From the NCBI GenBank assembly GCA_947499125.1, contig CANMMP010000004.1, positions 124,001-188,000 on the forward strand: a DNA stretch of 64,000 nt. The letters run 5' to 3'. Below the pieces are notes generated by a model. It was not told the origin of the DNA, did no database searches, and saw only the letters and a list, made by a program, of their open reading frames with translations. Origin of the DNA: an uncultured Pontibacter sp. Lineage in GTDB: Bacteria; Bacteroidota; Bacteroidia; Cytophagales; Hymenobacteraceae. Made by a program: the position numbers and the translations under genes. Below are positions 1 to 64,000 of this stretch, piece after piece (position 1 is the first letter of the stretch; every line of letters begins with the position of its first letter).

Positions 1-1336
1 CCTCGTCGCGTAATTCCTTACGTATCACATTATAAATGTCGTTGTTGAACTGCACATACTGCCCTGACACCCCATAGGCATATCGCCAGCCATTTTTATA
101 CTTGTTCAGGTCCAGGCGCAGCTTATTTTCTGTTTCGCGTGAGCTTGTTTTTAATGTGAGATTCCTGTTTTGTCCTTCTTCGGCAGCCTCATACTTGGTA
201 AGTCCATTATCGAAAGCGTTGCGGCTCAGGGCCAGGTTTATATAACCATCGTTCACCAATCTTTTTACAGCCACACCGGTAGTATAATTCCATTGTTTTA
301 TGTAGGGGACCGAGCGCAGGATATACTCATTTTCCGGTGTGCTTTCGCGCGGCACTCCAAACGAAAAGTCGTCGATGGCACCTACACCTATAAAGGAGAG
401 TGATGTTTTATCATTAAGTTTATGGTTTACTTTGTACTGGAAATCCCAGTAACTGGGGCGGATAGGCAGGTCGAGCAGCTTGAACAGGAATTGTAAGTAC
501 GACCTGCGGGCCGAGACCAGGTAAGTAGTATTCTGCCCTACAGGGCCCTCTAAAGTAGTAGCGAACTCCGAACCGCTCAGGCGCACATTGCCCGAGAAAC
601 GTTCCGGGTTGCCATAACGCTGCCTGAACTCAAACACCGATGCCAGGGCATTATCATACCGTGCATCAAAAGCCGATGAACTTACTTTCAGGTCTTCAAT
701 AAATGATACGTTCAGGATACCCGTGGCTCCGCCGGCACTGCCTTGCGTTGTAAAGTGATTGATGAGCGGAATCTCAATGCCATCGAGGTAATACACGTTC
801 TCACTTGGGGCGCCGCCTCGTATGATCAGGTCGTTGCGGCTGCCACCTCCGGTACCATTGGTAGCTACACCCGGCAACACCTGCACCACTTTCGAAATGT
901 CAAAGTTTCCGCCCGGGTTACTTCGTATCTCTTCCGTTGTCAGGCTTTGCACCGATAGGGGAGTTACAAGATCGGCTACGGCGGCACTCTGGCTGCGGTT
1001 GGCAACTACTTCTACCGTTTGTAATTCGCTGGCAGCCGGTACCATCTCAAAGTTCAGTATCTGTACATTACCAACCGTAACGTTAACATTAAACCGCGCC
1101 TGGGGCTGGTAACCCAAGTAAGAAGTTTGAACTGTATAACTGCCTACCGGTATACTTTCAATTCTGAAAGCGCCATTCTCGTTTGTTACAGTACCAAGCT
1201 GTGTACCATTCACTTGTATAGTTACCCCAATAAGTGGTTCCTGTGTATTGCGGTCGCGTACCGTTCCGGTAATTATACCTGATTGGCCAAAAGCCAGTGT
1301 CGGCAACAGAAAAGCGAGTAGAAGTATAAATCTCAT
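1..1336 (-). CDS. TonB-dependent receptor, N-terminal part (runs off the window)
   Basis: Outer-membrane receptor that would import a ligand using TonB energy. Only about the first 445 residues are present; the C-terminal barrel lies beyond base 1. It starts with a signal peptide (MRFILLLAFLLPTLAFGQ), followed by a carboxypeptidase-regulatory-like beta-sandwich at about residues 20-105 (GTVRDRNTQEPLIGVTI and GSYTVQTSYLGY). The plug domain follows, with NGTGGGSRNDLIIRGG and YYLDGIEIPLINHF, and then the first barrel strands, which contain repeated SARRSYLQF-type motifs. The ATG at 1336 was chosen because the signal peptide begins there. No SusD-like partner is visible in the window, so the substrate cannot be named. 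Family assignment is firm. Confidence 0.9.
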   Translation of the reverse strand, partial: MRFILLLAFLLPTLAFGQSGIITGTVRDRNTQEPLIGVTIQVNGTQLGTVTNENGAFRIESIPVGSYTVQTSYLGYQPQARFNVNVTVGNVQILNFEMVPAASELQTVEVVANRSQSAAVADLVTPLSVQSLTTEEIRSNPGGNFDISKVVQVLPGVATNGTGGGSRNDLIIRGGAPSENVYYLDGIEIPLINHFTTQGSAGGATGILNVSFIEDLKVSSSAFDARYDNALASVFEFRQRYGNPERFSGNVRLSGSEFATTLEGPVGQNTTYLVSARRSYLQFLFKLLDLPIRPSYWDFQYKVNHKLNDKTSLSFIGVGAIDDFSFGVPRESTPENEYILRSVPYIKQWNYTTGVAVKRLVNDGYINLALSRNAFDNGLTKYEAAEEGQNRNLTLKTSSRETENKLRLDLNKYKNGWRYAYGVSGQYVQFNNDIYNVIRKELRDE

Positions 1337-1518
1337 AAATACCAGTGGCTTTACATAATGCACGTACTACAAGCTTCGTAATAAATTGTTTTAGGTTGCC
1401 CTCTATATAATTTCATCAGAAGTATAAGTTTGTTGTAGCTTCGGATAAGCCATTGAAATAAGTATAGGCTCTGTTGTTATTGTAAGGGACAGTTATACTT
1501 TAGGCTTATTTATACTTT

Positions 1519-3357
1519 TTAATTTATACTTTCTCTCAGCCACGAACTCAAAATTGTTTTTTGCAGAGGTGTTGGATCAGGCAAGGGTTCGACGCTATAG
1601 TTCTTCACTTTTTTAGTGCCCACTCTCAACTGTATCGGCTTCTTGCTTTCTTTATCTTTAATCAAAAACTGAATGGTATCTCCATGTTTAGATTGAGCTA
1701 TTGTTTTAGAAATTTCCTGTTCCGATGCTTTCGATCCATTGATCTCCAGTAATTGATCTTTTCGTCGCAATCCCGCTTTCCAGGCAGGAGAGTTATAATC
1801 TACATCTGTTATAATAAGTGTATCTCCGTTCTGTTTTGTAACTATACCTGTATAAGCACCCGGCACTTCTGTTGCTGTGGTATCAATATTTAAACTGGCA
1901 TAAGCAAAGTATTTTTTGTAGTCTATAGGTTTAACTGTAGAAGTATATTCTGCCAGTTCTTTTAGAGGTGTACCTGCCATTTGCTCACTCACTTTCCAGA
2001 ACTCATCCTCTGTATACCCACAGCCTTGTTTTAAGTAATACTCGTTATATAAAAAGCGCATCACATCATCCAACGATCTTTCATTTCCGGATTCATGCCT
2101 GATCTTCAGATCAAGTAATAAATTCAGAATAGGCCCCTTATCATACACCGAAACCGTTTTGTTGAATTCATCTTCAGTGCGCCCGAATGGGCCATCCGAC
2201 CAGGTGTTATAACTGGCCTGCGTTGCTGACTGGAAAAGTCGTCCGGGTTTGTTTTCGTAAGAAATTAAATGGCTGCGTAAGGCATCAATGGTTTCAGTGC
2301 GCGTCATTAGGCTTGCCCGCCGTAAGATCAGGTACTGATAATAGGATGTGGCACCTTCTGCCACCCATAACATATTCGTCCTGTTCTCCTTGTCATAATC
2401 GAATGGGCCCAGCTCGATAGGGCGGATGCGTTTCGCATTGTAATGATGAAAGTACTCATGGGCAAGAAAATCTAACAGGTTCAGCCGGGTTTTGGGGTTA
2501 TTGTACTGCGAACCGCTAAAACTGATCGTAGTGGAATTAAGATGTTCTATGCCGCCACGTCCGGGGCCAATGGCAATAAAAGTATAATGTTGGTAAGGGA
2601 TGTGGCCAATTAAGTTACTTGTAGTTTCTACTATCTTTTTCAGGTCATCCATAAACTGTACCCGGTCAAACTCACCTAACTGGTATCCTATAAAGCGATG
2701 AGGTATTCCTTTTACATAAAATTCAGGTAAGCTTTCCAGGTTACTTATAAGCAAGGGGCTGTCGTAAAGTATATCAAAGTTCGGTGCATAGAACTGGTGC
2801 TTATTTCCATTTATTGTATTCAGGCCGGTGGCAATATCCTTCCATTCGTGGTATGGTTTAACAGTGAGTATAACCGGTTGGTCGAGCTTGCCATTAACGT
2901 GCATAAACATACCCGCAGGGGATATATAGGCCCGAGTAGTATCTAAGTAATTTTTGGCTACAAATGGAGTCGCTGCTTTTATATCATAGGTAAGTGTAAA
3001 GTTAGAATTTGGCGAAGTATAAACTCTCCATGCATTCTTCGATATCTTTTTCCACTTCAGTTTTGTGTCACCTTCGGTAGGATTAAAATTTTCCAGGTGT
3101 TGCGCATAATCCAGAATCTGGTAGTAGCCGGGTGTCCAGACTGGTAATTTTAAATCTATAGAATCTTTATGTATACCACTGTACTCTAGTTTTACGTTGA
3201 AGACCTGGGAAGACGGATCATCCATCGAAACGGTATACTCCAACATACTTTTATCTTTCTTTTTACTTATCTCAGGCGTACATGACAGCCAGAAAATAGA
3301 AATGAATGCAAGAAGCGTGTTCTTAATAACCTGTCGGAGAAGATCTCTGTATCTCAT
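1519..3357 (-). CDS. M61 family peptidase (glycyl-aminopeptidase type) with PDZ domain, lipoprotein
   Basis: Predicted zinc metallopeptidase anchored in the envelope. The N-terminus has a hydrophobic stretch ending in a lipobox-like LSC at about residues 24-26. The M61 N-terminal beta domain fills about residues 40-250. The catalytic motif HEYFHHYN lies at residues 300-307, followed by KRIRP, and the third zinc ligand is the Glu in WVAEG (residue 334). A PDZ domain lies at about 510-575 (AYTGIVTKQNGDTLIITDV, SPAWKAGLRRKDQLLEING), as in the M61 family. Length (612 aa) is normal. It is transcribed alone, divergent from the small gene pair at 3551. The cluster of TATACTT repeats at 1494-1531 lies at its 3' end. 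Confidence 0.9.
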   Translation of the reverse strand: MRYRDLLRQVIKNTLLAFISIFWLSCTPEISKKKDKSMLEYTVSMDDPSSQVFNVKLEYSGIHKDSIDLKLPVWTPGYYQILDYAQHLENFNPTEGDTKLKWKKISKNAWRVYTSPNSNFTLTYDIKAATPFVAKNYLDTTRAYISPAGMFMHVNGKLDQPVILTVKPYHEWKDIATGLNTINGNKHQFYAPNFDILYDSPLLISNLESLPEFYVKGIPHRFIGYQLGEFDRVQFMDDLKKIVETTSNLIGHIPYQHYTFIAIGPGRGGIEHLNSTTISFSGSQYNNPKTRLNLLDFLAHEYFHHYNAKRIRPIELGPFDYDKENRTNMLWVAEGATSYYQYLILRRASLMTRTETIDALRSHLISYENKPGRLFQSATQASYNTWSDGPFGRTEDEFNKTVSVYDKGPILNLLLDLKIRHESGNERSLDDVMRFLYNEYYLKQGCGYTEDEFWKVSEQMAGTPLKELAEYTSTVKPIDYKKYFAYASLNIDTTATEVPGAYTGIVTKQNGDTLIITDVDYNSPAWKAGLRRKDQLLEINGSKASEQEISKTIAQSKHGDTIQFLIKDKESKKPIQLRVGTKKVKNYSVEPLPDPTPLQKTILSSWLRESIN

Positions 3358-3550
3358 TATTAGTCAGTTTAAATGGAGTATAAGCAAGCAAACAGCAAGT
3401 ATAAAGATAAATACTACTGGTTTACTATACTTTCTGGCTGAAATAAAGTAGATTTTATAAATGGAAAGTGATGGTAATCATTATTTTACATGGTTACTGA
3501 GTATACATTTGTGCATACTTTTTTGTTGGCAACCGTATGTTGCTTTTAAT

Positions 3551-3796
3551 ATGCCTGAATTAACCCGATTTCTGAACAAACTTGCACAAGCTGACCTGTT
3601 GGTACTGACAACCGGTAGTAGCCGCACTTATTGCCGTTTCTATAAAGAAGGTGTATATGTTAGCCGCATGTATATTACTGATCCTTCACTGCTGGCCGAA
3701 CTCTACCTGCTTTTAGGAGAGAATAATGAGATCAATGCTGATGGTATAACTAAACTGAAACAAATGTATCTGACTACTGACTCTCTCAGCCTTTGA
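3551..3796 (+). CDS. small protein of unknown function, first gene of a coupled pair
   Basis: A protein of about 81 residues (MPELTRFLNKLAQADLLVLT...), soluble, with no family that I recognise. An in-frame ATG at 3461 would add 30 residues, but those are hydrophobic and irregular and look like translated upstream DNA, so the ATG at 3551 is preferred. The stop codon overlaps the TTG start of the next gene (TTGA at 3793-3796), so the two are probably translationally coupled and may act together. Confidence 0.55.
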   Translation: MPELTRFLNKLAQADLLVLTTGSSRTYCRFYKEGVYVSRMYITDPSLLAELYLLLGENNEINADGITKLKQMYLTTDSLSL

Positions 3797-4200
3797 TTCT
3801 CCATAGCGACCATATAATCGAACTGGATTATGAGCCGGCAAAAGATATTCTGGTAACCTGCCTGCAGTCGGTACGGGATTATGATGCAGTTGAAGTGCGC
3901 AAGGCTTTTATCACTATTTCATCTTATGTAAGAGAGTATAATATCTCACGGCTGCTACTGGATTTTACACGCAATACCCTCGATCTGACTGAACCTGAAT
4001 ACAAAGCAACCATGGCCCAGCTAACAGTTGGGCTGCTACAAACCCCGCTTCAGAAAGTGGCCCGCCTTACCACCAATGATGCTACCCGCGAACAAAAGAT
4101 ATTTTCAACTTTGGAGGCCATAAAAGGATCTGTGCCGCTGCCGGTAGATGTGCGCATGTTCAACTCATCTACGGATGCCATGTTCTGGTTGCAACAATAA
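3793..4200 (+). CDS. unknown protein of about 135 aa, possibly STAS/SpoIIAA-like
   Basis: The reading frame starts with TTG at 3793, overlapping the stop of the preceding gene. The protein alternates beta and alpha segments (HIIELDYEPAKDILVTCL, SRLLLDFTRNTLDLTEPEYKATMAQL, KVARLTTNDATREQKIF, PVDVRMFNSSTDAMFWL). This pattern, with a strand ending in LLLDFTRN and a C-terminal 'DAMFWL' segment, resembles small STAS/SpoIIAA-like proteins common in Cytophagales. That is an impression from the pattern, not a confirmed match. There is no signal peptide and no membrane segment. Confidence 0.6.
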   Translation: MILHSDHIIELDYEPAKDILVTCLQSVRDYDAVEVRKAFITISSYVREYNISRLLLDFTRNTLDLTEPEYKATMAQLTVGLLQTPLQKVARLTTNDATREQKIFSTLEAIKGSVPLPVDVRMFNSSTDAMFWLQQ

Positions 4201-4387
4201 GCTGTTTTGATTCTTATACTTCAACTGAATTTCTGTTTGATCTAATTCAACTGCTATACTTTATCATAGTTAGTTTATAGTTGGCGAGCTAAAATTTAAG
4301 GTATCCTATTCTGATTGTTAGCCTGTTTGTTTCGTATACCTGCCCCAGGATGGATTTGATCGCAGAAGGGAATTCTATACTTAACTC

Positions 4388-4423
4388 ATTCCAGAATTCT
4401 TACAGATTCGGGCTATAGCTTTA
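4388..4423 (+). promoter_or_regulatory. ATTC-repeat promoter of the two-component operon
   Basis: Three ATTC half-sites at 4388, 4396 and 4406, about one helical turn apart, run into CAGATTCGGGCTATA (4403-4417) and a TAnnTTT-like -7 element (TAGCTTTA, 4416-4423) just before the ATG at 4430. The same arrangement recurs at 6419-6454. This is a likely binding site for the OmpR-type regulator encoded immediately downstream (inference). Confidence 0.6.
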
Positions 4424-4429
4424 TAGGTT

Positions 4430-5107
4430 ATGAAAATACTTGTAGTGGAAGACGAACTTGATATGCTGGATAACCTGGTCCGGTCGCTGGAAGAAGAGAA
4501 CTATATAGTCGAATCAGCAACTACTTTTGATTCCGCTTCCGAGAAGATCCACCTGTATCAATACGATTGCATTCTGTTAGATATTGGCTTGCCCGATGGC
4601 AACGGACTTATACTTTTAGAAGAGCTTAAGAAGCTGGATCCGGACCAGGGAGTGATCATTGTATCAGCAAAGAATGCAGTTGACGATAAGGTGGCCGGCC
4701 TTAACTTAGGAGCTGATGATTATTTACCCAAGCCTTTCCACATGGCTGAACTGCACGCCAGGGTAAAATCAGTGTTGCGTCGTCGGAAGTTTAAAGGCAA
4801 CCAGCTTGTTGAGCTTAACAACATGATAGTTGATACCGATGAAAGAACCGTATCGGTAGAAGGGAAGCAAGTGCCGCTAAACCGGAAGGAGTATGATATT
4901 TTGCTTTATTTTATAACGAACAAGAACCGGCTGGTTAGTAAAACTGCTTTAGGAGAACACGTTTGGGGAGACAAGATCGATGAAGCGGACAGCTTTGATT
5001 TTATTTATTCCCAGATAAAGAACCTCCGCAAAAAACTGAAAGAGCACGGTACCCAACTCGAAATTCAAGCTATTTATGGCATCGGCTATAAACTCATAGA
5101 AGTATGA
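4430..5107 (+). CDS. OmpR-family response regulator
   Basis: DNA-binding response regulator of 225 aa. The receiver domain covers residues 1-120, with acidic residues at 8-9, phospho-acceptor D51 (LLDIGLPDGNG), the conserved Ser in VIIVSAKNA and K101 (LPKPF). A winged-helix output domain fills about 128-224 (VPLNRKEYDILLYFI, LVSKTALGEHVWG, IKNLRKKLKEHGTQLEIQAIYGIGYKL). It overlaps the histidine kinase gene by 4 bp (ATGA), so the two form an operon. The upstream motif matches the one in front of the PepSY-like gene, which suggests autoregulation and control of that gene. Confidence 0.95.
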   Translation: MKILVVEDELDMLDNLVRSLEEENYIVESATTFDSASEKIHLYQYDCILLDIGLPDGNGLILLEELKKLDPDQGVIIVSAKNAVDDKVAGLNLGADDYLPKPFHMAELHARVKSVLRRRKFKGNQLVELNNMIVDTDERTVSVEGKQVPLNRKEYDILLYFITNKNRLVSKTALGEHVWGDKIDEADSFDFIYSQIKNLRKKLKEHGTQLEIQAIYGIGYKLIEV

Positions 5108-6390
5108 AGCTCCTGAACCATACCATCTCATACCTGGCTGCTGTATTGTTTGTAGTTATTACCTGCTGGGCTGCTTTGCTATACTATAACCTGCTCGATG
5201 AGATTTATGATAGCTTAGATGATGGTTTGGGTAACTATAAATTACTGATATTAGACAGGCTGGAAGAGGATACCACCTTGCTTAGCCGACACAGTTTCGG
5301 GGAATTTAACTACGCCATTAAACCTATAAGTGGGCCAGAAGTTTTTACGCATACCGATGTATACACCGATACATTGATGTATATGAAAAACGAAAAAGAG
5401 TTTGAGCCTGTCCGTATGCTTATAACTGTTTTTCAACACCAGGGCACTTATTACCAGCTTCGGGTAATTAACACCATGGTAGAAACCGACGACCTTATTG
5501 CCGATCTGCTGGTTTCTATTATCTGGCTATACCTGGGGTTGCTGGCGAGTGTACTTGTGGTAAATAATTTCCTGTTAAAAAAAGCCTGGACTCCATTCTA
5601 TAGGCTCGTAGATCAGCTTAAAAAATTCCGGCTCGAGAAACAGGAAACAGTTAAGTATGAGAAAACAGATGTAGAAGAATTTAAGGTGCTGAACCATGCT
5701 GTAGACAAGCTTATCCAGAACAGTACAGCTACTTACCTCAGTCAGAAACAATTTATAGAAAACGCCTCACACGAGCTGCAAACTCCGCTTGCCATCAGCC
5801 TTAACAAACTGGAACTGTTAGTGGAAGAAAACAACCTGAACGACGAGCAACTTAAATTACTTTCAAGTGCTATTCAGAATATGGAGCGCATGGCACGGCT
5901 TAATAAATCACTGTTACTGCTTTCTAAAATTGAGAACAAACAGTTTGTTGTTGAAGAGGAGGTAAGTATAAATGCTATAGCAAAAGAAGTACTCGAAGAT
6001 TTTGAGGAACAGGCCGCTTATAAGGAGTTGCGGATAGAACTTCAGGAAAATGGCACCTGCCTCGCGCAAATGAACCCCGATCTAGCCAATGTGTTGCATA
6101 CCAACCTCATCAAAAATGCAATAGTGCATAATCATCAGCAGGGCTTCGTTAATATAACTATAAACCCGGACGAGATTATAGTAGAGAACAGTGGCAGCAA
6201 CAAAGCCTTGGATCCTCAGAAAATGTTCTCCCGCTTTCAGCACGAAAGTAAAAGCGCATCATCCACCGGGCTCGGTTTGCCCATCGTAAAAGCCATAGCC
6301 AACCTTTATAACCTCCAGGTCAACTATACTTTCCAGGAGCATCATAAGCTTATACTTTCGTTTGCATACAGCTACAGGCAGAAAAAATAA
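5104..6390 (+). CDS. sensor histidine kinase
   Basis: Membrane sensor kinase of 428 aa and partner of the OmpR-type regulator upstream. Transmembrane helices lie at about residues 9-29 and 136-158 and flank a periplasmic sensor of about 105 residues. The HisKA domain carries H223 in NASHELQTPLA. The ATPase domain has N338 in the N box (HTNLIKNAIVHN), a reduced G1 box (VENSGSN) and a G2 box SSTGLGLPIVKA at 387-397. The reduced G1 box is usual in this Bacteroidetes subgroup. The signal sensed is unknown; the PepSY-like gene downstream hints at an envelope or metal-related cue, but that is only inference. Confidence 0.92.
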   Translation: MKLLNHTISYLAAVLFVVITCWAALLYYNLLDEIYDSLDDGLGNYKLLILDRLEEDTTLLSRHSFGEFNYAIKPISGPEVFTHTDVYTDTLMYMKNEKEFEPVRMLITVFQHQGTYYQLRVINTMVETDDLIADLLVSIIWLYLGLLASVLVVNNFLLKKAWTPFYRLVDQLKKFRLEKQETVKYEKTDVEEFKVLNHAVDKLIQNSTATYLSQKQFIENASHELQTPLAISLNKLELLVEENNLNDEQLKLLSSAIQNMERMARLNKSLLLLSKIENKQFVVEEEVSINAIAKEVLEDFEEQAAYKELRIELQENGTCLAQMNPDLANVLHTNLIKNAIVHNHQQGFVNITINPDEIIVENSGSNKALDPQKMFSRFQHESKSASSTGLGLPIVKAIANLYNLQVNYTFQEHHKLILSFAYSYRQKK

Positions 6391-6418
6391 ATTAAAAAAT
6401 ATTTTGCCAGAGCGGCTT

Positions 6419-6454
6419 ATTCCCAATTCTTTCCAGATTCAGGCTATACTTTAG
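6419..6454 (+). promoter_or_regulatory. second copy of the ATTC-repeat promoter
   Basis: ATTC half-sites lie at 6419, 6426 and 6437, followed by CAGATTCAGGCTATA (6434-6448) and TACTTTAG as a -7-like element. The 15-base core differs at one position from the copy at 4403-4417. It sits 38 bp before the ATG at 6492 and probably binds the regulator encoded at 4430. Confidence 0.6.
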
Positions 6455-6491
6455 TGGTACAAATTTAATTTACCATTTAAAGATCATTGAC

Positions 6492-6950
6492 ATGAAAATT
6501 ATGAGTTTGTCATTTATAGCAGCTTCGGCACTTTCCCTTTCATTTTTAGGCCTTAATGCAGACCAGGATGTGCCGCAAAGCGAAGTTCCTTCTGTTGTAG
6601 TGAATGCTGTCAGCACAGCGCACCCATCGGCTACCAACATAGATTGGGAAAAGGAAAAAGAAGTGTATGAAGCTGAATTTGATATAGATACAAAAGAGTA
6701 CACTGTGCAGGTGAGCAATACCGGCCAAGTGATACAAACTAAGTATGATGTAGTAGCAACCGAGCTTCCGCAAACCATCACAAGTGTGATAAGCGGTACT
6801 TATAACAACTATAAGATAGATGATGTGGAGATGGTTGAAAAAGACGGCCGCAAATATTACCAGGTAGAACTGGAAGCCACACTTAAAAGCAAGCAGCTTG
6901 TGTTCGACGAAGCCGGTAAGGAACTTACCAGCATGAGCTACTGGGACTAA
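6492..6950 (+). CDS. PepSY-like (BLIP-like) secreted protein
   Basis: A 152-aa exported protein with an N-terminal hydrophobic signal segment (SLSFIAASALSLSFLGLNA). It holds two PepSY-like repeats of alpha-beta type: VPSVVVNAVSTAHPSATNIDWEKEKEVYEAEFDIDTKEYTV and LPQTITSVISGTYNNYKIDDVEMVEKDGRKYYQVELEA. Proteins of this type commonly sit beside two-component systems in Bacteroidota; the molecular role is not known. It lies in the regulon of the preceding two-component system, judged by the shared promoter motif. Confidence 0.8.
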   Translation: MKIMSLSFIAASALSLSFLGLNADQDVPQSEVPSVVVNAVSTAHPSATNIDWEKEKEVYEAEFDIDTKEYTVQVSNTGQVIQTKYDVVATELPQTITSVISGTYNNYKIDDVEMVEKDGRKYYQVELEATLKSKQLVFDEAGKELTSMSYWD

Positions 6951-7029
6951 TCTGAACATTGTAAAAGTAGTACCTGCCAGTGAAATATACTGGCAGGTAC
7001 GCTTATAATAGCATAATGCAAAAACAACT

Positions 7030-7914
7030 ATGAAAACAAAAACAATAAAAACATACTTACTCACCATGCTTTGCGCAGGTGCTTTTACATTTACTGCTGG
7101 TGGTCAGTCAGGGACTTTTGCTACTAACCTTAAGACGACCGATACTGGTGAACTGAAAAATATTGTAGGGCAGTGGTCGCTGCCAGCAGAGCTAAGGGAA
7201 GTATCAGGTATAGCTTTACTGGAAGATAACCTTATGGCCTGTGTGCAGGATGAAGAAGGCGCCATTTACCTGTACGACCTGCAGCAAAAAGCTATAAAGG
7301 GCAAGATACCTTTTGCCGGCCCCGGCGATTATGAAGGCATTGCGCTGAATGGCAGCACAGCTTATATACTTCGTAGCGATGGAACTGTGTTTGAAGTGGC
7401 AGATTTTAGAAGTGGTGACCCAAAGGTGACAAAGTATGCATCTGTACTTCCTGAAAAGCAAAATACCGAGGGACTTACTTACGACGAAAAAAATAACCGC
7501 TTGCTGATAGCATGCAAAGGGCATGATGAAAAGCTGGGAGATGTTAAAGGTATCTTTGAAGTGTCGTTAGAAGATAAAAAGATGAAGACAACACCGGTTA
7601 TATCTATACCCCTTAACCAGGACCAGATCAAACCAACTGGTAAAAAGAAAAAGAACCGATACGCAGGACTGCAACCGTCCTCACTGGAGATACACCCTGA
7701 AACCGGTGAGTTATACTTGCTTGATGCCGTAAACAACAGGTTGCTTATCATTAATGAGCAGGGGCAGATACAGAAAGCCGTAACACTCGATAAAAAACTC
7801 TTTAAGCAGGCAGAAGGCCTCACTTTTGGCCCGAATGGCGAACTATACATTGCCAGCGAAAGCGGAGGTAAAAAAGGTAACGGACTGCTTGTTAAGTTTT
7901 CAGAAGGACTATAA
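7030..7914 (+). CDS. SdiA-regulated-type beta-propeller protein, exported
   Basis: A 294-aa protein with a signal peptide (KTYLLTMLCAGAFTFTAGGQ). The mature part looks like a beta-propeller of the SdiA-regulated / phytase-like family: LREVSGIALLEDNLMACVQDEEGAIYLYD, GDYEGIALNGSTAYILRSDGTVFEV, NTEGLTYDEKNNRLLIACKG, PSSLEIHPETGELYLLDAVNNRLLIIN and AEGLTFGPNGELYIASE. The enzymatic activity, if any, is unknown. It follows the PepSY-like gene by 79 bp without an obvious terminator and so is probably co-transcribed with it. Confidence 0.75.
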   Translation: MKTKTIKTYLLTMLCAGAFTFTAGGQSGTFATNLKTTDTGELKNIVGQWSLPAELREVSGIALLEDNLMACVQDEEGAIYLYDLQQKAIKGKIPFAGPGDYEGIALNGSTAYILRSDGTVFEVADFRSGDPKVTKYASVLPEKQNTEGLTYDEKNNRLLIACKGHDEKLGDVKGIFEVSLEDKKMKTTPVISIPLNQDQIKPTGKKKKNRYAGLQPSSLEIHPETGELYLLDAVNNRLLIINEQGQIQKAVTLDKKLFKQAEGLTFGPNGELYIASESGGKKGNGLLVKFSEGL

Positions 7915-8025
7915 ATTTCTGATGTTATACTTGTTACCTATAATTAAAAACGCCAGCCTAAAACTATAAATTGGTATGGTTACTGCAATGTAAAAGGTAT
8001 ATTAGCCTTGATTTAAGATTTAGAA

Positions 8026-8280
8026 ATGAAGAAGATACTATTTGTAGCGCTGGCATTAAGTGCCGTGTCCTGCTCAACAGAAAATAACTTAGAAGAAACA
8101 CTCTATAATGTAGCAGAGTCTGGTGCCAACATGATCATTGATTCCCTGCATCATGCAGCCGATAAAGAGATCAAAAGGCATACGGACCTGGATTCGCTGG
8201 CTTCCAGAGTTGCTGCTATTGATACTATAAATGTTGAGCGCGAAGTTAAGCGTGAACTAATTAAAATATTATCAGAATAA
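8026..8280 (+). CDS. small lipoprotein of unknown function
   Basis: An 84-aa protein with a lipoprotein signal peptide and lipobox SAVSC (about residues 12-16), then an acidic, amphipathic helical tail (ENNLEETLYNVAESGANMIIDSLHHAADKEIKRHTDLDSLASRVAAI). No family recognised. It is the last gene before the terminator at 8305-8342. Confidence 0.65.
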   Translation: MKKILFVALALSAVSCSTENNLEETLYNVAESGANMIIDSLHHAADKEIKRHTDLDSLASRVAAIDTINVEREVKRELIKILSE

Positions 8281-8304
8281 GAGCATAACAAAAGTATAAA
8301 TATG

Positions 8305-8342
8305 AAAAGGGGAAAGTAATCATTTGATCACTTTCCCCTTTT
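8305..8342 (+). terminator. rho-independent terminator
   Basis: A perfect 13-bp stem (AAAAGGGGAAAGT, 8305-8317, with 8330-8342), a 12-nt loop and a following T run. It closes the two-component/PepSY/lipoprotein block. Confidence 0.9.
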
Positions 8343-8489
8343 TTTATAGTCTAAAGTATAAGGCCTTCTGATTCATAATTACTGGAAAGGGTCTAAAGAT
8401 TTCAAGTATAGTTTTTAGCTTATTTAAGATGAAGGTCTGGTTAGATCGTAAAATAAACACTAAGCTTAATAAAATCTATAAAAGATAAT

Positions 8490-8521
8490 TTTGTCCTTTA
8501 TGGATTGTTTGTTTACCTTTG
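8490..8521 (+). promoter_or_regulatory. Bacteroidetes-type promoter of the cbb3 operon
   Basis: TTTG at 8490-8493 and TACCTTTG at 8514-8521, separated by 20 nt, match the -33 TTTG / -7 TAnnTTTG consensus of this phylum. The element precedes the ATG at 8551 by 29 nt. Confidence 0.6.
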
Positions 8522-8550
8522 GGACATGCGCAACTTAAAAGCCTGCTGAC

Positions 8551-10419
8551 ATGATCAAACCTAAAAGTGATAATCCGGCTCCCTACAAACGGTCAAAATT
8601 CTTTCACCTTCTTTTGCTAATAGCTTTATGCTTTCTATCTGATTCCGTTCTTGCTCAATCGGAAAGTGGCGCTGATAGCAGCTTGTTTAGTAAACCAGGT
8701 ATCATTATTACTATTACCCTGCTAATCACTCCGATTGTAGCTGCTCTCTTCCTGCTTGTAGTAAAGGCCAACAGACTATTTAAGAATATTCAGAACAGGA
8801 AAGATACTGAGGAAGCCACTCGTTTCTCCGAGTACCTGAAGACGTTAAATGTTGACCAACTGGATGCCCTGCAGAACGACAGAAGACATCAGGTATACCA
8901 CTTAAACAACAAGGAGCTGTCAGGTCCGTTTTCCCCGGTAGATTCTAAAGGGCTGTTAAGTAGTATTAATGAACATGCCAATATTCGTTTCATTGAGTCG
9001 AAGCGCAAAGCTATTGTTCGCCCTGATATTGACCCGGCACTTTCAAAACTTATACTTTGGTTTTTAGGTACGGCAACTTTCTGGCTTGTATTCGGCACCT
9101 CAGTAGGGGAGTACCTTGGCATAAAGTTCGTGGCACCCGATGTAGATCAGGTAAGCTGGCTAAGTTTCGGCAGGTTGCGCCCGGTGCATACTAACGCAGT
9201 GTTCTGGGGCTGGTCATCGCTGGGTATGCTTGGCTTAGGTTATTATGTAGTACCACGTGTAAGCAACATCCAGCTACATAGCCTGAAAAGTGGCTGGTGG
9301 ACACTGATACTTATTAACGCTTCAGTTGTTCTGGGGACTATAGCGCTGATGGCTGGTATCAATAACGGAGGCGGGGAATACCGTGAGTACATCTGGCCTA
9401 TCCAGTTATTGTTCGGCATTGGCCTGGTGATCACGCTAATCAATTTCCTTAGAACTGTCGCTAACCGCAAAACTACCGAGATCTATGTTTCGAACTGGTA
9501 CATAGTAGCGGCCGTCATCTTTACTATAGTTATCTCCATTGTAGCCTATGTGCCTAATTTCCAGAATGGACTCGGCGAAACAATTATACAGGGTTACTAC
9601 ATGCACCAAGGTGTTGGCATGTGGTTCATGTTATTCACACTCGGGTTGGTTTATTATTTTCTGCCACAGCAACTCAACAAACCTATTTATTCCTATAGCC
9701 TGGGCATCCTTGCCTTCTGGTCCCAGATATTCTTTTATACTGTTATCGGAACACACCATTTCATTTTCAGTGCCATACCCTGGACGCTGCAGACAGTAGC
9801 GATAGTGGGTAGTGCCGGCATGATCATCCCGGTAGTATCTGGTACAACAAACTTTGTGATGACCTTCAGGGGAGCCTGGCATAAAGTGGCGGGAAGTTAT
9901 ACGTTGCCCTTCTTCATTGTAGGCATCATCTTTTACTTCACAGGTTCACTTCAGGGCACTGCAGAGGCATTTCGCAGTACCAACCTGATATGGCACTTTA
10001 CTGATTTTACTGTGGCGCACTCGCACCTGACCATGTATGGCATCATCGCCTTCTTCTTATGGGGTGGGATATATGCTATTGTACCACGACTTACGCGCCA
10101 GGAGCCGCCACAGATTACGGTAGGTATCCATTTCTGGATGGCCTTTATCGGGATGATGTTTTATACTATACCATTGATGTGGGGAGGTACTCTGCGTGGC
10201 CTGATGTGGATTGAAGGGTTGCCATTTATTGAAAGTGTAACTATGATGGCTCCATACTGGTTGTGGCGTGCCATTGGCGGCTCGCTTATGTGGGTATCGC
10301 ATCTGGTATTCGCATATAATATGTATAACATGATCAACCCGCGCAATACAGTGAATATCAACGATACAGCCATTAAGAATCTACGTCCTAAAAATGCTGA
10401 ATTAGTTGATATCACCTAA
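8551..10419 (+). CDS. ccoN: cbb3-type cytochrome c oxidase subunit I
   Basis: Catalytic heme-copper oxidase subunit of 622 aa. The core keeps the C-family ligands: H213 (RPVHTNAVF, low-spin heme), H352 (YMHQGVG) and H402/H403 (GTHHF) for CuB, Y396 (QIFFYTVIG) at the cross-linked tyrosine position, and H490/H492 (VAHSHLTMYG) for the hemes. Tyr at that position argues for O2 rather than NO reduction. An N-terminal extension of about 160 residues carries a signal-like helix (HLLLLIALCFLSDSVLAQ), a second helix (about 50-72) and a soluble charged stretch. No typical CcoG, CcoH or CcoS assembly gene is seen nearby. Confidence 0.9.
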   Translation: MIKPKSDNPAPYKRSKFFHLLLLIALCFLSDSVLAQSESGADSSLFSKPGIIITITLLITPIVAALFLLVVKANRLFKNIQNRKDTEEATRFSEYLKTLNVDQLDALQNDRRHQVYHLNNKELSGPFSPVDSKGLLSSINEHANIRFIESKRKAIVRPDIDPALSKLILWFLGTATFWLVFGTSVGEYLGIKFVAPDVDQVSWLSFGRLRPVHTNAVFWGWSSLGMLGLGYYVVPRVSNIQLHSLKSGWWTLILINASVVLGTIALMAGINNGGGEYREYIWPIQLLFGIGLVITLINFLRTVANRKTTEIYVSNWYIVAAVIFTIVISIVAYVPNFQNGLGETIIQGYYMHQGVGMWFMLFTLGLVYYFLPQQLNKPIYSYSLGILAFWSQIFFYTVIGTHHFIFSAIPWTLQTVAIVGSAGMIIPVVSGTTNFVMTFRGAWHKVAGSYTLPFFIVGIIFYFTGSLQGTAEAFRSTNLIWHFTDFTVAHSHLTMYGIIAFFLWGGIYAIVPRLTRQEPPQITVGIHFWMAFIGMMFYTIPLMWGGTLRGLMWIEGLPFIESVTMMAPYWLWRAIGGSLMWVSHLVFAYNMYNMINPRNTVNINDTAIKNLRPKNAELVDIT

Positions 10420-10492
10420 ATGAAACAGGAGGTTTTAAATCTCAATAAAGCACATGAAAACTATATCAGTTGCACATTAACATACAAAGCGT

Positions 10493-11503
10493 ATGATGGA
10501 CTTTTTTAATGATTACAGAAGATTATACCTTTCGGCGCTCGGCTTATTCCTGTTGCTCACCACCCTGGTGGCTATTATGCCTGCTATCAGCAACCAAAAC
10601 AATAACAACCCTTTGCCAACCGAAAAGGCGCTGAGTGATGCCGCTATGGCAGGCAAGGCGCTGTATGTAGCTAACGGCTGTGTGGCATGCCATACCCAGC
10701 AGGTACGTAACCTGGATATGGACAAAGTTTGGGGCAAGCGCCCAAGTATAGCTGCCGATTATGCCGATGAACAACGAACCGATTTATGGCGGAACACTGC
10801 TACCCTGATGGGTACCGAACGAACAGGACCAGACCTGACTGATGTTGGCAACCGCCAACCCAGTGCCGAGTGGAATCTGTTACACCTCTATCAACCTCGT
10901 GCGGTAGTAGCAGAGTCTATTATGCCGGCATATCCCTGGTTGTTTGAAGAGAAAGTTGAGTTGGAAGAAGGCGATGTAGAGATCCCGGTTCCTGATGCTT
11001 TCCGGAAAGGTGTGAAAAGTAAAATAGTTGCAACCGAAGATGCCCTGAACCTGGTAGCCTACCTGCAATCGCTGAAGCAGGCCGAGTTACCATCAGCTAT
11101 ACCTGCACCAGAATTTCTTTATAAGCGTGAAGAAAACACAAAGACTGCAGCAGCAGGAGAAGATATGGGACTTGATGGTGTATCGCTTTACGCGGCAAAC
11201 TGCCAGAGCTGTCACCAGGCTAATGGAGAAGGTTTGAAAGGAGCTTTCCCTCCGCTTAAAGGAAGTACTATTGTGCTGGATGATGATCCGGAAATACTGA
11301 TAGATGTAGTAATGAACGGTTACGATGCCAGACCAGAGTATGGGTCTATGCCCGCTATCGGAACAAATATGAAGTTATCAGCTGCTGAGGTAGCTGCCAT
11401 CATTAACCACGAACGCACCAGTTGGGGCAATAACGCACGAAAGGTATCTGAAGAGGAAGTACAGAAGATAATGGACCTCCTAAAGCAGACAGCCAAGAAA
11501 TAA
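10493..11503 (+). CDS. CcoO-like subunit fused to a cytochrome c domain
   Basis: Electron-delivery subunit of the cbb3 oxidase, 336 aa. An N-terminal transmembrane anchor (about 11-31) is followed by a CcoO domain with heme site C63-VAC-H67 (NGCVACHTQQVR) and the CcoO signature GPDLTDVGNRQPSAEWNLLHLYQPR...SIMPAYPWLF. A second class I cytochrome c domain has C237-QSC-H241 and a probable axial Met at 286 (YGSMPAIG). CcoO and CcoP are usually separate; here one mono-heme domain stands in for CcoP. The first of two adjacent ATGs (10493, 10496) is taken. Confidence 0.88.
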   Translation: MMDFFNDYRRLYLSALGLFLLLTTLVAIMPAISNQNNNNPLPTEKALSDAAMAGKALYVANGCVACHTQQVRNLDMDKVWGKRPSIAADYADEQRTDLWRNTATLMGTERTGPDLTDVGNRQPSAEWNLLHLYQPRAVVAESIMPAYPWLFEEKVELEEGDVEIPVPDAFRKGVKSKIVATEDALNLVAYLQSLKQAELPSAIPAPEFLYKREENTKTAAAGEDMGLDGVSLYAANCQSCHQANGEGLKGAFPPLKGSTIVLDDDPEILIDVVMNGYDARPEYGSMPAIGTNMKLSAAEVAAIINHERTSWGNNARKVSEEEVQKIMDLLKQTAKK

Positions 11504-11532
11504 GAAAGTATAAATCCAAATAAAGACTAAAA

Positions 11533-11778
11533 ATGCAAAACCAGGAAGAAGATTACCTGCCAAGTCTGATTACGGCAACTCTTTTTGAAGGAAGACAACT
11601 GGCTATAAAATTAGCCAGAAAATCCATAGGCGCCATTCAAACGGATGCGTCTGTTCGGCAGCAGCTACGTGCTGCTTATGCTACCGATACAGCCCAGTTA
11701 ATTGCCTCGGCTCATGTAATTGCAGTAGAGTTTCAGACAATTGCCCAGGCAAACAACTATTGGAGAACAAAAGATTAA
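11533..11778 (+). CDS. small protein of unknown function in the oxidase operon
   Basis: An 81-aa soluble, Ala- and Gln-rich, mostly helical protein (MQNQEEDYLPSLITATLFEGRQLAIKLARKSIGAIQ). It starts 29 bp after the CcoO-type gene and lies within the oxidase operon. No family recognised; an assembly or stability role is only suggested by position. Confidence 0.6.
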   Translation: MQNQEEDYLPSLITATLFEGRQLAIKLARKSIGAIQTDASVRQQLRAAYATDTAQLIASAHVIAVEFQTIAQANNYWRTKD

Positions 11779-11792
11779 ATGCCGTCCAAGTT

Positions 11793-12050
11793 ATGAAAAC
11801 ATTCCTGCTTACAATTTTTGCTTCACTTCTGAGCCTCGCAGCCAACGCCTGTCCAGCCTGTGAAAAGCAACAGCCTAAAGTATTGCAGGGCATCAGCCAC
11901 GGGGCAGGGCCGCAGAGTAATTGGGATTATGTACTGGTCTGGGCGACAGTTATACTTGTGGTGCTTTGCTTTTTTTTCAGTATAAAATGGTTGACCCGGC
12001 CAGGCGAAAAAAGCAAAGACCATATCAAAAGAACAGTATTAGATTTCTGA
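11793..12050 (+). CDS. small membrane protein with CxxC, oxidase operon
   Basis: An 85-aa protein with a signal-like first helix (FLLTIFASLLSLAANA), an exported CPAC motif just after it, and a second transmembrane helix (YVLVWATVILVVLCFFFSIKWL). The CxxC could serve redox or copper handling during oxidase assembly (inference). The ATG at 11793 is preferred to an upstream frame extension because it begins the signal-like helix. Confidence 0.65.
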   Translation: MKTFLLTIFASLLSLAANACPACEKQQPKVLQGISHGAGPQSNWDYVLVWATVILVVLCFFFSIKWLTRPGEKSKDHIKRTVLDF

Positions 12051-12054
12051 TATC

Positions 12055-12456
12055 ATGGAAGATAAAAGTTCTGTAATAATTTTTGTGGATGATGATCCGC
12101 AGCCAGTCGGCTCGTTTAAATCTCCCATAAACTTTGAACTGGATACCCGGAAACTGGTAGATGGGGAACATACGCTACGCATCGTAAGCAAAGACCCCTC
12201 TGGCAAAGAAGGTATTCGCAAAATACCGTTTGTGGTGCGTAATGGCCCCGATATAAACGTGGAAGGCATTTCTGAAAACGAAGTGGTAGACGGGGTGTTG
12301 CCTATTATGGTAAGTGCTTACGGCAAAGGAGATCAGAAAATTTTCTTGATTGAAGGCAGTGAAACGCCACGCAGCATTCCCAACTGGGTCTGGATACTGC
12401 ATATTGTTTTTGGAGGCTGGGCAATGTATTACCTGATCACTCAATTTACTATTTAA
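12055..12456 (+). CDS. Ig-like protein with C-terminal membrane anchor, oxidase operon
   Basis: A 133-aa protein. Residues about 5-105 form a beta-rich Ig-like region (GSFKSPINFELDTRKLVDGEHTLRIVSKDPSGKEGIRKIPFVVRNGP), and the C-terminus has one transmembrane helix (IPNWVWILHIVFGGWAMYYLI). It begins 4 bp after the preceding stop and ends 2 bp before the globin gene, so it is part of one transcript. It could be an accessory oxidase subunit; this is not proven by sequence. Confidence 0.65.
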   Translation: MEDKSSVIIFVDDDPQPVGSFKSPINFELDTRKLVDGEHTLRIVSKDPSGKEGIRKIPFVVRNGPDINVEGISENEVVDGVLPIMVSAYGKGDQKIFLIEGSETPRSIPNWVWILHIVFGGWAMYYLITQFTI

Positions 12457-12458
12457 TA

Positions 12459-12854
12459 ATGACAGCTAAACCTGATATAACCGGTCTGGAGGATATAAAA
12501 TTACTGGTAGATGCGTTTTATACTTCAGTTCAGAAAGATGAGCTGTTGTCACCCATTTTCCTTTCCAGGCTCCATGATCACTGGGGGCCACACCTGGAAA
12601 AAATGTATACTTTCTGGAATGCTGCCTTGTTTGGGGTAAAGGGTTATACAGGAAATCCATTTGCTAAGCATGCAACTATGGCCGTAGATGCAGAACATTT
12701 CGAACGCTGGCTCACTTTATTCCTGGGAACGATAGACGCTCACTTTGATGGCCCAGTGGCAGAAGATGCTAAGAAGAGAGCGCTAATAATGGCAACTAAC
12801 TTTGAAAGGCGCATTGACGGACTAAAAGGGACAGATAAGGTCACACTTGTTTAA
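12459..12854 (+). CDS. group III truncated hemoglobin
   Basis: A 131-aa heme protein. The pattern FY at residues 20-21 (B9-B10), the central WNAALFG segment, proximal histidine H80 (AEHFERWL) and W84 fit truncated globins of group III. Such globins bind O2 or NO and are often tied to NO detoxification. It is tightly linked (2 bp) to the oxidase accessory gene, which supports a role in microoxic or nitrosative conditions. Confidence 0.88.
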   Translation: MTAKPDITGLEDIKLLVDAFYTSVQKDELLSPIFLSRLHDHWGPHLEKMYTFWNAALFGVKGYTGNPFAKHATMAVDAEHFERWLTLFLGTIDAHFDGPVAEDAKKRALIMATNFERRIDGLKGTDKVTLV

Positions 12855-12904
12855 TCCTATCGCTTAAAGTTCATTTTTATCACTGGTAAACTTATAAAAA
12901 TAAC

Positions 12905-13180
12905 ATGGAGATGAAAGAAATACATGCCAATGCTTCTTACAAAGTGTTGAGCGTTACCTTAGCAAAAGGTGAAGAAATGCCAAGGCATTATGCCACTTCA
13001 GATGCGTTTTTAGTTATCAGGGAGGGTAAAGGAGTTTTGAAACTTACTGAAAAAGAAGAGAAACTTGAACCAGGCACTTCTATGGCTATATCTGCCAATG
13101 AACCTCATAGTTTACATATCCTTGAGAATTTTGCTGCCACTGTTATTTTAAGTGCTGATGCTGATATTAATTTCATTTAA
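12905..13180 (+). CDS. small cupin-domain protein
   Basis: A 91-aa single cupin: LAKGEEMPRHYATSDAFLVIREGKGVLKL, then LEPGTSMAISANEPHSLHIL. Metal-binding positions are partly kept (H in PRHYA, H in EPHSL). It lies 50 bp after the globin gene. Cupins like this accompany NO-responsive loci in Bacteroidota; the ligand is unknown. Confidence 0.78.
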   Translation: MEMKEIHANASYKVLSVTLAKGEEMPRHYATSDAFLVIREGKGVLKLTEKEEKLEPGTSMAISANEPHSLHILENFAATVILSADADINFI

Positions 13181-13299
13181 TATTCAGTTTCTGAAAATGA
13201 TTGCCTAAAAAGGGCGTAAGTATAAATTACTCTGATAAGGCGTTTAAAGCCCTAAAATGCTTTATGTTTGTATCAGAAGGTTTTAAATGTTAGAAAAGC

Positions 13300-13734
13300 A
13301 TGATTTCCAAGACATGTAAGTACGGGATTAGAGCAGCTGTATATGTGGCCTCGAGAGCTGAAGAAGGAGTAAAGCTGAGTGTTAAAGCTATAGCAAAAGA
13401 GGTAGATGCGCCCGAGGCTTTTACAGCGAAGATCCTGCAAATTCTGAACAAGCACCGGATCATAACATCTTTAAAAGGACCGTACGGCGGTTTTTTTATT
13501 GAAGAATATCAAATGGAGCAACCTATCATAAACATTGTAAATGCGATTGATGGTATGGCCGTTTTCTGGGAATGCGGGTTGGGATTAAAAAAATGTTCCG
13601 AAACTCATCCATGCCCCATGCACGACAAATTTAAAGTTGCACGAGAGTCTTTAAGGGATGTTTTTCAGAATACTACTATCAAGCAATTGGCCCAGGAACT
13701 TAAGGAGGGTACTTCTTTCATCAAAAATATTTAG
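13300..13734 (+). CDS. Rrf2-family transcriptional regulator, NsrR-like
   Basis: A 144-aa winged-helix regulator. The helix-turn-helix lies at about residues 25-65 (LSVKAIAKEVDAPEAFTAKILQILNKHRIITSLKGPYGGF). Three cysteines, C92, C99 and C105 (WECGLGLKKCSETHPCPMHDK), match the layout that ligates a [4Fe-4S] or [2Fe-2S] cluster in NsrR-type sensors. NO or redox sensing is therefore likely. Targets probably include its neighbours; a palindrome at 13757-13789 lies directly downstream, in front of the next gene. Confidence 0.87.
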   Translation: MISKTCKYGIRAAVYVASRAEEGVKLSVKAIAKEVDAPEAFTAKILQILNKHRIITSLKGPYGGFFIEEYQMEQPIINIVNAIDGMAVFWECGLGLKKCSETHPCPMHDKFKVARESLRDVFQNTTIKQLAQELKEGTSFIKNI

Positions 13735-13756
13735 GTAAGCTCCTATACTGAAGACC

Positions 13757-13789
13757 AAAATGTTTAACGTAATACGTACTTAACATTTT
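13757..13789 (+). promoter_or_regulatory. palindromic operator candidate
   Basis: Arms AAAATGTTTA (13757-13766) and TTAACATTTT (13780-13789) are inverted repeats with one mismatch around a 13-nt centre that itself contains ACGTAATACGT. It lies 38 bp before the ATG at 13828, in the gap after the Rrf2 gene, and is a plausible Rrf2 binding site. Confidence 0.5.
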
Positions 13790-13827
13790 GAACATAAATC
13801 TTCCCTTCACCACAAAATCAAATTTGT

Positions 13828-14568
13828 ATGGACAGCATGAAAACGGTTTCAGAGATACTGGACAGGCTTAAAAAGGAAGGATATTCTGTAGATTTTAACC
13901 TGGCCGATAATTGCCTTGTTTGTCACGGGAATTCGCTTAAGATCTCTCCTGATGAATTTATAGTTGATAAACATTACCGGTTTGAAGGTATTTCAGATCC
14001 GGGCGATGCTGCTGTGGTGTATGCGATCTCTTCTACTAAGCACGATGTGAAAGGCACACTGGTTGATGGCTATGGGATCTATAGTGATGGCCTGACTCAC
14101 GAATTGATTCAGGCCTTGCATCAGAAAGTATATGCTAGCCCTGAAATTACAACCGAATCTGTTCCTCAGCAGAAATTCAACGAAGCTACCCCACAGCGGC
14201 CTGAAGGAGAACGTCCGCTGGATGCGCCCCTGGTAAAAATGGATCTTAATGCTTTCAGAAAACAGATAAAAGAGGAGCAGGCATGGCATAACAGCGACCG
14301 TAACTCTATCACCATCTTCAAAACAAATGGTATGCGTCTTGTGCTGATCGGCCTGCACCAGGGCGCTGAAATGAAAACTCATACCGCTCGCGGTATCATC
14401 AGTGTGCAGGTGCTGGAAGGACAAATTAAATTTACGACGGAGCAGCAAACTTCTGAGTTAGGCGAGGGGCAGATGTTGACATTACATACAGGTATACCAC
14501 ACAGCGTGCTCGCCCTTAAAGAATCTGTTTTCTTGTTGACACTTGCTATTTCAAAACCAGGAAAGTAA
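13828..14568 (+). CDS. two-domain protein: Bacteroidetes 'PRPP synthetase-like' domain plus cupin
   Basis: 246 aa. The first 100 residues (VSEILDRLKKEGYSVDFNL, CLVCHGNSLKISPDEFIVDKHYRFEG, VVYAISSTKHDVKGTLVDGYGIY) match a small family often labelled phosphoribosylpyrophosphate synthetase in Bacteroidota databases. It lacks real PRPP synthase motifs and the label is doubtful. Residues about 150-245 form a cupin (GLHQGAEMKTHTARGIISVQVLEGQIKF, GEGQMLTLHTGIPHSVLAL). The fusion of the two is unusual. Its place after an NsrR-like gene points to the same stress response. Confidence 0.75.
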   Translation: MDSMKTVSEILDRLKKEGYSVDFNLADNCLVCHGNSLKISPDEFIVDKHYRFEGISDPGDAAVVYAISSTKHDVKGTLVDGYGIYSDGLTHELIQALHQKVYASPEITTESVPQQKFNEATPQRPEGERPLDAPLVKMDLNAFRKQIKEEQAWHNSDRNSITIFKTNGMRLVLIGLHQGAEMKTHTARGIISVQVLEGQIKFTTEQQTSELGEGQMLTLHTGIPHSVLALKESVFLLTLAISKPGK

Positions 14569-14691
14569 TAACCTGGGGTTTATATCTTTAAGTATGGTGT
14601 TTATTGCCTTATTATCAAGAGTGAAGTATAGGTAGTGTAACCCTTGCTATAAGAGTCGGGTTAAGTATACTTGCTGTGTAGCGGTATATTT

Positions 14692-15207
14692 ATGGCAGGA
14701 ACCAACAACACCATCTGGACCTTTGGGCATTCCACACGAAGCCCCGAGGAATTTGTAGCTATACTTCAATCATTTCAGATAGAAGTGCTGGTGGATGTGC
14801 GCCGGTATCCGGGTTCCAGAAAATTTCCGCACTTCAATGCTTCTGCTATGGAGTCTTATTTACCTGAAGCTGGAATCTTGTATGTCCCTGAAACTGAACT
14901 TGGAGGACGTAGAAAACCCAGGCCCAATTCCGTTAACATTGTTTGGAAAAGTGAATCATTTAGAGGCTATGCTGATTACACTGAAACTCCCAAATTTGAA
15001 GAAGGAATAGCGAAACTGACGGAAATTGCAGCTCAAAAACGCACTGCTTATATGTGCTCCGAAACATTGTGGTGGCGGTGTCACCGCGCCATAATCTCAG
15101 ACATCCTTAAAGAAAGAGGCTGGACTGTATTACATATAATGGGAGAGGACACGGTTAAAGAACATCCCTTCACTTCTGTTTACCTGGAAACACATCCCGA
15201 CAAATAG
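14692..15207 (+). CDS. DUF488-family protein
   Basis: A 171-aa protein with the DUF488 signatures IWTFGHSTRSPEEFVAIL, LVDVRRYPGSRKFPHFN and AYMCSETLWWRCHRAIISDIL. The conserved cysteines and His (CSE...WRCHR) suggest a metal or catalytic site, but the function is unknown. The ATG at 14692 is chosen over a TTG at 14671. It is transcribed alone. Confidence 0.85.
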   Translation: MAGTNNTIWTFGHSTRSPEEFVAILQSFQIEVLVDVRRYPGSRKFPHFNASAMESYLPEAGILYVPETELGGRRKPRPNSVNIVWKSESFRGYADYTETPKFEEGIAKLTEIAAQKRTAYMCSETLWWRCHRAIISDILKERGWTVLHIMGEDTVKEHPFTSVYLETHPDK

Positions 15208-15632
15208 TAGTGTTAACTATTCTTTGTGTCAGAGAGCTTAAAGTAGCTTGATCCACCTTTTGCTTCATTTCCGAAAGCATAAATTATCAACCCGTTATTC
15301 TATAGTTTTTAAAGCTAACTAGAGCAAATTATTATACTTTGAGATATTCCTCTAAACAATAATAGTATGGTGGTAAATGTGTCTAATTATACTTTATATT
15401 AAAATAATTAAGTATACTTGTCCTGTTATCTACCTTTATCTGATCAGATAGTTATATGCATAATCTACGTTTATGCTTTCTTGATAATAGGTTTTAATTC
15501 AGTTTGATTAATTTATCTTGAATGGCTGGGCTTATAAGGAGTGATAGGTAAACTTTAAGCCTGATTTATACTTTCGCTCATAAATTACATGCATAAAATA
15601 AGTGCATCTAAACAATACAGCTTATCGAAACA
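15208..15632. other. AT-rich intergenic region
   Basis: About 400 bp without a convincing gene or hairpin. The only notable point is that its last part reads in frame into the Crp-type gene (see the finding at 15615). Confidence 0.6.
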
Positions 15633-15683
15633 ATTGATACATTTTTAGCCCATTTCAGAAACTATATATCCCTTTCGCCTGCG

Positions 15684-16196
15684 TTGGAAGCTGCACTGAT
15701 AAACAGTATAACCTTCCGAGATTTTAAAAAAGGGGAAATGGTACATCATGCAGAACGGGTTTGCACGACAAGCTGCTTTATTCTGCAAGGTATGCTTCGG
15801 GTGTATTACCTGAAGGACGGCAGAGAAGTGAGCGAATACTTTTGCGCTGAGGGCGAATGGACCAATTCCCCGAGGAGCTTTACGCAGCAGCAACTAGATA
15901 TTTACTACATTGATGCCATCGAGGATACAAAAGTATGCTGTATACAAGTGCAGGACCTGGTGTATCTGTTCAATAATTTTCCAGAAATGGAGCGTTATGC
16001 CAGGCTCTCGATGGGTACACTGTTGGGCCACCTGTTAGAGCGTGTAACCTCGCAACGCTTCACCACCGCACACGAAAAGTACGCACATTTCTGTCAGGCT
16101 TATCACAATATCCACCATCGCATCCCGCTTGGCATGGTAGCTTCTTACCTCGGCATAACCCAGGAAACCCTAAGCCGGATCAGGGCAGTCAAATGA
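15684..16196 (+). CDS. Crp/Fnr-family transcriptional regulator
   Basis: A regulator with an N-terminal cyclic-nucleotide-binding-like domain (FKKGEMVHHAERVCTTSCFILQGMLRVYYLKDGREVSEYF) and a C-terminal helix-turn-helix (PLGMVASYLGITQETLSRIRAVK). The earliest normal start codon is TTG at 15684 (170 aa). However, the same frame stays open back to 15612 and encodes a typical family N-terminus (IQLIETIDTFLAHFRNYISLSP). The true start may therefore be a rare codon (ATA at 15615 or ATT at 15633). It probably controls the hydrolase gene downstream, whose promoter contains an FNR/CRP-type box. Confidence 0.85.
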   Translation: MEAALINSITFRDFKKGEMVHHAERVCTTSCFILQGMLRVYYLKDGREVSEYFCAEGEWTNSPRSFTQQQLDIYYIDAIEDTKVCCIQVQDLVYLFNNFPEMERYARLSMGTLLGHLLERVTSQRFTTAHEKYAHFCQAYHNIHHRIPLGMVASYLGITQETLSRIRAVK

Positions 16197-16199
16197 TTT

Positions 16200-16245
16200 T
16201 TTGATCTATGTCAAAGGTTATGGATTTCCATAGGTCTACCTTTGA
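16200..16245 (+). promoter_or_regulatory. FNR/CRP-type box and promoter of the hydrolase gene
   Basis: TTTGATCTATGTCAAA (16200-16215) is a near-perfect TTGAT-N4-ATCAA dyad. It is followed by a second palindrome TATGGATTTCCATA (16219-16232) and a -7 element TACCTTTG (16237-16244). The predicted start point near 16251 puts the first dyad centre at about -43, the spacing of class II activation by Crp-family proteins. Confidence 0.65.
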
Positions 16246-16281
16246 TACATACTATATAAACCAAACAAAACAAAACACACC

Positions 16282-17172
16282 ATGCTCAAGAAAGGATTAA
16301 TCGGACTCGTATTACTTATAGTTATGGCGATCACAGCCATGAATTTTTACATCCCTGGTGTTTCTGAGAGTCATGGCAAAGTGCAGACTACCTTATACCT
16401 GGGGAAAGGTGAAAACCAGCCATTGGTTGTTGGGTTTGGTGGAGGAGAAGGAGGGAATGCCTGGGAAAGTGACCGCTGGAAACAGACACGGGATGAGTTC
16501 CTGGAGCAGGGGTATGCCTTTTTAGCGGTAGGTTACTTTGGAGGCCCAACAACACCAGGCAGTTTAGATAGGATTTCGCTCGATGCTATCCACGATTCTA
16601 TCATAAGTATAGCTGCCAACCCAATGATAGATGCGAGCAAAATTGCACTTATCGGCGGCTCTAAAGGAGCAGAATTGGCACTTAACCTGGCCAGCCGGTA
16701 TCCGCAATACGGTGCTGTGGTTGGTATCGTACCAAGCCATGTTTCTTTTCCGGCCACTACTATTCAGGCCCTGACATCTTCCTGGACTCACAATGGCGAA
16801 GAAGTACCTTATGTTCCGATGCCATTATCAGCGGTGCCAGCCGCTATGAAACAGGATCTGCATAGCGCTTTTAGTATAATGCTCCAGGATACTGCAGCGG
16901 TTTCCAAAGCAACTATACAAGTAGAGCACATAAACGGACCAGTACTGCTTCTTTCAGCCACGCAGGATGAGATGTGGCCATCAACCTACATGTCTGAGCA
17001 ACTAATGAAACGTTTCAAGCAAAAAAACTTTAAATTCCGCAATCAACACATCCCTATCGCAGGTGGGCACACTGTACCACTAGAGCATTTTAACCTGGTC
17101 ATCGATTTCCTAAACCAACACTTCAAAAAGCAGAATAGCCTAACAGTTATACAAGACAACATCGCAGATTAA
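16282..17172 (+). CDS. alpha/beta hydrolase, acyl-CoA thioester hydrolase/BAAT C-terminal type
   Basis: A 296-aa exported or membrane-anchored hydrolase with an N-terminal hydrophobic helix (GLIGLVLLIVMAITAMNFYI). The nucleophile elbow is GGSKGAE, the form typical of BAAT C-terminal-domain enzymes, with an Asp in LLSATQDEMWPS and His in IAGGHTVPLEH as likely triad members. The substrate is unknown. It lies 85 bp downstream of the Crp-type regulator and is probably its target. Confidence 0.82.
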   Translation: MLKKGLIGLVLLIVMAITAMNFYIPGVSESHGKVQTTLYLGKGENQPLVVGFGGGEGGNAWESDRWKQTRDEFLEQGYAFLAVGYFGGPTTPGSLDRISLDAIHDSIISIAANPMIDASKIALIGGSKGAELALNLASRYPQYGAVVGIVPSHVSFPATTIQALTSSWTHNGEEVPYVPMPLSAVPAAMKQDLHSAFSIMLQDTAAVSKATIQVEHINGPVLLLSATQDEMWPSTYMSEQLMKRFKQKNFKFRNQHIPIAGGHTVPLEHFNLVIDFLNQHFKKQNSLTVIQDNIAD

Positions 17173-17271
17173 ACGACTCTAAACTATTAAGTATACTTTG
17201 TATCATCTGCAAACCATAAATAATTATAGGTAGGCACAGCTAAATCATCAGGCAAATATCTACCTTTGAAA

Positions 17272-17649
17272 ATGGGTAAACCGCTTCGATGTACTTTCCT
17301 GCTTGTCATTGCTTTTCTATCCTTCGCATGGAGTGGAGAAGCTTATGGCATAGGTACTGCCCAGGAAGATTCTGCTATTAGTAGCACAAGCGATTCTAGT
17401 TCGAGTTTATCTCAAACTGAGCAGATCAGGTTTGATTCTTTGAACAGATCGGGGGAGCACCGAATAAGCTCTTTACGTAACTCGACTGCCTCTTCTTTAA
17501 AAAATAACTTTTCCGACTTTACGTACTCTTATCAAACTATAGAGTACCTATTTCAACTTATCGGCAAGCTATGTCTTACTCAAAATAAGATCTTAAGCCT
17601 AAGCCTTACAAGTGTTGATATTATTTTCCCCTCCCATTATTTCTGGTAA
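17272..17649 (+). CDS. exported protein of unknown function, Ser-rich
   Basis: 125 aa from the ATG at 17272. A signal peptide (TFLLVIAFLSFAWSGEAYG) is followed by a Ser/Thr-rich linker and an aromatic C-terminus. A TACCTTTG element at 17261-17268 ends only 3 bp before the ATG, so the message may be leaderless. No family recognised and coding evidence is modest. Confidence 0.5.
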   Translation: MGKPLRCTFLLVIAFLSFAWSGEAYGIGTAQEDSAISSTSDSSSSLSQTEQIRFDSLNRSGEHRISSLRNSTASSLKNNFSDFTYSYQTIEYLFQLIGKLCLTQNKILSLSLTSVDIIFPSHYFW

Positions 17650-17766
17650 TTCCATCTTTGCTTAAACGCGTCCAGTACGCATTCATAATCTTTTCAATTC
17701 TTATTAAAGATCAGGCAGACTTTCTCAAATCGTCTGGCTGATATCATGCATTTTATATAAACAAAG

Positions 17767-18270
17767 ATGAATTTAAATTTAACGATCATCGGGCTATTCA
17801 GCCTGGCACTTATCATAGTGCCCTTCATATTTTTTCAATTAAAGCAGACCAACCGTAATCAAAAGCTGTCATCAGATTTTATGATTATGGCAGAAAAACA
17901 AAAGTTAGCTATAACTTTATGTGATTTTTGGTCGCCCAATTATGCCATAGGTATAGATACTCAGAATTTAAAACTGTTATACATCAAAAAGCACGAAGGT
18001 GCAGATCAGCAAACGATCATAGACCTGACCAAGGTAAACCGTTGCAGTGAAAATAAATTGAGTACTGAGATTGGCGGGAGTAAAGTGATCGATCGGATTG
18101 AGCTAGTATTTACCCATCACGATAAGAAGTACCCTGCAAAGGCTTTAGAGTTTTATAACAGGGAAGAGAATCTGATGCTGGATAATGAACTTCAGATCTG
18201 TGAAAGATGGAACACCGTAATAAATTCTAGCTTAAAGGAGGCTACTGTAGGATTACCCGTAATTAGTTAA
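17767..18270 (+). CDS. membrane-anchored protein of unknown function
   Basis: 167 aa. One N-terminal transmembrane helix (LTIIGLFSLALIIVPFIFFQL) is followed by a cytoplasmic beta-rich domain (AIGIDTQNLKLLYIKK, QTIIDLTKVNRCSEN, VIDRIELVFTHHDKKYPAKALEFYNREENLMLDNELQICERW). The strand pattern resembles a PH-like fold seen in other Bacteroidota membrane proteins, but I cannot name the family. Confidence 0.65.
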   Translation: MNLNLTIIGLFSLALIIVPFIFFQLKQTNRNQKLSSDFMIMAEKQKLAITLCDFWSPNYAIGIDTQNLKLLYIKKHEGADQQTIIDLTKVNRCSENKLSTEIGGSKVIDRIELVFTHHDKKYPAKALEFYNREENLMLDNELQICERWNTVINSSLKEATVGLPVIS

Positions 18271-18397
18271 AACACAACAGTAAGGCCAGTGTAGCTTTAC
18301 TATTTAAAAAATTGTATCCACTGGTATATATCATATATCAGTGGATACATTTATTCTTTTATAAACCATTTAATACATTAAAGAACAAAGTCAGGAG

Positions 18398-19354
18398 ATG
18401 TTAGATATTGTTATACTTTTAGCCGGATTTTTATTTCTGATCCTTGGTGCTGATAAACTAGTTGATGGAGCATCCAGCCTTGCAACGAGGCTAGGTATTC
18501 CCAATATAGTTATCGGTTTGACTATAGTTGCCTTTGGTACCTCAGCTCCCGAGTTGGTCGTGAATTTATTTGCAGCCATCGATAACAATACAGAAATGGT
18601 GCTGGGCAACGTACTGGGCAGTAATATATTTAACGTGCTGGCTATACTTGGTATATCTGCGATTATATTTCCGCTAACAGTTAAAAGAAACACGACCTGG
18701 CTTGAAATTCCTTTGAGCTTGTTGGCTGCAATTGCTGTACTGGTGATTGCCAATGACCTGCTCCTGGATAATGCCGTAAGTAATTATATATCAAGAACTG
18801 ATGGTATACTCTTACTATTGTTTTTCATCATTTTCCTGGTTTACAATCTTAAAGTAGCCCAAAATAGCCCGGCCGACGAAGAGACAGAAACCAAGAACTA
18901 TACTTATCTGAAGTCGGCATTGTTTATAGCGCTCGGTCTGGCAGGTCTTATTTTAGGTGGTAGGTTTATTGTAACGAGTGCGGTAAGTATAGCACAGGCA
19001 TTTGGCTTATCCGAAAGGATCATCGCCTTGACAGTAGTTTCTATCGGAACTTCCTTACCTGAACTCGCAACGTCTATTGTTGCAGTAAGAAAAAAGAATG
19101 TAGATATAGCTATTGGCAACGTGGTAGGGTCAAACATCTTTAACATTTTCCTCATCTTGGGTATTTCAGCAGTAGTTACACCTCTTCAGGTTGGTCAGAG
19201 CACTTTTATAGATATTGCTGTAAATATTGTAGCAGGTATGTTGCTGTTCATCTTCATTTTTACCGGACGAGGAAGACGATTATCAAAATGGGAGGGAGTC
19301 TCGCTACTAGCGATATATGTGGCATATTTATGGTATATTATAGGTATAGGTTAA
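18398..19354 (+). CDS. calcium/sodium antiporter (CaCA family, YrbG-like)
   Basis: A 318-aa inner-membrane cation exchanger of about ten helices, built from two inverted halves. Each half carries the alpha-repeat: VAFGTSAPELVVNLFAA with GNVLGSNIFN, and VSIGTSLPELATSIVAV with GNVVGSNIFN. Glu in each PEL is the ion-binding residue. Length is normal. A strong terminator follows at 19378. Confidence 0.93.
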   Translation: MLDIVILLAGFLFLILGADKLVDGASSLATRLGIPNIVIGLTIVAFGTSAPELVVNLFAAIDNNTEMVLGNVLGSNIFNVLAILGISAIIFPLTVKRNTTWLEIPLSLLAAIAVLVIANDLLLDNAVSNYISRTDGILLLLFFIIFLVYNLKVAQNSPADEETETKNYTYLKSALFIALGLAGLILGGRFIVTSAVSIAQAFGLSERIIALTVVSIGTSLPELATSIVAVRKKNVDIAIGNVVGSNIFNIFLILGISAVVTPLQVGQSTFIDIAVNIVAGMLLFIFIFTGRGRRLSKWEGVSLLAIYVAYLWYIIGIG

Positions 19355-19377
19355 GCAATTCATACTATAACTTAAAA

Positions 19378-19410
19378 CAAGAAAGCCCCTCCAATCGAGG
19401 GGCTTTCTTG
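19378..19410. terminator. terminator after the antiporter gene
   Basis: A 13-bp perfect stem (CAAGAAAGCCCCT with AGGGGCTTTCTTG) and 7-nt loop, between convergent genes. It can act for both strands. Confidence 0.85.
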
Positions 19411-19463
19411 TTTAATATCTAAAAGCATATTGAGTGATTTGATAACCCAATTCACAGGAAAGC

Positions 19464-20192
19464 TTACGTCAAACCTTTTAATTTCTTGTAAAAGCCCTCG
19501 CTATAGGTTTCGCTGATAGGTATAACTTGTTCTGCAATCCAGATCCTGTTCTTTTCGATGTGATCTATCTTATCTATTGCCACCATAAAGGAGCGGTGAA
19601 CACGGGCAAAGTCCTGGGTTGGTAGCAACTCTTCCAGTTTTGAAAAATTAAGCAAAGTCATGATCTTTTCCTTGGCAGTATGTATCCGCAGGTAATCTTT
19701 CATTCCTTCTACAAACAGGATATCGCGGGTTGAGATCTTCTGGATACGATGGCCCACTTTCAGGAAGATATAGTCCTGCTCAGGTTTTGACTCTGATTTA
19801 GTGTCTTTCAATTCAAGTTGCTGTTTGATGCTTTGCTCTTGGTACAGGCGCAATACGCCTTTGTAGAAACGTTCGAATGAAAAAGGTTTTACCAGGTAAT
19901 CTTTCACTTCCAGTTCAAAGGCTTTCAGAGCATATTGATCATAGGCAGTTGTCAGGATGATCATGGGCTTTGGGTTCAGCATCGGGATGAAGCTAAGGCC
20001 ATCCAGGTCGGGCATGTTGATGTCCAGGAAAAGCAGGTCAGGCTTATCTGCTTCCAGTTGTGCTGCGGCTTCCAGAGGGCTCATAAAGGTGCCTTTCAGT
20101 TCCAGGAAAGGAACTTTGACTACATACTCTTCCAGTATTTCCTGGGCCAGGTGCTCGTCGTCAATTATATAGCAGGTGAGCTTCTCTTTCAT
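19464..20192 (-). CDS. LytTR-family response regulator
   Basis: 242 aa. The receiver domain has phospho-acceptor D57 (LLFLDINMPDLDG) and a KPF lysine in DYLVKPFSFERF. A LytTR DNA-binding domain lies at about 140-240 (IFLKVGHRIQKISTRDILFVEGMKDYLRIHT, FARVHRSFMVAIDKIDHIEKNRIWI, IPISETYSEGF). It overlaps the kinase gene by 32 bp and forms an operon with it. Confidence 0.93.
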   Translation of the reverse strand: MKEKLTCYIIDDEHLAQEILEEYVVKVPFLELKGTFMSPLEAAAQLEADKPDLLFLDINMPDLDGLSFIPMLNPKPMIILTTAYDQYALKAFELEVKDYLVKPFSFERFYKGVLRLYQEQSIKQQLELKDTKSESKPEQDYIFLKVGHRIQKISTRDILFVEGMKDYLRIHTAKEKIMTLLNFSKLEELLPTQDFARVHRSFMVAIDKIDHIEKNRIWIAEQVIPISETYSEGFYKKLKGLT

Positions 20193-21192
20193 GAACCTGT
20201 GTCTGAAGACCTTGAATCTTTAATATAACTGAAAACATTTCACCTGAGTTATCTATATCAAGTGTGTGTTGGTCCGGATACAACAAGGCCAGCCTTTTCT
20301 GAACATTCGGCAGCCCAATACCGCCCGGTTCTTCCAGCTTATTACCCCGGTTCTTTTCAATAGGGTTTTGTATGCTGAAAGTAAGGGTATTTTCTTTTAT
20401 CAGTACGCTTACTTTTATATCACCAGGTTCGAGCCGGGCAGGACTGTGCTTATAAGCATTCTCCAACAGGTGTACGAACAGCAGCGGAGCAATATGACTA
20501 GACTCAATATCTCCTTCCATTTTAAGGTCTACAACGGGTGCCTTCTTATACCGAAGCTGCTGTAAACTCACGTAATCCTGCAGGTAATTCATCTCCCGTG
20601 AAAGCGGCACCGTGGGCGCATTCGATTCGTAGATCATGTAGCGCATCAGGGAAGACAAACGAAGGACAGCTTCCGGGGCAGAAGCAGCTTGTTTGTAAAC
20701 CAAGGTATGAATATTATTGAGTGTATTGAACAAGAAGTGCGGATTGATCTGTGATTTCAGATAATACAGCTCTGCCTGTACTGCCTGCTTCTCCAACTGC
20801 TCTTTCCGGATCGTATTAAGTACCAGGTTCTCTGTGACCCGGGCCAGCCAGCTCAAAAAAATAAAGGGGATTGTAATTGAAAACAGGGAGACAAAATAGT
20901 ACAGAAGGTCAAAAGCATCTAGGCCTTTGTAATGCAGAAGCATATATAGAATCGGACCGGACAATATGATTCCCGCCAGCCGTAATAAATAAGCACCCTT
21001 CTTTTTTTTACCTGAATAGTGGGTCAGGAGATAGAAATGACTATAAAAAACATACAAAGCTGTTAGAACGACTGCCACGGTTAATCTAAACCAGTAAACA
21101 GTATCCTGACTTAATTGAAGCGCAATCAGCAGGCTAAACAGAATCCAGAGACCAATGTGGATCAGTGTGAATACCTTTTTAATTCGTTGCAT
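20161..21192 (-). CDS. LytS-type sensor histidine kinase
   Basis: 343 aa from the ATG at 21192; an upstream in-frame ATG at 21240 would add only 16 unlikely residues. Four transmembrane helices occupy about residues 5-135. The His_kinase domain has the phospho-site H in QINPHFLFNTLNNIHTLVYK, and the ATPase part has LLFVHLLENAYKHSP and GGIGLPNVQKRLALLYP. It has no separate sensor domain. Partner of the LytTR regulator that follows it. The divergent ABC-transporter/peptidase operon at 21642 is a possible target. Confidence 0.92.
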   Translation of the reverse strand: MQRIKKVFTLIHIGLWILFSLLIALQLSQDTVYWFRLTVAVVLTALYVFYSHFYLLTHYSGKKKKGAYLLRLAGIILSGPILYMLLHYKGLDAFDLLYYFVSLFSITIPFIFLSWLARVTENLVLNTIRKEQLEKQAVQAELYYLKSQINPHFLFNTLNNIHTLVYKQAASAPEAVLRLSSLMRYMIYESNAPTVPLSREMNYLQDYVSLQQLRYKKAPVVDLKMEGDIESSHIAPLLFVHLLENAYKHSPARLEPGDIKVSVLIKENTLTFSIQNPIEKNRGNKLEEPGGIGLPNVQKRLALLYPDQHTLDIDNSGEMFSVILKIQGLQTQVHEREAHLLYN

Positions 21193-21431
21193 CCTACAAA
21201 GATATTTTTTCCTGCCATTCCCATACCATCTACTCGGCAATAGCCTTGTCCTAATCTACGAATCAGCCGATTGGTTCTGTAAGTGCTTTGGCGGCAGCAT
21301 TTCCGTCACTCGTCGATTACTTTACAGCAGTAGCATATTGGTTTTTGCTTTACAGTCTTATCCAGTTTCCTTTATTCTGAAAATGAGTGGTTTTGGGTTA
21401 AAGTTAGTTCAGTCACTTTTGTTTGTTGCAG

Positions 21432-21546
21432 ACTGTCCCCTTGAGGGGACCATAGGGGTGTAATCGTTAGTAGGGTTTTCTTTAAATAAAGGTCATAGCA
21501 TATTCAGCTACATTTAACACCCCTGTAGTCCCCTCAAGGGGACAGT
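21432..21546. repeat. 115-bp inverted-repeat element with nested hairpins
   Basis: Two 30-nt arms (21432-21461 and 21517-21546) are inverted repeats with 28 of 30 matches around a 55-nt centre. Each arm also holds its own small dyad, GTCCCCT-2 nt-AGGGGAC. No coding capacity. The form fits a MITE- or REP-like intergenic element. It lies between the divergent kinase gene and ABC transporter operon. Confidence 0.75.
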
Positions 21547-21641
21547 TTTCACTACTACTAATTATATGCAGATAATGATACTGAACATAAAACATTTAGC
21601 CTAATTCATCCCATTAACACTAAGAATCAAAAACTACAACT

Positions 21642-22568
21642 ATGGAAAACCACCAGATCAGCTTGTCTATCCGCAATGTCTCTAAAACCTACGGCAATGG
21701 TGTAAAGGCTTTGAGCAATATTACACTGGATATTCCAATGGGTATGTACGGCTTGCTTGGCCCTAACGGAGCCGGAAAGTCTACGTTGATGCGCACTTTG
21801 GCTACGCTGCAGGAACCTGATGCAGGTAGTATACATCTGGGCGAAATAGATGTGCTGCTTCCGCAGGAAGAAGTGCGCCAGACCCTGGGGTATCTACCGC
21901 AGGAGTTCGGGCTTTACCCGAATGCAAAAGCGGAAGATCTGCTTGATTACTTTGCCGTGCTCAAAGGCATTACTAATCGGGCTTCCAGAAAAGAAGTGGT
22001 GGAAGCCTTGCTAAAACAAACCAACCTGTGGGACGTGCGCAAACAAAAACTAGGTAGTTTCTCAGGCGGTATGAAGCAGCGTTTTGGGGTAGCCGTAGCA
22101 TTGCTGGGAAATCCGAAGCTATTGATTGTGGATGAGCCTACGGCTGGTCTGGATCCGGCTGAAAGGGTGCGCTTTTTAAACCTGTTGAGCGAACTGGGCG
22201 AGAATAGTGTGGTGATCCTATCTACGCACATTGTGGAAGATGTGAGTGAGCTTTGCACCAACATAGCCATCATCAACAAAGGACAAATACTGCTGGAAGG
22301 AGAGCCTTTAAAAGCCGTGGAACGGCTGCAAGGAAAAATATGGCGCTGTATTGTTGAGAAGAGCAGTTTACCAGCATTAGAGCAGGAGCATAAGGTCATC
22401 TCAACCAAACTGCTAAGCGGACGAACTGTAGTTCATATCTACAGCGAAGAAAACCCCGGCAACGGTTTTGAACTGGTGGCACCTGATCTGGAAGATGTTT
22501 ACTTCACCACCATGGCTGGTTTTGATAAAAAATTGGTGATGCAGCAGGAGAGGGAGGTGCAGTTATGA
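21642..22568 (+). CDS. ABC transporter ATP-binding protein
   Basis: A 308-aa ATPase of the ABC-2 type exporter family. Walker A GPNGAGKST, Q-loop LGYLPQEFGLY, signature SFSGGMKQR, Walker B LLIVDEPTAGLDP and switch His in VILSTHIVED are all intact. A C-terminal extension follows residue 220. The stop overlaps the next start (ATGA, 22565-22568), so the ATPase and the permease/peptidase are made together. Confidence 0.94.
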   Translation: MENHQISLSIRNVSKTYGNGVKALSNITLDIPMGMYGLLGPNGAGKSTLMRTLATLQEPDAGSIHLGEIDVLLPQEEVRQTLGYLPQEFGLYPNAKAEDLLDYFAVLKGITNRASRKEVVEALLKQTNLWDVRKQKLGSFSGGMKQRFGVAVALLGNPKLLIVDEPTAGLDPAERVRFLNLLSELGENSVVILSTHIVEDVSELCTNIAIINKGQILLEGEPLKAVERLQGKIWRCIVEKSSLPALEQEHKVISTKLLSGRTVVHIYSEENPGNGFELVAPDLEDVYFTTMAGFDKKLVMQQEREVQL

Positions 22569-25500
22569 TACTGGGAAAGATCTTTCGCTATGAATTTGCC
22601 TACCTGTTAGGGCGCATCTCCACCTGGCTCTATGTAGCAGTGCTGCTCGCATTTACAATAGGCATAAAAATAATCGTTACAACTGGAGACGGTGTCTATC
22701 CTAATAACACATTCCACATCACAGCCATGACTGTGATCGGTGGCCTGATCTGGCTTGTCATAGGGGCTTCTGTGGCTGGCGATGCTGCGGCGCGTGATGT
22801 ACAGATGCGCATCCATCCACTTATTTATACGACCCCGGTCAAGAAGGTAAATTACCTGGGCGGTCGATTTCTGGCAGCCTTTGCAGTGAATGCCTTCATT
22901 ATACTTGCTTTACCAGTTGGTGTACTGCTTTCCTTTTACCTGCCAAGCATGAACCAGGAAGAGTTATTGCCATTCAGACCCATAACGTACCTGAATGCCT
23001 ATTTCCTGATCGCCTTACCGACAGTTTTCGTCGCATCCGCTTTACAGTTTACCTTTGCAGCGCTTAGCCGCCGGGTAATGACAAGTTACCTGGCTAGTTT
23101 ACTGCTTGCCGTATTCCCTCAACTTATTGCCTTGTCGGCAGCAACGCTTTTCGGGAACTGGGATCTGGTAAAATTACTGGATCCGGTTGGTCTTGCCGGC
23201 ATTATAAATAGCGAACTGGGAACATGGACGCCAACCGAGAAGAATACACGACTAATTGCCTTGGAAGGGATGTTTCTTCTGAATCGTGTCTTGTGGCTGG
23301 GTGTTGCTGTAGGCTTTTTATGGATTACCTATAAACGTTTCAGTTTTACGAATCCTGTCACTAAAAGCTGGATGGTTCGCTTTAAAAGAAAACCAAAAGT
23401 ACAGGCGGAATCTGCTGCTGAATCTCCCATCATCAGAGCAAAGCCCATTTCTGTCCCGCAGGTTCAGCGAAGCTTTGGCTATGCCACTTGGTTTCATCAA
23501 ACGCTTACCATTGCGTGGGCAGCTTTTAAGGAAATAGCCGGACACCCTATAGGACTCACACTGGTTGGTGCTATTGCCTTGGTTTCTGCGGTATTCAGCG
23601 AGAGTATTCTGAATGAGCATGGAATTCCGTTGCTCCCAACAACCCAGCAAGTGATAGGCTACCTGGCTTCTCCTGTAAGTAGCGTCGGCACCCCCTGGGT
23701 TGTGATCCAACTACTCATTCTATACTTCGTGGGGGAACTTGTGTGGCGTGAGCGGGATGCAGGCCTTAGTGATGTTGCAGATGCCACACCGGTACCGGAT
23801 TGGGTGCTTTTCACCGGTAAGTTCCTGGGAGTAGCTTTCATCATCGTTACCTGGATGGCTTTGCTCATGGCAGGAGGTATAGGCATGCAGTTGTCCCAGG
23901 GGTATGACAAATTAGAGTTTGGCTTATACATGCAAACCCTATTTGGCATACAGCTTGTTGACTACCTGCTCTTTGCCCTGGTTGCCCTGGTGGTACATGT
24001 AGTGGTGAATCAGAAATACATAGGGTATTTGGTAGTGCTTTTGGTTTTCAGTTTTATAGCTTTTCCTACTACATTCCAGGTCGAGCATCCTATGCTCATT
24101 TTTGGAAACGATCCGGGATGGTGGTACACCGATATGAGGGGTTTTGGAGCTACTCTGGGGCCGTGGCTGTGGTTTAAACTATACTGGTTAGCCTGGGCTT
24201 TGCTACTGGCTGTGGCAGCGAGATTACTTTGGCCACGTGGAAGAGCGCAAAGCTTAAAGCACCGCTTGCGTTTAGCACAGCGAAGGTTTTCAGGTTCCAC
24301 CACCTGGGTTGCCATGCTTGGTTCAGGACTTCTTTTTACCTTGGGGAGTTTCATTTTCTATAACACCAATGTGCAAAACGAGTACCTTACTGGCTCCGAG
24401 ATTGTAGAACGGAAGGCGGAATATGAACGGGAATACGGTAAGTACAGAAACGCCCCACAACCCCAATTGACGGCAACAAAACTGCACATCGAACTTTACC
24501 CTGATAAACAGGAAGTCAGCATACGTGGCACCTATACCTTGGTGAATCAGCATACAGTCGCCATAGACTCTATACATATTGGAAGTGTTTATGGCATCGC
24601 ATTCAATGAAGTCAGCTTTAACAGGCCGGCTACAGGTGTGGTAATGGACAAAGAACTAAGTTACCATATTTATGAGCTAGAAGAATCCCTTCTGCCTGGA
24701 GATTCCTTACAACTAAACTTTGTAGTGCACTATAAACAGCACGGTTTTGGTCACAGCAGCAAACAGCCTTTGGTGGTAGCTAATGGTACCAATTTTACAA
24801 ATTACGAACTGCTTCCAGGTATTGGCTACCATCGTTACAAGGAAATCAATGACGCGGTTCTTCGGGAAAAACATCAACTTACTGCGCACCCTGAGTTACC
24901 ATCTCTTTATGATCAGGAGGCACGTAAAAAGCCGTTCAGCACCGATCAGACTACCTTAGAAGTTATTATAGGCACGGCAAAACAAGAAGTGGCTGTTGCG
25001 CCAGGTACTTTGCAAAGAACCTGGACTGAAAGCGACAGAAGATACTTCCACTATAAAACGAACGCACCGATTGGTGGTGAGTACGCCATCCTGTCGGCTA
25101 ACTATAAAGTGAACGAAAATAAATGGAATGACGTGACGATCAGGATCTACTATCATCCGGATCATGACCAAAACATTGATAAAATGCTCCGGAGCGTAAC
25201 AGCTTCGCTGGCTTATTATACGGAGCAGTTTGGTCCATATCCATTTGAATCCTTTACGCTGGTAGAGCGTGCTGGTCCCGGAAGTGGAGCTACTGCAGAT
25301 GCGGGCATCGTGTACTACGGAGAACAGTACGCGCTTTTGAATTCAGATGACAGTCCTGGTGGTTTTGACCTGCCGTATTATATTATGGCGCATGAAATGG
25401 CGCACCAGTGGTGGGGCTTAGCCAGGCTAACACCTGCCTACATGGAAGGAGCCGGTGTGCTTATTGAAAGTTTGGCTGTATTTTCTGGTATGCAAGTGCT

Positions 25501-26143
25501 AGAGAAGCACTATGGAGAAGGCCACTTAAGAAAATACGTGAATTACCTGCATGATGCCTATGCAATGCCACGCTCACTTGCATCTGCTAACCTGCTTCAG
25601 GCAAATGAGTCCTTTTTATACTACCGTAAGGGTGGTCTCGCGCTGTATGCCTTGAGCGAGTACATTGGAAAAGCAAAAGTGAACCATGCGCTGCGGGAGT
25701 TGCTACAAAAACGGACATCAGGAGAACTGTCTTTGCCGACTACCCTGGATCTTTACAAGGAGCTACAAAGTGTTACACCGGACTCTCTTAACTACCTGTT
25801 ACACGACCTGTTTGAAGAGAACACCTATTGGCGTCTGAAGACAAAGCAATTTGCAGCAGAGCAAACCAAATCAGGTATGTGGGAAGTAACCCTTACGGTG
25901 CAGGCGCAAAAAGTGGTAGTTGATAGTACAGGTGCTGAAAAGGAAGTGCCCATGCAGGATTGGCTGGAAGTGGGTATTTATGGGGAAGGCAAGGGTTTAG
26001 ATGACCCACTTTACCTTCAGATGCACCATATCCGGTCCGGTGAACAGACCATTAAAGTGACCGTGCCACGAAAACCTGACAATGGCGGTATCGATCCAAA
26101 TCACCTGATGATCGACCTGCGAAGGGATGATAATGTAAAGTAA
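22565..26143 (+). CDS. ABC-2 permease fused to M1-family aminopeptidase
   Basis: 1192 aa. The first half (about 1-600) has two sets of membrane helices of ABC-2 permease type. The second half (about 640-1180) is an M1 peptidase-like domain on the outer face: N-terminal beta domain (TKLHIELYPDKQEVSIRGTYTLVN), a GAMEN-like GSGATADAGIVYYGEQ, and zinc motif HEMAHQWWG at residues 943-951, with the third ligand Glu in LIESLAVF. The fusion is known in Bacteroidota, but its substrate is not. The peptidase may process or sense peptides exported by the transporter (inference). Both parts look intact. Confidence 0.9.
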   Translation: MILGKIFRYEFAYLLGRISTWLYVAVLLAFTIGIKIIVTTGDGVYPNNTFHITAMTVIGGLIWLVIGASVAGDAAARDVQMRIHPLIYTTPVKKVNYLGGRFLAAFAVNAFIILALPVGVLLSFYLPSMNQEELLPFRPITYLNAYFLIALPTVFVASALQFTFAALSRRVMTSYLASLLLAVFPQLIALSAATLFGNWDLVKLLDPVGLAGIINSELGTWTPTEKNTRLIALEGMFLLNRVLWLGVAVGFLWITYKRFSFTNPVTKSWMVRFKRKPKVQAESAAESPIIRAKPISVPQVQRSFGYATWFHQTLTIAWAAFKEIAGHPIGLTLVGAIALVSAVFSESILNEHGIPLLPTTQQVIGYLASPVSSVGTPWVVIQLLILYFVGELVWRERDAGLSDVADATPVPDWVLFTGKFLGVAFIIVTWMALLMAGGIGMQLSQGYDKLEFGLYMQTLFGIQLVDYLLFALVALVVHVVVNQKYIGYLVVLLVFSFIAFPTTFQVEHPMLIFGNDPGWWYTDMRGFGATLGPWLWFKLYWLAWALLLAVAARLLWPRGRAQSLKHRLRLAQRRFSGSTTWVAMLGSGLLFTLGSFIFYNTNVQNEYLTGSEIVERKAEYEREYGKYRNAPQPQLTATKLHIELYPDKQEVSIRGTYTLVNQHTVAIDSIHIGSVYGIAFNEVSFNRPATGVVMDKELSYHIYELEESLLPGDSLQLNFVVHYKQHGFGHSSKQPLVVANGTNFTNYELLPGIGYHRYKEINDAVLREKHQLTAHPELPSLYDQEARKKPFSTDQTTLEVIIGTAKQEVAVAPGTLQRTWTESDRRYFHYKTNAPIGGEYAILSANYKVNENKWNDVTIRIYYHPDHDQNIDKMLRSVTASLAYYTEQFGPYPFESFTLVERAGPGSGATADAGIVYYGEQYALLNSDDSPGGFDLPYYIMAHEMAHQWWGLARLTPAYMEGAGVLIESLAVFSGMQVLEKHYGEGHLRKYVNYLHDAYAMPRSLASANLLQANESFLYYRKGGLALYALSEYIGKAKVNHALRELLQKRTSGELSLPTTLDLYKELQSVTPDSLNYLLHDLFEENTYWRLKTKQFAAEQTKSGMWEVTLTVQAQKVVVDSTGAEKEVPMQDWLEVGIYGEGKGLDDPLYLQMHHIRSGEQTIKVTVPRKPDNGGIDPNHLMIDLRRDDNVK

Positions 26144-26290
26144 TTGGAAATAGAATAAAGTCAGATATAAAGTATACTTATTACCTAAGCGAGTATGCTT
26201 ATCTTTTTATCCCTAAGTATAATCACGAACGTTAGAGGAAATTGTACAGGATCATATACTCCTGCTTTAGTCTACTTTACTATAAATGCA

Positions 26291-26318
26291 AAAAACAGGC
26301 GCTGTAGTGCCTGTTTTT
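26291..26318 (-). terminator. terminator of the small Lys-rich gene
   Basis: A 10-bp stem (AAAAACAGGC with GCCTGTTTTT) and 8-nt loop lies 2 bp beyond the stop codon of the minus-strand gene and ends in a T run on that strand. Confidence 0.75.
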
Positions 26319-26320
26319 GT

Positions 26321-26428
26321 TTAATCGTAGCTGTTCTTTTTCTTGTCTTGCTTTGCTGCCTGCTTTTCTTTGGTAGTTTTAGCTGGCTTTTTCTTTACTT
26401 CCTTTTTCGCGTCTTTTGACTTTGCCAT
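26321..26428 (-). CDS. 35-residue lysine-rich protein
   Basis: ATG at 26428 to TAA at 26321-26323. The product begins MAKSKDAKKEVKKKPAKTTK and ends KQDKKKNSYD; almost half of the residues are Lys. It has its own terminator directly downstream. Similar short Lys-rich reading frames are frequent in Bacteroidota, and the compact start-stop-terminator layout supports a real gene. The strong positive charge suggests nucleic-acid or ribosome binding (inference). Confidence 0.65.
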   Translation of the reverse strand: MAKSKDAKKEVKKKPAKTTKEKQAAKQDKKKNSYD

Positions 26429-26695
26429 GAGAGTTATTATTATATTTTAGCTAAAGGTACGGAATTTCAACGTGTAAAGCTGCGATACTATTAAGGAGAA
26501 ATTTTAAAGAAGTAATCTATACTGCTTCTTTTGTGCTGAATAGTTAGTTGCTAAGAATCTAAGGTGCAGGTTTAAGCGATGATGTTCCCCGAATGCGTGT
26601 TTAATGACTGTCAAATTGAAGTTTATCGAACCACCCGGGTGAATGGTTTTTTTGACCTTTCCAGTCAGATACAGCAGTTTTTAGAGCAAAAAGAA

Positions 26696-26732
26696 AAAGG
26701 GAAAAGCGATCAAAATAATCACTTTTCCCTTT
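26696..26732 (-). terminator. terminator of the monooxygenase gene
   Basis: A 15-bp imperfect stem (AAAGGGAAAAGCGAT with ATCACTTTTCCCTTT) and 7-nt loop directly follows the stop codon at 26732; the minus strand continues into pyrimidine-rich DNA. Confidence 0.75.
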
Positions 26733-27946
26733 CAGTAGTCCGTCAGGGAATCCAGGCCGGAATCCGGCACTACACTAAAGCCTTTGCCTACACCTGCCTC
26801 AAACCACTGCTGAAACTTATCTGCAATGCTTTCAGGAGTGCCTAAAAAGATCGGATGGTAGTTGATGGGACCATGCGCCAGTACTTCCCGAATAGTGAAG
26901 CCCTTTTTTGCCAGGTCATAAGCATATTTAGAGCGCTGGTCAGATGGAGAAGGGTAAGCTACTTCGAGCAGTTCAGACGGGATGGGCTTATCGATCGCTA
27001 AACCATGTGTAGGAATGTTGAGCATATACCCCAGGTACTGTAACCTGGACTTCGGATTGCCCAGCTCGTCTAACTTTGCTCTTCTTTCCAAAGCTTCTTT
27101 TTCAGATGAAGCAATGGAAACCCCAATGCCGTTGAACACCGTGAACTGATCCGGGTTTCTACCGGCTTGCTTTATACTAGCCTTCATCGACTTCCAAAAA
27201 GCGACAGCATACTCCAGGGTTGGTGGGTTGCTATACATTGCATCGGCTTTTGTAGCTGCAAAATCATACCCATAATTCCCGCCGCCGGCCGTGAAGATCA
27301 CCGGCATTCCCTGCTCTGAAGGCGGCATATTGATAGGTCCCTTTGTCGTTACATATTTGCCTTTGTAATTGATCGGTTGGATCAAAGTGTCATCTGAGAA
27401 CACCCCGGAATCAACGTCTAATTTCAGGGCGTCTTTGTGCCAGCTTCCCCATAACTTCAATACCGCTTCCCATACCTCGGTTGAGCGGGCGTGTTTTTCA
27501 TCGTGGTTCAGAATTCCGGAGTAGAAATTGAGCAGCGCGGGACCTGCACCAGTAGTCACCACATTCCAGCCAGCTCTGCCTTTACTGAACAGGTCTAAAG
27601 TTCGCATGGCTCTGGCGATGTTATAAGGTTCGTTCAGGGAAGTAGACATGGTAGTGATCAGCCCTATCCGTTCAGTTGCCTTCGCCATCAAGGCCGTGAG
27701 CATCAAAGGATCGAAACTATGATGCGGCGGCATTTCTTTCACATTAATGTAAACGGCAGGAGTATCGGTCAGAAAGAAGCCGTCCAGCTTGCCTTTTTCC
27801 GCAAGTTGAGCTCCTTTTACATAAATATCTTCATTTATAAAGGCTGCTTTATCGGCGCCCGGCCAGCGCCAGCCTCCTTGTTCAATTCCCTGCCCGCTGG
27901 GTAGCTGAGCAACGAGGTGCATTTGTCTATCTTTATTTGTGCTCAT
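26732..27946 (-). CDS. LLM-class flavin-dependent monooxygenase (NtaA/SnaA/DszA type)
   Basis: 404 aa. A flavin-dependent TIM-barrel oxygenase that would use FMNH2 from a partner reductase. Family motifs are clear: GWRWPGAD, DGFFLTDTPAVY, MSTSLNEPYNIARAMRTLDLFSKGRAGWNVVTTG, INMPPSEQGMPVIFTAGGG and FLGTPESIADKFQQWFEAGVGKGFSV. Members usually run about 40 residues further; this one stops at GLDSLTDY, directly before the terminator, so its C-terminus is short. Divergent from the HxlR regulator gene, with a palindromic operator between them. Confidence 0.88.
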   Translation of the reverse strand: MSTNKDRQMHLVAQLPSGQGIEQGGWRWPGADKAAFINEDIYVKGAQLAEKGKLDGFFLTDTPAVYINVKEMPPHHSFDPLMLTALMAKATERIGLITTMSTSLNEPYNIARAMRTLDLFSKGRAGWNVVTTGAGPALLNFYSGILNHDEKHARSTEVWEAVLKLWGSWHKDALKLDVDSGVFSDDTLIQPINYKGKYVTTKGPINMPPSEQGMPVIFTAGGGNYGYDFAATKADAMYSNPPTLEYAVAFWKSMKASIKQAGRNPDQFTVFNGIGVSIASSEKEALERRAKLDELGNPKSRLQYLGYMLNIPTHGLAIDKPIPSELLEVAYPSPSDQRSKYAYDLAKKGFTIREVLAHGPINYHPIFLGTPESIADKFQQWFEAGVGKGFSVVPDSGLDSLTDY

Positions 27947-28033
27947 ACATTTCTAATTTTATTTGCTTGTTATTCAACGGGTAAGGATTGTGCTACGACA
28001 GTTGAATAATCTTTTGCAAAATTACGATTAACT

Positions 28034-28068
28034 ACTTTCCTTTGTATAGCGATTTCCCAAAGGAAAGT
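28034..28068. promoter_or_regulatory. 11-bp perfect inverted repeat, probable HxlR operator
   Basis: ACTTTCCTTTG (28034-28044) and CAAAGGAAAGT (28058-28068) are perfect inverted repeats 13 nt apart. They lie between the divergent monooxygenase and hxlR-type genes. A minus-strand -7 element (TAATTTTG, 28017-28024) for the monooxygenase lies next to it. Confidence 0.7.
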
Positions 28069-28091
28069 GGGATACTTTAAATGGAAGAGTT

Positions 28092-28442
28092 ATGGCTAAT
28101 AAAATGGGATACCTGTCCTGCCTGGACACGGTAAAGCCGGTGCGGGATGCAATTGAGGTGATTAATGGGAAATGGAAGCTGCCCATTATCATTTCGGTGA
28201 TGACAGGCAATGAGCGGTTCACCGATATACAGGAGAGCATTCCCGGGATCACGCCAAAGGTGCTGGCTAAGGAATTAAAGGACCTTGAGCAGCACCAACT
28301 GATAAAGCGAGTGGTAATAGATGATTACCCGGTAAAGATCTTGTATAAACCGGAACCGTATGCCGATACTTTAACACCGATCATCGATGCTTTGAAGGGA
28401 TGGGGACTCAACCACCGGAAGAAAATTTTTGAAAAGGAGTAA
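28092..28442 (+). CDS. HxlR-family transcriptional regulator
   Basis: A 116-aa winged-helix regulator: VRDAIEVINGKWKLPIIISVMTGNERFTDIQESIPGITPKVLAKELKDLEQHQLIKR, then a wing and a C-terminal helix (LTPIIDALKGWGLNHRK). A conserved N-terminal Cys (residue 10, LSCLDTVKPV) is the usual electrophile- or redox-sensing position in this family. It probably binds the palindrome at 28034-28068 and controls the divergent monooxygenase and itself. Confidence 0.9.
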   Translation: MANKMGYLSCLDTVKPVRDAIEVINGKWKLPIIISVMTGNERFTDIQESIPGITPKVLAKELKDLEQHQLIKRVVIDDYPVKILYKPEPYADTLTPIIDALKGWGLNHRKKIFEKE

Positions 28443-28460
28443 TCAGAAATCTGTTTCTGA

Positions 28461-28526
28461 TTATCAAAATGATAGGTATCTGTTATGTAATGGTATGAAG
28501 TCTGTACAAGCGACATGGTAACTTTG
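28461..28526 (+). promoter_or_regulatory. shared 15-mer and promoter of the isochorismatase-like gene
   Basis: TTATCAAAATGATAG (28461-28475) lies 43 nt upstream of the -7 element TAACTTTG (28519-28526). The same 15-mer with one change occurs, with the same orientation and the same 43-nt spacing, upstream of the second monooxygenase gene (30395-30460). Confidence 0.65.
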
Positions 28527-28559
28527 CAATATCATTTAGCTTAATAAAAAAGATAAATT

Positions 28560-29108
28560 ATGAGTAAGAAAGCATTGCTTGTCATAGACATACAGAACGA
28601 TTATTTTGAAAACGGAGCCTGGGAACTGGAAGGACCGGTAGAAGCGAGTTTAAATGCAGCTAAGGTCATTGATCACTTCAGAAAGAATGATTTGCCAATA
28701 GCACATATCCAGCATTTTGCAGCTGATGTTAATATGCCTTTTTTTCAACCGGGTACAATTGGAGTAGAGACCCATGAAAATGTAAAACCGCTTGAAGGAG
28801 AAAAGCTTGTTACAAAGTACTATCCGAATAGCTTCAGAGAGACCGACCTACTGGAGTATCTGAAGGCCAATGATGTGACGGAAGTGGTGGTGACTGGTAT
28901 GATGACACACATGTGTGTGGATGCTACGACAAGAGCTGCCAAAGACTTCGGATTTGAATGTACGGTGATCGGAGATGCCTGTGCTTCCCGCGATCAGGAG
29001 ATAAATGGAAAAGTAGTGAAAGCAGCCGACGTACATCATGCCTTTTTGGGAGCTCTTTCCTTCTTTTATGCGAACGTCCAGAATGCAGATGAATTCCTGA
29101 CCGCCTAA
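28560..29108 (+). CDS. isochorismatase-family cysteine hydrolase
   Basis: 182 aa, soluble. The catalytic triad of the family is visible: D10 (LLVIDIQNDYF), K86 (LVTKYYPNSF) and nucleophile C119 (MMTHMCVDATTRAA). The substrate could be isochorismate, a nicotinamide-like amide or another small molecule; sequence alone does not decide. It is not in one operon with the HxlR gene (117 bp gap with its own promoter) but probably belongs to the same response. Confidence 0.9.
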   Translation: MSKKALLVIDIQNDYFENGAWELEGPVEASLNAAKVIDHFRKNDLPIAHIQHFAADVNMPFFQPGTIGVETHENVKPLEGEKLVTKYYPNSFRETDLLEYLKANDVTEVVVTGMMTHMCVDATTRAAKDFGFECTVIGDACASRDQEINGKVVKAADVHHAFLGALSFFYANVQNADEFLTA

Positions 29109-29129
29109 TTAAAGAAAATTTAAAAGTAC

Positions 29130-29164
29130 AAAAGCCTCCTGCCATTAAACGGTAGGAGGCTTTT
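29130..29164. terminator. terminator after the isochorismatase-like gene
   Basis: A 14-bp stem with one G-T pair (AAAAGCCTCCTGCC with GGTAGGAGGCTTTT) followed by T residues; lies between convergent genes. Confidence 0.88.
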
Positions 29165-29234
29165 TATTTTTCTTATGAGAACGATGCGATTGGTCCTAAA
29201 ATTTTCTCAAGGCTACAGATGCCCTGAGGAAAAA

Positions 29235-30359
29235 TCAAGCTTCCAAATTAGGCATCTGGTAAGCATCTGCGATAAGCTCAGCCGAGCGGAGTATACCCTT
29301 CGGTGAGTGTCCAAGGTTTACGATCATCAGTTCGTCAGCCCCTGATCGTTTCTGAACTTCATTCAGACTCTTGACAACTGTTTCGCCTGTTCCATAGAAC
29401 ATTCTGTGTCTCCAGCCTTCCGTGATTTGTCTTTCCTGCGCTGTGTAGGGGTATCTGGCAAGATCTTCAGGAGAAGGCATCAGATAAGACAGTCCTTGCA
29501 TCATCCGCATCATACTGTGCGCAAAACTCTCGGTCTGCAACAATGCTTCTTTTTCTGTCTCGGCAGCATACACCCCAAAGCATGCCAGGGTGTGTGGTTT
29601 GTCAAGCACTTCAGAGGGCTGGAAATTCTTCCTGTACAGGTAAAAGGCCATCAGCAGGTTTTCAGGTGCCAGCTGGGCTGCAAAAGCAAATGGCAAGCCC
29701 ATTTTTCCTGCCAATTGTGCCGAGTAACCCGATGATCCTAGTAGCCACATGGAAGGTCGGTTAAAAGAACGTGCTATCCCGTTTTGGCGATCCTGCCCCG
29801 GACCCGGAACCGCCCATACTTTATCTTTATAGGAATCATACTTAGGGAAATCATCATCTAGAAAGTGGAGCAGTTCCTGCAGCTGTTCGGTGTAGTTTTC
29901 TACTCCTAAACTGTTACCTCTTCGTAGTGCTGTGGCAGTATAGCTGTCAGTACCCGGGGCGCGTCCAATTCCCAAGTCTATCCGGCCTGGGGCCATCGCT
30001 TCCAGCATACCAAACTGTCCTGCCACTACAAGCGGTGGAAAGTTTGGCAGCATCATTCCGCCCGCACCAAGGCGTATCTGTTTGGTTTCTCCGATTAACC
30101 TGGAGAGCATAACTGCTGGTGAGGTAACAGAAATGGCCGGCATGGAATGATGCTCCGCAACCCAATAGCGTGCAAACCCACGTCGGTCAGCAAGCTTGGC
30201 CAGCTCAATGCTGTTTTGTATAGTTTCTATGGCAGAATAACCTTGTCCTGTCACAGCAAAATCGAGGATCGATACTGGTAAAGGCGCATTACTTTTCTTT
30301 ATTAATGGTTGGAAAGCAACTGATTGTTCTACTTTGGGTGTGTTATTGTTATCAATCAT
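29235..30359 (-). CDS. LLM-class flavin-dependent oxidoreductase, luciferase-like (MsnO8 type)
   Basis: 374 aa. Luciferase-like TIM barrel: VSILDFAVTGQGYSAIETIQNSIELAKLADRRGFARYWVAEHHSMPAISVTSPAVM, IRLGAGGMMLPNFPPLVVAGQFGMLEAMAPGRIDLGIGRAPGTD, and SMWLLGSSGYSAQLAGKMGLPFAFA. All typical features are present and length is normal. It belongs to a different branch from the monooxygenase at 26732. Its promoter (-7 TAATTTTG on the minus strand, 30395-30402) carries the shared 15-mer 43 nt upstream. Confidence 0.9.
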   Translation of the reverse strand: MIDNNNTPKVEQSVAFQPLIKKSNAPLPVSILDFAVTGQGYSAIETIQNSIELAKLADRRGFARYWVAEHHSMPAISVTSPAVMLSRLIGETKQIRLGAGGMMLPNFPPLVVAGQFGMLEAMAPGRIDLGIGRAPGTDSYTATALRRGNSLGVENYTEQLQELLHFLDDDFPKYDSYKDKVWAVPGPGQDRQNGIARSFNRPSMWLLGSSGYSAQLAGKMGLPFAFAAQLAPENLLMAFYLYRKNFQPSEVLDKPHTLACFGVYAAETEKEALLQTESFAHSMMRMMQGLSYLMPSPEDLARYPYTAQERQITEGWRHRMFYGTGETVVKSLNEVQKRSGADELMIVNLGHSPKGILRSAELIADAYQMPNLEA

Positions 30360-30394
30360 TTCTTATTTCAATTCTTACAGTATAAAATCTGTTG

Positions 30395-30460
30395 CAAAAT
30401 TAGTTTGAAAGAAGAAGTGAGCTTATATCAGGAATGTCCTGAAAACTACCATTTTGATAA
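30395..30460 (-). promoter_or_regulatory. promoter and operators of the luciferase-like gene
   Basis: Read on the minus strand: TTATCAAAATGGTAG (30446-30460), 43 nt, then TAATTTTG (30395-30402). Between them lies a perfect palindrome, TCAGGA-ATG-TCCTGA (30428-30442). The remainder of the 366-bp gap up to 30725 shows no gene. Confidence 0.6.
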
Positions 30461-30725
30461 GGACTTTACCGAACTGCAAATAAGATAATTCAACCCGTAG
30501 CTGTATTCCATTTAAACCAATCCGTATCTGAAGAAGGAAGCGAACAGTTACAACCAACGCCGAAGGAATCTATAGGAGAGAGATAAAGGGTTGAGAGACG
30601 ATCAATTTTTGCAAATTGCGTGATAGCGTATCTCTGAAATTAAGGTATACAGCTATCATCATCGCAGCATTTTCATTAACAGAAACTGCTATTTTATTAG
30701 GCGAAGGTATAGCATAGGCAAGCAT

Positions 30726-31598
30726 ATGGAAACACTTAAATTTCTGAAGACGGAGTGTGGCGTAGAAGTTCTCCTGAACGTACTGCACTTTACAAGCGCT
30801 GACAGCGACTATTTAAAAAGAGTACCGTTCAACACGGATTTTTTTGAGATCGTTTTCTGTAAGAAAGCGAAGGGGAAACTCCTGTTGAATGATCACCAGA
30901 TCGAACTGACTGGCAACAGCGTCGTTTTTCTTTCTCCATACCAAAAAAGGCAGTGGCATTTCGATGAGGGTGAGCAGGATTTTACCATACTACTCTTTCA
31001 GGAGGACTTTCTGAACGATTTCTTTGCTGATAAGCTCTTTGCCTATCGATTGCTATACTTCTACCAGCTGGACTATCCGTTGAAAATGGAGGTGGGTAAA
31101 GAAAAGATACAAAGCTTCTGCGCGCTTCTGACCGAAATAAAATCAGAGCTTGTAAATCCAAAGGCCGATAGTGGGCATATTATACGGTCGCTGCTCTATT
31201 ACATTTTACAGAAGCTGAACAGGGAATATGCTGAAGTCAACCAACTGAAAATGGATAGGGACAATGACCACTATGCCTTTCAGTTCAAGCGGTTGGTAGA
31301 GCTAAATATAAAACATAAACAGCGGGTAAGCGACTATGCCGACATGCTGGGTATCACGCGGGTTTCTTTAAACAAAGCAGTAAAAGAGCAATTCAATGTA
31401 ACGGCCAAACACCTGCTCAAGCAAAGGCTGCTGCTTGAAATAAAGAACTACCTTTTCCATTCAAAGCTTACGTTCAGTGAGATTCCCTATGAACTTAACT
31501 TTCCCGAGCCCAATCACCTGATGCGTTTTTTCAAAGCCCAGACAGGGATGACTGCAGGAGAATTTTTGCAAGCAAATGGTAAAGACGCCACTATGTAA
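30726..31598 (+). CDS. AraC-family transcriptional regulator
   Basis: 290 aa. The N-terminal cupin-like sensor domain covers about 1-140 (FEIVFCKKAKGKLLLNDHQIELTGNSVVFLSPYQKRQWHFDEGEQDFTILLF). The C-terminal part has two helix-turn-helix units (KQRVSDYADMLGITRVSLNKAVKEQFNVTAKHLLKQRLLLEIKNYLFHSKLTFSEIPYELNFPEPNHLMRFFKAQTGMTAGEFL). Divergent from the luciferase-like oxidoreductase gene, which it may control. Confidence 0.92.
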   Translation: METLKFLKTECGVEVLLNVLHFTSADSDYLKRVPFNTDFFEIVFCKKAKGKLLLNDHQIELTGNSVVFLSPYQKRQWHFDEGEQDFTILLFQEDFLNDFFADKLFAYRLLYFYQLDYPLKMEVGKEKIQSFCALLTEIKSELVNPKADSGHIIRSLLYYILQKLNREYAEVNQLKMDRDNDHYAFQFKRLVELNIKHKQRVSDYADMLGITRVSLNKAVKEQFNVTAKHLLKQRLLLEIKNYLFHSKLTFSEIPYELNFPEPNHLMRFFKAQTGMTAGEFLQANGKDATM

Positions 31599-33034
31599 GA
31601 GTAGACTCCCACATAGTTGGCCATACTGGATCAGCTATGCAATTGCTCTTTTAAAGTCAGAGGCAGGAGACCATAAATTTTAAACAACATAAGTAGGTTT
31701 TCTACTTTGAGGAATTAAGTTTATTTGTATGGAAAGGTTTTGAAGTGATCTTAAGGCTTTAAGCTTATTTTTGAGAATAGTGGTTTTACGAATGCTTGAA
31801 CCACAGCTACTATAGCTACTCATAGAATTCACCTGGCTCTTATAGAGCTATAATACAAACAACTAAATAAGCAAAATATGTTAGCAGGGGAGAATTAACA
31901 ACGTGAAAAATCTTTTTTGTTACTTTTCTGTTACTCTGGAAACAAAAAACCCGCTTATTTGATGAAATAAGCGGGTTTTGATGGGTTATCGTGTAGACCA
32001 AAGACTGAATTATCGAACTACTTTCACCAAGATTTTGCTGAGTTAGGGACATATTTTTGACTACCCTAACAGCTTACTTTCCTGACACGTAAGTCCTTTT
32101 TAGCCTCAATATCACCTTCGCTTTGTAAGATCACGTGAATTCTAGTATAAACTCTAGCAAATGGCGGTATAGTCTTTAGTATTCGGTTAGGTTATGCCAT
32201 GGTGGGAATTCAAGGTCGCTCCCATTTAGGCTTTAAATATATGGAACCGTTTATAAACATTGCACATAAAGATACTGTCCAAAGTAGGCTTATAGTGCTC
32301 AATAGAAGTCAGTTTAGAGTTAGAGCATAACAGATCTGCAGCAGACTATAGCCTACGCTTCACTTGTATTTAATTTTCCAAGATGAGTGTTGTCAGAGAA
32401 TCTGTACTAAAAAACTGTATAAATAGCATGGCGGTTATAATAGCTTGAAAAATTCATAGTACTATAATCACAATTTATTTACTTATATATGTAGTTCGCT
32501 TGCTCTATTTAGTGATACATTCACAGGTATTTTTCTTCTTATAGTAAAATTTAATATTACTTTAATTCTAGAATGTCGTAAACAAACAGTAATTATTAGT
32601 CATCTATTTAGTTTTTAGAATCACTAACTCTTTTATCCTTAAGGTACCTAATCCCCCTGCGCTAAACCTCCTAGTTCTAGCTTTTCTCATGCTCGGTTAA
32701 ATGATTTTCTTCGCGTAATATTATTTTAATTCTTCATTAATTAAACTGTTGTTTTCAACAACCTAAAAGAGAATACCGCCTTGTTATATAACGATTTTGC
32801 TCTTGGGTAGCTTTGCCGAGACACCTTTAAACTATGCTCTATAACTCCCCTTGTGTAGAGTACAAGATAAAAAATGACCAACTCTGGCTTAGAGAATAAT
32901 TAGATAAGCCTGTCCTTTATTAAAATGGTGGTCTTTTAAGTTAACAATAGCTCTACCAATCTTAGCCCAGTTTATTAAATGGCTATAAATTCTTGATTAT
33001 AAGAAATACTTATTTCAAACTTTACTTAATACCT
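31599..33034. other. 1.4-kb AT-rich region with repeat E1 and possible gene remnants
   Basis: No intact gene is visible. It contains repeat copy E1 (31905-32018). A start-less minus-strand frame at 32066-32191 reads plausibly as protein (IPPFARVYTRIHVILQSEGD, then IEAKKDLRVRKVSC-stop) and may be a gene remnant. Bases 32200-33000 are AT-rich with frequent stops and show nothing that I can name. Confidence 0.5.
31905..32018. repeat. dispersed hairpin repeat, copy E1
   Basis: A 15-bp perfect stem (AAAACCCGCTTATTT, 31946-31960, with 31965-31979) and 4-nt loop. Its upstream flank (TTGTTACTTTTCTGTTACTC) is shared with copy E2. The downstream tail, GTAGACCAAAG...AATTATCGAAC (31993-32018), is shared with E2 and E3. 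The hairpin can work as a terminator on either strand. Confidence 0.7.
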
Positions 33035-36000
33035 ATGAGACACAGCAATACTAAACTCTCAATCAAGCAAGTAATAAAATACTTGCAACTTCTTTATTTT
33101 TTGATTTTTGGATCATTTTCAGCTAATGCCCAAAATTATGTGTATAGCAGTAAGCTTGGATCTGAAGCACTAGGAGCAGCTCAGTTTGCTGTTCCTCAGG
33201 GTATTAATCATGACAAACAAGGAAATATTTATGTTGTTGATCAACACAATCACCGAGTTCGGAAGCTAGACCCTGAGGGAAATCCTATCTCGATGTTTGG
33301 GATAAGAGGAACAGGTGATGGATTTTTAGAATATCCGAGAGGTATAGCGGTAGATGATGGTGGAAATGTATATGTCACAGATCAAAGCCGTGTACAGAAA
33401 TTTGATGCTCAGGGAAATTTCATTTTTAAATTTGGTGTGTGGGGGACTGGTGATGGACAGTTGTTAAATCCTGATGGTATTCATATAGACTCGGATGGCT
33501 ACATTTATGTAGCAGATGGCCACAAAGTTCAGAAGTTTGATGCTCAAGGTAACTTTATCAGAAAATTTGGATCAGATGGGACAGGTGAAGGTCAATTTCA
33601 GGGTCCTTTGGATGTTACCTTAGATGCTATAGGTAATGTGTTTGTTGCAGATGTAATAAATAATAATGTTCAAAAATTTGATGCGCAGGGCAATTTCTTA
33701 CAGCGAATTGGAGTAAGTTCTACAGGAGTAGGGTTACTCAATTATGCACAAAGTGTTAGTGTGGATGATGTAGGGAATATCTATGTAGCTGTGGTGGAGA
33801 GGCATCAAATTCAAAAATTTAACGCGGCTGGAGAACTTGTTATGGTAATTGGTAATGGTACATCAGGTCCTGCCAATAACCAATTCTACTATCCAAGAAG
33901 CTTAACAGTAACCGGTGATGGAAGAATCTATATTGCAGATACTAACAATCATCGGGTTCAGGTATTTAGCCTAGACGGATCATTTATAAAAAGTATAGGT
34001 TCTTTAGGTCATACGCAACCTGGTATGCTGTACCTTCCATATGGTGTTTCTATAGACAACCATGGATCACTTTTTGTAGCAGATTATCAGCGTGTTCAAA
34101 AATTTGTAGATGGTACAGGAACGAATTGGAAGCAATTTTACAGCAGGGCCACAGCATTTGATGCCTCAGGAAACATATTTGTAGCTACATATATTTCTAA
34201 TGAGCATTCTGTTTACAAATATACCTCCAATGGAGACTTTATCTTAAAATTTGGAAGCTTGGGATATGCTGATGGTATGTTTAATTATATTACTGGTATG
34301 GCTATTGATGGGACAGGTAACTTGTATGTGGTAGACAGGGTCGGGGTTCAAAAATATGACCTTAATGGAAACTTCCTTCAAAGAATAGGTGCTTCAGGAG
34401 CCGGAGACGGGCAGTTTAATACACCTTATGATATAGCAGTAGATGTACAAAATAACATTTATATAACAGACACAGGCAATAGGAGAGTTCAAGTGTTTGA
34501 CTCCCAAGGTAATTTCTTATATAAGTTCGGAGCCATGGGCACTGGTGATGGACAGTTCCAAAGACCAACTGGTATTGCTGTAGATAAGCAAGGTAAAATA
34601 ATTATTGCTGATTCTTTTAATAATAGAGTTCAGGTATTTAATTCCCAAGGTAACTTTATAACCAAATTTGGCTCCTCAGGAATTCATGATGGTCAGTTTC
34701 AAGGCGCTGCCGACCTTGTTGTAGATGCAGATGGGAAAATCTATGTTGTTGATACCAATAACCATCGGGTGCAGATTTTCGAAACGGAGATAAGCACTCA
34801 AAATTTAGCTCCCGTTTTGGCTGCAATTGGTTACAAGTCTGTAGATCAATTAGCCACCTTATCCTTCCAGGCATCAGCTACAGATGATGGCCTACCTAAT
34901 AATACTCTGACATACAGTTTGGTGGCTGCTGAATCAGGCACTTATCCAAGCGGAGCTTCTATTACTTCATCTGGCACTTTTAACTGGACGCCTACAGAAG
35001 TCCAAGAGGCAGGCTTTTACCGCTTAAAAGTAATGGTTTCGGATGGTGCACTCACTGATGAAGAAGAAATCCAGATTCAAATAAATGAGGTGAATTCTGC
35101 TCCGGTTTTAGCTGAAATTGGTAACAAGACGGTTGTAGTTGATGCAAATTTATCTTTTATAATATCTGCGACAGACAATGATGATATTAGTTATTCAACA
35201 TCAAGTTTACCTGCTGGTGCTACTTTTGATAATGCAGCCCGCACCTTTTCATGGACCCCAACAGGTAAACAGATGGGGGAGTATAGCATTACTTTTCGGG
35301 TAACGGATGGAGTGCTATCAGATGAAGAGATAGTTCATATAACTGTTGCTAAACCCGCAGATCTAATGCCTGTAATTACTGGTTTCTCTCCCGCCGAGGG
35401 ACCTGTTGGTACATGGGTAACTGTTAGCGGAACGAATCTACGAACTACAACTTTAGTGACATTTAATGGGCAAGATGCAAACTCTGTAGTAATTGATGAT
35501 AATACAGTTCGCGCTATGGTGCCACAAGGCGCTTTAAGTGGTAAGATTGGCGTAACTACTGCTTACGGCAGTGCTAACAGTAATGACAAGTTTATAGTCA
35601 AGTCACTGTATGGTTCTCCGGTTATAACTTCTTTCTCACCAAGATCAGGTCCTGTTGGCACAATTGTAACTATTAGTGGAACTGGTTTTGGCAATACTTT
35701 AGATAATACGACTTCTATTACATTCAATGGACAGAAAGCCAGAGAGATAATTTCTTATACTAATACACAAATAAGACTCAAGGTACCTGCTGGGGCTAAA
35801 ACTGGTAAAATTCAGGTGACTAATATAGGAGGAACTGCAATCTCTTCTCATGACTTCACAGTTACAAAAGGTTTATTTAATTCTGCTACATCTTCACTTC
35901 AGTCTACAGATACTGGATTGGTTTCATATCCTAATCCATTTTCAGACAAAATAACCGTTGCTTTTAGATTGGATCAAAAAGAAAGTTACCTGCTGGAAGT

Positions 36001-36169
36001 GTATGACATGCGTGGCGCGCTGATCACAAAAGTAGACATAGGCGTAGCTGAAGCCGGTAAGTTGTATGAGTATGAATTTGATGCACGCACCCTAACAGAA
36101 GGAGTTTACATTGCCCGGTTAGTAACCTCTTCGAAAGTGCAGAGTTTGAAGATGGTGCTGAAACGGTAA
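33035..36169 (+). CDS. large secreted NHL-repeat / Ig-like / IPT protein with T9SS sorting domain
   Basis: 1044 aa from the ATG at 33035 (a TTG at 32993 would add 14 residues). Signal peptide (LQLLYFLIFGSFSANAQ), then about a dozen NHL-type beta-propeller repeats to about residue 585 (IYVVDQHNHRVRKLDPEGN, VQKFDAQGNFIFKFG, repeatedly). Two cadherin/He_PIG-like Ig domains follow (APVLAAIGYKSVDQLATLSF, APVLAEIGNKTVVVDANLSF, each with a NWTPT/SWTPT motif), then two IPT/TIG domains (PVITGFSPAEGPVGTWVTVSG, PVITSFSPRSGPVGTIVTISG). The T9SS type A domain ends the protein (SYPNPFSDKITVAFRL...GVYIARLVTSSKVQSLKMVLKR). It is an exported or surface-attached protein, probably a binding or adhesive one. The nucleotide sequence is clearly more AT-rich than its neighbours. 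Confidence 0.9.
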   Translation: MRHSNTKLSIKQVIKYLQLLYFLIFGSFSANAQNYVYSSKLGSEALGAAQFAVPQGINHDKQGNIYVVDQHNHRVRKLDPEGNPISMFGIRGTGDGFLEYPRGIAVDDGGNVYVTDQSRVQKFDAQGNFIFKFGVWGTGDGQLLNPDGIHIDSDGYIYVADGHKVQKFDAQGNFIRKFGSDGTGEGQFQGPLDVTLDAIGNVFVADVINNNVQKFDAQGNFLQRIGVSSTGVGLLNYAQSVSVDDVGNIYVAVVERHQIQKFNAAGELVMVIGNGTSGPANNQFYYPRSLTVTGDGRIYIADTNNHRVQVFSLDGSFIKSIGSLGHTQPGMLYLPYGVSIDNHGSLFVADYQRVQKFVDGTGTNWKQFYSRATAFDASGNIFVATYISNEHSVYKYTSNGDFILKFGSLGYADGMFNYITGMAIDGTGNLYVVDRVGVQKYDLNGNFLQRIGASGAGDGQFNTPYDIAVDVQNNIYITDTGNRRVQVFDSQGNFLYKFGAMGTGDGQFQRPTGIAVDKQGKIIIADSFNNRVQVFNSQGNFITKFGSSGIHDGQFQGAADLVVDADGKIYVVDTNNHRVQIFETEISTQNLAPVLAAIGYKSVDQLATLSFQASATDDGLPNNTLTYSLVAAESGTYPSGASITSSGTFNWTPTEVQEAGFYRLKVMVSDGALTDEEEIQIQINEVNSAPVLAEIGNKTVVVDANLSFIISATDNDDISYSTSSLPAGATFDNAARTFSWTPTGKQMGEYSITFRVTDGVLSDEEIVHITVAKPADLMPVITGFSPAEGPVGTWVTVSGTNLRTTTLVTFNGQDANSVVIDDNTVRAMVPQGALSGKIGVTTAYGSANSNDKFIVKSLYGSPVITSFSPRSGPVGTIVTISGTGFGNTLDNTTSITFNGQKAREIISYTNTQIRLKVPAGAKTGKIQVTNIGGTAISSHDFTVTKGLFNSATSSLQSTDTGLVSYPNPFSDKITVAFRLDQKESYLLEVYDMRGALITKVDIGVAEAGKLYEYEFDARTLTEGVYIARLVTSSKVQSLKMVLKR

Positions 36170-36300
36170 ATGAATTTTTAATAGAACTAGTTACGCCACT
36201 ATAGGAGCTCAACTAGTTTTAGACGTTCTAAACGCTCACCTGCTAAGTTTAAAAAGTAAAATAGTACGAGCTCATAAGTTACCCCTATGTAGCAGTGTAT

Positions 36301-36410
36301 AATGTTTTTGTTACTTTTCTGTTACTCTAGAAATAAAAAACCCGCTTATTTATCGAAATAAGCGGGTTTTTAAGGTTTACTGTGTAGACAAAAGGATCGA
36401 GTTATCGAAC
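36301..36410. repeat. dispersed hairpin repeat, copy E2
   Basis: A 16-bp perfect stem (36336-36351 with 36356-36371) and 4-nt loop; flank and tail match copy E1. With E1 it brackets the NHL gene as direct repeats about 4.4 kb apart. The rest of the gap 36170-36702 shows no gene. Confidence 0.7.
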
Positions 36411-36702
36411 ATTCTTCACAATGATATGAAGGTTGTTTTGAATTGGTTATAAGGGACTTAGGTTTTAGTGAAGTAGAAAATTTGATATAAGATTTTGTAT
36501 CAATTAGCTTGAAAATAGTTAACTGTGTAGTAGCATATTAAGAAATATAGCATAAGAACGTATGATTCAAGTTTGCTAATTTAAGTATAGGGTAGATTAG
36601 TATTTCTACAAAGCCTTAATATTATATAACCTGTAGTTTGTGAACTAATCACGGAAAGTAATATTGGTTAGAGAAAATGTTTTACCTTCGTTGGATCAAA
36701 AT

Positions 36703-37995
36703 ATGCTATTCAATTTGGGCGCATCATTACCATCAATTTCTGGCAGCTATATTTGTAAAGCCATTAATTTATCGCTTTTAATACTGGTATTTGTTAGCTG
36801 GTTTTCTACTACTTCTTTCGGGCAAACCACCCCAGAAACCGATTTTCTGAAGGCCCGGGAAATAGCCTTTAAAGAAAAGAATTATAGCCAGGCAATACAA
36901 CTGTGCAGGCAGGTTCTGAAACAGGACCCGCAATACATAGATGCCCGGATTTTACTTGGAAGATTACATTACTGGAATGGCGCTGCCGACTCTGCTTTAG
37001 TTGAATTAAAAAAAGCCTATGCACAGATCCCTACTTACGAAGATGCAATTCAGGCTTTAGCGGATGTACTATACTTTGAGAAACAATACGACGAAGCGCT
37101 ACATTACCTTAAAGCAGGCTTGACGCACCTTCCTCAGTCCCGCGGACTTATGACCCGTAAAGCCGCAGTGCTGGCAGCGAAGACCAACTATAAGCAAGCA
37201 TATAGTTTAGCCGATAGCCTTTTAGCGGGCGACCCAAATAATGAACAGCTGCTCGCACTTACAAACCAACTACGAGAGTATAGTTATGAGAACCGCATCG
37301 AAGTAATCTACGACCATACCTATTTTGATGAACAATTTGCGGATGCCTGGCACCTGGCTGGTATCAGCTACGGAAGGCAAACAAAAATAGGCTCTGTAAC
37401 TGGACGTGTAAACTATGCGAACCGGTTTGCTACCAACGGCTGGCAGTTTGAAGCGGATGCGTACCCAAGACTTTCCAGAACATTCTATACTTACACCAGT
37501 TTTGCTTACTCCAACGATTTACCGGTATTCCCGACTTTAAGAGCTGGTTTCTCTTTATATGCAAACCTACCAAAAGCGTGGGAGGGAGAAGGGGGGGTGC
37601 GTTATTTACACTTTGATAATGATGTATGGGCCTATACGTTGGCTGCCGGCAAGTACCTGGGTAATTTCTGGTTTAACGGGAGAGTATACCTGACACAAGG
37701 CAATGATAACCTTGCAAATGCCTATAGTTTTACCACACGCTATTACCTGAAAGGCGCCGATAATTATGCTTCGGTTATACTTGGATGGGGCGTGTCGCCT
37801 GATGACCGTGCCCAGGCCATACGGTTAAATACAACTACCAAACTACAATCCTTCAGAGCAGGGGCAGGCTACCGGTTTGTAGTAGCCACCCGGCACGTCA
37901 TAGGTTTAAATGCCACTTTCGAGAATGTAGAATATTTTTCTGGCATAAAAGGAAACCAAGTTAACATTGCGACACAGTACCAGTTCAGGTTGTAA
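36703..37995 (+). CDS. YaiO-family outer-membrane protein: TPR domain plus beta-barrel
   Basis: 430 aa from the ATG at 36703 (TTG at 36664 is also open). A signal segment (SLLILVFVSWFSTTSFGQ) is followed by TPR repeats at about 30-185 (ETDFLKAREIAFKEKNYSQAIQLCRQVLKQDPQYIDARILLGRLHYWNGAADSALVELKKAY). The YaiO-type barrel follows, with alternating strands (RIEVIYDHTYFDEQFADAWHLAGISYGRQ, GSVTGRVNYANRFATNGWQFEADAYPRL) and a C-terminal aromatic-type strand ending YQFRL. The TPR-plus-barrel plan matches polymer export proteins such as PgaA and BcsC. Its stop lies 2 bp from that of the convergent glycosyltransferase gene. Confidence 0.87.
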   Translation: MLFNLGASLPSISGSYICKAINLSLLILVFVSWFSTTSFGQTTPETDFLKAREIAFKEKNYSQAIQLCRQVLKQDPQYIDARILLGRLHYWNGAADSALVELKKAYAQIPTYEDAIQALADVLYFEKQYDEALHYLKAGLTHLPQSRGLMTRKAAVLAAKTNYKQAYSLADSLLAGDPNNEQLLALTNQLREYSYENRIEVIYDHTYFDEQFADAWHLAGISYGRQTKIGSVTGRVNYANRFATNGWQFEADAYPRLSRTFYTYTSFAYSNDLPVFPTLRAGFSLYANLPKAWEGEGGVRYLHFDNDVWAYTLAAGKYLGNFWFNGRVYLTQGNDNLANAYSFTTRYYLKGADNYASVILGWGVSPDDRAQAIRLNTTTKLQSFRAGAGYRFVVATRHVIGLNATFENVEYFSGIKGNQVNIATQYQFRL

Positions 37996-37997
37996 AC

Positions 37998-39425
37998 CTA
38001 TACTTTGGGTACCTGTGGTACCGTGTTAAAGCCTTGCCTTGTCATCTCTCCCCAGGATTTTTTCTTGCGCAACAGGTCAACAATACCTTTTATTGAGGAC
38101 CATACTACAAAAGGATGAAATAGGAAAGGTTCTGAGATAGCTGTGAGTAGTAGCTTGCCCAAATCGCCGCGCTTTTTATACTGATTAAAGGTAACTACCT
38201 CCATTAGTATCGCAAATGCAGAAAACAGCCAGCCAAACAAAAGTATAAAAGCAGTTAGTACCAGGAAGAATGGCCAGTTTATAAGTCCCATGAAGGCAAG
38301 TGTAACAAACAATATAAACCCTGTGAATTCAATAATCGGCGCCAGTAGTTCGAAAAATAACCAGTAAGGATAACTCATCAGACCCAATACGCCATAGTTC
38401 GGATTCATGAAAAGTTTGCGGTGCATGTTCAATGTTTCGATTGTACCGCGCATCCACCTGTTTCGCTGCCTGCCCAGAATCTGGTAGGTGGCAGGCGCTT
38501 CGGTCCAGCACAAAGGGTCAGGTATAAAAGCTACTTTATAAGGTATCTCTCGGTCTGCCATATAGCGGCGCATACGCACTACTAATTCCATGTCTTCGCC
38601 TACCGTATTATGGTTATAGCCCCCAGCATCAATAGCCACTTGCCTGTCAAATGCCCCGAAAGCACCTGAAATCAACAACAAACCATTAAGGTTACTCCAG
38701 GCCATTCTACCTAACAAAAATGCTCGGATATACTCCAGCGCCTGTGCCCGTGGCAGGTAATCCGTGGGCATGTTTACATCCATCAGCTTACCGTTTTTAA
38801 ACACACAGGAATTAGCAATTCGTACAACGCCACCTGTTGCAATGACCCTTTTATCAGTTTCATCCATAAAAGGTTTTACCAGCTTCAACAGGGCGTCCTG
38901 CTCCAGAATGCAGTCTACATCAATGCATACCAGGTACTGGTTCTTCGCCAGGTTTATTCCTGAGTTCAGGGCGTCAGCTTTACCGCCGTTTTCCTTATCT
39001 ATAACAAGCAGCTTGTTGTAAACCGGGTTGGTACTTTTATAAACTGCCTTTACTCTTTTGGTTGCTAATTGCTGGTGGTATTCCACCTGGGCAGGTTCCA
39101 GGTCATAGGCCTGTATCAGTTTCGCCATCGAATCGTCTTTGCTGCCATCGTTTATCACAATCAGCTCCAGGTTATTATAGTAGATGCTGAGCAAAGAGCG
39201 GACATTCTCGATAATATTAGCACCTTCATTATATGCAGGGGCAAGTATACTTACCGATGGTGCATAAGGCGAAGAAGCCAGTAAGTTATAGTTGGTAAGT
39301 CGGCTTCGGCGTAAGTACCGGACTGCTTCAATAATGGCCAGTGAGCTTAACAGGATGTAGCAGCTAAGCATAGAAACTGCATATAATAACATACCATAAT
39401 GAAACAGATTGTATAAATGCACCAT
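37998..39425 (-). CDS. membrane-bound family 2 glycosyltransferase, processive synthase type
   Basis: 475 aa. One N-terminal helix (about 10-35), a cytosolic GT2 domain and about four C-terminal helices (345-430). Catalytic motifs are complete: SILAPAYNEG, VINDGSKDDS, ENGGKADALNSG, D169-V-D171 (CIDVDC), the E277-D278 pair (VGEDMEL) and Q320-RNRW (QxxRW), the hallmark of processive synthases such as PgaC, cellulose and hyaluronan synthases. No PilZ domain is present. It probably polymerises and exports a polysaccharide. First partner of the YaiO-like barrel across the convergent junction. Confidence 0.9.
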   Translation of the reverse strand: MVHLYNLFHYGMLLYAVSMLSCYILLSSLAIIEAVRYLRRSRLTNYNLLASSPYAPSVSILAPAYNEGANIIENVRSLLSIYYNNLELIVINDGSKDDSMAKLIQAYDLEPAQVEYHQQLATKRVKAVYKSTNPVYNKLLVIDKENGGKADALNSGINLAKNQYLVCIDVDCILEQDALLKLVKPFMDETDKRVIATGGVVRIANSCVFKNGKLMDVNMPTDYLPRAQALEYIRAFLLGRMAWSNLNGLLLISGAFGAFDRQVAIDAGGYNHNTVGEDMELVVRMRRYMADREIPYKVAFIPDPLCWTEAPATYQILGRQRNRWMRGTIETLNMHRKLFMNPNYGVLGLMSYPYWLFFELLAPIIEFTGFILFVTLAFMGLINWPFFLVLTAFILLFGWLFSAFAILMEVVTFNQYKKRGDLGKLLLTAISEPFLFHPFVVWSSIKGIVDLLRKKKSWGEMTRQGFNTVPQVPKV

Positions 39426-39452
39426 GTATAATTTTTTGGCTAAAGTAAAGTT

Positions 39453-40493
39453 TTAATGAACGGTTAAAGCTTGCTGTTGTAGGTGAAGAATTGTCTTTTC
39501 CACGGCCAACCGTATGCCTTCATCTGGTGTTACCCGTAGTTGCTCCAGAAAAGGAACGTCATGGGTAGTACCTATTTTCATAAGTTCTGTTAAGATGCTG
39601 TGCCGTAAAGTTTTACTGTTTTCGGAAGTATAGTGTGTGCGTAATGCTAAGGCAGCTGGTACCAATGGAATTTCTCCTAAACAGGCAATGGCCTGGCTTC
39701 TCACATATTCTTCGGGGTGACTTAAGCAAGCAATAACGTCCTGCTGAAACTGGCTAGCATGTTGCTCACTTATCAGTTTTAAAGCAAATTGTATGACACT
39801 GGCATTTTCTGATACCAGCCAGGCTTTGATCATATTAGGAGAGGGGATAGGTTGGTTTGCCAGTAACTGTAGTAGTTTTATCTGGTGCCATTCGTTCAGG
39901 GGATAAGTCAGCTGGTCGAAGAATGTAAGCCCAGCGTAGCCTTGCAGGTATACCAATGCAGTTTGTGCTTCCATCCGCACCATATTATTGGGATGTTGTG
40001 TTAAAGCATAAATTTCAGCCTGGTAGTCGGTTTGCCCCATAGCAGCCAGTTCCTGTATGCCCTGGGCCTTCAGGTACCATCGGTTGCTGCGCATGTGCTG
40101 GGCAGATAGTCTGTCTAACCGGAGTTGGTTGTATAGTTGCTGCAGGTTATCTCCGGATTGGCCACTCAGGTTATTTTTGAGCCGTATCAGTTCTTCTAAT
40201 AATGCTCTGCGTGCAACACCCCCCTGTAATATGCTTTTGATTGATTCAGGTATGTCGAACGTGATTTTGCTGTTTTTGGGCTCCTGTAATATGATACTTA
40301 CCAGCCAATGCTTTAACTGCGCCTGCAGCTGCTTTTCACGGGTTGCAATTCTTTTTTTGCCCAGCATAATAACCAGCATGGCTACGATTAGCGCCAGGAT
40401 TATAGTTGTGAAGACCGCGATAGCGATGTAAAACAACTCAATGGCTGTAAAATTTTCCAGTTGCTGATAGGCGCTTTTAAAAAATGAAACCAC
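39453..40493 (-). CDS. membrane-anchored HEAT-repeat protein
   Basis: 346 aa. One transmembrane helix (about 17-43, AIELFYIAIAVFTTIILALIVAMLVIML) followed by helical HEAT-like repeats with the classic MVRMEAQTALVYL, YVRSQAIACLGEIP and ILTELMKIGTTHDVPFLEQL pattern. It probably acts as a cytosolic scaffold on the membrane. It sits 27 bp from the glycosyltransferase in the same operon and 20 bp from the receiver gene, so it could link the two (inference). Confidence 0.85.
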   Translation of the reverse strand: MVSFFKSAYQQLENFTAIELFYIAIAVFTTIILALIVAMLVIMLGKKRIATREKQLQAQLKHWLVSIILQEPKNSKITFDIPESIKSILQGGVARRALLEELIRLKNNLSGQSGDNLQQLYNQLRLDRLSAQHMRSNRWYLKAQGIQELAAMGQTDYQAEIYALTQHPNNMVRMEAQTALVYLQGYAGLTFFDQLTYPLNEWHQIKLLQLLANQPIPSPNMIKAWLVSENASVIQFALKLISEQHASQFQQDVIACLSHPEEYVRSQAIACLGEIPLVPAALALRTHYTSENSKTLRHSILTELMKIGTTHDVPFLEQLRVTPDEGIRLAVEKTILHLQQQALTVH

Positions 40494-40513
40494 AGGTAAA
40501 GCTCAACTATAGG

Positions 40514-40876
40514 TTAGGAGATACGCATCGAGAAACGTTTTACCCGCAAGGCAAGTTCATTGGGGCTGAAGGGCTTAGTAATATAGTCGTCAGCACCTAA
40601 GGTAAAGGCTTCCAATACCACATTTTCCTGGCCCATAGCTGATAGCACGATAACCGGAATTTTGGCATTTAGCTTTTTTACGAAACTCAGCACTTCTAAC
40701 CCCGACGCAAAGGGCATCATAATATCTGTAATTACCAGGTCTGGTGAAAAGTCCTGCAGTTTGTTTAGGGCATCCTGGCCGTTATCTGTACTAATTACCT
40801 CGTGACCGTCTTTGGCAAGGCGAAGCTCCATGGTGGCCAGCGTTATTGGTTCGTCCTCTGCTATCAGTATTTTCAT
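40514..40876 (-). CDS. single-domain response regulator (CheY-like receiver)
   Basis: 120 aa, receiver only. Acidic pocket E7/D8, phospho-acceptor D51 (LVITDIMMPFASG), conserved Ser (VIVLSAMGQ) and K101 (YITKPF) are intact; there is no output domain. It lies 7 bp after the hybrid kinase gene. With the kinase's own receiver and HPt domain this makes a full phosphorelay, whose output may be protein interaction, perhaps with the HEAT-repeat protein or the synthase. Confidence 0.93.
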   Translation of the reverse strand: MKILIAEDEPITLATMELRLAKDGHEVISTDNGQDALNKLQDFSPDLVITDIMMPFASGLEVLSFVKKLNAKIPVIVLSAMGQENVVLEAFTLGADDYITKPFSPNELALRVKRFSMRIS

Positions 40877-40883
40877 GTGTAGG

Positions 40884-43800
40884 TTAGGCGTTGTCTTCCA
40901 AAAGGGTTAACGATTCTTCCACTTCTGTTATAATGGCAGGCTCAAGAGAAGCGTAAAGGGTTCTGCATTTCAACAGATGCGGTACAAACACACTCAGGTT
41001 TTCCTGTTCCGCAGCTTGCTCCTCCATATCAAGTATAAGCTGATAGATCTCTTCAATCTGGATAGCTGAAAAACTGCCTTTAGTTTTATGTGCTTTTTCT
41101 AAAAACTCCGTTTTCTTGTTTTCCTCAGCCAGAATTGTCAGTTCCTGAAGGTAAACGGGCATATTCTCAGTAAAGAGGTCAAGTATACGCTTAATGTAAG
41201 TTCTATTCTTAAGTTCAAGCAAACGACTTGTATCAAATGCTTTGGTCGTGGTATTGTTCTGCTCCGGTAATATCGCTGTTTCTGTACCGGTGTTGTTGGC
41301 GGTTGAAGGTATAAAACGCTCCAGCGTTCTGGCAAGGTCTGATATAGAAAATGGTTTTGCCATGTAATCCGAAGCGCCGATTTCTAAACATCGGTCGCGT
41401 TCGTTGCGCAGCACACTGGCCGTTAATACAACGATTGGTGTCTGTAATTTTAGCGTTTGCCGGATATAAGCTGTAGACTGGAAACCATTCATCAAAGGCA
41501 TGCGCAAGTCCATGAAGATAATGTCAAAAGACTCTCCGGTTTGTAGTATATCTACAGCTTCCTGGCCGTTGTTTGCAATTACTACATCCAGTTGGTATTG
41601 CTGCAACGTTGAGTTAAGCACTGCTTGGTTAATGTCGTTATCTTCCACTATCAACGCACGTTTGCCCTGGTATTTCTTGCGGGTTACCTCCGGTACTAAT
41701 GTGTAATTTGTAACTGCTACGTTTGCTGTTTCCTGGGCAATGGTGTATGGAATGGTAAAAATAAATGTAGTGCCTTTGTCTTTTATACTTTCCACTTCAA
41801 TCGTGCCGCCCTGTAGTTCGATCAGCCTTTTGGTAATGGCAAGTCCAAGCCCGGTACCGCCATACTTGCTTGATATATCGGTAGATTCCTGGATAAAATT
41901 ATCGAAGATGTAGTGTAGCTTATCATTGCCAATGCCAATTCCGGAATCGCTTACCACAAATTCAACCACAGCCTGTTCATTGGTTTCGCTTAGCAACGAA
42001 GCTTCCATGCGCACAAAACCTTTTTCTGTGAATTTTATGGCATTGCTCAGCAGGTTATTAAGTATCTGGTTCAAACGATGCGGATCGCCGGTAAGATAAC
42101 GCGGGATAAACGGGTCAGCTGAAACTGCGAACTTTATACTTTTCTCTTTTGCTTTCTCCCGGAACATCATGGCTGTGCCAGCTATAGTTTCATTAAAGTC
42201 AAAAATCACGTGGTCTATAGTTAGCATTCCAGCTTTTATTTTTGATAGGTCTAAGATGTCGTTAATTAGGTTGAGCAAAGTGTCAGAGGAGCGCTTTATA
42301 ATTTGTAAGCGGCCTTTCTGATCTGGTTGCAGTGATGAGGAAGTTAAGAGCAGGTTCACCATACCTATAATTCCGTTCATTGGGGTACGAAGCTCGTGGC
42401 TCATGTTTGCCAAAAACTGTTCCTGTAATCGCTCGGCCTGCTCTGCATTTTCGCGGGCCGCTACCAATTGTTCCTGGTGCTTTATCTGCTCGGTAATATC
42501 TTTAAAGAGCGTACAGATTCCGAATAACTGCTTTTGCCTGTCGTAAAGCGGAAACTTAATAATTTCCATCTCCAGAACCTGTCCGTTCCGCAATGTTACA
42601 GGTTGCTGCCACTCCCTTGAATTTAAGCTGCTTACATCCCCATCAAAGGTTGGTGTAAATTCATTAAGGGCATCCGTATTATCTAACGCAACTTGCAGCG
42701 ATGCATGAAGATCCTGCGCATCTTCCATCGCAAACAGGTCGAAGTAAGCTTTGTTTGAAAAGATCTCATTGCCCTGTTTATCCTTGATAAGTATAGGCTG
42801 TGGAGAATAGTCAAGTATAGCTTTAAAGCGCGACTGGTATTCTTCTTTTTCAGCATTTGCCGCTTGCGCTGCCTCCTCGCTTTTCTTGCGTTGGGTAATA
42901 TTTTTAGATGCACAACAGATACCGATTATGGTTCCATCTATATCCTTTACCGGAAAGTAAGTAGAGTAGTAATAAGCGTCACCATCCTCTAACGCAAAGG
43001 TACGCTCCACATCTACTTTCTGGCCTTCCAGCACCTGGTCATAAATAGCTAGCAACTGTGGTCTAAGGTCAGAAGAAAAAAGGTTCAGGAAATTATCGCC
43101 TGGTTTACAATTTACATCATAAGCCTGCTGAATAATTGTTTTGCTGTGGTCGTTTAATAAAACCAGCCTGAAATCCAGATCGAGTAGATAAATGGCTTCC
43201 TGGGAGCTACTTAATATTGCCTGCAGATTTTTCTCAGACTCTTTTAGTTGTAGTTCTGCTGCTTTGCGCTGCGAAACATCACGCACGCTGGCAATTAATA
43301 TCTCACCTTTAAAAGAACTTAGCTGGCTCATGCGCACATCAGCCGGAAAAGATGTGCCGTCCTTTTTTGACACCTGCATTTCGTAGTTTTTACGCCGGGC
43401 TATTTGCCTAGTAAGGCTGCCAAAACTTAATTGCTCACTGTTTGGCATCAGCGTCGTTATTGGGGCGTTTACTAATTCCTGTTTTCTGTAACCAAATAAT
43501 TTCTCAGCGCGATGGTTAAAGAGCACAATATTCCCATGCTTGTCAAAGCCCACCATGCCATCGGGGCTTGCTTCCAGAAGTGCTTCTGAAAAAGCTTTTT
43601 CGATGCGCAGATTCCGGTTTGCCAGTTTTCTTTCTTGCTGCTGTTGCCAGCTTTTCCAGATTGCATAGACTAACAGGAAAACGAAGATGATGATGCCGGT
43701 AAGTAAAATTCGGTTTGTAGCCTGCAGCGCGGTCTTGTTTTCCTGCTTCCGAATGGCTAGTTCAGCATTTGCATGCTGGTGCATTTTGTCAGCGAAGTAC

Positions 43801-44285
43801 CGGATCTTATCCATATAATACTTGCCAACATTTGTTCCGAAAACTGCCATTGCCGTGTCAGTACCCTGCTCCCGTTTTAAACGGATTATGTTTTTAGAGA
43901 AAAGTGTTTTCTTCTCGAGGTAATGAGTTAAAGAATCAAGGTTTTGATTCTGGATCTTATCTTTCGCAGCCTGGGTTTTCAGCTGAAAAATAGTTGCATC
44001 CAATGAGTTCGACGCTTCCAGTAAAGGCAGCTCATAATCATCGGACCCGGTCAGCAGGTATCCCCGGGAGCCTGTTTCAATGTCTTTTGCCAGTGAGATA
44101 GTTTTCTCGATCTGGTATATCTCTTCCTGAACCTGTAATACCCATTGCGAGATTTCATTTTCGCGTTTCAGGTTGTAGGAAATACCAAAGATAAGAGCTG
44201 CGAAAATAAATATGCCTGATACTAACCCGGTTAATAAGCGCCGATTTTCGCCAGCTATGCTTCTTAGTCCTTTAAAATTTAACAT
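40884..44285 (-). CDS. hybrid sensor kinase: CHASE3, three PAS, HisKA, ATPase, receiver, HPt
   Basis: 1133 aa. Transmembrane helices at about 18-38 and 192-211 flank a CHASE3 domain (DIETGSRGYLLTGSDDYELPL). Three PAS domains lie at about 228-345, 350-468 and 483-600. HisKA has H630 (MSHELRTPMNGIIG). The ATPase has N box QILNNLLSNAIKFTEKG, G1 SDSGIGI and G2 YGGTGLGLAITK. The receiver at 875-992 has D926 (IIFMDLRMPLMNG) and K977. The HPt domain has H1066 (KAHKTKGSFSAIQ). All phosphotransfer residues are present, so phosphate can pass His-Asp-His to the lone receiver next door. Confidence 0.94.
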   Translation of the reverse strand: MLNFKGLRSIAGENRRLLTGLVSGIFIFAALIFGISYNLKRENEISQWVLQVQEEIYQIEKTISLAKDIETGSRGYLLTGSDDYELPLLEASNSLDATIFQLKTQAAKDKIQNQNLDSLTHYLEKKTLFSKNIIRLKREQGTDTAMAVFGTNVGKYYMDKIRYFADKMHQHANAELAIRKQENKTALQATNRILLTGIIIFVFLLVYAIWKSWQQQQERKLANRNLRIEKAFSEALLEASPDGMVGFDKHGNIVLFNHRAEKLFGYRKQELVNAPITTLMPNSEQLSFGSLTRQIARRKNYEMQVSKKDGTSFPADVRMSQLSSFKGEILIASVRDVSQRKAAELQLKESEKNLQAILSSSQEAIYLLDLDFRLVLLNDHSKTIIQQAYDVNCKPGDNFLNLFSSDLRPQLLAIYDQVLEGQKVDVERTFALEDGDAYYYSTYFPVKDIDGTIIGICCASKNITQRKKSEEAAQAANAEKEEYQSRFKAILDYSPQPILIKDKQGNEIFSNKAYFDLFAMEDAQDLHASLQVALDNTDALNEFTPTFDGDVSSLNSREWQQPVTLRNGQVLEMEIIKFPLYDRQKQLFGICTLFKDITEQIKHQEQLVAARENAEQAERLQEQFLANMSHELRTPMNGIIGMVNLLLTSSSLQPDQKGRLQIIKRSSDTLLNLINDILDLSKIKAGMLTIDHVIFDFNETIAGTAMMFREKAKEKSIKFAVSADPFIPRYLTGDPHRLNQILNNLLSNAIKFTEKGFVRMEASLLSETNEQAVVEFVVSDSGIGIGNDKLHYIFDNFIQESTDISSKYGGTGLGLAITKRLIELQGGTIEVESIKDKGTTFIFTIPYTIAQETANVAVTNYTLVPEVTRKKYQGKRALIVEDNDINQAVLNSTLQQYQLDVVIANNGQEAVDILQTGESFDIIFMDLRMPLMNGFQSTAYIRQTLKLQTPIVVLTASVLRNERDRCLEIGASDYMAKPFSISDLARTLERFIPSTANNTGTETAILPEQNNTTTKAFDTSRLLELKNRTYIKRILDLFTENMPVYLQELTILAEENKKTEFLEKAHKTKGSFSAIQIEEIYQLILDMEEQAAEQENLSVFVPHLLKCRTLYASLEPAIITEVEESLTLLEDNA

Positions 44286-44600
44286 GTATAGTATGACTTA
44301 TCGGGTAACTTAAAGTTTGCACTGATCATATTTTGCAACACTTAAAAATTTAAAGGTTACTTTAGTTAAATCTTTACAAAAGCAAAATTAAGATTAAATA
44401 TGTTCCAAAATACAGACCATAAGCCAGCTTTATTAACTTTAATTGAATTTCTAATAAAAATTTTGCTACCTGTTATTCAGTATAGTAGTACTTTAATTGG
44501 ATAGCCTTCATTCCGGGAGTAAGTATAGCTAAATAAAGTCATATAGAAGTTACCACATCTCCATTGTAATGACTTTGATTATATTTCAACAGCTCATATG
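44286..44600. other. intergenic region
   Basis: About 315 bp, AT-rich. It probably holds the promoter of the minus-strand kinase-to-synthase operon. No hairpin or gene is recognised. Confidence 0.5.
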
Positions 44601-47198
44601 CTACTTAACAAGTATAACTTTTCTTGTTAGGCTTTCTTTGGCGGAATAAAGCTTAACCAAGTACATGCCCGATGATAGATAAGATAAGTCAAACCGTACC
44701 TCTTTTGCATTAACCATTTGTCTAAAAACAAGCATACCTACATTGTTATACAACTCTAACCGGTCGATCACAGCTTTAGCGTCAATATGGACTTTTCCTT
44801 GTGTCGGGTTAGGATAGAGGGTTGCAAAACCATTACCGGTAGGGGTACCTTCTAACTGTAGTATAACTGTAACAGGTTCTGACTGATTTGAGCCTGTAAG
44901 TATAGCATAGGTAAAAGTTACCGTTCCGGTTCTGCCTTCTTCCGGCAAATAAACAAAACCGCCATCGCGGTAAAGTATAAGCTGGCCATGTGCAGGACCT
45001 TTAGTTAAAACAGCTTCCATCGGGCTACCGTCCAACGACAGGTCATTCTTCAGCAAGCCTTGGTTCGCTTTTACTTCCCCTAACTGCCCAACATGCAAAG
45101 TATAAACATCCTGCCTGGCCACCGGATTACCTGGCAAAGTTCGCATATACTGGCTGGCAATGACATAAGATGCTTTTTTATACTCCATAGCTGCGCTTGT
45201 ATTGCTCCAGTTCTCCCATTTAAACCTGGAAGTAGTTGCATAACTTTCTTTTTTGTAGAATACAATAGCGGCCACGCCATCTGAGGTCATCTCCTGTCTG
45301 CCGGCAATTGTAGGGTCATCGTGCATCACGCTTGCAGCGCTGGGGTCTGTAAAGTTAAGTAATGTCCAGGGCAGTTTTATTTCTATGGATTTCTCTTTTA
45401 GCGTAACAGCGTCCATGGAGGTAGGAGGTAATCCCAAACGGTTTAGGCGTAGACTGCCAATGTATTGTACTTCTTGGTCGTTGTTGTTATTACGCCAACG
45501 CACAATGTTCCAAGGCGCGCCGGAAGTTGCCACAGAGCGGTATACTTGCTTTGATGATGAAGTACCATGCCAGATGCCATAAAGATCATAAGCTTCTGTT
45601 ACATATAGTTCTGCCTTATCATTCGTGATCATTAACGCAAATTCAGCTCTGTTTTCAACCTTCTTCCCATTAGGTAAAATTTGTTCCCCCAGATCTGCGG
45701 CATATGTGTCTAAGGCTATCCAGAGTGTATCATCTACTTGCAAAGCCTTTTCAATTGATAGTTTAAGGTTCAGGTAAGTAAAGTTGGCGCCTGCTTCTAT
45801 GGCTTTAACCGGGCAATCGGCACAGAATTGCTGCCAGGGTTGTGTTGCAGGCCCTTCTTTTCTGAAACCTAACAAACCAAAGTTCTGTTCGGCTGCCGTT
45901 ACATTATGCCACAATACACGCCGGTCAGGGTTAAAGTCCATCGGGTCGGTTATCCAAGTGCGCTTAAACCATTCGTCCATCAAGGCAAATTGAATGCCGC
46001 CACCACCGCCGGCTATTTCAATGTTACGGAGCATGCGCAGGTTGTTTTTCCCTTGTGTGGTTTCATCCATGCCGCCATGGTGGATACCACTTTGTGCATA
46101 ATGTGCCACCCCCCAACTGGAAGGTGCACCAAATTCGCCGATAACAAGGGGTATGTTTTTGTAATGTTGTTTCAGCGCTTTCAGGTAACCCAGGTAGCTA
46201 TTCTGACCTAAATAATCGGATGTGCCAGTATAAGCAGCATCGCGGCTCATAAAGTCAGGATAATAAGGGTACGCGTGGTAACTTGCAAAATAACCAGCAG
46301 CTGCTTTAGACCGGTCCATTTTTGCAAGGTCAATGGTGACCACATCTTCATAGAGATTGACTTCACCGGGATGATGCAGCGGGTCTAATGTTGGCCAGCT
46401 TGAGAAGCTAACTGGGCGCTGTGTTTTATACTTGTCGGCTTCCCAAGATACAAGCAAGTCTATCTGTTTTGTTGCCCAGGTTTCTGCTGCGCTAGCATTT
46501 GCAATAGAAAAATAGCGGCCTTTGTAAGATGTGTCGCCTGCATGGCGTTCGTTTGTATGCAGCACCTCCGGCGGGTGTATTTCACGGCCAATAATATAGC
46601 CCATTAACCAGCGGGATGCATCCACTTTGTACGTGCCGTAAGCTTTACCAACCCTGCTGGTAATTTCCTTACTTCCGTGTACAGCATCTACATTGTCTTT
46701 CAGTTCCTGCTCAAAGTATGGGCTTAGGGTATAAAGGTCTTCGTCGTAACCGGGTACTTCTTCCTCCAGCCAAACACCCTGAAAAAACAAGAGCGGCTGC
46801 TGCGGATTTGCCACGTTAAAAGAATCAAGTACTTCGTAGAAATGAGGATAATGCAGCGTATATAACCTGATGGTATTAAAACCTGCTTCACGGATCAGTT
46901 TAAACCACCTGCCATAATCGGCACGGCTGGCTGCCAGCTCTCCTGGGAAAGTGCCCGGGGTAGCAATGCCCATATTGATGCCCTTGATAAAAAGTGGTAC
47001 ATATTTTTCACCGTTCCAGACAGTAAGGTGCGTTGCATCTGTGGAGTAAGGAATGCTGTTATCTGAATTTGGCTGTTGCTGGGCATTGACACTGAAGGCT
47101 ACAACCAAAAAGGATAAGCAAAAAGCAAAACGAAGGGCGTATAATTTAAGCAAGTAATGTGTGATTATAAACAACAATAAGTAATTACTATTACCCAA
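44601..47198 (-). CDS. T9SS-secreted glycoside hydrolase, clan GH-A type
   Basis: 865 aa. Begins with a signal segment (RFAFCLSFLVVAFSVNAQ). The start is uncertain: TTG at 47198 or TTG at 47153, which gives a better signal peptide. A (beta/alpha)8 domain covers about 50-450, with probable acid/base E206 (YIIGREIHPPEV) and nucleophile E355 (PLVIGEFGAPSSW), the layout of GH2/GH5-like enzymes. A beta-sandwich region follows, then a cadherin-like domain at about 710-785 (ARQDVYTLHVGQLGEVKAN...GGFVYLPEEGRTGTVTFTYAI). A T9SS type A domain ends it (TLYPNPTQGKVHID...SSGMYLVKLYSAKESLTRKVILVK). It could trim or release the polymer made by the adjacent synthase, as PgaB does in E. coli (inference). Confidence 0.83.
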   Translation of the reverse strand: MGNSNYLLLFIITHYLLKLYALRFAFCLSFLVVAFSVNAQQQPNSDNSIPYSTDATHLTVWNGEKYVPLFIKGINMGIATPGTFPGELAASRADYGRWFKLIREAGFNTIRLYTLHYPHFYEVLDSFNVANPQQPLLFFQGVWLEEEVPGYDEDLYTLSPYFEQELKDNVDAVHGSKEITSRVGKAYGTYKVDASRWLMGYIIGREIHPPEVLHTNERHAGDTSYKGRYFSIANASAAETWATKQIDLLVSWEADKYKTQRPVSFSSWPTLDPLHHPGEVNLYEDVVTIDLAKMDRSKAAAGYFASYHAYPYYPDFMSRDAAYTGTSDYLGQNSYLGYLKALKQHYKNIPLVIGEFGAPSSWGVAHYAQSGIHHGGMDETTQGKNNLRMLRNIEIAGGGGGIQFALMDEWFKRTWITDPMDFNPDRRVLWHNVTAAEQNFGLLGFRKEGPATQPWQQFCADCPVKAIEAGANFTYLNLKLSIEKALQVDDTLWIALDTYAADLGEQILPNGKKVENRAEFALMITNDKAELYVTEAYDLYGIWHGTSSSKQVYRSVATSGAPWNIVRWRNNNNDQEVQYIGSLRLNRLGLPPTSMDAVTLKEKSIEIKLPWTLLNFTDPSAASVMHDDPTIAGRQEMTSDGVAAIVFYKKESYATTSRFKWENWSNTSAAMEYKKASYVIASQYMRTLPGNPVARQDVYTLHVGQLGEVKANQGLLKNDLSLDGSPMEAVLTKGPAHGQLILYRDGGFVYLPEEGRTGTVTFTYAILTGSNQSEPVTVILQLEGTPTGNGFATLYPNPTQGKVHIDAKAVIDRLELYNNVGMLVFRQMVNAKEVRFDLSYLSSGMYLVKLYSAKESLTRKVILVK

Positions 47199-47337
47199 GT
47201 ATCAGATGAAATTGATTATGTAAACTCCTGACATCAAAGTTTACAAAGTTAAGAGCAGTTAGATGAAATTTGTGTAATACAGATAATTTAATTGTTTATG
47301 AAATTCTCACGGGTTTTTAATTAGTTCGATAAGTTTA

Positions 47338-47431
47338 ACCGAAGGGGAAATTTATCGAACCAAAAAAGCCGCTCCAATAAATGTGGAGCGGCTTTTTTTA
47401 TGTAGTAGACCAAAGGATGGAATTATCGAAC
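47338..47431. repeat. dispersed hairpin repeat, copy E3
   Basis: A 15-bp perfect stem (AAAAAAGCCGCTCCA, 47362-47376, with 47384-47398) and 7-nt loop, flanked on both sides by TTATCGAACC as direct repeats (47352-47361 and 47423-47432). The tail matches E1 and E2, the left flank matches E4. It could also terminate the minus-strand LytTR gene at 47535. Confidence 0.7.
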
Positions 47432-47534
47432 CATTTCCAGAGGGATTTAATGGCTTTGGAGAGTTATCTGGATTCGTAGATCAATAACTTCTCCATCACA
47501 GCAAAGGTTTATTGAGCATAAGGGAGACATCAAC

Positions 47535-48263
47535 TTATTTTACATTTGCCTTAAGAGTACTATTAATAACATCGCTATACATTCTCCCAATAGGGATTTG
47601 CTTATCCTGAATTACTACATAACTGTTGTTATAGGCCTTTACTTTATCTAAAGCGATGATGAATGATCGGTGTACCCGAATAAATAAAGTATCAGGTAAT
47701 TTTTCTTCCATTTCTGAAATGGCCTGGTAAGAACGGTATACTTCATTTTCTGTATAGATCAATAAACAGTTCCGTTGCGCTTCCAGGTATAAAATATCAT
47801 CCAGGAAGATCTTTACCATTTTGCGGTCGCATTTGACGAAAACGAATGGTCTTGCATCAACTTTATCTATTGTTGGTAAAACAAAGCTATTGTGCTGGTA
47901 AAGGGTCAGGTAGCGGTTTATAGCTTTGGAAAATCGTTCAAATGAGATAGGTTTCAGGAGATAATCCACTGCGTTTAACTCAAATCCCTGGACAGCATAT
48001 TCGCTATAAGCGGTCGTGAAGATGATGCCTGTGGTAGTCTTGATTATACTGGCAAACTGGATGCCAGGCACGCCAGGTAAATTAATGTCTAAAAATACCA
48101 GGTCAATCTTTTCCGAATTCAGAACTGGCAATGCCTTTGTACAGCTGCTGAAAGTCCCTAACAACTTGAGAAATGGGAACCGGGCAATGTGCATTTGCAG
48201 TACGCTTGCTGCCGGTGATTCATCTTCTATGATAATGCAGTTAATGTCTTCATGCGTCTGCAT
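47535..48263 (-). CDS. LytTR-family response regulator
   Basis: 242 aa. The receiver has D59 (LVFLDINLPGVPG) and the lysine in DYLLKPISFERF. The LytTR domain (about 140-240) reads FVFVKCDRKMVKIFLDDILYLEAQRNCLLIYTENE, FIRVHRSFIIALDKVKAYNNSYVVI, IPIGRMYSDVI. It overlaps the kinase gene by 14 bp. The divergent amylase operon at 49536 is the nearest candidate target. Confidence 0.93.
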   Translation of the reverse strand: MQTHEDINCIIIEDESPAASVLQMHIARFPFLKLLGTFSSCTKALPVLNSEKIDLVFLDINLPGVPGIQFASIIKTTTGIIFTTAYSEYAVQGFELNAVDYLLKPISFERFSKAINRYLTLYQHNSFVLPTIDKVDARPFVFVKCDRKMVKIFLDDILYLEAQRNCLLIYTENEVYRSYQAISEMEEKLPDTLFIRVHRSFIIALDKVKAYNNSYVVIQDKQIPIGRMYSDVINSTLKANVK

Positions 48264-49323
48264 ATAGTTTTATTTTTAAGGAGATAAAATAACTGTCTTC
48301 CTGTTCTGAGACATGCAGGTAATGATTTTCAGGGTATAATAGGGCAAGCCGTTTTTTTACGTTCACAATTCCAAATCCACTTTGCCCTTCCAGAGCATTG
48401 GCATCAGCCTTTTTTTGTGGGATACTGTTCTCTACTTTCAAGGTAAGCCAATCCTCTTTTATAGTAATATAGATGGTGATCCAACCGCTTTCCCGCTCAT
48501 CGTTCATGCCATGCTTAAAACTGTTTTCTATGAAAGGTAGTAGCAGAAAAGGCTCTATCATCCTGTTTTCAACTTCACCTGTTACCGTAAAACTCAGTTC
48601 AAGCCGGTTATCGAAGCGCATCTGTTGTAGGGTAATATAGTTGCTGATGTACCGGATCTCTTTTTCAAGTGCTATAGTTTTGTCATTTGCCTCATACACC
48701 GAAAAGCGTAGCAGCGAAGAAATCTGGAGTAGCATATCGCCTGCATCATCCGACTTGGCCAGTATTCTGGAATAGAGACTGTTCAGAACATTGAACATAA
48801 AATGGGGATGAAACTGGTTACGCAGGGAATTTAACTCAGCCTCCATTTTTTCTGCCTGAATGGCCTGCGCTTTATTCTTTTCTATGGCCCAATAGTAAAA
48901 AAGCTTAATGGAAAAAGGCACTGTTACCACAAACTGCAGTTTAATAATATTGTACAAGTATGGCGCTGTACTTAGTAAGGGTTCTTTTTCCCAAAAAGTC
49001 AGGAAATAGCTTAAGATAATATGATTGTCAATCAGCCTTTGAAGGAAAGCGAAAACTAACAGGAGACAAGTATAAATGAGGAGAAAGCTTCCGATTTTGT
49101 TTTTAAAGAACATGGCTTCCATCAGCCACTCCACTACAAGCAGAACAAAAATTACCTTTGGTAAAAGACTGAATAACTCGTTGTAAAAAGCAGTTGAAAT
49201 GTCCCATGCAGCAAAGCCCTGCGCAAGGCTGAAAAGCAATACGTAGCCTGCCCAATACAGTATATACCAGTTGCGTTTGCCTGCCCCGGAGGGTGTGAAA
49301 ATCTCTGTTTTAATCTGGGGCAT
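48250..49323 (-). CDS. LytS-type sensor histidine kinase
   Basis: 357 aa. Four membrane helices in residues 18-155, then the His_kinase domain with H in RNQFHPHFMFNVLNSLYSRI and an ATPase part (PFLLLPFIENSFKHGM, SGFGIVNVKKRLALLYPENH). Partner of the LytTR regulator. Residues 1-15 are a short cytosolic leader (MPQIKTEIFTPSGAG). Confidence 0.92.
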   Translation of the reverse strand: MPQIKTEIFTPSGAGKRNWYILYWAGYVLLFSLAQGFAAWDISTAFYNELFSLLPKVIFVLLVVEWLMEAMFFKNKIGSFLLIYTCLLLVFAFLQRLIDNHIILSYFLTFWEKEPLLSTAPYLYNIIKLQFVVTVPFSIKLFYYWAIEKNKAQAIQAEKMEAELNSLRNQFHPHFMFNVLNSLYSRILAKSDDAGDMLLQISSLLRFSVYEANDKTIALEKEIRYISNYITLQQMRFDNRLELSFTVTGEVENRMIEPFLLLPFIENSFKHGMNDERESGWITIYITIKEDWLTLKVENSIPQKKADANALEGQSGFGIVNVKKRLALLYPENHYLHVSEQEDSYFISLKIKLYADA

Positions 49324-49486
49324 AGGTAGGTGGTGAGTTCAGTGATGTCTATGCAAAATAATGACTTTCATCTTATTTAAATCACTTTTTATCAAAGATT
49401 ACTTTAGTAAGAAGCTGGTTGAACGGGCTGCCATGTTGTTTGTATCGGGAAACCTGTTTTATGTATAGGATAATTTTAAAATTTTA

Positions 49487-49507
49487 AGATCAAAATTATA
49501 TTGATCT
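49487..49507. promoter_or_regulatory. 7-7-7 palindrome in front of the amylase gene
   Basis: AGATCAA (49487-49493) and TTGATCT (49501-49507) are perfect inverted repeats 7 nt apart, 28 bp before the ATG at 49536. A possible operator; it does not resemble the direct repeats usually bound by LytTR proteins. Confidence 0.45.
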
Positions 49508-49535
49508 CAATTTCAGTGCTAAAAATCAATCCTAT

Positions 49536-51401
49536 ATGAAAAAAGGTAAGGTAGTGTTATTGCTTCTTTTAATTGTTTTTGGGATATCCTCAGTAAGCGC
49601 ACAGGCTGCTACCGAAGTATATCCAACCAACTGGTGGACAGGCATGAAAATGAACCAGATTCAGTTGCTGATCAGGAGTACAGATGAGGAACTGGCGAGT
49701 AAAAAAGTAAGCATTTCTCATCCGGGCATTACCATCCTTAAAACTCACCAGTTCGAAAATGACAGGTATGTAGCAGTAGATATTTCCATTGCACCCACAG
49801 CCAAACCAGGTGTTGTAACTATAGAGCTGAAGGGAAAGGGGAAAACACAAAAGATAAAGTGGCGGCTGGATCAAAAGCGGGAGGGCAACGGTACTGCGTA
49901 TGCTCAGGGAGTTACTTCATCCGATTTTATCGACCTATTGATAACAGACAGGTTCAGCAACGGCGATCCCTCCAACGACCGGGTAGCCGGCATGCGCGAC
50001 CAGTCTTTGAACAGGGATTCGATTTACTACAGACATGGTGGCGATTTTCAGGGTATCATCAATCACATCGATTACTTCAAAAGCCTGGGTGTGTCGGCTT
50101 TGTGGCTGCTGCCCGTTTTGGAAAACGATCGCCCCGACAGAACAGAACATGGCTACGCCATTACCAACCATTATAAAATAGACCCGCGCCTGGGTGGAGC
50201 TGCCAAGTATAAGGAGCTGAGTGATGCCCTGCACAAAAACGGCATGAAGCTGATCATGGATGCGGTATATAACCATACAGGTTTGCAGCACTTTTTAGAA
50301 CTGGACCCACCTGCCAAAGACTGGATGCACCGCTGGCCTAGCTTTACGCAGACAACTTACCGGGAACAGACCTTGTTTGACCCATATGCTGCACCATCCG
50401 ATAAAAAAAGGATGAGTGATGGCTGGTTTGATAATGGCATGCCTGACATTAACCAGAACAACCCGTTCATGGCTAATTTTATCATTCAGAACATGATCTG
50501 GTACATACAGGAGTTTGGCATTGACGGCATCCGGATTGACACTTATACTTACAGTGATCTTGAGTTTGCCAACCGCTGCAACAAAGCCATTATGGATGAA
50601 TATCCCAACATCACCATGTTTGGCGAAACCAGGGTATTCGGTACTGCCAATCAGGCTTATTTTAATGCGAATAACCTGAACTTACCTTATAAAAGTAACC
50701 TGCAGTCTTCCGTGGATTTTCAGTGTCTTTACTATGGCATTATACCAGCACTAACAGAACCTATCAGCTGGACAAACGGGGTGAATAAGCTTTACAATAC
50801 GGCCAGTAATGATTTCCTGAATAAGAACCCTATGCAAAATGTGTTGCTACTGGATAACCATGATGAGCCACGATTTTTCTCGGTAGTAGGCGAAGATGTG
50901 GAGAAGCAAAAGATTGGCTACCAGTGGCTGCTTACCTACCGTGGCATTCCGCAATTATACTATGGGTCAGAAGTTTTAATGAAAGGATTTACAAACCCTT
51001 TTGATGGGTTGGTGAGAAAAGATTTTCCGGGGGGATGGAAAGGCGATTCCAAAAATGCATTTACGGGTAAAGGGCTTACAAAGGACGAACGCGAAGTTCA
51101 GGACCTGGTAAAAAAGCTGGGCAATTTCAGGAAAAACTCTTCGGCAATAAAGACGGGGAAGATGATGCATTATGTGCCGGTTAACGGTGTTTATGTATAC
51201 TTCCGCTACGACGATGATCAAACTATAATGTGCGTGATGAACACGGATAGTAAAGCCCATGAACTTGATTTTAAGAAATATGCGGAGAGAACTAGCACCT
51301 TCTCAGAAGCAACTAACATCATCAGCAACGATAAACTAAAAGTATCGGAGAAAGCTATCATCCCGGCAATGCAGATGTGGGTGTTGGAATTAAAAAAATA
51401 A
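49536..51401 (+). CDS. GH13-family alpha-amylase / neopullulanase type, exported
   Basis: 621 aa. A signal peptide (VVLLLLLIVFGISSVSAQA) is followed by an N-terminal beta domain of cyclomaltodextrinase type (about 25-120). The catalytic barrel follows, with region I DAVYNHTG, nucleophile D335 (GIRIDTYTY), acid/base E364 (MFGETRV) and D443 (LLDNHDEPRF), then a C-terminal beta domain (MCVMNTDSKAHELDF). All catalytic residues are intact. It hydrolyses alpha-1,4-glucans in or outside the periplasm. The neighbouring LytTR/LytS pair may control it. No SusC/SusD genes are present in the window. Confidence 0.92.
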   Translation: MKKGKVVLLLLLIVFGISSVSAQAATEVYPTNWWTGMKMNQIQLLIRSTDEELASKKVSISHPGITILKTHQFENDRYVAVDISIAPTAKPGVVTIELKGKGKTQKIKWRLDQKREGNGTAYAQGVTSSDFIDLLITDRFSNGDPSNDRVAGMRDQSLNRDSIYYRHGGDFQGIINHIDYFKSLGVSALWLLPVLENDRPDRTEHGYAITNHYKIDPRLGGAAKYKELSDALHKNGMKLIMDAVYNHTGLQHFLELDPPAKDWMHRWPSFTQTTYREQTLFDPYAAPSDKKRMSDGWFDNGMPDINQNNPFMANFIIQNMIWYIQEFGIDGIRIDTYTYSDLEFANRCNKAIMDEYPNITMFGETRVFGTANQAYFNANNLNLPYKSNLQSSVDFQCLYYGIIPALTEPISWTNGVNKLYNTASNDFLNKNPMQNVLLLDNHDEPRFFSVVGEDVEKQKIGYQWLLTYRGIPQLYYGSEVLMKGFTNPFDGLVRKDFPGGWKGDSKNAFTGKGLTKDEREVQDLVKKLGNFRKNSSAIKTGKMMHYVPVNGVYVYFRYDDDQTIMCVMNTDSKAHELDFKKYAERTSTFSEATNIISNDKLKVSEKAIIPAMQMWVLELKK

Positions 51402-51439
51402 GTACACAAACTTCAGCACTTTATACTTTACAAAGCCAG

Positions 51440-52579
51440 ATGGATCAGCAACAAAACTACATCACATCATTAACTTCTTTGCGTGGCATAGCTGCCCTGT
51501 GGGTTATGCTGTTTCACCTGGATGTGATTTTCTTTTACAGGGATTTTGGACCTTTAATTCCGCACGAGCTAACCGGCATCATAACAAAAGGATACCTATG
51601 GGTTGATTTTTTCTTTTTACTCAGTGGCTTTGTCATAAGCCATGTGTACGGTGCAGCTTTTGCAGGTTCTTCAGACAAAGCAAAGCTGATCAAAACCTTC
51701 TTATGGGCACGTTTTACGCGAATTTACCCGCTGCACCTTTTTATACTTGTGTTATTAGTCCCACTCGCCATCATCATACCGCTTTTATTTCCTGCTGTGG
51801 TAGACGGCAGCTGGGAGACATTTCTTGCTTGGCCTGCACTTCTGGATAACCTGCTCCTGATCAATGCCATGAATCAACATGTTTACCTTTCCTGGAATAT
51901 AGTTTCCTGGTCTATTGGTGCGGAATGGTGGGTTTATGTTTGCGCTTGTTTTATACTTCCGTTTGTATTCAGGAGTAACCTTACCTATAAAAGCATAGCC
52001 CTGGTTGTAGCAAGTGCAGTTCTTATTGGCATGTTCTCGATCCGGGGCAACTTAGATATAACGTTTGATTATGGTTGGGTAAGGTGTTTGACCGAGTTCA
52101 CGCTTGGAACTATACTTTACCAGGTTTTCGTGCATCGAGTAGGGGTAGTATGGCTATCAAAAAACACCAGCTTTTTAATTACAGCGCTATTGATTGTAAT
52201 AGCTTTTCATTTTAGTCTGAGCGATATACTCCTGATTTCGTTGTTTATACTTCTGTTACTTTGTGCTGCTTATAATTACGGGTTGGTTAAAAGGGTTTTG
52301 GAGAGGAAAACACTGCGCTACCTGGGAGATATTTCATACTCCATTTACATGATGCATGGCTTCTGGTTTTTAGTATATTGGTTTTCCCTGACCTATCTGA
52401 AAAGTGAATTAAAGATCATCTCATTATCCGTTCCAGTAAAACTTGGCCTTGGGGTTTCCTTTGTCGGCTTAACGATTATTAGTGCTCATTATACTTACCA
52501 TTCTATAGAAATTAAGGCTCGACAGTTTTTAAGAAGCACAAGGTTTTTGCAAAGGAAAAAAAGTACAGTTAATGGATAG
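51440..52579 (+). CDS. acyltransferase 3 family membrane protein
   Basis: 379 aa from the ATG at 51440; an open frame upstream (GTG at 51377) overlaps the amylase gene and is unlikely. About ten transmembrane helices. Family marks: TSLRGIAALWVMLFHLDVIFF (the His needed for acyl transfer), YLWVDFFFLLSGFVISHVYG, FLWARFTRIYPLHLF, and YLGDISYSIYMMHGFWF. It would transfer an acyl group (often acetyl) to an exported glycan. It follows the amylase gene by 38 bp and is probably co-transcribed. Confidence 0.9.
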   Translation: MDQQQNYITSLTSLRGIAALWVMLFHLDVIFFYRDFGPLIPHELTGIITKGYLWVDFFFLLSGFVISHVYGAAFAGSSDKAKLIKTFLWARFTRIYPLHLFILVLLVPLAIIIPLLFPAVVDGSWETFLAWPALLDNLLLINAMNQHVYLSWNIVSWSIGAEWWVYVCACFILPFVFRSNLTYKSIALVVASAVLIGMFSIRGNLDITFDYGWVRCLTEFTLGTILYQVFVHRVGVVWLSKNTSFLITALLIVIAFHFSLSDILLISLFILLLLCAAYNYGLVKRVLERKTLRYLGDISYSIYMMHGFWFLVYWFSLTYLKSELKIISLSVPVKLGLGVSFVGLTIISAHYTYHSIEIKARQFLRSTRFLQRKKSTVNG

Positions 52580-52650
52580 TGCTGCATTCCAATGCATATA
52601 CTTTTGGTTGCAGATTAAACTATCATCAGGCATGATATTGTAAAATACGA

Positions 52651-52735
52651 ACCAAAGGGGAAATTTATCGAACCAAAAAAGCCACTCCATTTAATGTGGA
52701 GTGACTCTTTTTATAGTAGTAGTCCGTAGGATAAC
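52651..52735. repeat. dispersed hairpin repeat, copy E4 (diverged)
   Basis: The left flank (CAAAGGGGAAATTTATCGAA) matches copy E3. The stem GCCACTCCA/TGGAGTGAC (52681-52689/52697-52705) has one paired change (G-C to A-T) relative to E3 and one broken pair. The tail is degraded. It lies 72 bp after the acyltransferase gene; the rest of the gap to 53076 shows nothing recognisable. Confidence 0.6.
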
Positions 52736-53076
52736 TTAATGGGGAGTTACATCTGTAGCTTGAGACTTTTTAGGATCCTATAGCTTCGGGGTTTAAGTTA
52801 GACTGCCTACACTTAAGTTAATTTCATTTTAGTATCGAATCTTGATCAACATTAAATCATGCTTTGATGAGACCTCAACTCTTGGTTTGAGGCAGGGGCA
52901 GCTTATCGTTAGCAAGGAATAAACTCCCCCTGCCGGTTGCTATCTTGCGGCGGATGGTATACTGCCTATTTGATACTTGTGGAATCAGTTTGTAATATAC
53001 AAACGTGAACTTTATATCGTCTTTACTTTTTTGCAGATAAACGTAAAAGAATAGCGGATGAAGTAAAGGATTAGCC

Positions 53077-54519
53077 TTAAAGGCTGTTCATCCAGTTTAC
53101 CATGTACTCCACTACATCAGGGGCAAAGGTTTCCTCTAGGTTGTTATACTCTGAGATCAGGCCGGTGCTGGTAGTCTGGAACAGGTGGTTTTTGTTCTCG
53201 AACTCTTTGATTGTATAATGTTTATTGCCGCCTTCCTGAAGCGCTCTCTCTATGCGTTTCAGGTTAACAGATAATACCTGTAGGTCTTTGGATCCGTTTA
53301 TGGCTAGCACAGGGCACTTTAGTTTCTGAATCTCTGAAGCTGTATTGTAAAACAGATCTTCGCGATAAGCCGGCGTCAGAAAATCTGCAAATTGATTTGG
53401 GTTGAGCGGAGTTGGCAGTTCCAGCAGCTTTCTTTCTTCAGGGCTGAGCTTTGCTACTTCTGAATCCAGCTTTTTAAACCTGGCAGCTATTTTGGATATG
53501 GCTTTGGCATCATCTTTTTCGCTTCGGATGGTCTCAAAAACAGCCTTCAATACCTTCTCATTCACAGCAATACCAGTCGGGCTCACCCCTATAGATTGAT
53601 AGTGCGCACGGGCCTGCTCGTAGTAAGCCGTATGCACTGATTCTACTGCCGTCCCCGACAAGAGCACCACAAAAGCCACATCCGCTGCCCGATTTGCAGC
53701 AATAGGGGCTATCTCAGCACCCAAGCTATGACCTATCAAACCAATTCTCGATTTATCGATTTCGGGGCGGGACTTCAGGTAGTTAACAGCAGCCACGGCA
53801 TCACTTGCCAAGTCTGCTATACTTGCCGAGGCAAAATCGCCGGTAGATTTGTTTACACCACGGTCATCGGTTCGCAGGACGGCATAACCGGCACGTGTCA
53901 GCATATCAGACAGCACCAGGAATACTTTGTGCCCGAATATGGTCTGGTTGCGGTCGTTGGGGCCGGAGCCGGAAATGAGCAGCACTACAGGGTGCAGGCC
54001 AGCGGTGTCAGGTATGGTGAGTGTGCCAGACAGAGTTACGTTGGCTGTTTCGTTGCGGTAGCTTACTTCTTCCGATAAGTATGGCAGCGGCTCTGTAGGC
54101 TCCTGCGGCCTGCGTGACTTTGCTACCGGAAGTTTCCCCACTTTTTTCATGTTCATCGGGAAGGCATCTGTGCTGTTTTGGGCCAGCCCACCCTGTATTG
54201 AAGTAGCATTTAACAGGGTGCCTTTGTAAGTGGCATTCAGCGCCTTTACCTGAAGTATTAGCTGGCTGCCGTCGAACTGCACTTCATCTACCGGGATGTC
54301 GTACACGTTTTGGTCGAGGCTGTGCAGCACGGCCTGCAGTTGCTGGCTTTCATTGTTACTGATTTCGAAAGCGATGTTCATGTGCACATCATTTTTGATC
54401 TGCAGCTTTCCAAGCCAGATTCCCTGTATAAGCTGGCCTTGCTGGGCCTGTGCCGCTGTTTGGAACAGGCTCAGGAGAAAGATACTCAGGAAGAGAATGG
54501 AGTTGTGTAGGAGTTTCAT
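53077..54519 (-). CDS. exported alpha/beta hydrolase with N-terminal beta domain
   Basis: 480 aa. Signal peptide (NSILFLSIFLLSLFQTAAQA), then a beta-rich domain of about 110 residues (GIWLGKLQIKNDVHMNIAFEISNNESQQLQAVLHSLDQ). The alpha/beta hydrolase domain follows: LLISGSGPNDRNQ, LRTDDRGVNKSTGDF, the nucleophile elbow GLIGHSLGAE, the acid region LAINGSKDLQV and the His in FENKNHLFQ. The two-part plan is common in Bacteroidota envelope hydrolases of unknown substrate. Divergent from the LytS-type kinase gene. Confidence 0.87.
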   Translation of the reverse strand: MKLLHNSILFLSIFLLSLFQTAAQAQQGQLIQGIWLGKLQIKNDVHMNIAFEISNNESQQLQAVLHSLDQNVYDIPVDEVQFDGSQLILQVKALNATYKGTLLNATSIQGGLAQNSTDAFPMNMKKVGKLPVAKSRRPQEPTEPLPYLSEEVSYRNETANVTLSGTLTIPDTAGLHPVVLLISGSGPNDRNQTIFGHKVFLVLSDMLTRAGYAVLRTDDRGVNKSTGDFASASIADLASDAVAAVNYLKSRPEIDKSRIGLIGHSLGAEIAPIAANRAADVAFVVLLSGTAVESVHTAYYEQARAHYQSIGVSPTGIAVNEKVLKAVFETIRSEKDDAKAISKIAARFKKLDSEVAKLSPEERKLLELPTPLNPNQFADFLTPAYREDLFYNTASEIQKLKCPVLAINGSKDLQVLSVNLKRIERALQEGGNKHYTIKEFENKNHLFQTTSTGLISEYNNLEETFAPDVVEYMVNWMNSL

Positions 54520-54861
54520 CGTTTTATTTTGTTTTAAATTGACTATCAGACACCCTGCCTGCTTTGATGATCCAAACCTACCACGACTTCTCCGGTACAG
54601 AAAATCAAATCCGCCAACCCATTCTCTTATTATGCCAATTCTGGATTTTATATTTCAGGCCGCGTTCGTCCATACTTTTTCAAGTTCACATAAAAAATCG
54701 TGCAGTTCATCCATCGTGGTGTGGAAGGTAAGGCGGGATTACTAATTTTAGGTGCCTGTCTGAATCAGGGTTTGTTTCCCATCTTTTAATGAAGAACCTG
54801 AATGGGGTAAATAAACTCTGATTAAAGCAATAACAGAAGAAAATCATTTCTACTTTACTGT
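54520..54861. other. intergenic region between divergent genes
   Basis: About 340 bp that should hold promoters for the hydrolase and the kinase. I see no gene, hairpin or clear operator. Confidence 0.5.
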
Positions 54862-55899
54862 ATGCTGAAACGCAAACACATAGAACCCATTATACACGCG
54901 GTTGTCTGGCTGTCGGGTTACCTGGCAATTATACTTTGGGTAAACACGCTAGGCTCCTTCAAGAGCACCGACGGAACGATCCTGCTGCCCGTTACTATTG
55001 GCACCTTGCTCAATATCTGCCTGTTTTACACCATCTCACTTGTGCTGATACCGCGTTACTCAGCTACTAAAAAAGCGGGTATTTTCCTGTTAAGCTCATT
55101 TTCGTTGTGGGTGGGACTGACGGCTTTGGAGACAGGTATAGACTATTTGCTGTTCATCAATTATTATTCTACCGAAGATGAAGGCTTCTGGGGACAGCTG
55201 CTCATAAACCTGCTGTTCAACTTCATTATTTTCTCACTGGCGCTTGGCTATTGCTTTACTAAAAGCTGGCTACGCAACGAAAAGCAGCGACAGCAATTGA
55301 AAGAAGAAATGCTGCAGGCGGAGCTAAACTTTCTGAAGGCCCAGGTAAATCCGCATTTCCTGTTCAATGTGCTGAACATGGCCTATGCAAGCGCTGCCGG
55401 CAACGGCGACGAACGTACGGCAGGCATTGTAGAAAAGCTGGCTAACCTGATGCGCTATATGCTTTATGAAAGCAACGTACAAAGAGTGGAGTTGTCGCGG
55501 GAGTTGGAATATATAGGTAGTTTTATTGAGCTGCAGAAAATGCGCCTGTCGCCGGAGCTACAGACAACCGTAAAGTTCATCGTTGAGGGCGACCACATCA
55601 AGTATAAAATCGCACCGCTCATACTTATCCCTTTTGTGGAGAATGCCTTTAAGCACGGTATTCGGCTCGACAAGCCTTCCGATATTTTAATCAGGCTTAA
55701 ACTGAACGACAGGCAGCTATACTTTGAAGTGCAGAACAGCATCGCACAGGCACGCAAAGAGCCGGGGCAAAAAGCCGGCGGTGTAGGGCTGGAAAACGTA
55801 AAAAAAAGACTAGCCTTGCTTTACCCCAGCACACACCAATTACAGATTTCCCGAAAAGATGATAAATTTAGTACATCACTTAACCTTAAGCTGGATTGA
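54862..55899 (+). CDS. LytS-type sensor histidine kinase
   Basis: 345 aa. Four membrane helices within residues 8-137, a linker helix, then the His_kinase domain (QVNPHFLFNVLNMAYASAAGN) and an ATPase part (PLILIPFVENAFKHGI, GGVGLENVKKRLALLYP). Partner of the LytTR regulator 97 bp downstream. Confidence 0.92.
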   Translation: MLKRKHIEPIIHAVVWLSGYLAIILWVNTLGSFKSTDGTILLPVTIGTLLNICLFYTISLVLIPRYSATKKAGIFLLSSFSLWVGLTALETGIDYLLFINYYSTEDEGFWGQLLINLLFNFIIFSLALGYCFTKSWLRNEKQRQQLKEEMLQAELNFLKAQVNPHFLFNVLNMAYASAAGNGDERTAGIVEKLANLMRYMLYESNVQRVELSRELEYIGSFIELQKMRLSPELQTTVKFIVEGDHIKYKIAPLILIPFVENAFKHGIRLDKPSDILIRLKLNDRQLYFEVQNSIAQARKEPGQKAGGVGLENVKKRLALLYPSTHQLQISRKDDKFSTSLNLKLD

Positions 55900-55996
55900 G
55901 GTGCGTTGATCTTGTTCAACTTTAGTTATTTCGGTTTACGTTTAATTTTGCCAATGAGACTTTCTAATTATCTAATTCCCAAACTCTCTAACATCC

Positions 55997-56719
55997 ATGA
56001 AGTGTATTGTAGTAGATGATGAACCTTTTGCACTTGAGCTGGCTGCGGATTATGTGCGGAGAACACCGTTTCTGAAGCTGGCTGGCACGTTCAGCAATCC
56101 GGTAAAGACGCTAGCTTTTTTGATGGAGCAGGAGGTGGACTTAATTTTTCTGGACATTAACATGCCGGAGCTTTCTGGGATGCAGTTGCTGGCAGCCTTG
56201 CCGCGCAAACCAATGGTAGTGTTCACTACTGCTTACCCCGAGTTCGGTGCCGAAAGCTACAACTACGATGCCGTGGATTACCTGCTAAAACCCATCAACT
56301 ACGCCCGCTTTCTGAAGGCGGTGAACAAGGCAGTGGAGCTACAGAACCTTAAAAGAAAAGACAACACTGCCCAATCTCCCGCAGAACGAGCTGCTCCAAT
56401 CCAGGACAGATCGAATGTGCTCATTAAAAGCGGCACCCAGACCTTCAAGTTGAAGCTGGAAGACATACTTTACGTGGAGGGCGCAGGCAATTACATGGCT
56501 TTCTGCACCAGGGGCAAAAAGATTCTCTCACTGCTGACCATGAAAGAAGTGCTGAACCTGCTGCCTGCAGACCAGTTTGTTCGGGTGCACAAATCCTACA
56601 TCGTGTCACTGAACCACCTCGATGTAATTGAGCGGCACCAGGTAACTATTGCAGGCAAAGCCATTCCGATTGGTCTTACTTACCGCGAGCAGTTTTTGGC
56701 CAAGGCAGGCAATCAATAG
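55997..56719 (+). CDS. LytTR-family response regulator
   Basis: 240 aa. Receiver with D53 (LIFLDINMPELSG) and lysine in DYLLKPINYARF. LytTR domain at about 135-238 (VLIKSGTQTFKLKLEDILYVEGAGNYMAFCT, FVRVHKSYIVSLNHLDVIERHQVTI, IPIGLTYREQF). Forms a pair with the upstream kinase. The region 56720-57012 after it is AT-rich without recognised features. Confidence 0.93.
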   Translation: MKCIVVDDEPFALELAADYVRRTPFLKLAGTFSNPVKTLAFLMEQEVDLIFLDINMPELSGMQLLAALPRKPMVVFTTAYPEFGAESYNYDAVDYLLKPINYARFLKAVNKAVELQNLKRKDNTAQSPAERAAPIQDRSNVLIKSGTQTFKLKLEDILYVEGAGNYMAFCTRGKKILSLLTMKEVLNLLPADQFVRVHKSYIVSLNHLDVIERHQVTIAGKAIPIGLTYREQFLAKAGNQ

Positions 56720-57012
56720 ACTTGTAATATGTTGGGTAGTGCTTGTTATGGGGTCCAACTTTGTGCCTGATTGGGTTGATTTTTCGCACTTACTTAAGCC
56801 ATATTCTGTATTTTAATAAATATATAATTTATATATAATATCTTATAACATAATTATCTATTGCGTATCTTAGTTTTACTGCATCATTTGGCAACAGCTA
56901 CTCTTATGGTAAAAGAACTGCTTAAAGAGTACAGTATGCAATGTTTAGTTGTACCTCTTCAATAGCTGAGGAAAGGTTTTATTAAGTGATTGATTGACAG
57001 TATTATAACCTG

Positions 57013-57942
57013 GTGTTACCCGTTTTGGAAAATTTAAGGACACAGATCGATCGGCAGTTCGAGTACAGCAGAAGAAAGAACATCTTCTGCAACCTGAGTA
57101 ATAACGTCTTAAGTTTTCAACCCGAAACTATAGCGTACCTGCGGCAAAACCATCAGGCAATAAAGACGCTAACCTCTGAAGAAGAAAACTCACTCACAAA
57201 GTACCTGGTTGATGGTGCTATTAGGTCGTTATGCCAGGCCAACCAGTTTTATTATTTTAATGAGCTTGATAAAGCTACTTTAAAAAAGCTTTATATAAAG
57301 CTTCTTTCAAAACTAAAAGCTTTGCCAGAGAGTGAAGAGAAAGAAGCTTATAAACAAATAGCCACAAAGCATTTCATTGCTCTGCAGTCATTTCTCAGAA
57401 TGACTAACCCCTTTGCCAGACATCTTTATTCTAATAAGGAGCCCTATCTGGAGCAGGAAGTTGTTTGTGAAGAATATACTGCCGCTACACAGCTTCACTT
57501 GCTACATATTGACATTGCTACCCTGAAGGAGCCAATACTGGATCTGGGGTGCGGTCAGCAAGCACACCTGGTCAGGTATCTGCGTGATCAAAAGCTGGAA
57601 GCTTATGGTATAGATCGTAGCGTATCTCCTTCAAGCCACACTTTTAAAGCTGACTGGTTCGAGTTCAGCTTAAGCGACAAAACCTGGGGAACAATTATTA
57701 GTAATCTGGGCTTCTCCAATCACTTTCTGCATCACCATTTGCGGGTAGGAGGGGATTATGCCAACTTTGGGATTCGCTATAAAGAAATACTGCACGCTCT
57801 AAAAACAGGCGGGACCTTTTATTATGCACCGGATCTGCCTTTTATAGAGAATTACCTCAAACCTGAAGAGTTTCTGCTGCAGCGGTTTGCTGTTGAAGGT
57901 ACCGAGTATAAAGCCATAAAAGTAACAAGATTGGGCTCTTAA
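57013..57942 (+). CDS. probable SAM-dependent methyltransferase-like protein
   Basis: 309 aa, GTG start. Residues 1-150 are helical and unfamiliar. From about 165 a Rossmann-type methyltransferase fold is likely: motif I ILDLGCGQQAHLVRYLRD, then LEAYGIDRSV (motif II acid), WGTIISNLGFSNHFLHHH and EILHALKTGGTFYYAPDLPFIENYL. The substrate is unknown. Transcribed just before the hydrolase gene at 57990 (47 bp gap). Confidence 0.72.
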   Translation: MLPVLENLRTQIDRQFEYSRRKNIFCNLSNNVLSFQPETIAYLRQNHQAIKTLTSEEENSLTKYLVDGAIRSLCQANQFYYFNELDKATLKKLYIKLLSKLKALPESEEKEAYKQIATKHFIALQSFLRMTNPFARHLYSNKEPYLEQEVVCEEYTAATQLHLLHIDIATLKEPILDLGCGQQAHLVRYLRDQKLEAYGIDRSVSPSSHTFKADWFEFSLSDKTWGTIISNLGFSNHFLHHHLRVGGDYANFGIRYKEILHALKTGGTFYYAPDLPFIENYLKPEEFLLQRFAVEGTEYKAIKVTRLGS

Positions 57943-57989
57943 GAAACGGGAAGGCGCATGATTTAACTATTATATTAAAACTAATTTGT

Positions 57990-58997
57990 ATGAGGTTCTG
58001 CAGTATAAGCTGTATAAAAGTATCTGGAAGTGTAATAATCGTCCTGGTAAGTACCCTGGTGCTTTGTATCAAAAGCCTTGGTGCGGCTCCTGATTCCAGT
58101 CATACCACATTTCAAAAAGTTCCAGTGTCATTTAAAAGCGGAGATAACTTGCTTAAAGGGATACTGATAAGCCCCAGGGGAGCTAAAACTAAAGTTCCAG
58201 CTATTGTTTTCTGCGTTGGCTCCAGTAGAAGTTCCACTGTGGCAAACTACGCCTCTCTTTTGGACTCCCTTTTTGAGCAGCATCTGCCACTGGATAGTAT
58301 AGCGCTTCTTTACTTTGATAAGCGAGGGGTAGGTGAGTCTGAAGGTAAATGGTACAACACAGATTTTGAAGGTAGGGCCGCCGACGCAAAGGCTGCTGCT
58401 GACTATCTAGCTTCACTCCCAATGATCGACAAAAGTAGGATTGCAGTGGCTGGACATAGTCAAGGAGGCTGGATAACGCAGGTATGCCTGGCAAAGTATC
58501 CTGACACCTTTGTGGGAGGTATTTCACTTGCCGGTCCGACCTTTGATGTAAAGGAACAGGTAAGAAATGACTATGCAAGTGTGTTGATGTGTCAGGAGCA
58601 GATGAAAGAACAGGCTGCCAGAGAAAAGGCGCTGAGAATGGTAAAGCGCGATTTTTTCCTGGCATCTCTGCTACCTGTCCAGGAAAACTGGAAGCAGCTG
58701 AAAGTCATCAGGAAGTTTGACCCGGGCCAGTATCTTCCTTTTATCAATAAGCCGATACTCCTGATGTTTGGGGAGAACGACGCCCTTGTTTCTCCTAAGT
58801 ATGCGATTGAAACGCTGAACAAATATTTTCCACAAGGTACTCCATCTAATTTTAAGGTATTGACAGTTGCAGGAGCCAACCATTCTTTCAAGGTTGCTGA
58901 TTTCTGCCACAAAGGACCCACAAAGCATCTACCTTATTCAAAAGAGAGCAAGAAGCAAATAGCTGCCTGGGTGCGGACTGTTCTTTTACAGTCTTAA
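57990..58997 (+). CDS. alpha/beta hydrolase, exported
   Basis: 335 aa. N-terminal hydrophobic segment (SGSVIIVLVSTLVLCIKSLGAAP) followed by a peptidase S9/S15-like hydrolase domain: AIVFCVGSSRSS, LLYFDKRGVGESEGKWY, nucleophile elbow VAGHSQGGW, acid region LMFGENDALVSPKYA and the His in AGANHSFKV. A normal-length serine hydrolase; the substrate is not evident. Confidence 0.87.
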   Translation: MRFCSISCIKVSGSVIIVLVSTLVLCIKSLGAAPDSSHTTFQKVPVSFKSGDNLLKGILISPRGAKTKVPAIVFCVGSSRSSTVANYASLLDSLFEQHLPLDSIALLYFDKRGVGESEGKWYNTDFEGRAADAKAAADYLASLPMIDKSRIAVAGHSQGGWITQVCLAKYPDTFVGGISLAGPTFDVKEQVRNDYASVLMCQEQMKEQAAREKALRMVKRDFFLASLLPVQENWKQLKVIRKFDPGQYLPFINKPILLMFGENDALVSPKYAIETLNKYFPQGTPSNFKVLTVAGANHSFKVADFCHKGPTKHLPYSKESKKQIAAWVRTVLLQS

Positions 58998-59444
58998 TGC
59001 AGCCCATGAGCAAAAGCTAGGTGTTAAAGAGTACGGGAGCTTCAACAGTGAGAAGTGCGCTAGCATGTGATGTTGTTTATGATGTACTGTTGTGTTTGAG
59101 TGAAGAATTATGAAAGTCATGCTTTACAGAGTTTCCCCAAGCCAATGCTTCTTGCACTGATCACCATATTTGCCATTGAACTGCTTCTGAACTTTCTTTT
59201 CCTTTAGTATCTGCTAGGCAAGGCAGCCATGCGCTAAATATTCATAAGTAAAACTGCTAATCCATGGAGAAGTAACTACAGTACAGAGTTCCACTCTGAT
59301 TATTTAATTCAAGGATGCATCAAATAATTAACACTTCTAAGGCTTATGTCATTTAAATCAAACAAGCAAATACTTCAAGTTTTCCTGCCTTATAAATAAG
59401 GCACAAAACATTATATTTGATGCGTACATCACAGACTATGAAAT
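58998..59444. other. intergenic region with a possible gene remnant
   Basis: About 450 bp. A frame at 59145-59237 reads MLLALITIFAIELLLNFLFL, then an in-frame TAG (59205), then YLLGKAAMR and a stop. The membrane-like sequence on both sides of the TAG may be the tail of a decayed membrane-protein gene, or chance. Otherwise no features. Confidence 0.35.
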
Positions 59445-60593
59445 ATGAACAAAGAGCAGTTTCTGCACCAGGATTTATTTGCTGTTGTCATGCTGTTTGG
59501 CATTATCCAAAGTGTTCTGCTTATCTACCTTTTCACCTTTAAAAATAAAGCCCCGTTTTTCCTGAAGCTTCTGGGCTTGTTGGTGCTTTCTCTCACCCTT
59601 ATTACTGTCGAAATATTCCTGAGCTATAGCGGCTATATTGTATATGCTATTCATTTGGTTGATTTCAGCGAGCCGCTCAATTTCGTGCTAGGCCCACTTA
59701 TCTATTTTTTTGTATTTTGTGCCTGTTACCCTAAACCATTCAATAAAAAATATTACCTGCACTTTATACCCTTTGTTCTGTACCTGGCTTATTGTGTTCC
59801 ATTCTATCTTCAACCGGAGTCTGTTAAACTGGATGCTTTTCTATCGGCCTACCAGCCGGTTTTAGCAAATCCTGAACTGGAAGAAACATCAAATCTTGAC
59901 CCACTCTTTTTAAAGCGGTTTGTTAATGAATTATGCCTGATGCACATAAGTATATATCTGGCACTCAGCCTTTGGTTGCTTAAACTGGAAACCAAAAGTC
60001 TGAATCAGTATACTAAGAAGCTGGTGCGGGCTGTTGTGTGGGGGATGAGCGCTTTATTGATCCTTACCCTTCTTGTTAAGTTTAGCTTTAGAGCAGACCT
60101 GGGGGATTATATCATTGCTGTTAGTTTTGCAGTTTCTGCCTTCGCTCTGAATGGAATACTACTACAAAGCTCCCAACTGTTGTCAGAAAAAGGAATTGTA
60201 GCCGAGCAAAAGGTTCCTGAGCCAAAGTATAGCAAGTCTGGCTTAAGCGAAGCACAGAAAGATGAGATCCTGCACCAGCTGAACGGGCTTATAGGAAAGG
60301 AGAAGTTTTATGCTGACCCAAACATCAGCCTGCAAGGTTTGGCTGCACGAATACATACACATCCTAATTATTTGTCGCAGGTAATAAATGAGCGATTGGG
60401 TAAAAGCTTTTTTGATTTTATTGCGCAGTTAAGGGTAGAAGAAGCCATCAGGTTATTGAAAAGTTCTTCGCATCAGAACACTCCTATTGAAGTGATTGCA
60501 GAAGAGGTAGGCTATAGTTCCAAATCTGCCTTTTACAACGCTTTCAAGAAAATAACGGGTAAAACACCTGCTCAGCAGCGTTCTTCCTTATAA
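59445..60593 (+). CDS. AraC-family regulator with N-terminal membrane domain
   Basis: 382 aa. Seven or so transmembrane helices fill residues 12-245 (FAVVMLFGIIQSVLLIYLF, LLGLLVLSLTLITVEIFL, LNFVLGPLIYFFVFCAC). The AraC DNA-binding domain lies at about 275-380 (PNISLQGLAARIHTHPNYLSQVINERLGKSFFDFIAQLRVEEAIRLL and IEVIAEEVGYSSKSAFYNAFKKITGKTPAQQR). A membrane-tethered AraC protein may read a membrane or extracytoplasmic signal. Divided from the acyltransferase gene by 81 bp. Confidence 0.92.
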   Translation: MNKEQFLHQDLFAVVMLFGIIQSVLLIYLFTFKNKAPFFLKLLGLLVLSLTLITVEIFLSYSGYIVYAIHLVDFSEPLNFVLGPLIYFFVFCACYPKPFNKKYYLHFIPFVLYLAYCVPFYLQPESVKLDAFLSAYQPVLANPELEETSNLDPLFLKRFVNELCLMHISIYLALSLWLLKLETKSLNQYTKKLVRAVVWGMSALLILTLLVKFSFRADLGDYIIAVSFAVSAFALNGILLQSSQLLSEKGIVAEQKVPEPKYSKSGLSEAQKDEILHQLNGLIGKEKFYADPNISLQGLAARIHTHPNYLSQVINERLGKSFFDFIAQLRVEEAIRLLKSSSHQNTPIEVIAEEVGYSSKSAFYNAFKKITGKTPAQQRSSL

Positions 60594-60674
60594 GAAAGGA
60601 CTACTTCCTTTCATATCAGGTTTACCTTCCGCTATTTGTTGCCCTAAGTTTACCGAAAAAATAACGGTAAATTT

Positions 60675-61832
60675 ATGGAACAGACACAAACAATGTATCG
60701 CCGGTACGACCTTGATTGGTTAAGACTTCTCGCTTTCATGCTCCTGATCTTATACCATGCAGGTATGATCTTTGTCAGTTGGGGATGGCACATACAGCAC
60801 CCCGAAAGCAGCAAGTTTTTTGAGTGGGCAATGATGCTGGTTAACCAGTGGCGGATGCCCCTGATCTTCTTTATAGGTGGAGCTGTGATTTGGTACTCGC
60901 TCCACAAGCGAAGCAGTGGTGAGTTTGTGAAGGAGCGCCTGGTTCGTATTCTGATACCATTGCTGTTTGGTATGTTGGTAGTAGTTGTGCCGCAAGCTTA
61001 TTATGAGCAGGTTCAGAAGGGTGGGTACGCCCAAAGCTTCTGGGACTTTTATACATCAGCCTATTTTTTTGAATTCTTTACCTGGAACCACCTGTGGTAC
61101 CTGGTATATGTACTTTTTTACTCCTTAGTATGCCTGCCCCTGTTTAAGCGCTGGATCAAAAAGGGGCAACCTAAGTGGATTGATCGTTTGATCTCAAATT
61201 CTTCTGGTATAGTATTACTTGCTTTACCTATCATTGTAAGTGAAGTGCTACTCAGAAAAGCTTTCCCTTCTTATCAGAATTTTATTACAGATCTTGCAAA
61301 TCATGCCTTTTACTTACCTGTTTTTATCTACGGGTTCCTGATCGCTACAAATGCAAAGGCCATGGCTGCTATCAAGAAAGCGAAATGGAGCTACTTGTTC
61401 TTTGGGGTTGCGCTATACACGGTGCTTTATACTTTCTATTGGGTACCAGAAACTGAGCCTGCAACTATACTTGGGTACGCTGCATACCAGGCCCTGCAAA
61501 GCTTAAACACATGGTTGTGGTTACTCATAGTGTATGGCTTTGGCAGCACTTACCTGACTTTCTCTAACAAGTTTTTAAAGTATGGCAGTCAGGCAGTGTA
61601 TCCGTATTATATCCTGCATCAGACCATTATCATTATCATCGGGTATTATATTATACAACTTCCAATCGGCATAGGATGGCAGTTTTTGTTGATCAGTAGC
61701 GGTACTTTCCTGATTTGCAGTATCCTATATCACTTCATCCGGCAGTTCTGGTTAGGCAGGCTCTTGTTTGGCCTTAGAGCAGATGTTAAAAGGAAAGGAA
61801 AAGCAGCAGTTAGTACAGTAGCCGCTGTGTGA
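60675..61832 (+). CDS. acyltransferase 3 family membrane protein
   Basis: 385 aa, about ten transmembrane helices. RYDLDWLRLLAFMLLILYHAGMIFV carries the family His; PLIFFIGGAVIWYSLHKRS, ERLVRILIPLLFGMLVVV and QAVYPYYILHQTIIIIIGYYI are further family marks. Probably acylates a glycan or lipid headgroup. Followed by a strong terminator. Confidence 0.9.
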   Translation: MEQTQTMYRRYDLDWLRLLAFMLLILYHAGMIFVSWGWHIQHPESSKFFEWAMMLVNQWRMPLIFFIGGAVIWYSLHKRSSGEFVKERLVRILIPLLFGMLVVVVPQAYYEQVQKGGYAQSFWDFYTSAYFFEFFTWNHLWYLVYVLFYSLVCLPLFKRWIKKGQPKWIDRLISNSSGIVLLALPIIVSEVLLRKAFPSYQNFITDLANHAFYLPVFIYGFLIATNAKAMAAIKKAKWSYLFFGVALYTVLYTFYWVPETEPATILGYAAYQALQSLNTWLWLLIVYGFGSTYLTFSNKFLKYGSQAVYPYYILHQTIIIIIGYYIIQLPIGIGWQFLLISSGTFLICSILYHFIRQFWLGRLLFGLRADVKRKGKAAVSTVAAV

Positions 61833-61839
61833 TAGTACC

Positions 61840-61889
61840 AGTACAATAAAAAGGAGCCTAATGATCTCTAGGCTCCTTTTTATTGTACT
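61840..61889. terminator. 21-bp perfect bidirectional terminator
   Basis: Arms 61840-61860 and 61869-61889 pair perfectly over 21 bp around an 8-nt loop, with A and T runs in each arm, between convergent genes. Unusually long for a terminator here. Confidence 0.92.
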
Positions 61890-61975
61890 AATCAGTAATT
61901 CATACTTAGCTTGTTGATCAAAAGCTTTCAATGCTGAGACTGGCAGCCTGCGCGAATAATTACTAATAGTTTTGG

Positions 61976-62362
61976 CTACCCTTTTTGTAGCTCCTGTTTT
62001 GCTTCGGGACCTATCCATCCTATATGAGTGTGTTTAAAGCTGTCCGTGAACTTTAAGCCATAGCCTAAGGCTCTATCCATGGCACTATGCCCAAAAAGCA
62101 AGAGACCTGCAAACTGTAGCGTCTCATGGCCAAGATAGAATCCGGAAATGCCAACTGCAATGGCAATGCCCTGGTGGTGTAGCAGGTTATAGGTAAAAGC
62201 ACCAACTCTTGAGCTAACCAGGTATCCGACCATTCCTATATCTGGAACAAGTAGTAGTGCAAAGTATAGCCACCAGTCATACCCTAAGTATAAGCTACCC
62301 AAATAGGAGAGTACAAGCTTAGCCAGGTCTTCTGATTTTAGTAGTAGTTTCATCATTAGCAT
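61976..62362 (-). CDS. DUF4260-family membrane protein
   Basis: 128 aa with about four transmembrane helices. Family signatures: WWLYFALLLVPDIGMVGYLVSSRVGAFTYNLLHHQGIAI and LLLFGHSAMDRALGYGLKFTDSFKHTHIGWIG. Function unknown; conserved His and Asp residues facing the membrane could bind a metal. It begins 3 bp after the stop of the beta-barrel gene and so is probably its operon partner. Confidence 0.85.
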   Translation of the reverse strand: MLMMKLLLKSEDLAKLVLSYLGSLYLGYDWWLYFALLLVPDIGMVGYLVSSRVGAFTYNLLHHQGIAIAVGISGFYLGHETLQFAGLLLFGHSAMDRALGYGLKFTDSFKHTHIGWIGPEAKQELQKG

Positions 62363-62365
62363 AAG

Positions 62366-62926
62366 TTAAAATCGGTAACCAACATGTACAGTAGGGAAGA
62401 CTCCGAACTTGTCTTGCTTAAATTCATTGCCTTCAAACTTTATTTTATCTATATGAATGTTATAATCCAGGCTTACCCAAGGCGTAATGTATAGTCCTTT
62501 AGGAGTTCCATCTTCATCTTTTTGGAAAAAGAAGCGATAACCAATGTGTGTGCCTACACCTATAGTTTTGCCTGTCTCTTCAACCCCACTTTCTTTATGG
62601 GTTGCTTCATTAAAAGTATAGCCTGCTCCAAGGCCAGTGTAAAATCCAGTTGTTCCCTGCAGCAGGTAGCTTGCTTTCAAACCGAAGCCTTGCGTCATTA
62701 AATTAAACCCTTTGTTCCCATGGAAGCTTTCCGGCTGCTGTACACCAAAAACGCCAACATCCAGGCGTACCCTGTCGGGCTGGTATATTACATGGGCGGA
62801 GTAGCCTTTCAGGAAAAAGGCGATTGGATCAACTTCAACTTCCCAGGCCTGGGTTGGCTTCTCTGTCTGAGCTTGTGCAGCAGTGAACAGAAGGAGTGTA
62901 AGAGCAGTAATGAGTAGCTTTTTCAT
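62366..62926 (-). CDS. outer-membrane beta-barrel protein
   Basis: 186 aa. Signal peptide (ITALTLLLFTAAQAQ) then alternating strands typical of an eight-stranded barrel (AWEVEVDPIAFFLKGYSAHVIYQPDRVRLDVGVFG, FGLKASYLLQGTTGFYTGLGAGYTF, IGVGTHIGYRFFF, LYITPWVSLDYNIHID) ending in VHVGYRF, a typical C-terminal aromatic residue. No closer function is visible. Confidence 0.82.
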   Translation of the reverse strand: MKKLLITALTLLLFTAAQAQTEKPTQAWEVEVDPIAFFLKGYSAHVIYQPDRVRLDVGVFGVQQPESFHGNKGFNLMTQGFGLKASYLLQGTTGFYTGLGAGYTFNEATHKESGVEETGKTIGVGTHIGYRFFFQKDEDGTPKGLYITPWVSLDYNIHIDKIKFEGNEFKQDKFGVFPTVHVGYRF

Positions 62927-63198
62927 GTTTTATTTTGTGTGTCGTGATTGATTCGCGCTTAACTTACCAGTACAGGAACAGCTTTAGATGACTAAGGCTA
63001 GTGCTAATCCTATAAGTAGTACAAATATCTGCCAACCAATCAGATGTGGGAAATTATCTTTCCCGAACACTTAAAATAAAAGGATGAGCTTTGGAAATAG
63101 GAGACTGAAGACTTTAGAGCAAAGTAGAGTGAACTACAAACTATAAAAAGCAGGCGACTTATTAAGACTGATGTGTTATAGTTCAATAATAGCATAGG

Positions 63199-63960
63199 CT
63201 AAGCATCAAGCCATTCTTTGAATGCAGTATACTTTTCTATACTTACAAAAGCATCTTTGGTAGTAGCAGGGCGCAGCTCTACTTTAAGTCGGGTAGGGGA
63301 ATACTTATGTATAGTGTCGATTGATTCCAGATGAATGATGAACTGCCGGCTTATTCTAAAGAAGTATTTCGGGTCGAGAATATTAAATAGCTTTTCTAAT
63401 GTATAATCTACAGGCAGGCGTTGTCCTTCCTTTGTTACCAGGAATGTCAGTTTTTCTTCAGAGTAAAAATAAGCAACATCAGCTATATCTATAGTTCTGA
63501 TTTTACTGCCCTGTGTTATTAGAAAGCGAGATTTATAAGCTGGTTCTTTGGGCAGCGCAGAATGTAGCAGTTCCTTAATAAAACCTGAGTTTATACCTGA
63601 AGTAGTTCTTAGCTTTTTGAACTTAGCAATACTGGCCTGTAGCTCTTCCGGATTTATTGGTTTTAGCAGATAATCGATGCTGTTCACTTTAAACGCCTTG
63701 ATCATGTAGTCGTCGTAGGCAGTAGTAAAAACTACCGGTGTAAAACACTCCACCTGATCAAAGATTGCAAAGCTTTGCCCATCGTCCAAGTGAATGTCCA
63801 TAAAAAGCAGGTCAGGTTGAGGATGGGTGCTTAGCCACTTTACACTCTCTTTTACAGACGGTAAAACAGCTTCTACTGTAATGCTGTCGTCACATTTAAT
63901 CAGCAGACTTTCCAGCCTTTTGGCAGCGAGTGACTCATCTTCAATGATTGCTACTTTCAT
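63199..63960 (-). CDS. LytTR-family response regulator
   Basis: 253 aa. Receiver with D55 (LLFMDIHLDDGQS) and lysine in DYLLKPINPEELQ. LytTR domain at about 145-250 (RFLITQGSKIRTIDIADVAYFYSEEKLTFLVTKEG, FFRISRQFIIHLESIDTIHKYSPTRLKVEL, VSIEKYTAFKEWL). Its kinase should lie beyond the right edge of the window, upstream on the minus strand. Confidence 0.92.
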   Translation of the reverse strand: MKVAIIEDESLAAKRLESLLIKCDDSITVEAVLPSVKESVKWLSTHPQPDLLFMDIHLDDGQSFAIFDQVECFTPVVFTTAYDDYMIKAFKVNSIDYLLKPINPEELQASIAKFKKLRTTSGINSGFIKELLHSALPKEPAYKSRFLITQGSKIRTIDIADVAYFYSEEKLTFLVTKEGQRLPVDYTLEKLFNILDPKYFFRISRQFIIHLESIDTIHKYSPTRLKVELRPATTKDAFVSIEKYTAFKEWLDA

Positions 63961-64000
63961 GAGCTTAAAAATAAGGAGAACCAGAACAGTATCAACCCCT

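Follow-up and report, generated by a model that had tools for sequence, protein, structure and literature searches.

A tandem promoter element predicted to link an isochorismatase-like and a luciferase-like gene of Pontibacter to one AraC-family regulator

The window, the 64,000-nucleotide stretch of Pontibacter DNA analysed here, carries a gene for an isochorismatase-like cysteine hydrolase (28560–29108, forward strand; Pfam PF00857) and, on the reverse strand, one for a luciferase-like oxidoreductase of the MsnO8 family (29235–30359; PF00296, TIGR03558). Both are predicted to be regulated genes, and their label as stress genes is a reading of their enzyme families. An HxlR-type regulator (28092–28442) and an AraC-family regulator (30726–31598, forward strand) are encoded nearby. 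An earlier note on this DNA placed a shared 15-mer 43 nt upstream of the −7 element of both enzyme genes, and we find this distance to be exact in each promoter. Upstream of the hydrolase gene, TTATCAAAATGATAG (28461–28475, forward strand; located by sequence, genome scan and upstream alignment) precedes the −7 box TAACTTTG (28519–28526, forward strand), which follows the consensus TAnnTTTG given in the accessible part of PMC9723704. Upstream of the oxidoreductase gene, TTATCAAAATGGTAG (30446–30460, reverse strand; located by sequence and genome scan) precedes TAATTTTG (30395–30402, reverse strand). The note had also described the two upstream regions as otherwise dissimilar; they are not wholly so, since both carry a second TGRTA motif exactly 21 bp downstream of the first: TGGTA at 28491–28495 (forward strand), 21 bp past the first TGATA, and TGATA at 30426–30430 (reverse strand), 21 bp past the first TGGTA. 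Given this conserved second half-site, the 15-mer can be ruled out as the entire site; we refer to it as the distal half-site and to the second TGRTA as the proximal one.

The 15-mer occurs without mismatch only twice in the 3.98-Mb genome (16 contigs), and these copies are the two promoters. When up to two mismatches are allowed, the 15-mer alone is near background (50 matches, compared with 40 for the reversed pattern), and with up to three it matches 10 times in the window against a mean of 6.4 in shuffled sequence. Among the 67 upstream stretches of the window we found a single pair that agrees in 14 or more of 15 letters at an equal offset, not more than 100 nt before TAnnTTTG; such a pair arises in two of 100 dinucleotide shuffles of the window. 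The evidence from the window by itself is thus moderate and post hoc, and it is comparative evidence that decides whether the pair is real. In a scan of the window with up to five mismatches, no gene was preceded by a site other than the two already known; the remaining matches were weak and lay elsewhere, and none pointed at the AraC gene itself. The genome likewise holds only two qualifying sites; a third match with two mismatches (C1:810387) looks spurious.

The complete operator spans 36 bp and consists of TTATCAAAATGRTAK followed by TTTGRTAK, with its TGRTA cores 21 bp, or two helical turns, apart and with 23 nt between the second TGRTA and the TAnnTTTG −7 box. The window's hydrolase is 91–93% identical to counterparts in five Pontibacter species, and in an alignment of the six upstream regions the DNA is poorly conserved save for one block. 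This block begins just 5′ of the 15-mer, ends at the start codon and varies internally in the stretch that separates the second half-site from the −7 box. We then used the hydrolase protein alone, and not the DNA pattern, to fetch 80 loci (908 kb), which contain 45 distinct distal half-sites. TGRTA lies at exactly +21 in 40 of the 45, the tandem spacing of about 21 bp that characterizes class II AraC/XylS operators, and [TG]AnnTTTG is found at the window's gap in 42; the reversed pattern has no match in the same 908 kb. The layout recurs 5′ of isochorismatase-like genes in Pontibacter, Sphingobacterium, Flavobacterium, Chryseobacterium and Hymenobacter, and also upstream of luciferase-like, MBL-fold and MATE genes. 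Most of the pooled sites have TGGTA; these were picked with a pattern, so that independent support comes only from the unspecified positions 1, 7–9, 15, 29–30 and 36.

We compiled 71 distinct sites with up to two mismatches, some from loci that had been fetched by the pattern itself. Five precede nothing of the kind, and the remaining 66 precede recognizable genes, assigned by sequence text as 30 isochorismatase-like, 18 MBL-fold, 10 luciferase-like (nine plus the window's), five MATE, two HAD and one SIR2-like. Pfam confirms five of the MBL-fold, two of the MATE, one of the HAD and one of the luciferase-like assignments, in addition to the window's two genes. The SIR2-like assignment corresponds to a weak NCBIfam match only; this protein, from Myroides albus (L099:4143–5042), has no Pfam match and is encoded downstream of the site, directly after the AraC gene. 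Further family genomes contributed 14 sites, before MBL-fold (12) or isochorismatase-like (two) genes, one of them (L240) identical in sequence to L128. Three genus genomes have a luciferase-like gene with an internal stop, a truncation or a short remnant (L063 in G048; G043:C3:535746–536018; G041:C11:415243–415326), and all three retain the isochorismatase-like gene.

The distribution of the site follows a single group of AraC-family orthologues. In the 80 protein-fetched loci (orthologue cut-off at least 45% identity), a site with up to two mismatches is present in all 27 loci with an AraC orthologue and in four of the 53 without. The genomes of these four encode an orthologue elsewhere (56–83% identity, one copy interrupted), and no orthologue was found in the eight of 49 site-less genomes that were checked, the best match being a paralogue with 36% identity. 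Among 50 genomes of the Pontibacter group (at least 54% identity), all 17 that have the orthologue carry the site when two mismatches are allowed, as do two of the 33 that lack it, and with one mismatch the counts are 16 of 17 and none of 33; G010 and G044, scored as being without the orthologue, have only paralogues of 33–34% identity. At the family level (204 genomes including these 50, with the first −7 letter widened to T or G and the best 6–11 candidates scored per genome), sites with up to one mismatch occur in 29 of 30 genomes with and none of 174 without the orthologue, and the thirtieth (G036) has a two-mismatch site adjoining its AraC gene. Fisher's test on the family table yields 2e-34, a descriptive value only, as it overstates independence and ignores shared descent. 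The reversed control gives one match in the genus and one in the family.

An even draw of 296 genomes across the phylum contains two with an orthologue (best 6–11 candidates per genome) and three with a site, and both orthologue-bearing genomes carry it. The third (G252) has the site without an orthologue among its best 6–11 candidates and a downstream gene of another kind. Altogether this draw yields four matches, two of them the window's, against three for the reversed control, so single one-mismatch matches in distant genomes are no more than chance would give. In the class (395 genomes), five genomes have an orthologue among their best 6–11 candidates, and in all five a site lies nearby. 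The most distant of these orthologues (45% identity) is accompanied by a variant site with TGGCA in both half-sites, plus GAATTTTG; the parallel change is what would be expected of one protein reading both half-sites.

Extra AraC copies are accompanied by extra sites, four of each in G032 and two of each in G829. The four G032 copies (L212, L223, L225 and L226) form AraC–operator–MBL-fold units that are identical over ∼2.24 kb and sit near contig ends, and they may represent a repeat, either mobile or arisen by duplication, that the assembly failed to cross. In the Pontibacter genome G008 (L219, L224), stops interrupt the AraC orthologue and both operator sites are kept; the persistence of sites despite an interrupted regulator gene counts against AraC as their reader. 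The co-occurrence is also driven in part by linkage, the AraC gene and its target often being neighbours, and by shared descent. Few of the cases have the regulator outside the locus.

The earlier note had proposed one regulator common to both genes, and this is supported by the way in which the fixed-geometry site tracks one AraC-family orthologue group across genomes. Of the two local regulators it named as candidates, the AraC-family protein fits the distribution of the site and the HxlR-type protein does not. We conclude that the two-part element is very probably the landing site of the AraC-family regulator encoded at 30726–31598, whose assignment draws on co-occurrence, domain content and a structural model.

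This protein contains an HTH_18 domain (E = 3.2e-14), and its predicted structure has a mean pLDDT of 79.5. The regulatory domain of the model matches those of RhaR (TMt 0.70–0.74) and AraC (TMt 0.57–0.62), full-length structures of ToxT and Rns are also matched (E from 1.6e-9, TM about 0.4), and there is a further match to the DNA-binding domain of MarA (E = 3.2e-3). The model thus has the two parts expected of the family, a predicted cupin-like N-terminal regulatory domain and a predicted C-terminal double helix-turn-helix. Three residues of the two helix-turn-helix segments, Arg-212, Val-219 and His-264, do not vary among 32 aligned orthologues. They differ in every one of the three paralogues examined (34–35% identity), whose 3.8-kb loci contain no operator match within four mismatches. 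Arg-267, Phe-269, Leu-215 and Asn-216 are common to the paralogues as well and are uninformative for specificity. All 32 aligned orthologues have Cys-11 and 25 of them have Cys-132; of the three paralogues, two lack cysteine altogether and the other is without Cys-11. Model confidence is low around Cys-11, and its conservation near the N terminus suggests that the protein may sense thiols or electrophiles.

The position of the operator relative to the promoter bears on the sign of regulation. Start mapping in a Flavobacterium assigns positions −12 to −5 to the −7 box in the accessible part of the report (PMC9723704). By this count the 15-mer extends from −70 to −56 and the proximal half-site from about −40 to −36, that is, beside or over the −35/−33 region. 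We find no −33 element: in a pool of 65 sites, conservation stays at or below 0.45 bits at every position that separates the proximal half-site from the −7 box, and the element thus appears to be replaced by the proximal half-site. A half-site beside the −33 region at such a spacing is the class II activation geometry of AraC-type proteins. We consider it highly likely, from this arrangement and the co-occurrence, that the AraC-family protein binds both 36-bp operators and activates both genes in a class II manner. A dimer would occupy the two tandem half-sites of each promoter, with its promoter-proximal subunit at about −40 to −36 in place of a −33 element and in contact with RNA polymerase at a sigma-A −7 promoter. 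The hydrolase and the oxidoreductase would then be switched on together, possibly in response to a reactive or toxic small molecule.

Repression is known for some AraC-family proteins, and the regulator might occupy the same sites and repress both genes, since a protein bound at the −33 region could block polymerase. We judge this improbable. A conserved −33 element is absent, the spacing to the −7 box is constant in the 42 of 45 half-sites noted above, and the geometry resembles that of araBAD (PMC4760080) and of the 21-bp direct repeats used by AraC-type regulators of rhamnose genes (PMC3870299), as far as the accessible parts of both papers describe them. Activation is the more likely sign, given a site beside the −33 region and no conserved −33 element, and it is from this layout that we infer it.

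That the HxlR-type protein binds the 15-mer is very unlikely. The isochorismatase promoter does contain TATCA-AAA-TGATA (28462–28474), a perfect palindrome around three central nucleotides, and HxlR genes (26–74% identity) are commoner near AraC orthologues, in 12 of 27 loci as compared with four of the 53 without AraC. However, the TGGTA of most sites breaks this palindrome, and the Pontibacter loci L091–L095 have the site with no HxlR gene detected within the fetched flanks; we reject HxlR as the binder because the site does not follow its gene. The HxlR gene moreover has a candidate operator of its own, a perfect 11-nt inverted repeat (ACTTTCCTTTG, 13 nt, CAAAGGAAAGT) at 28034–28068, between the NtaA-like and HxlR genes. 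The repeat, retained in part upstream of a Flavobacterium HxlR with 74% identity (L118), likely serves HxlR itself. A chance similarity in AT-rich upstream DNA would be compatible with the pairs seen in two of 100 shuffled windows and with the near-background count of the 15-mer at two mismatches, but it has next to no probability in our view, as the fixed geometry is kept across genera and tracks one regulator.

Activation by the AraC-family protein would assign these enzymes a definite regulator and operator within a defined set of genes, and would offer a well conserved case of how an activator is placed with respect to the Bacteroidota −7 promoter. Genes with a common switch likely have a common inducer, which would place the isochorismatase-like, luciferase-like, MBL-fold and MATE proteins under a single physiological signal. 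A broader reading, possible though doubtful, is that of an undescribed Bacteroidota detoxification regulon, in which AraC orthologues sense reactive compounds through Cys-11 (and through Cys-132 where present) and switch on species-specific enzyme sets from one rigid promoter layout. If true, these sets would consist of isochorismatase-like hydrolases, MsnO8-type flavin oxidoreductases, MBL-fold hydrolases and MATE pumps.

In the literature searched, which leaves most subscription journals outside its coverage, the core TATCAAAATGGTA appears in no paper; we found none on the operator or on an AraC regulon with isochorismatase, luciferase-like and MBL genes, nor, with looser terms, any such paper by title among the entries listed, and none combining AraC, cysteine, electrophile, HxlR and redox. 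One candidate, PMC10848828, was set aside: its accessible part concerns a different AraC protein, and the isochorismatase mutation that it mentions is also in the parent strain.

The best NCBIfam match of the window's regulator, over most of its length, is the 4-hydroxyphenylacetate regulator HpaA (TIGR02297), with a score of 82.6 bits against a curated cut-off of 274.65; in contrast to HpaA, the targets seen here belong to other families. Direct repeats of 21 bp, described in the accessible part of PMC3870299, are also a feature of AraC-type rhamnose regulators predicted in Bacillales, Enterococcus and Bacteroides, whose regulons serve sugar catabolism. E. coli AraC at araBAD similarly is an AraC-family protein with two proximal operator sites (araI1–araI2), and binding to araI2 recruits RNA polymerase there, according to the accessible part of PMC4760080. 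The window's regulator differs in its operator sequence, in its Bacteroidota promoter, in having no sugar genes among its targets and in the N-terminal cysteine conserved among its orthologues. The regulon thus appears to be undescribed so far, whereas the kind of regulator, AraC-type with 21-bp direct repeats, is already known.
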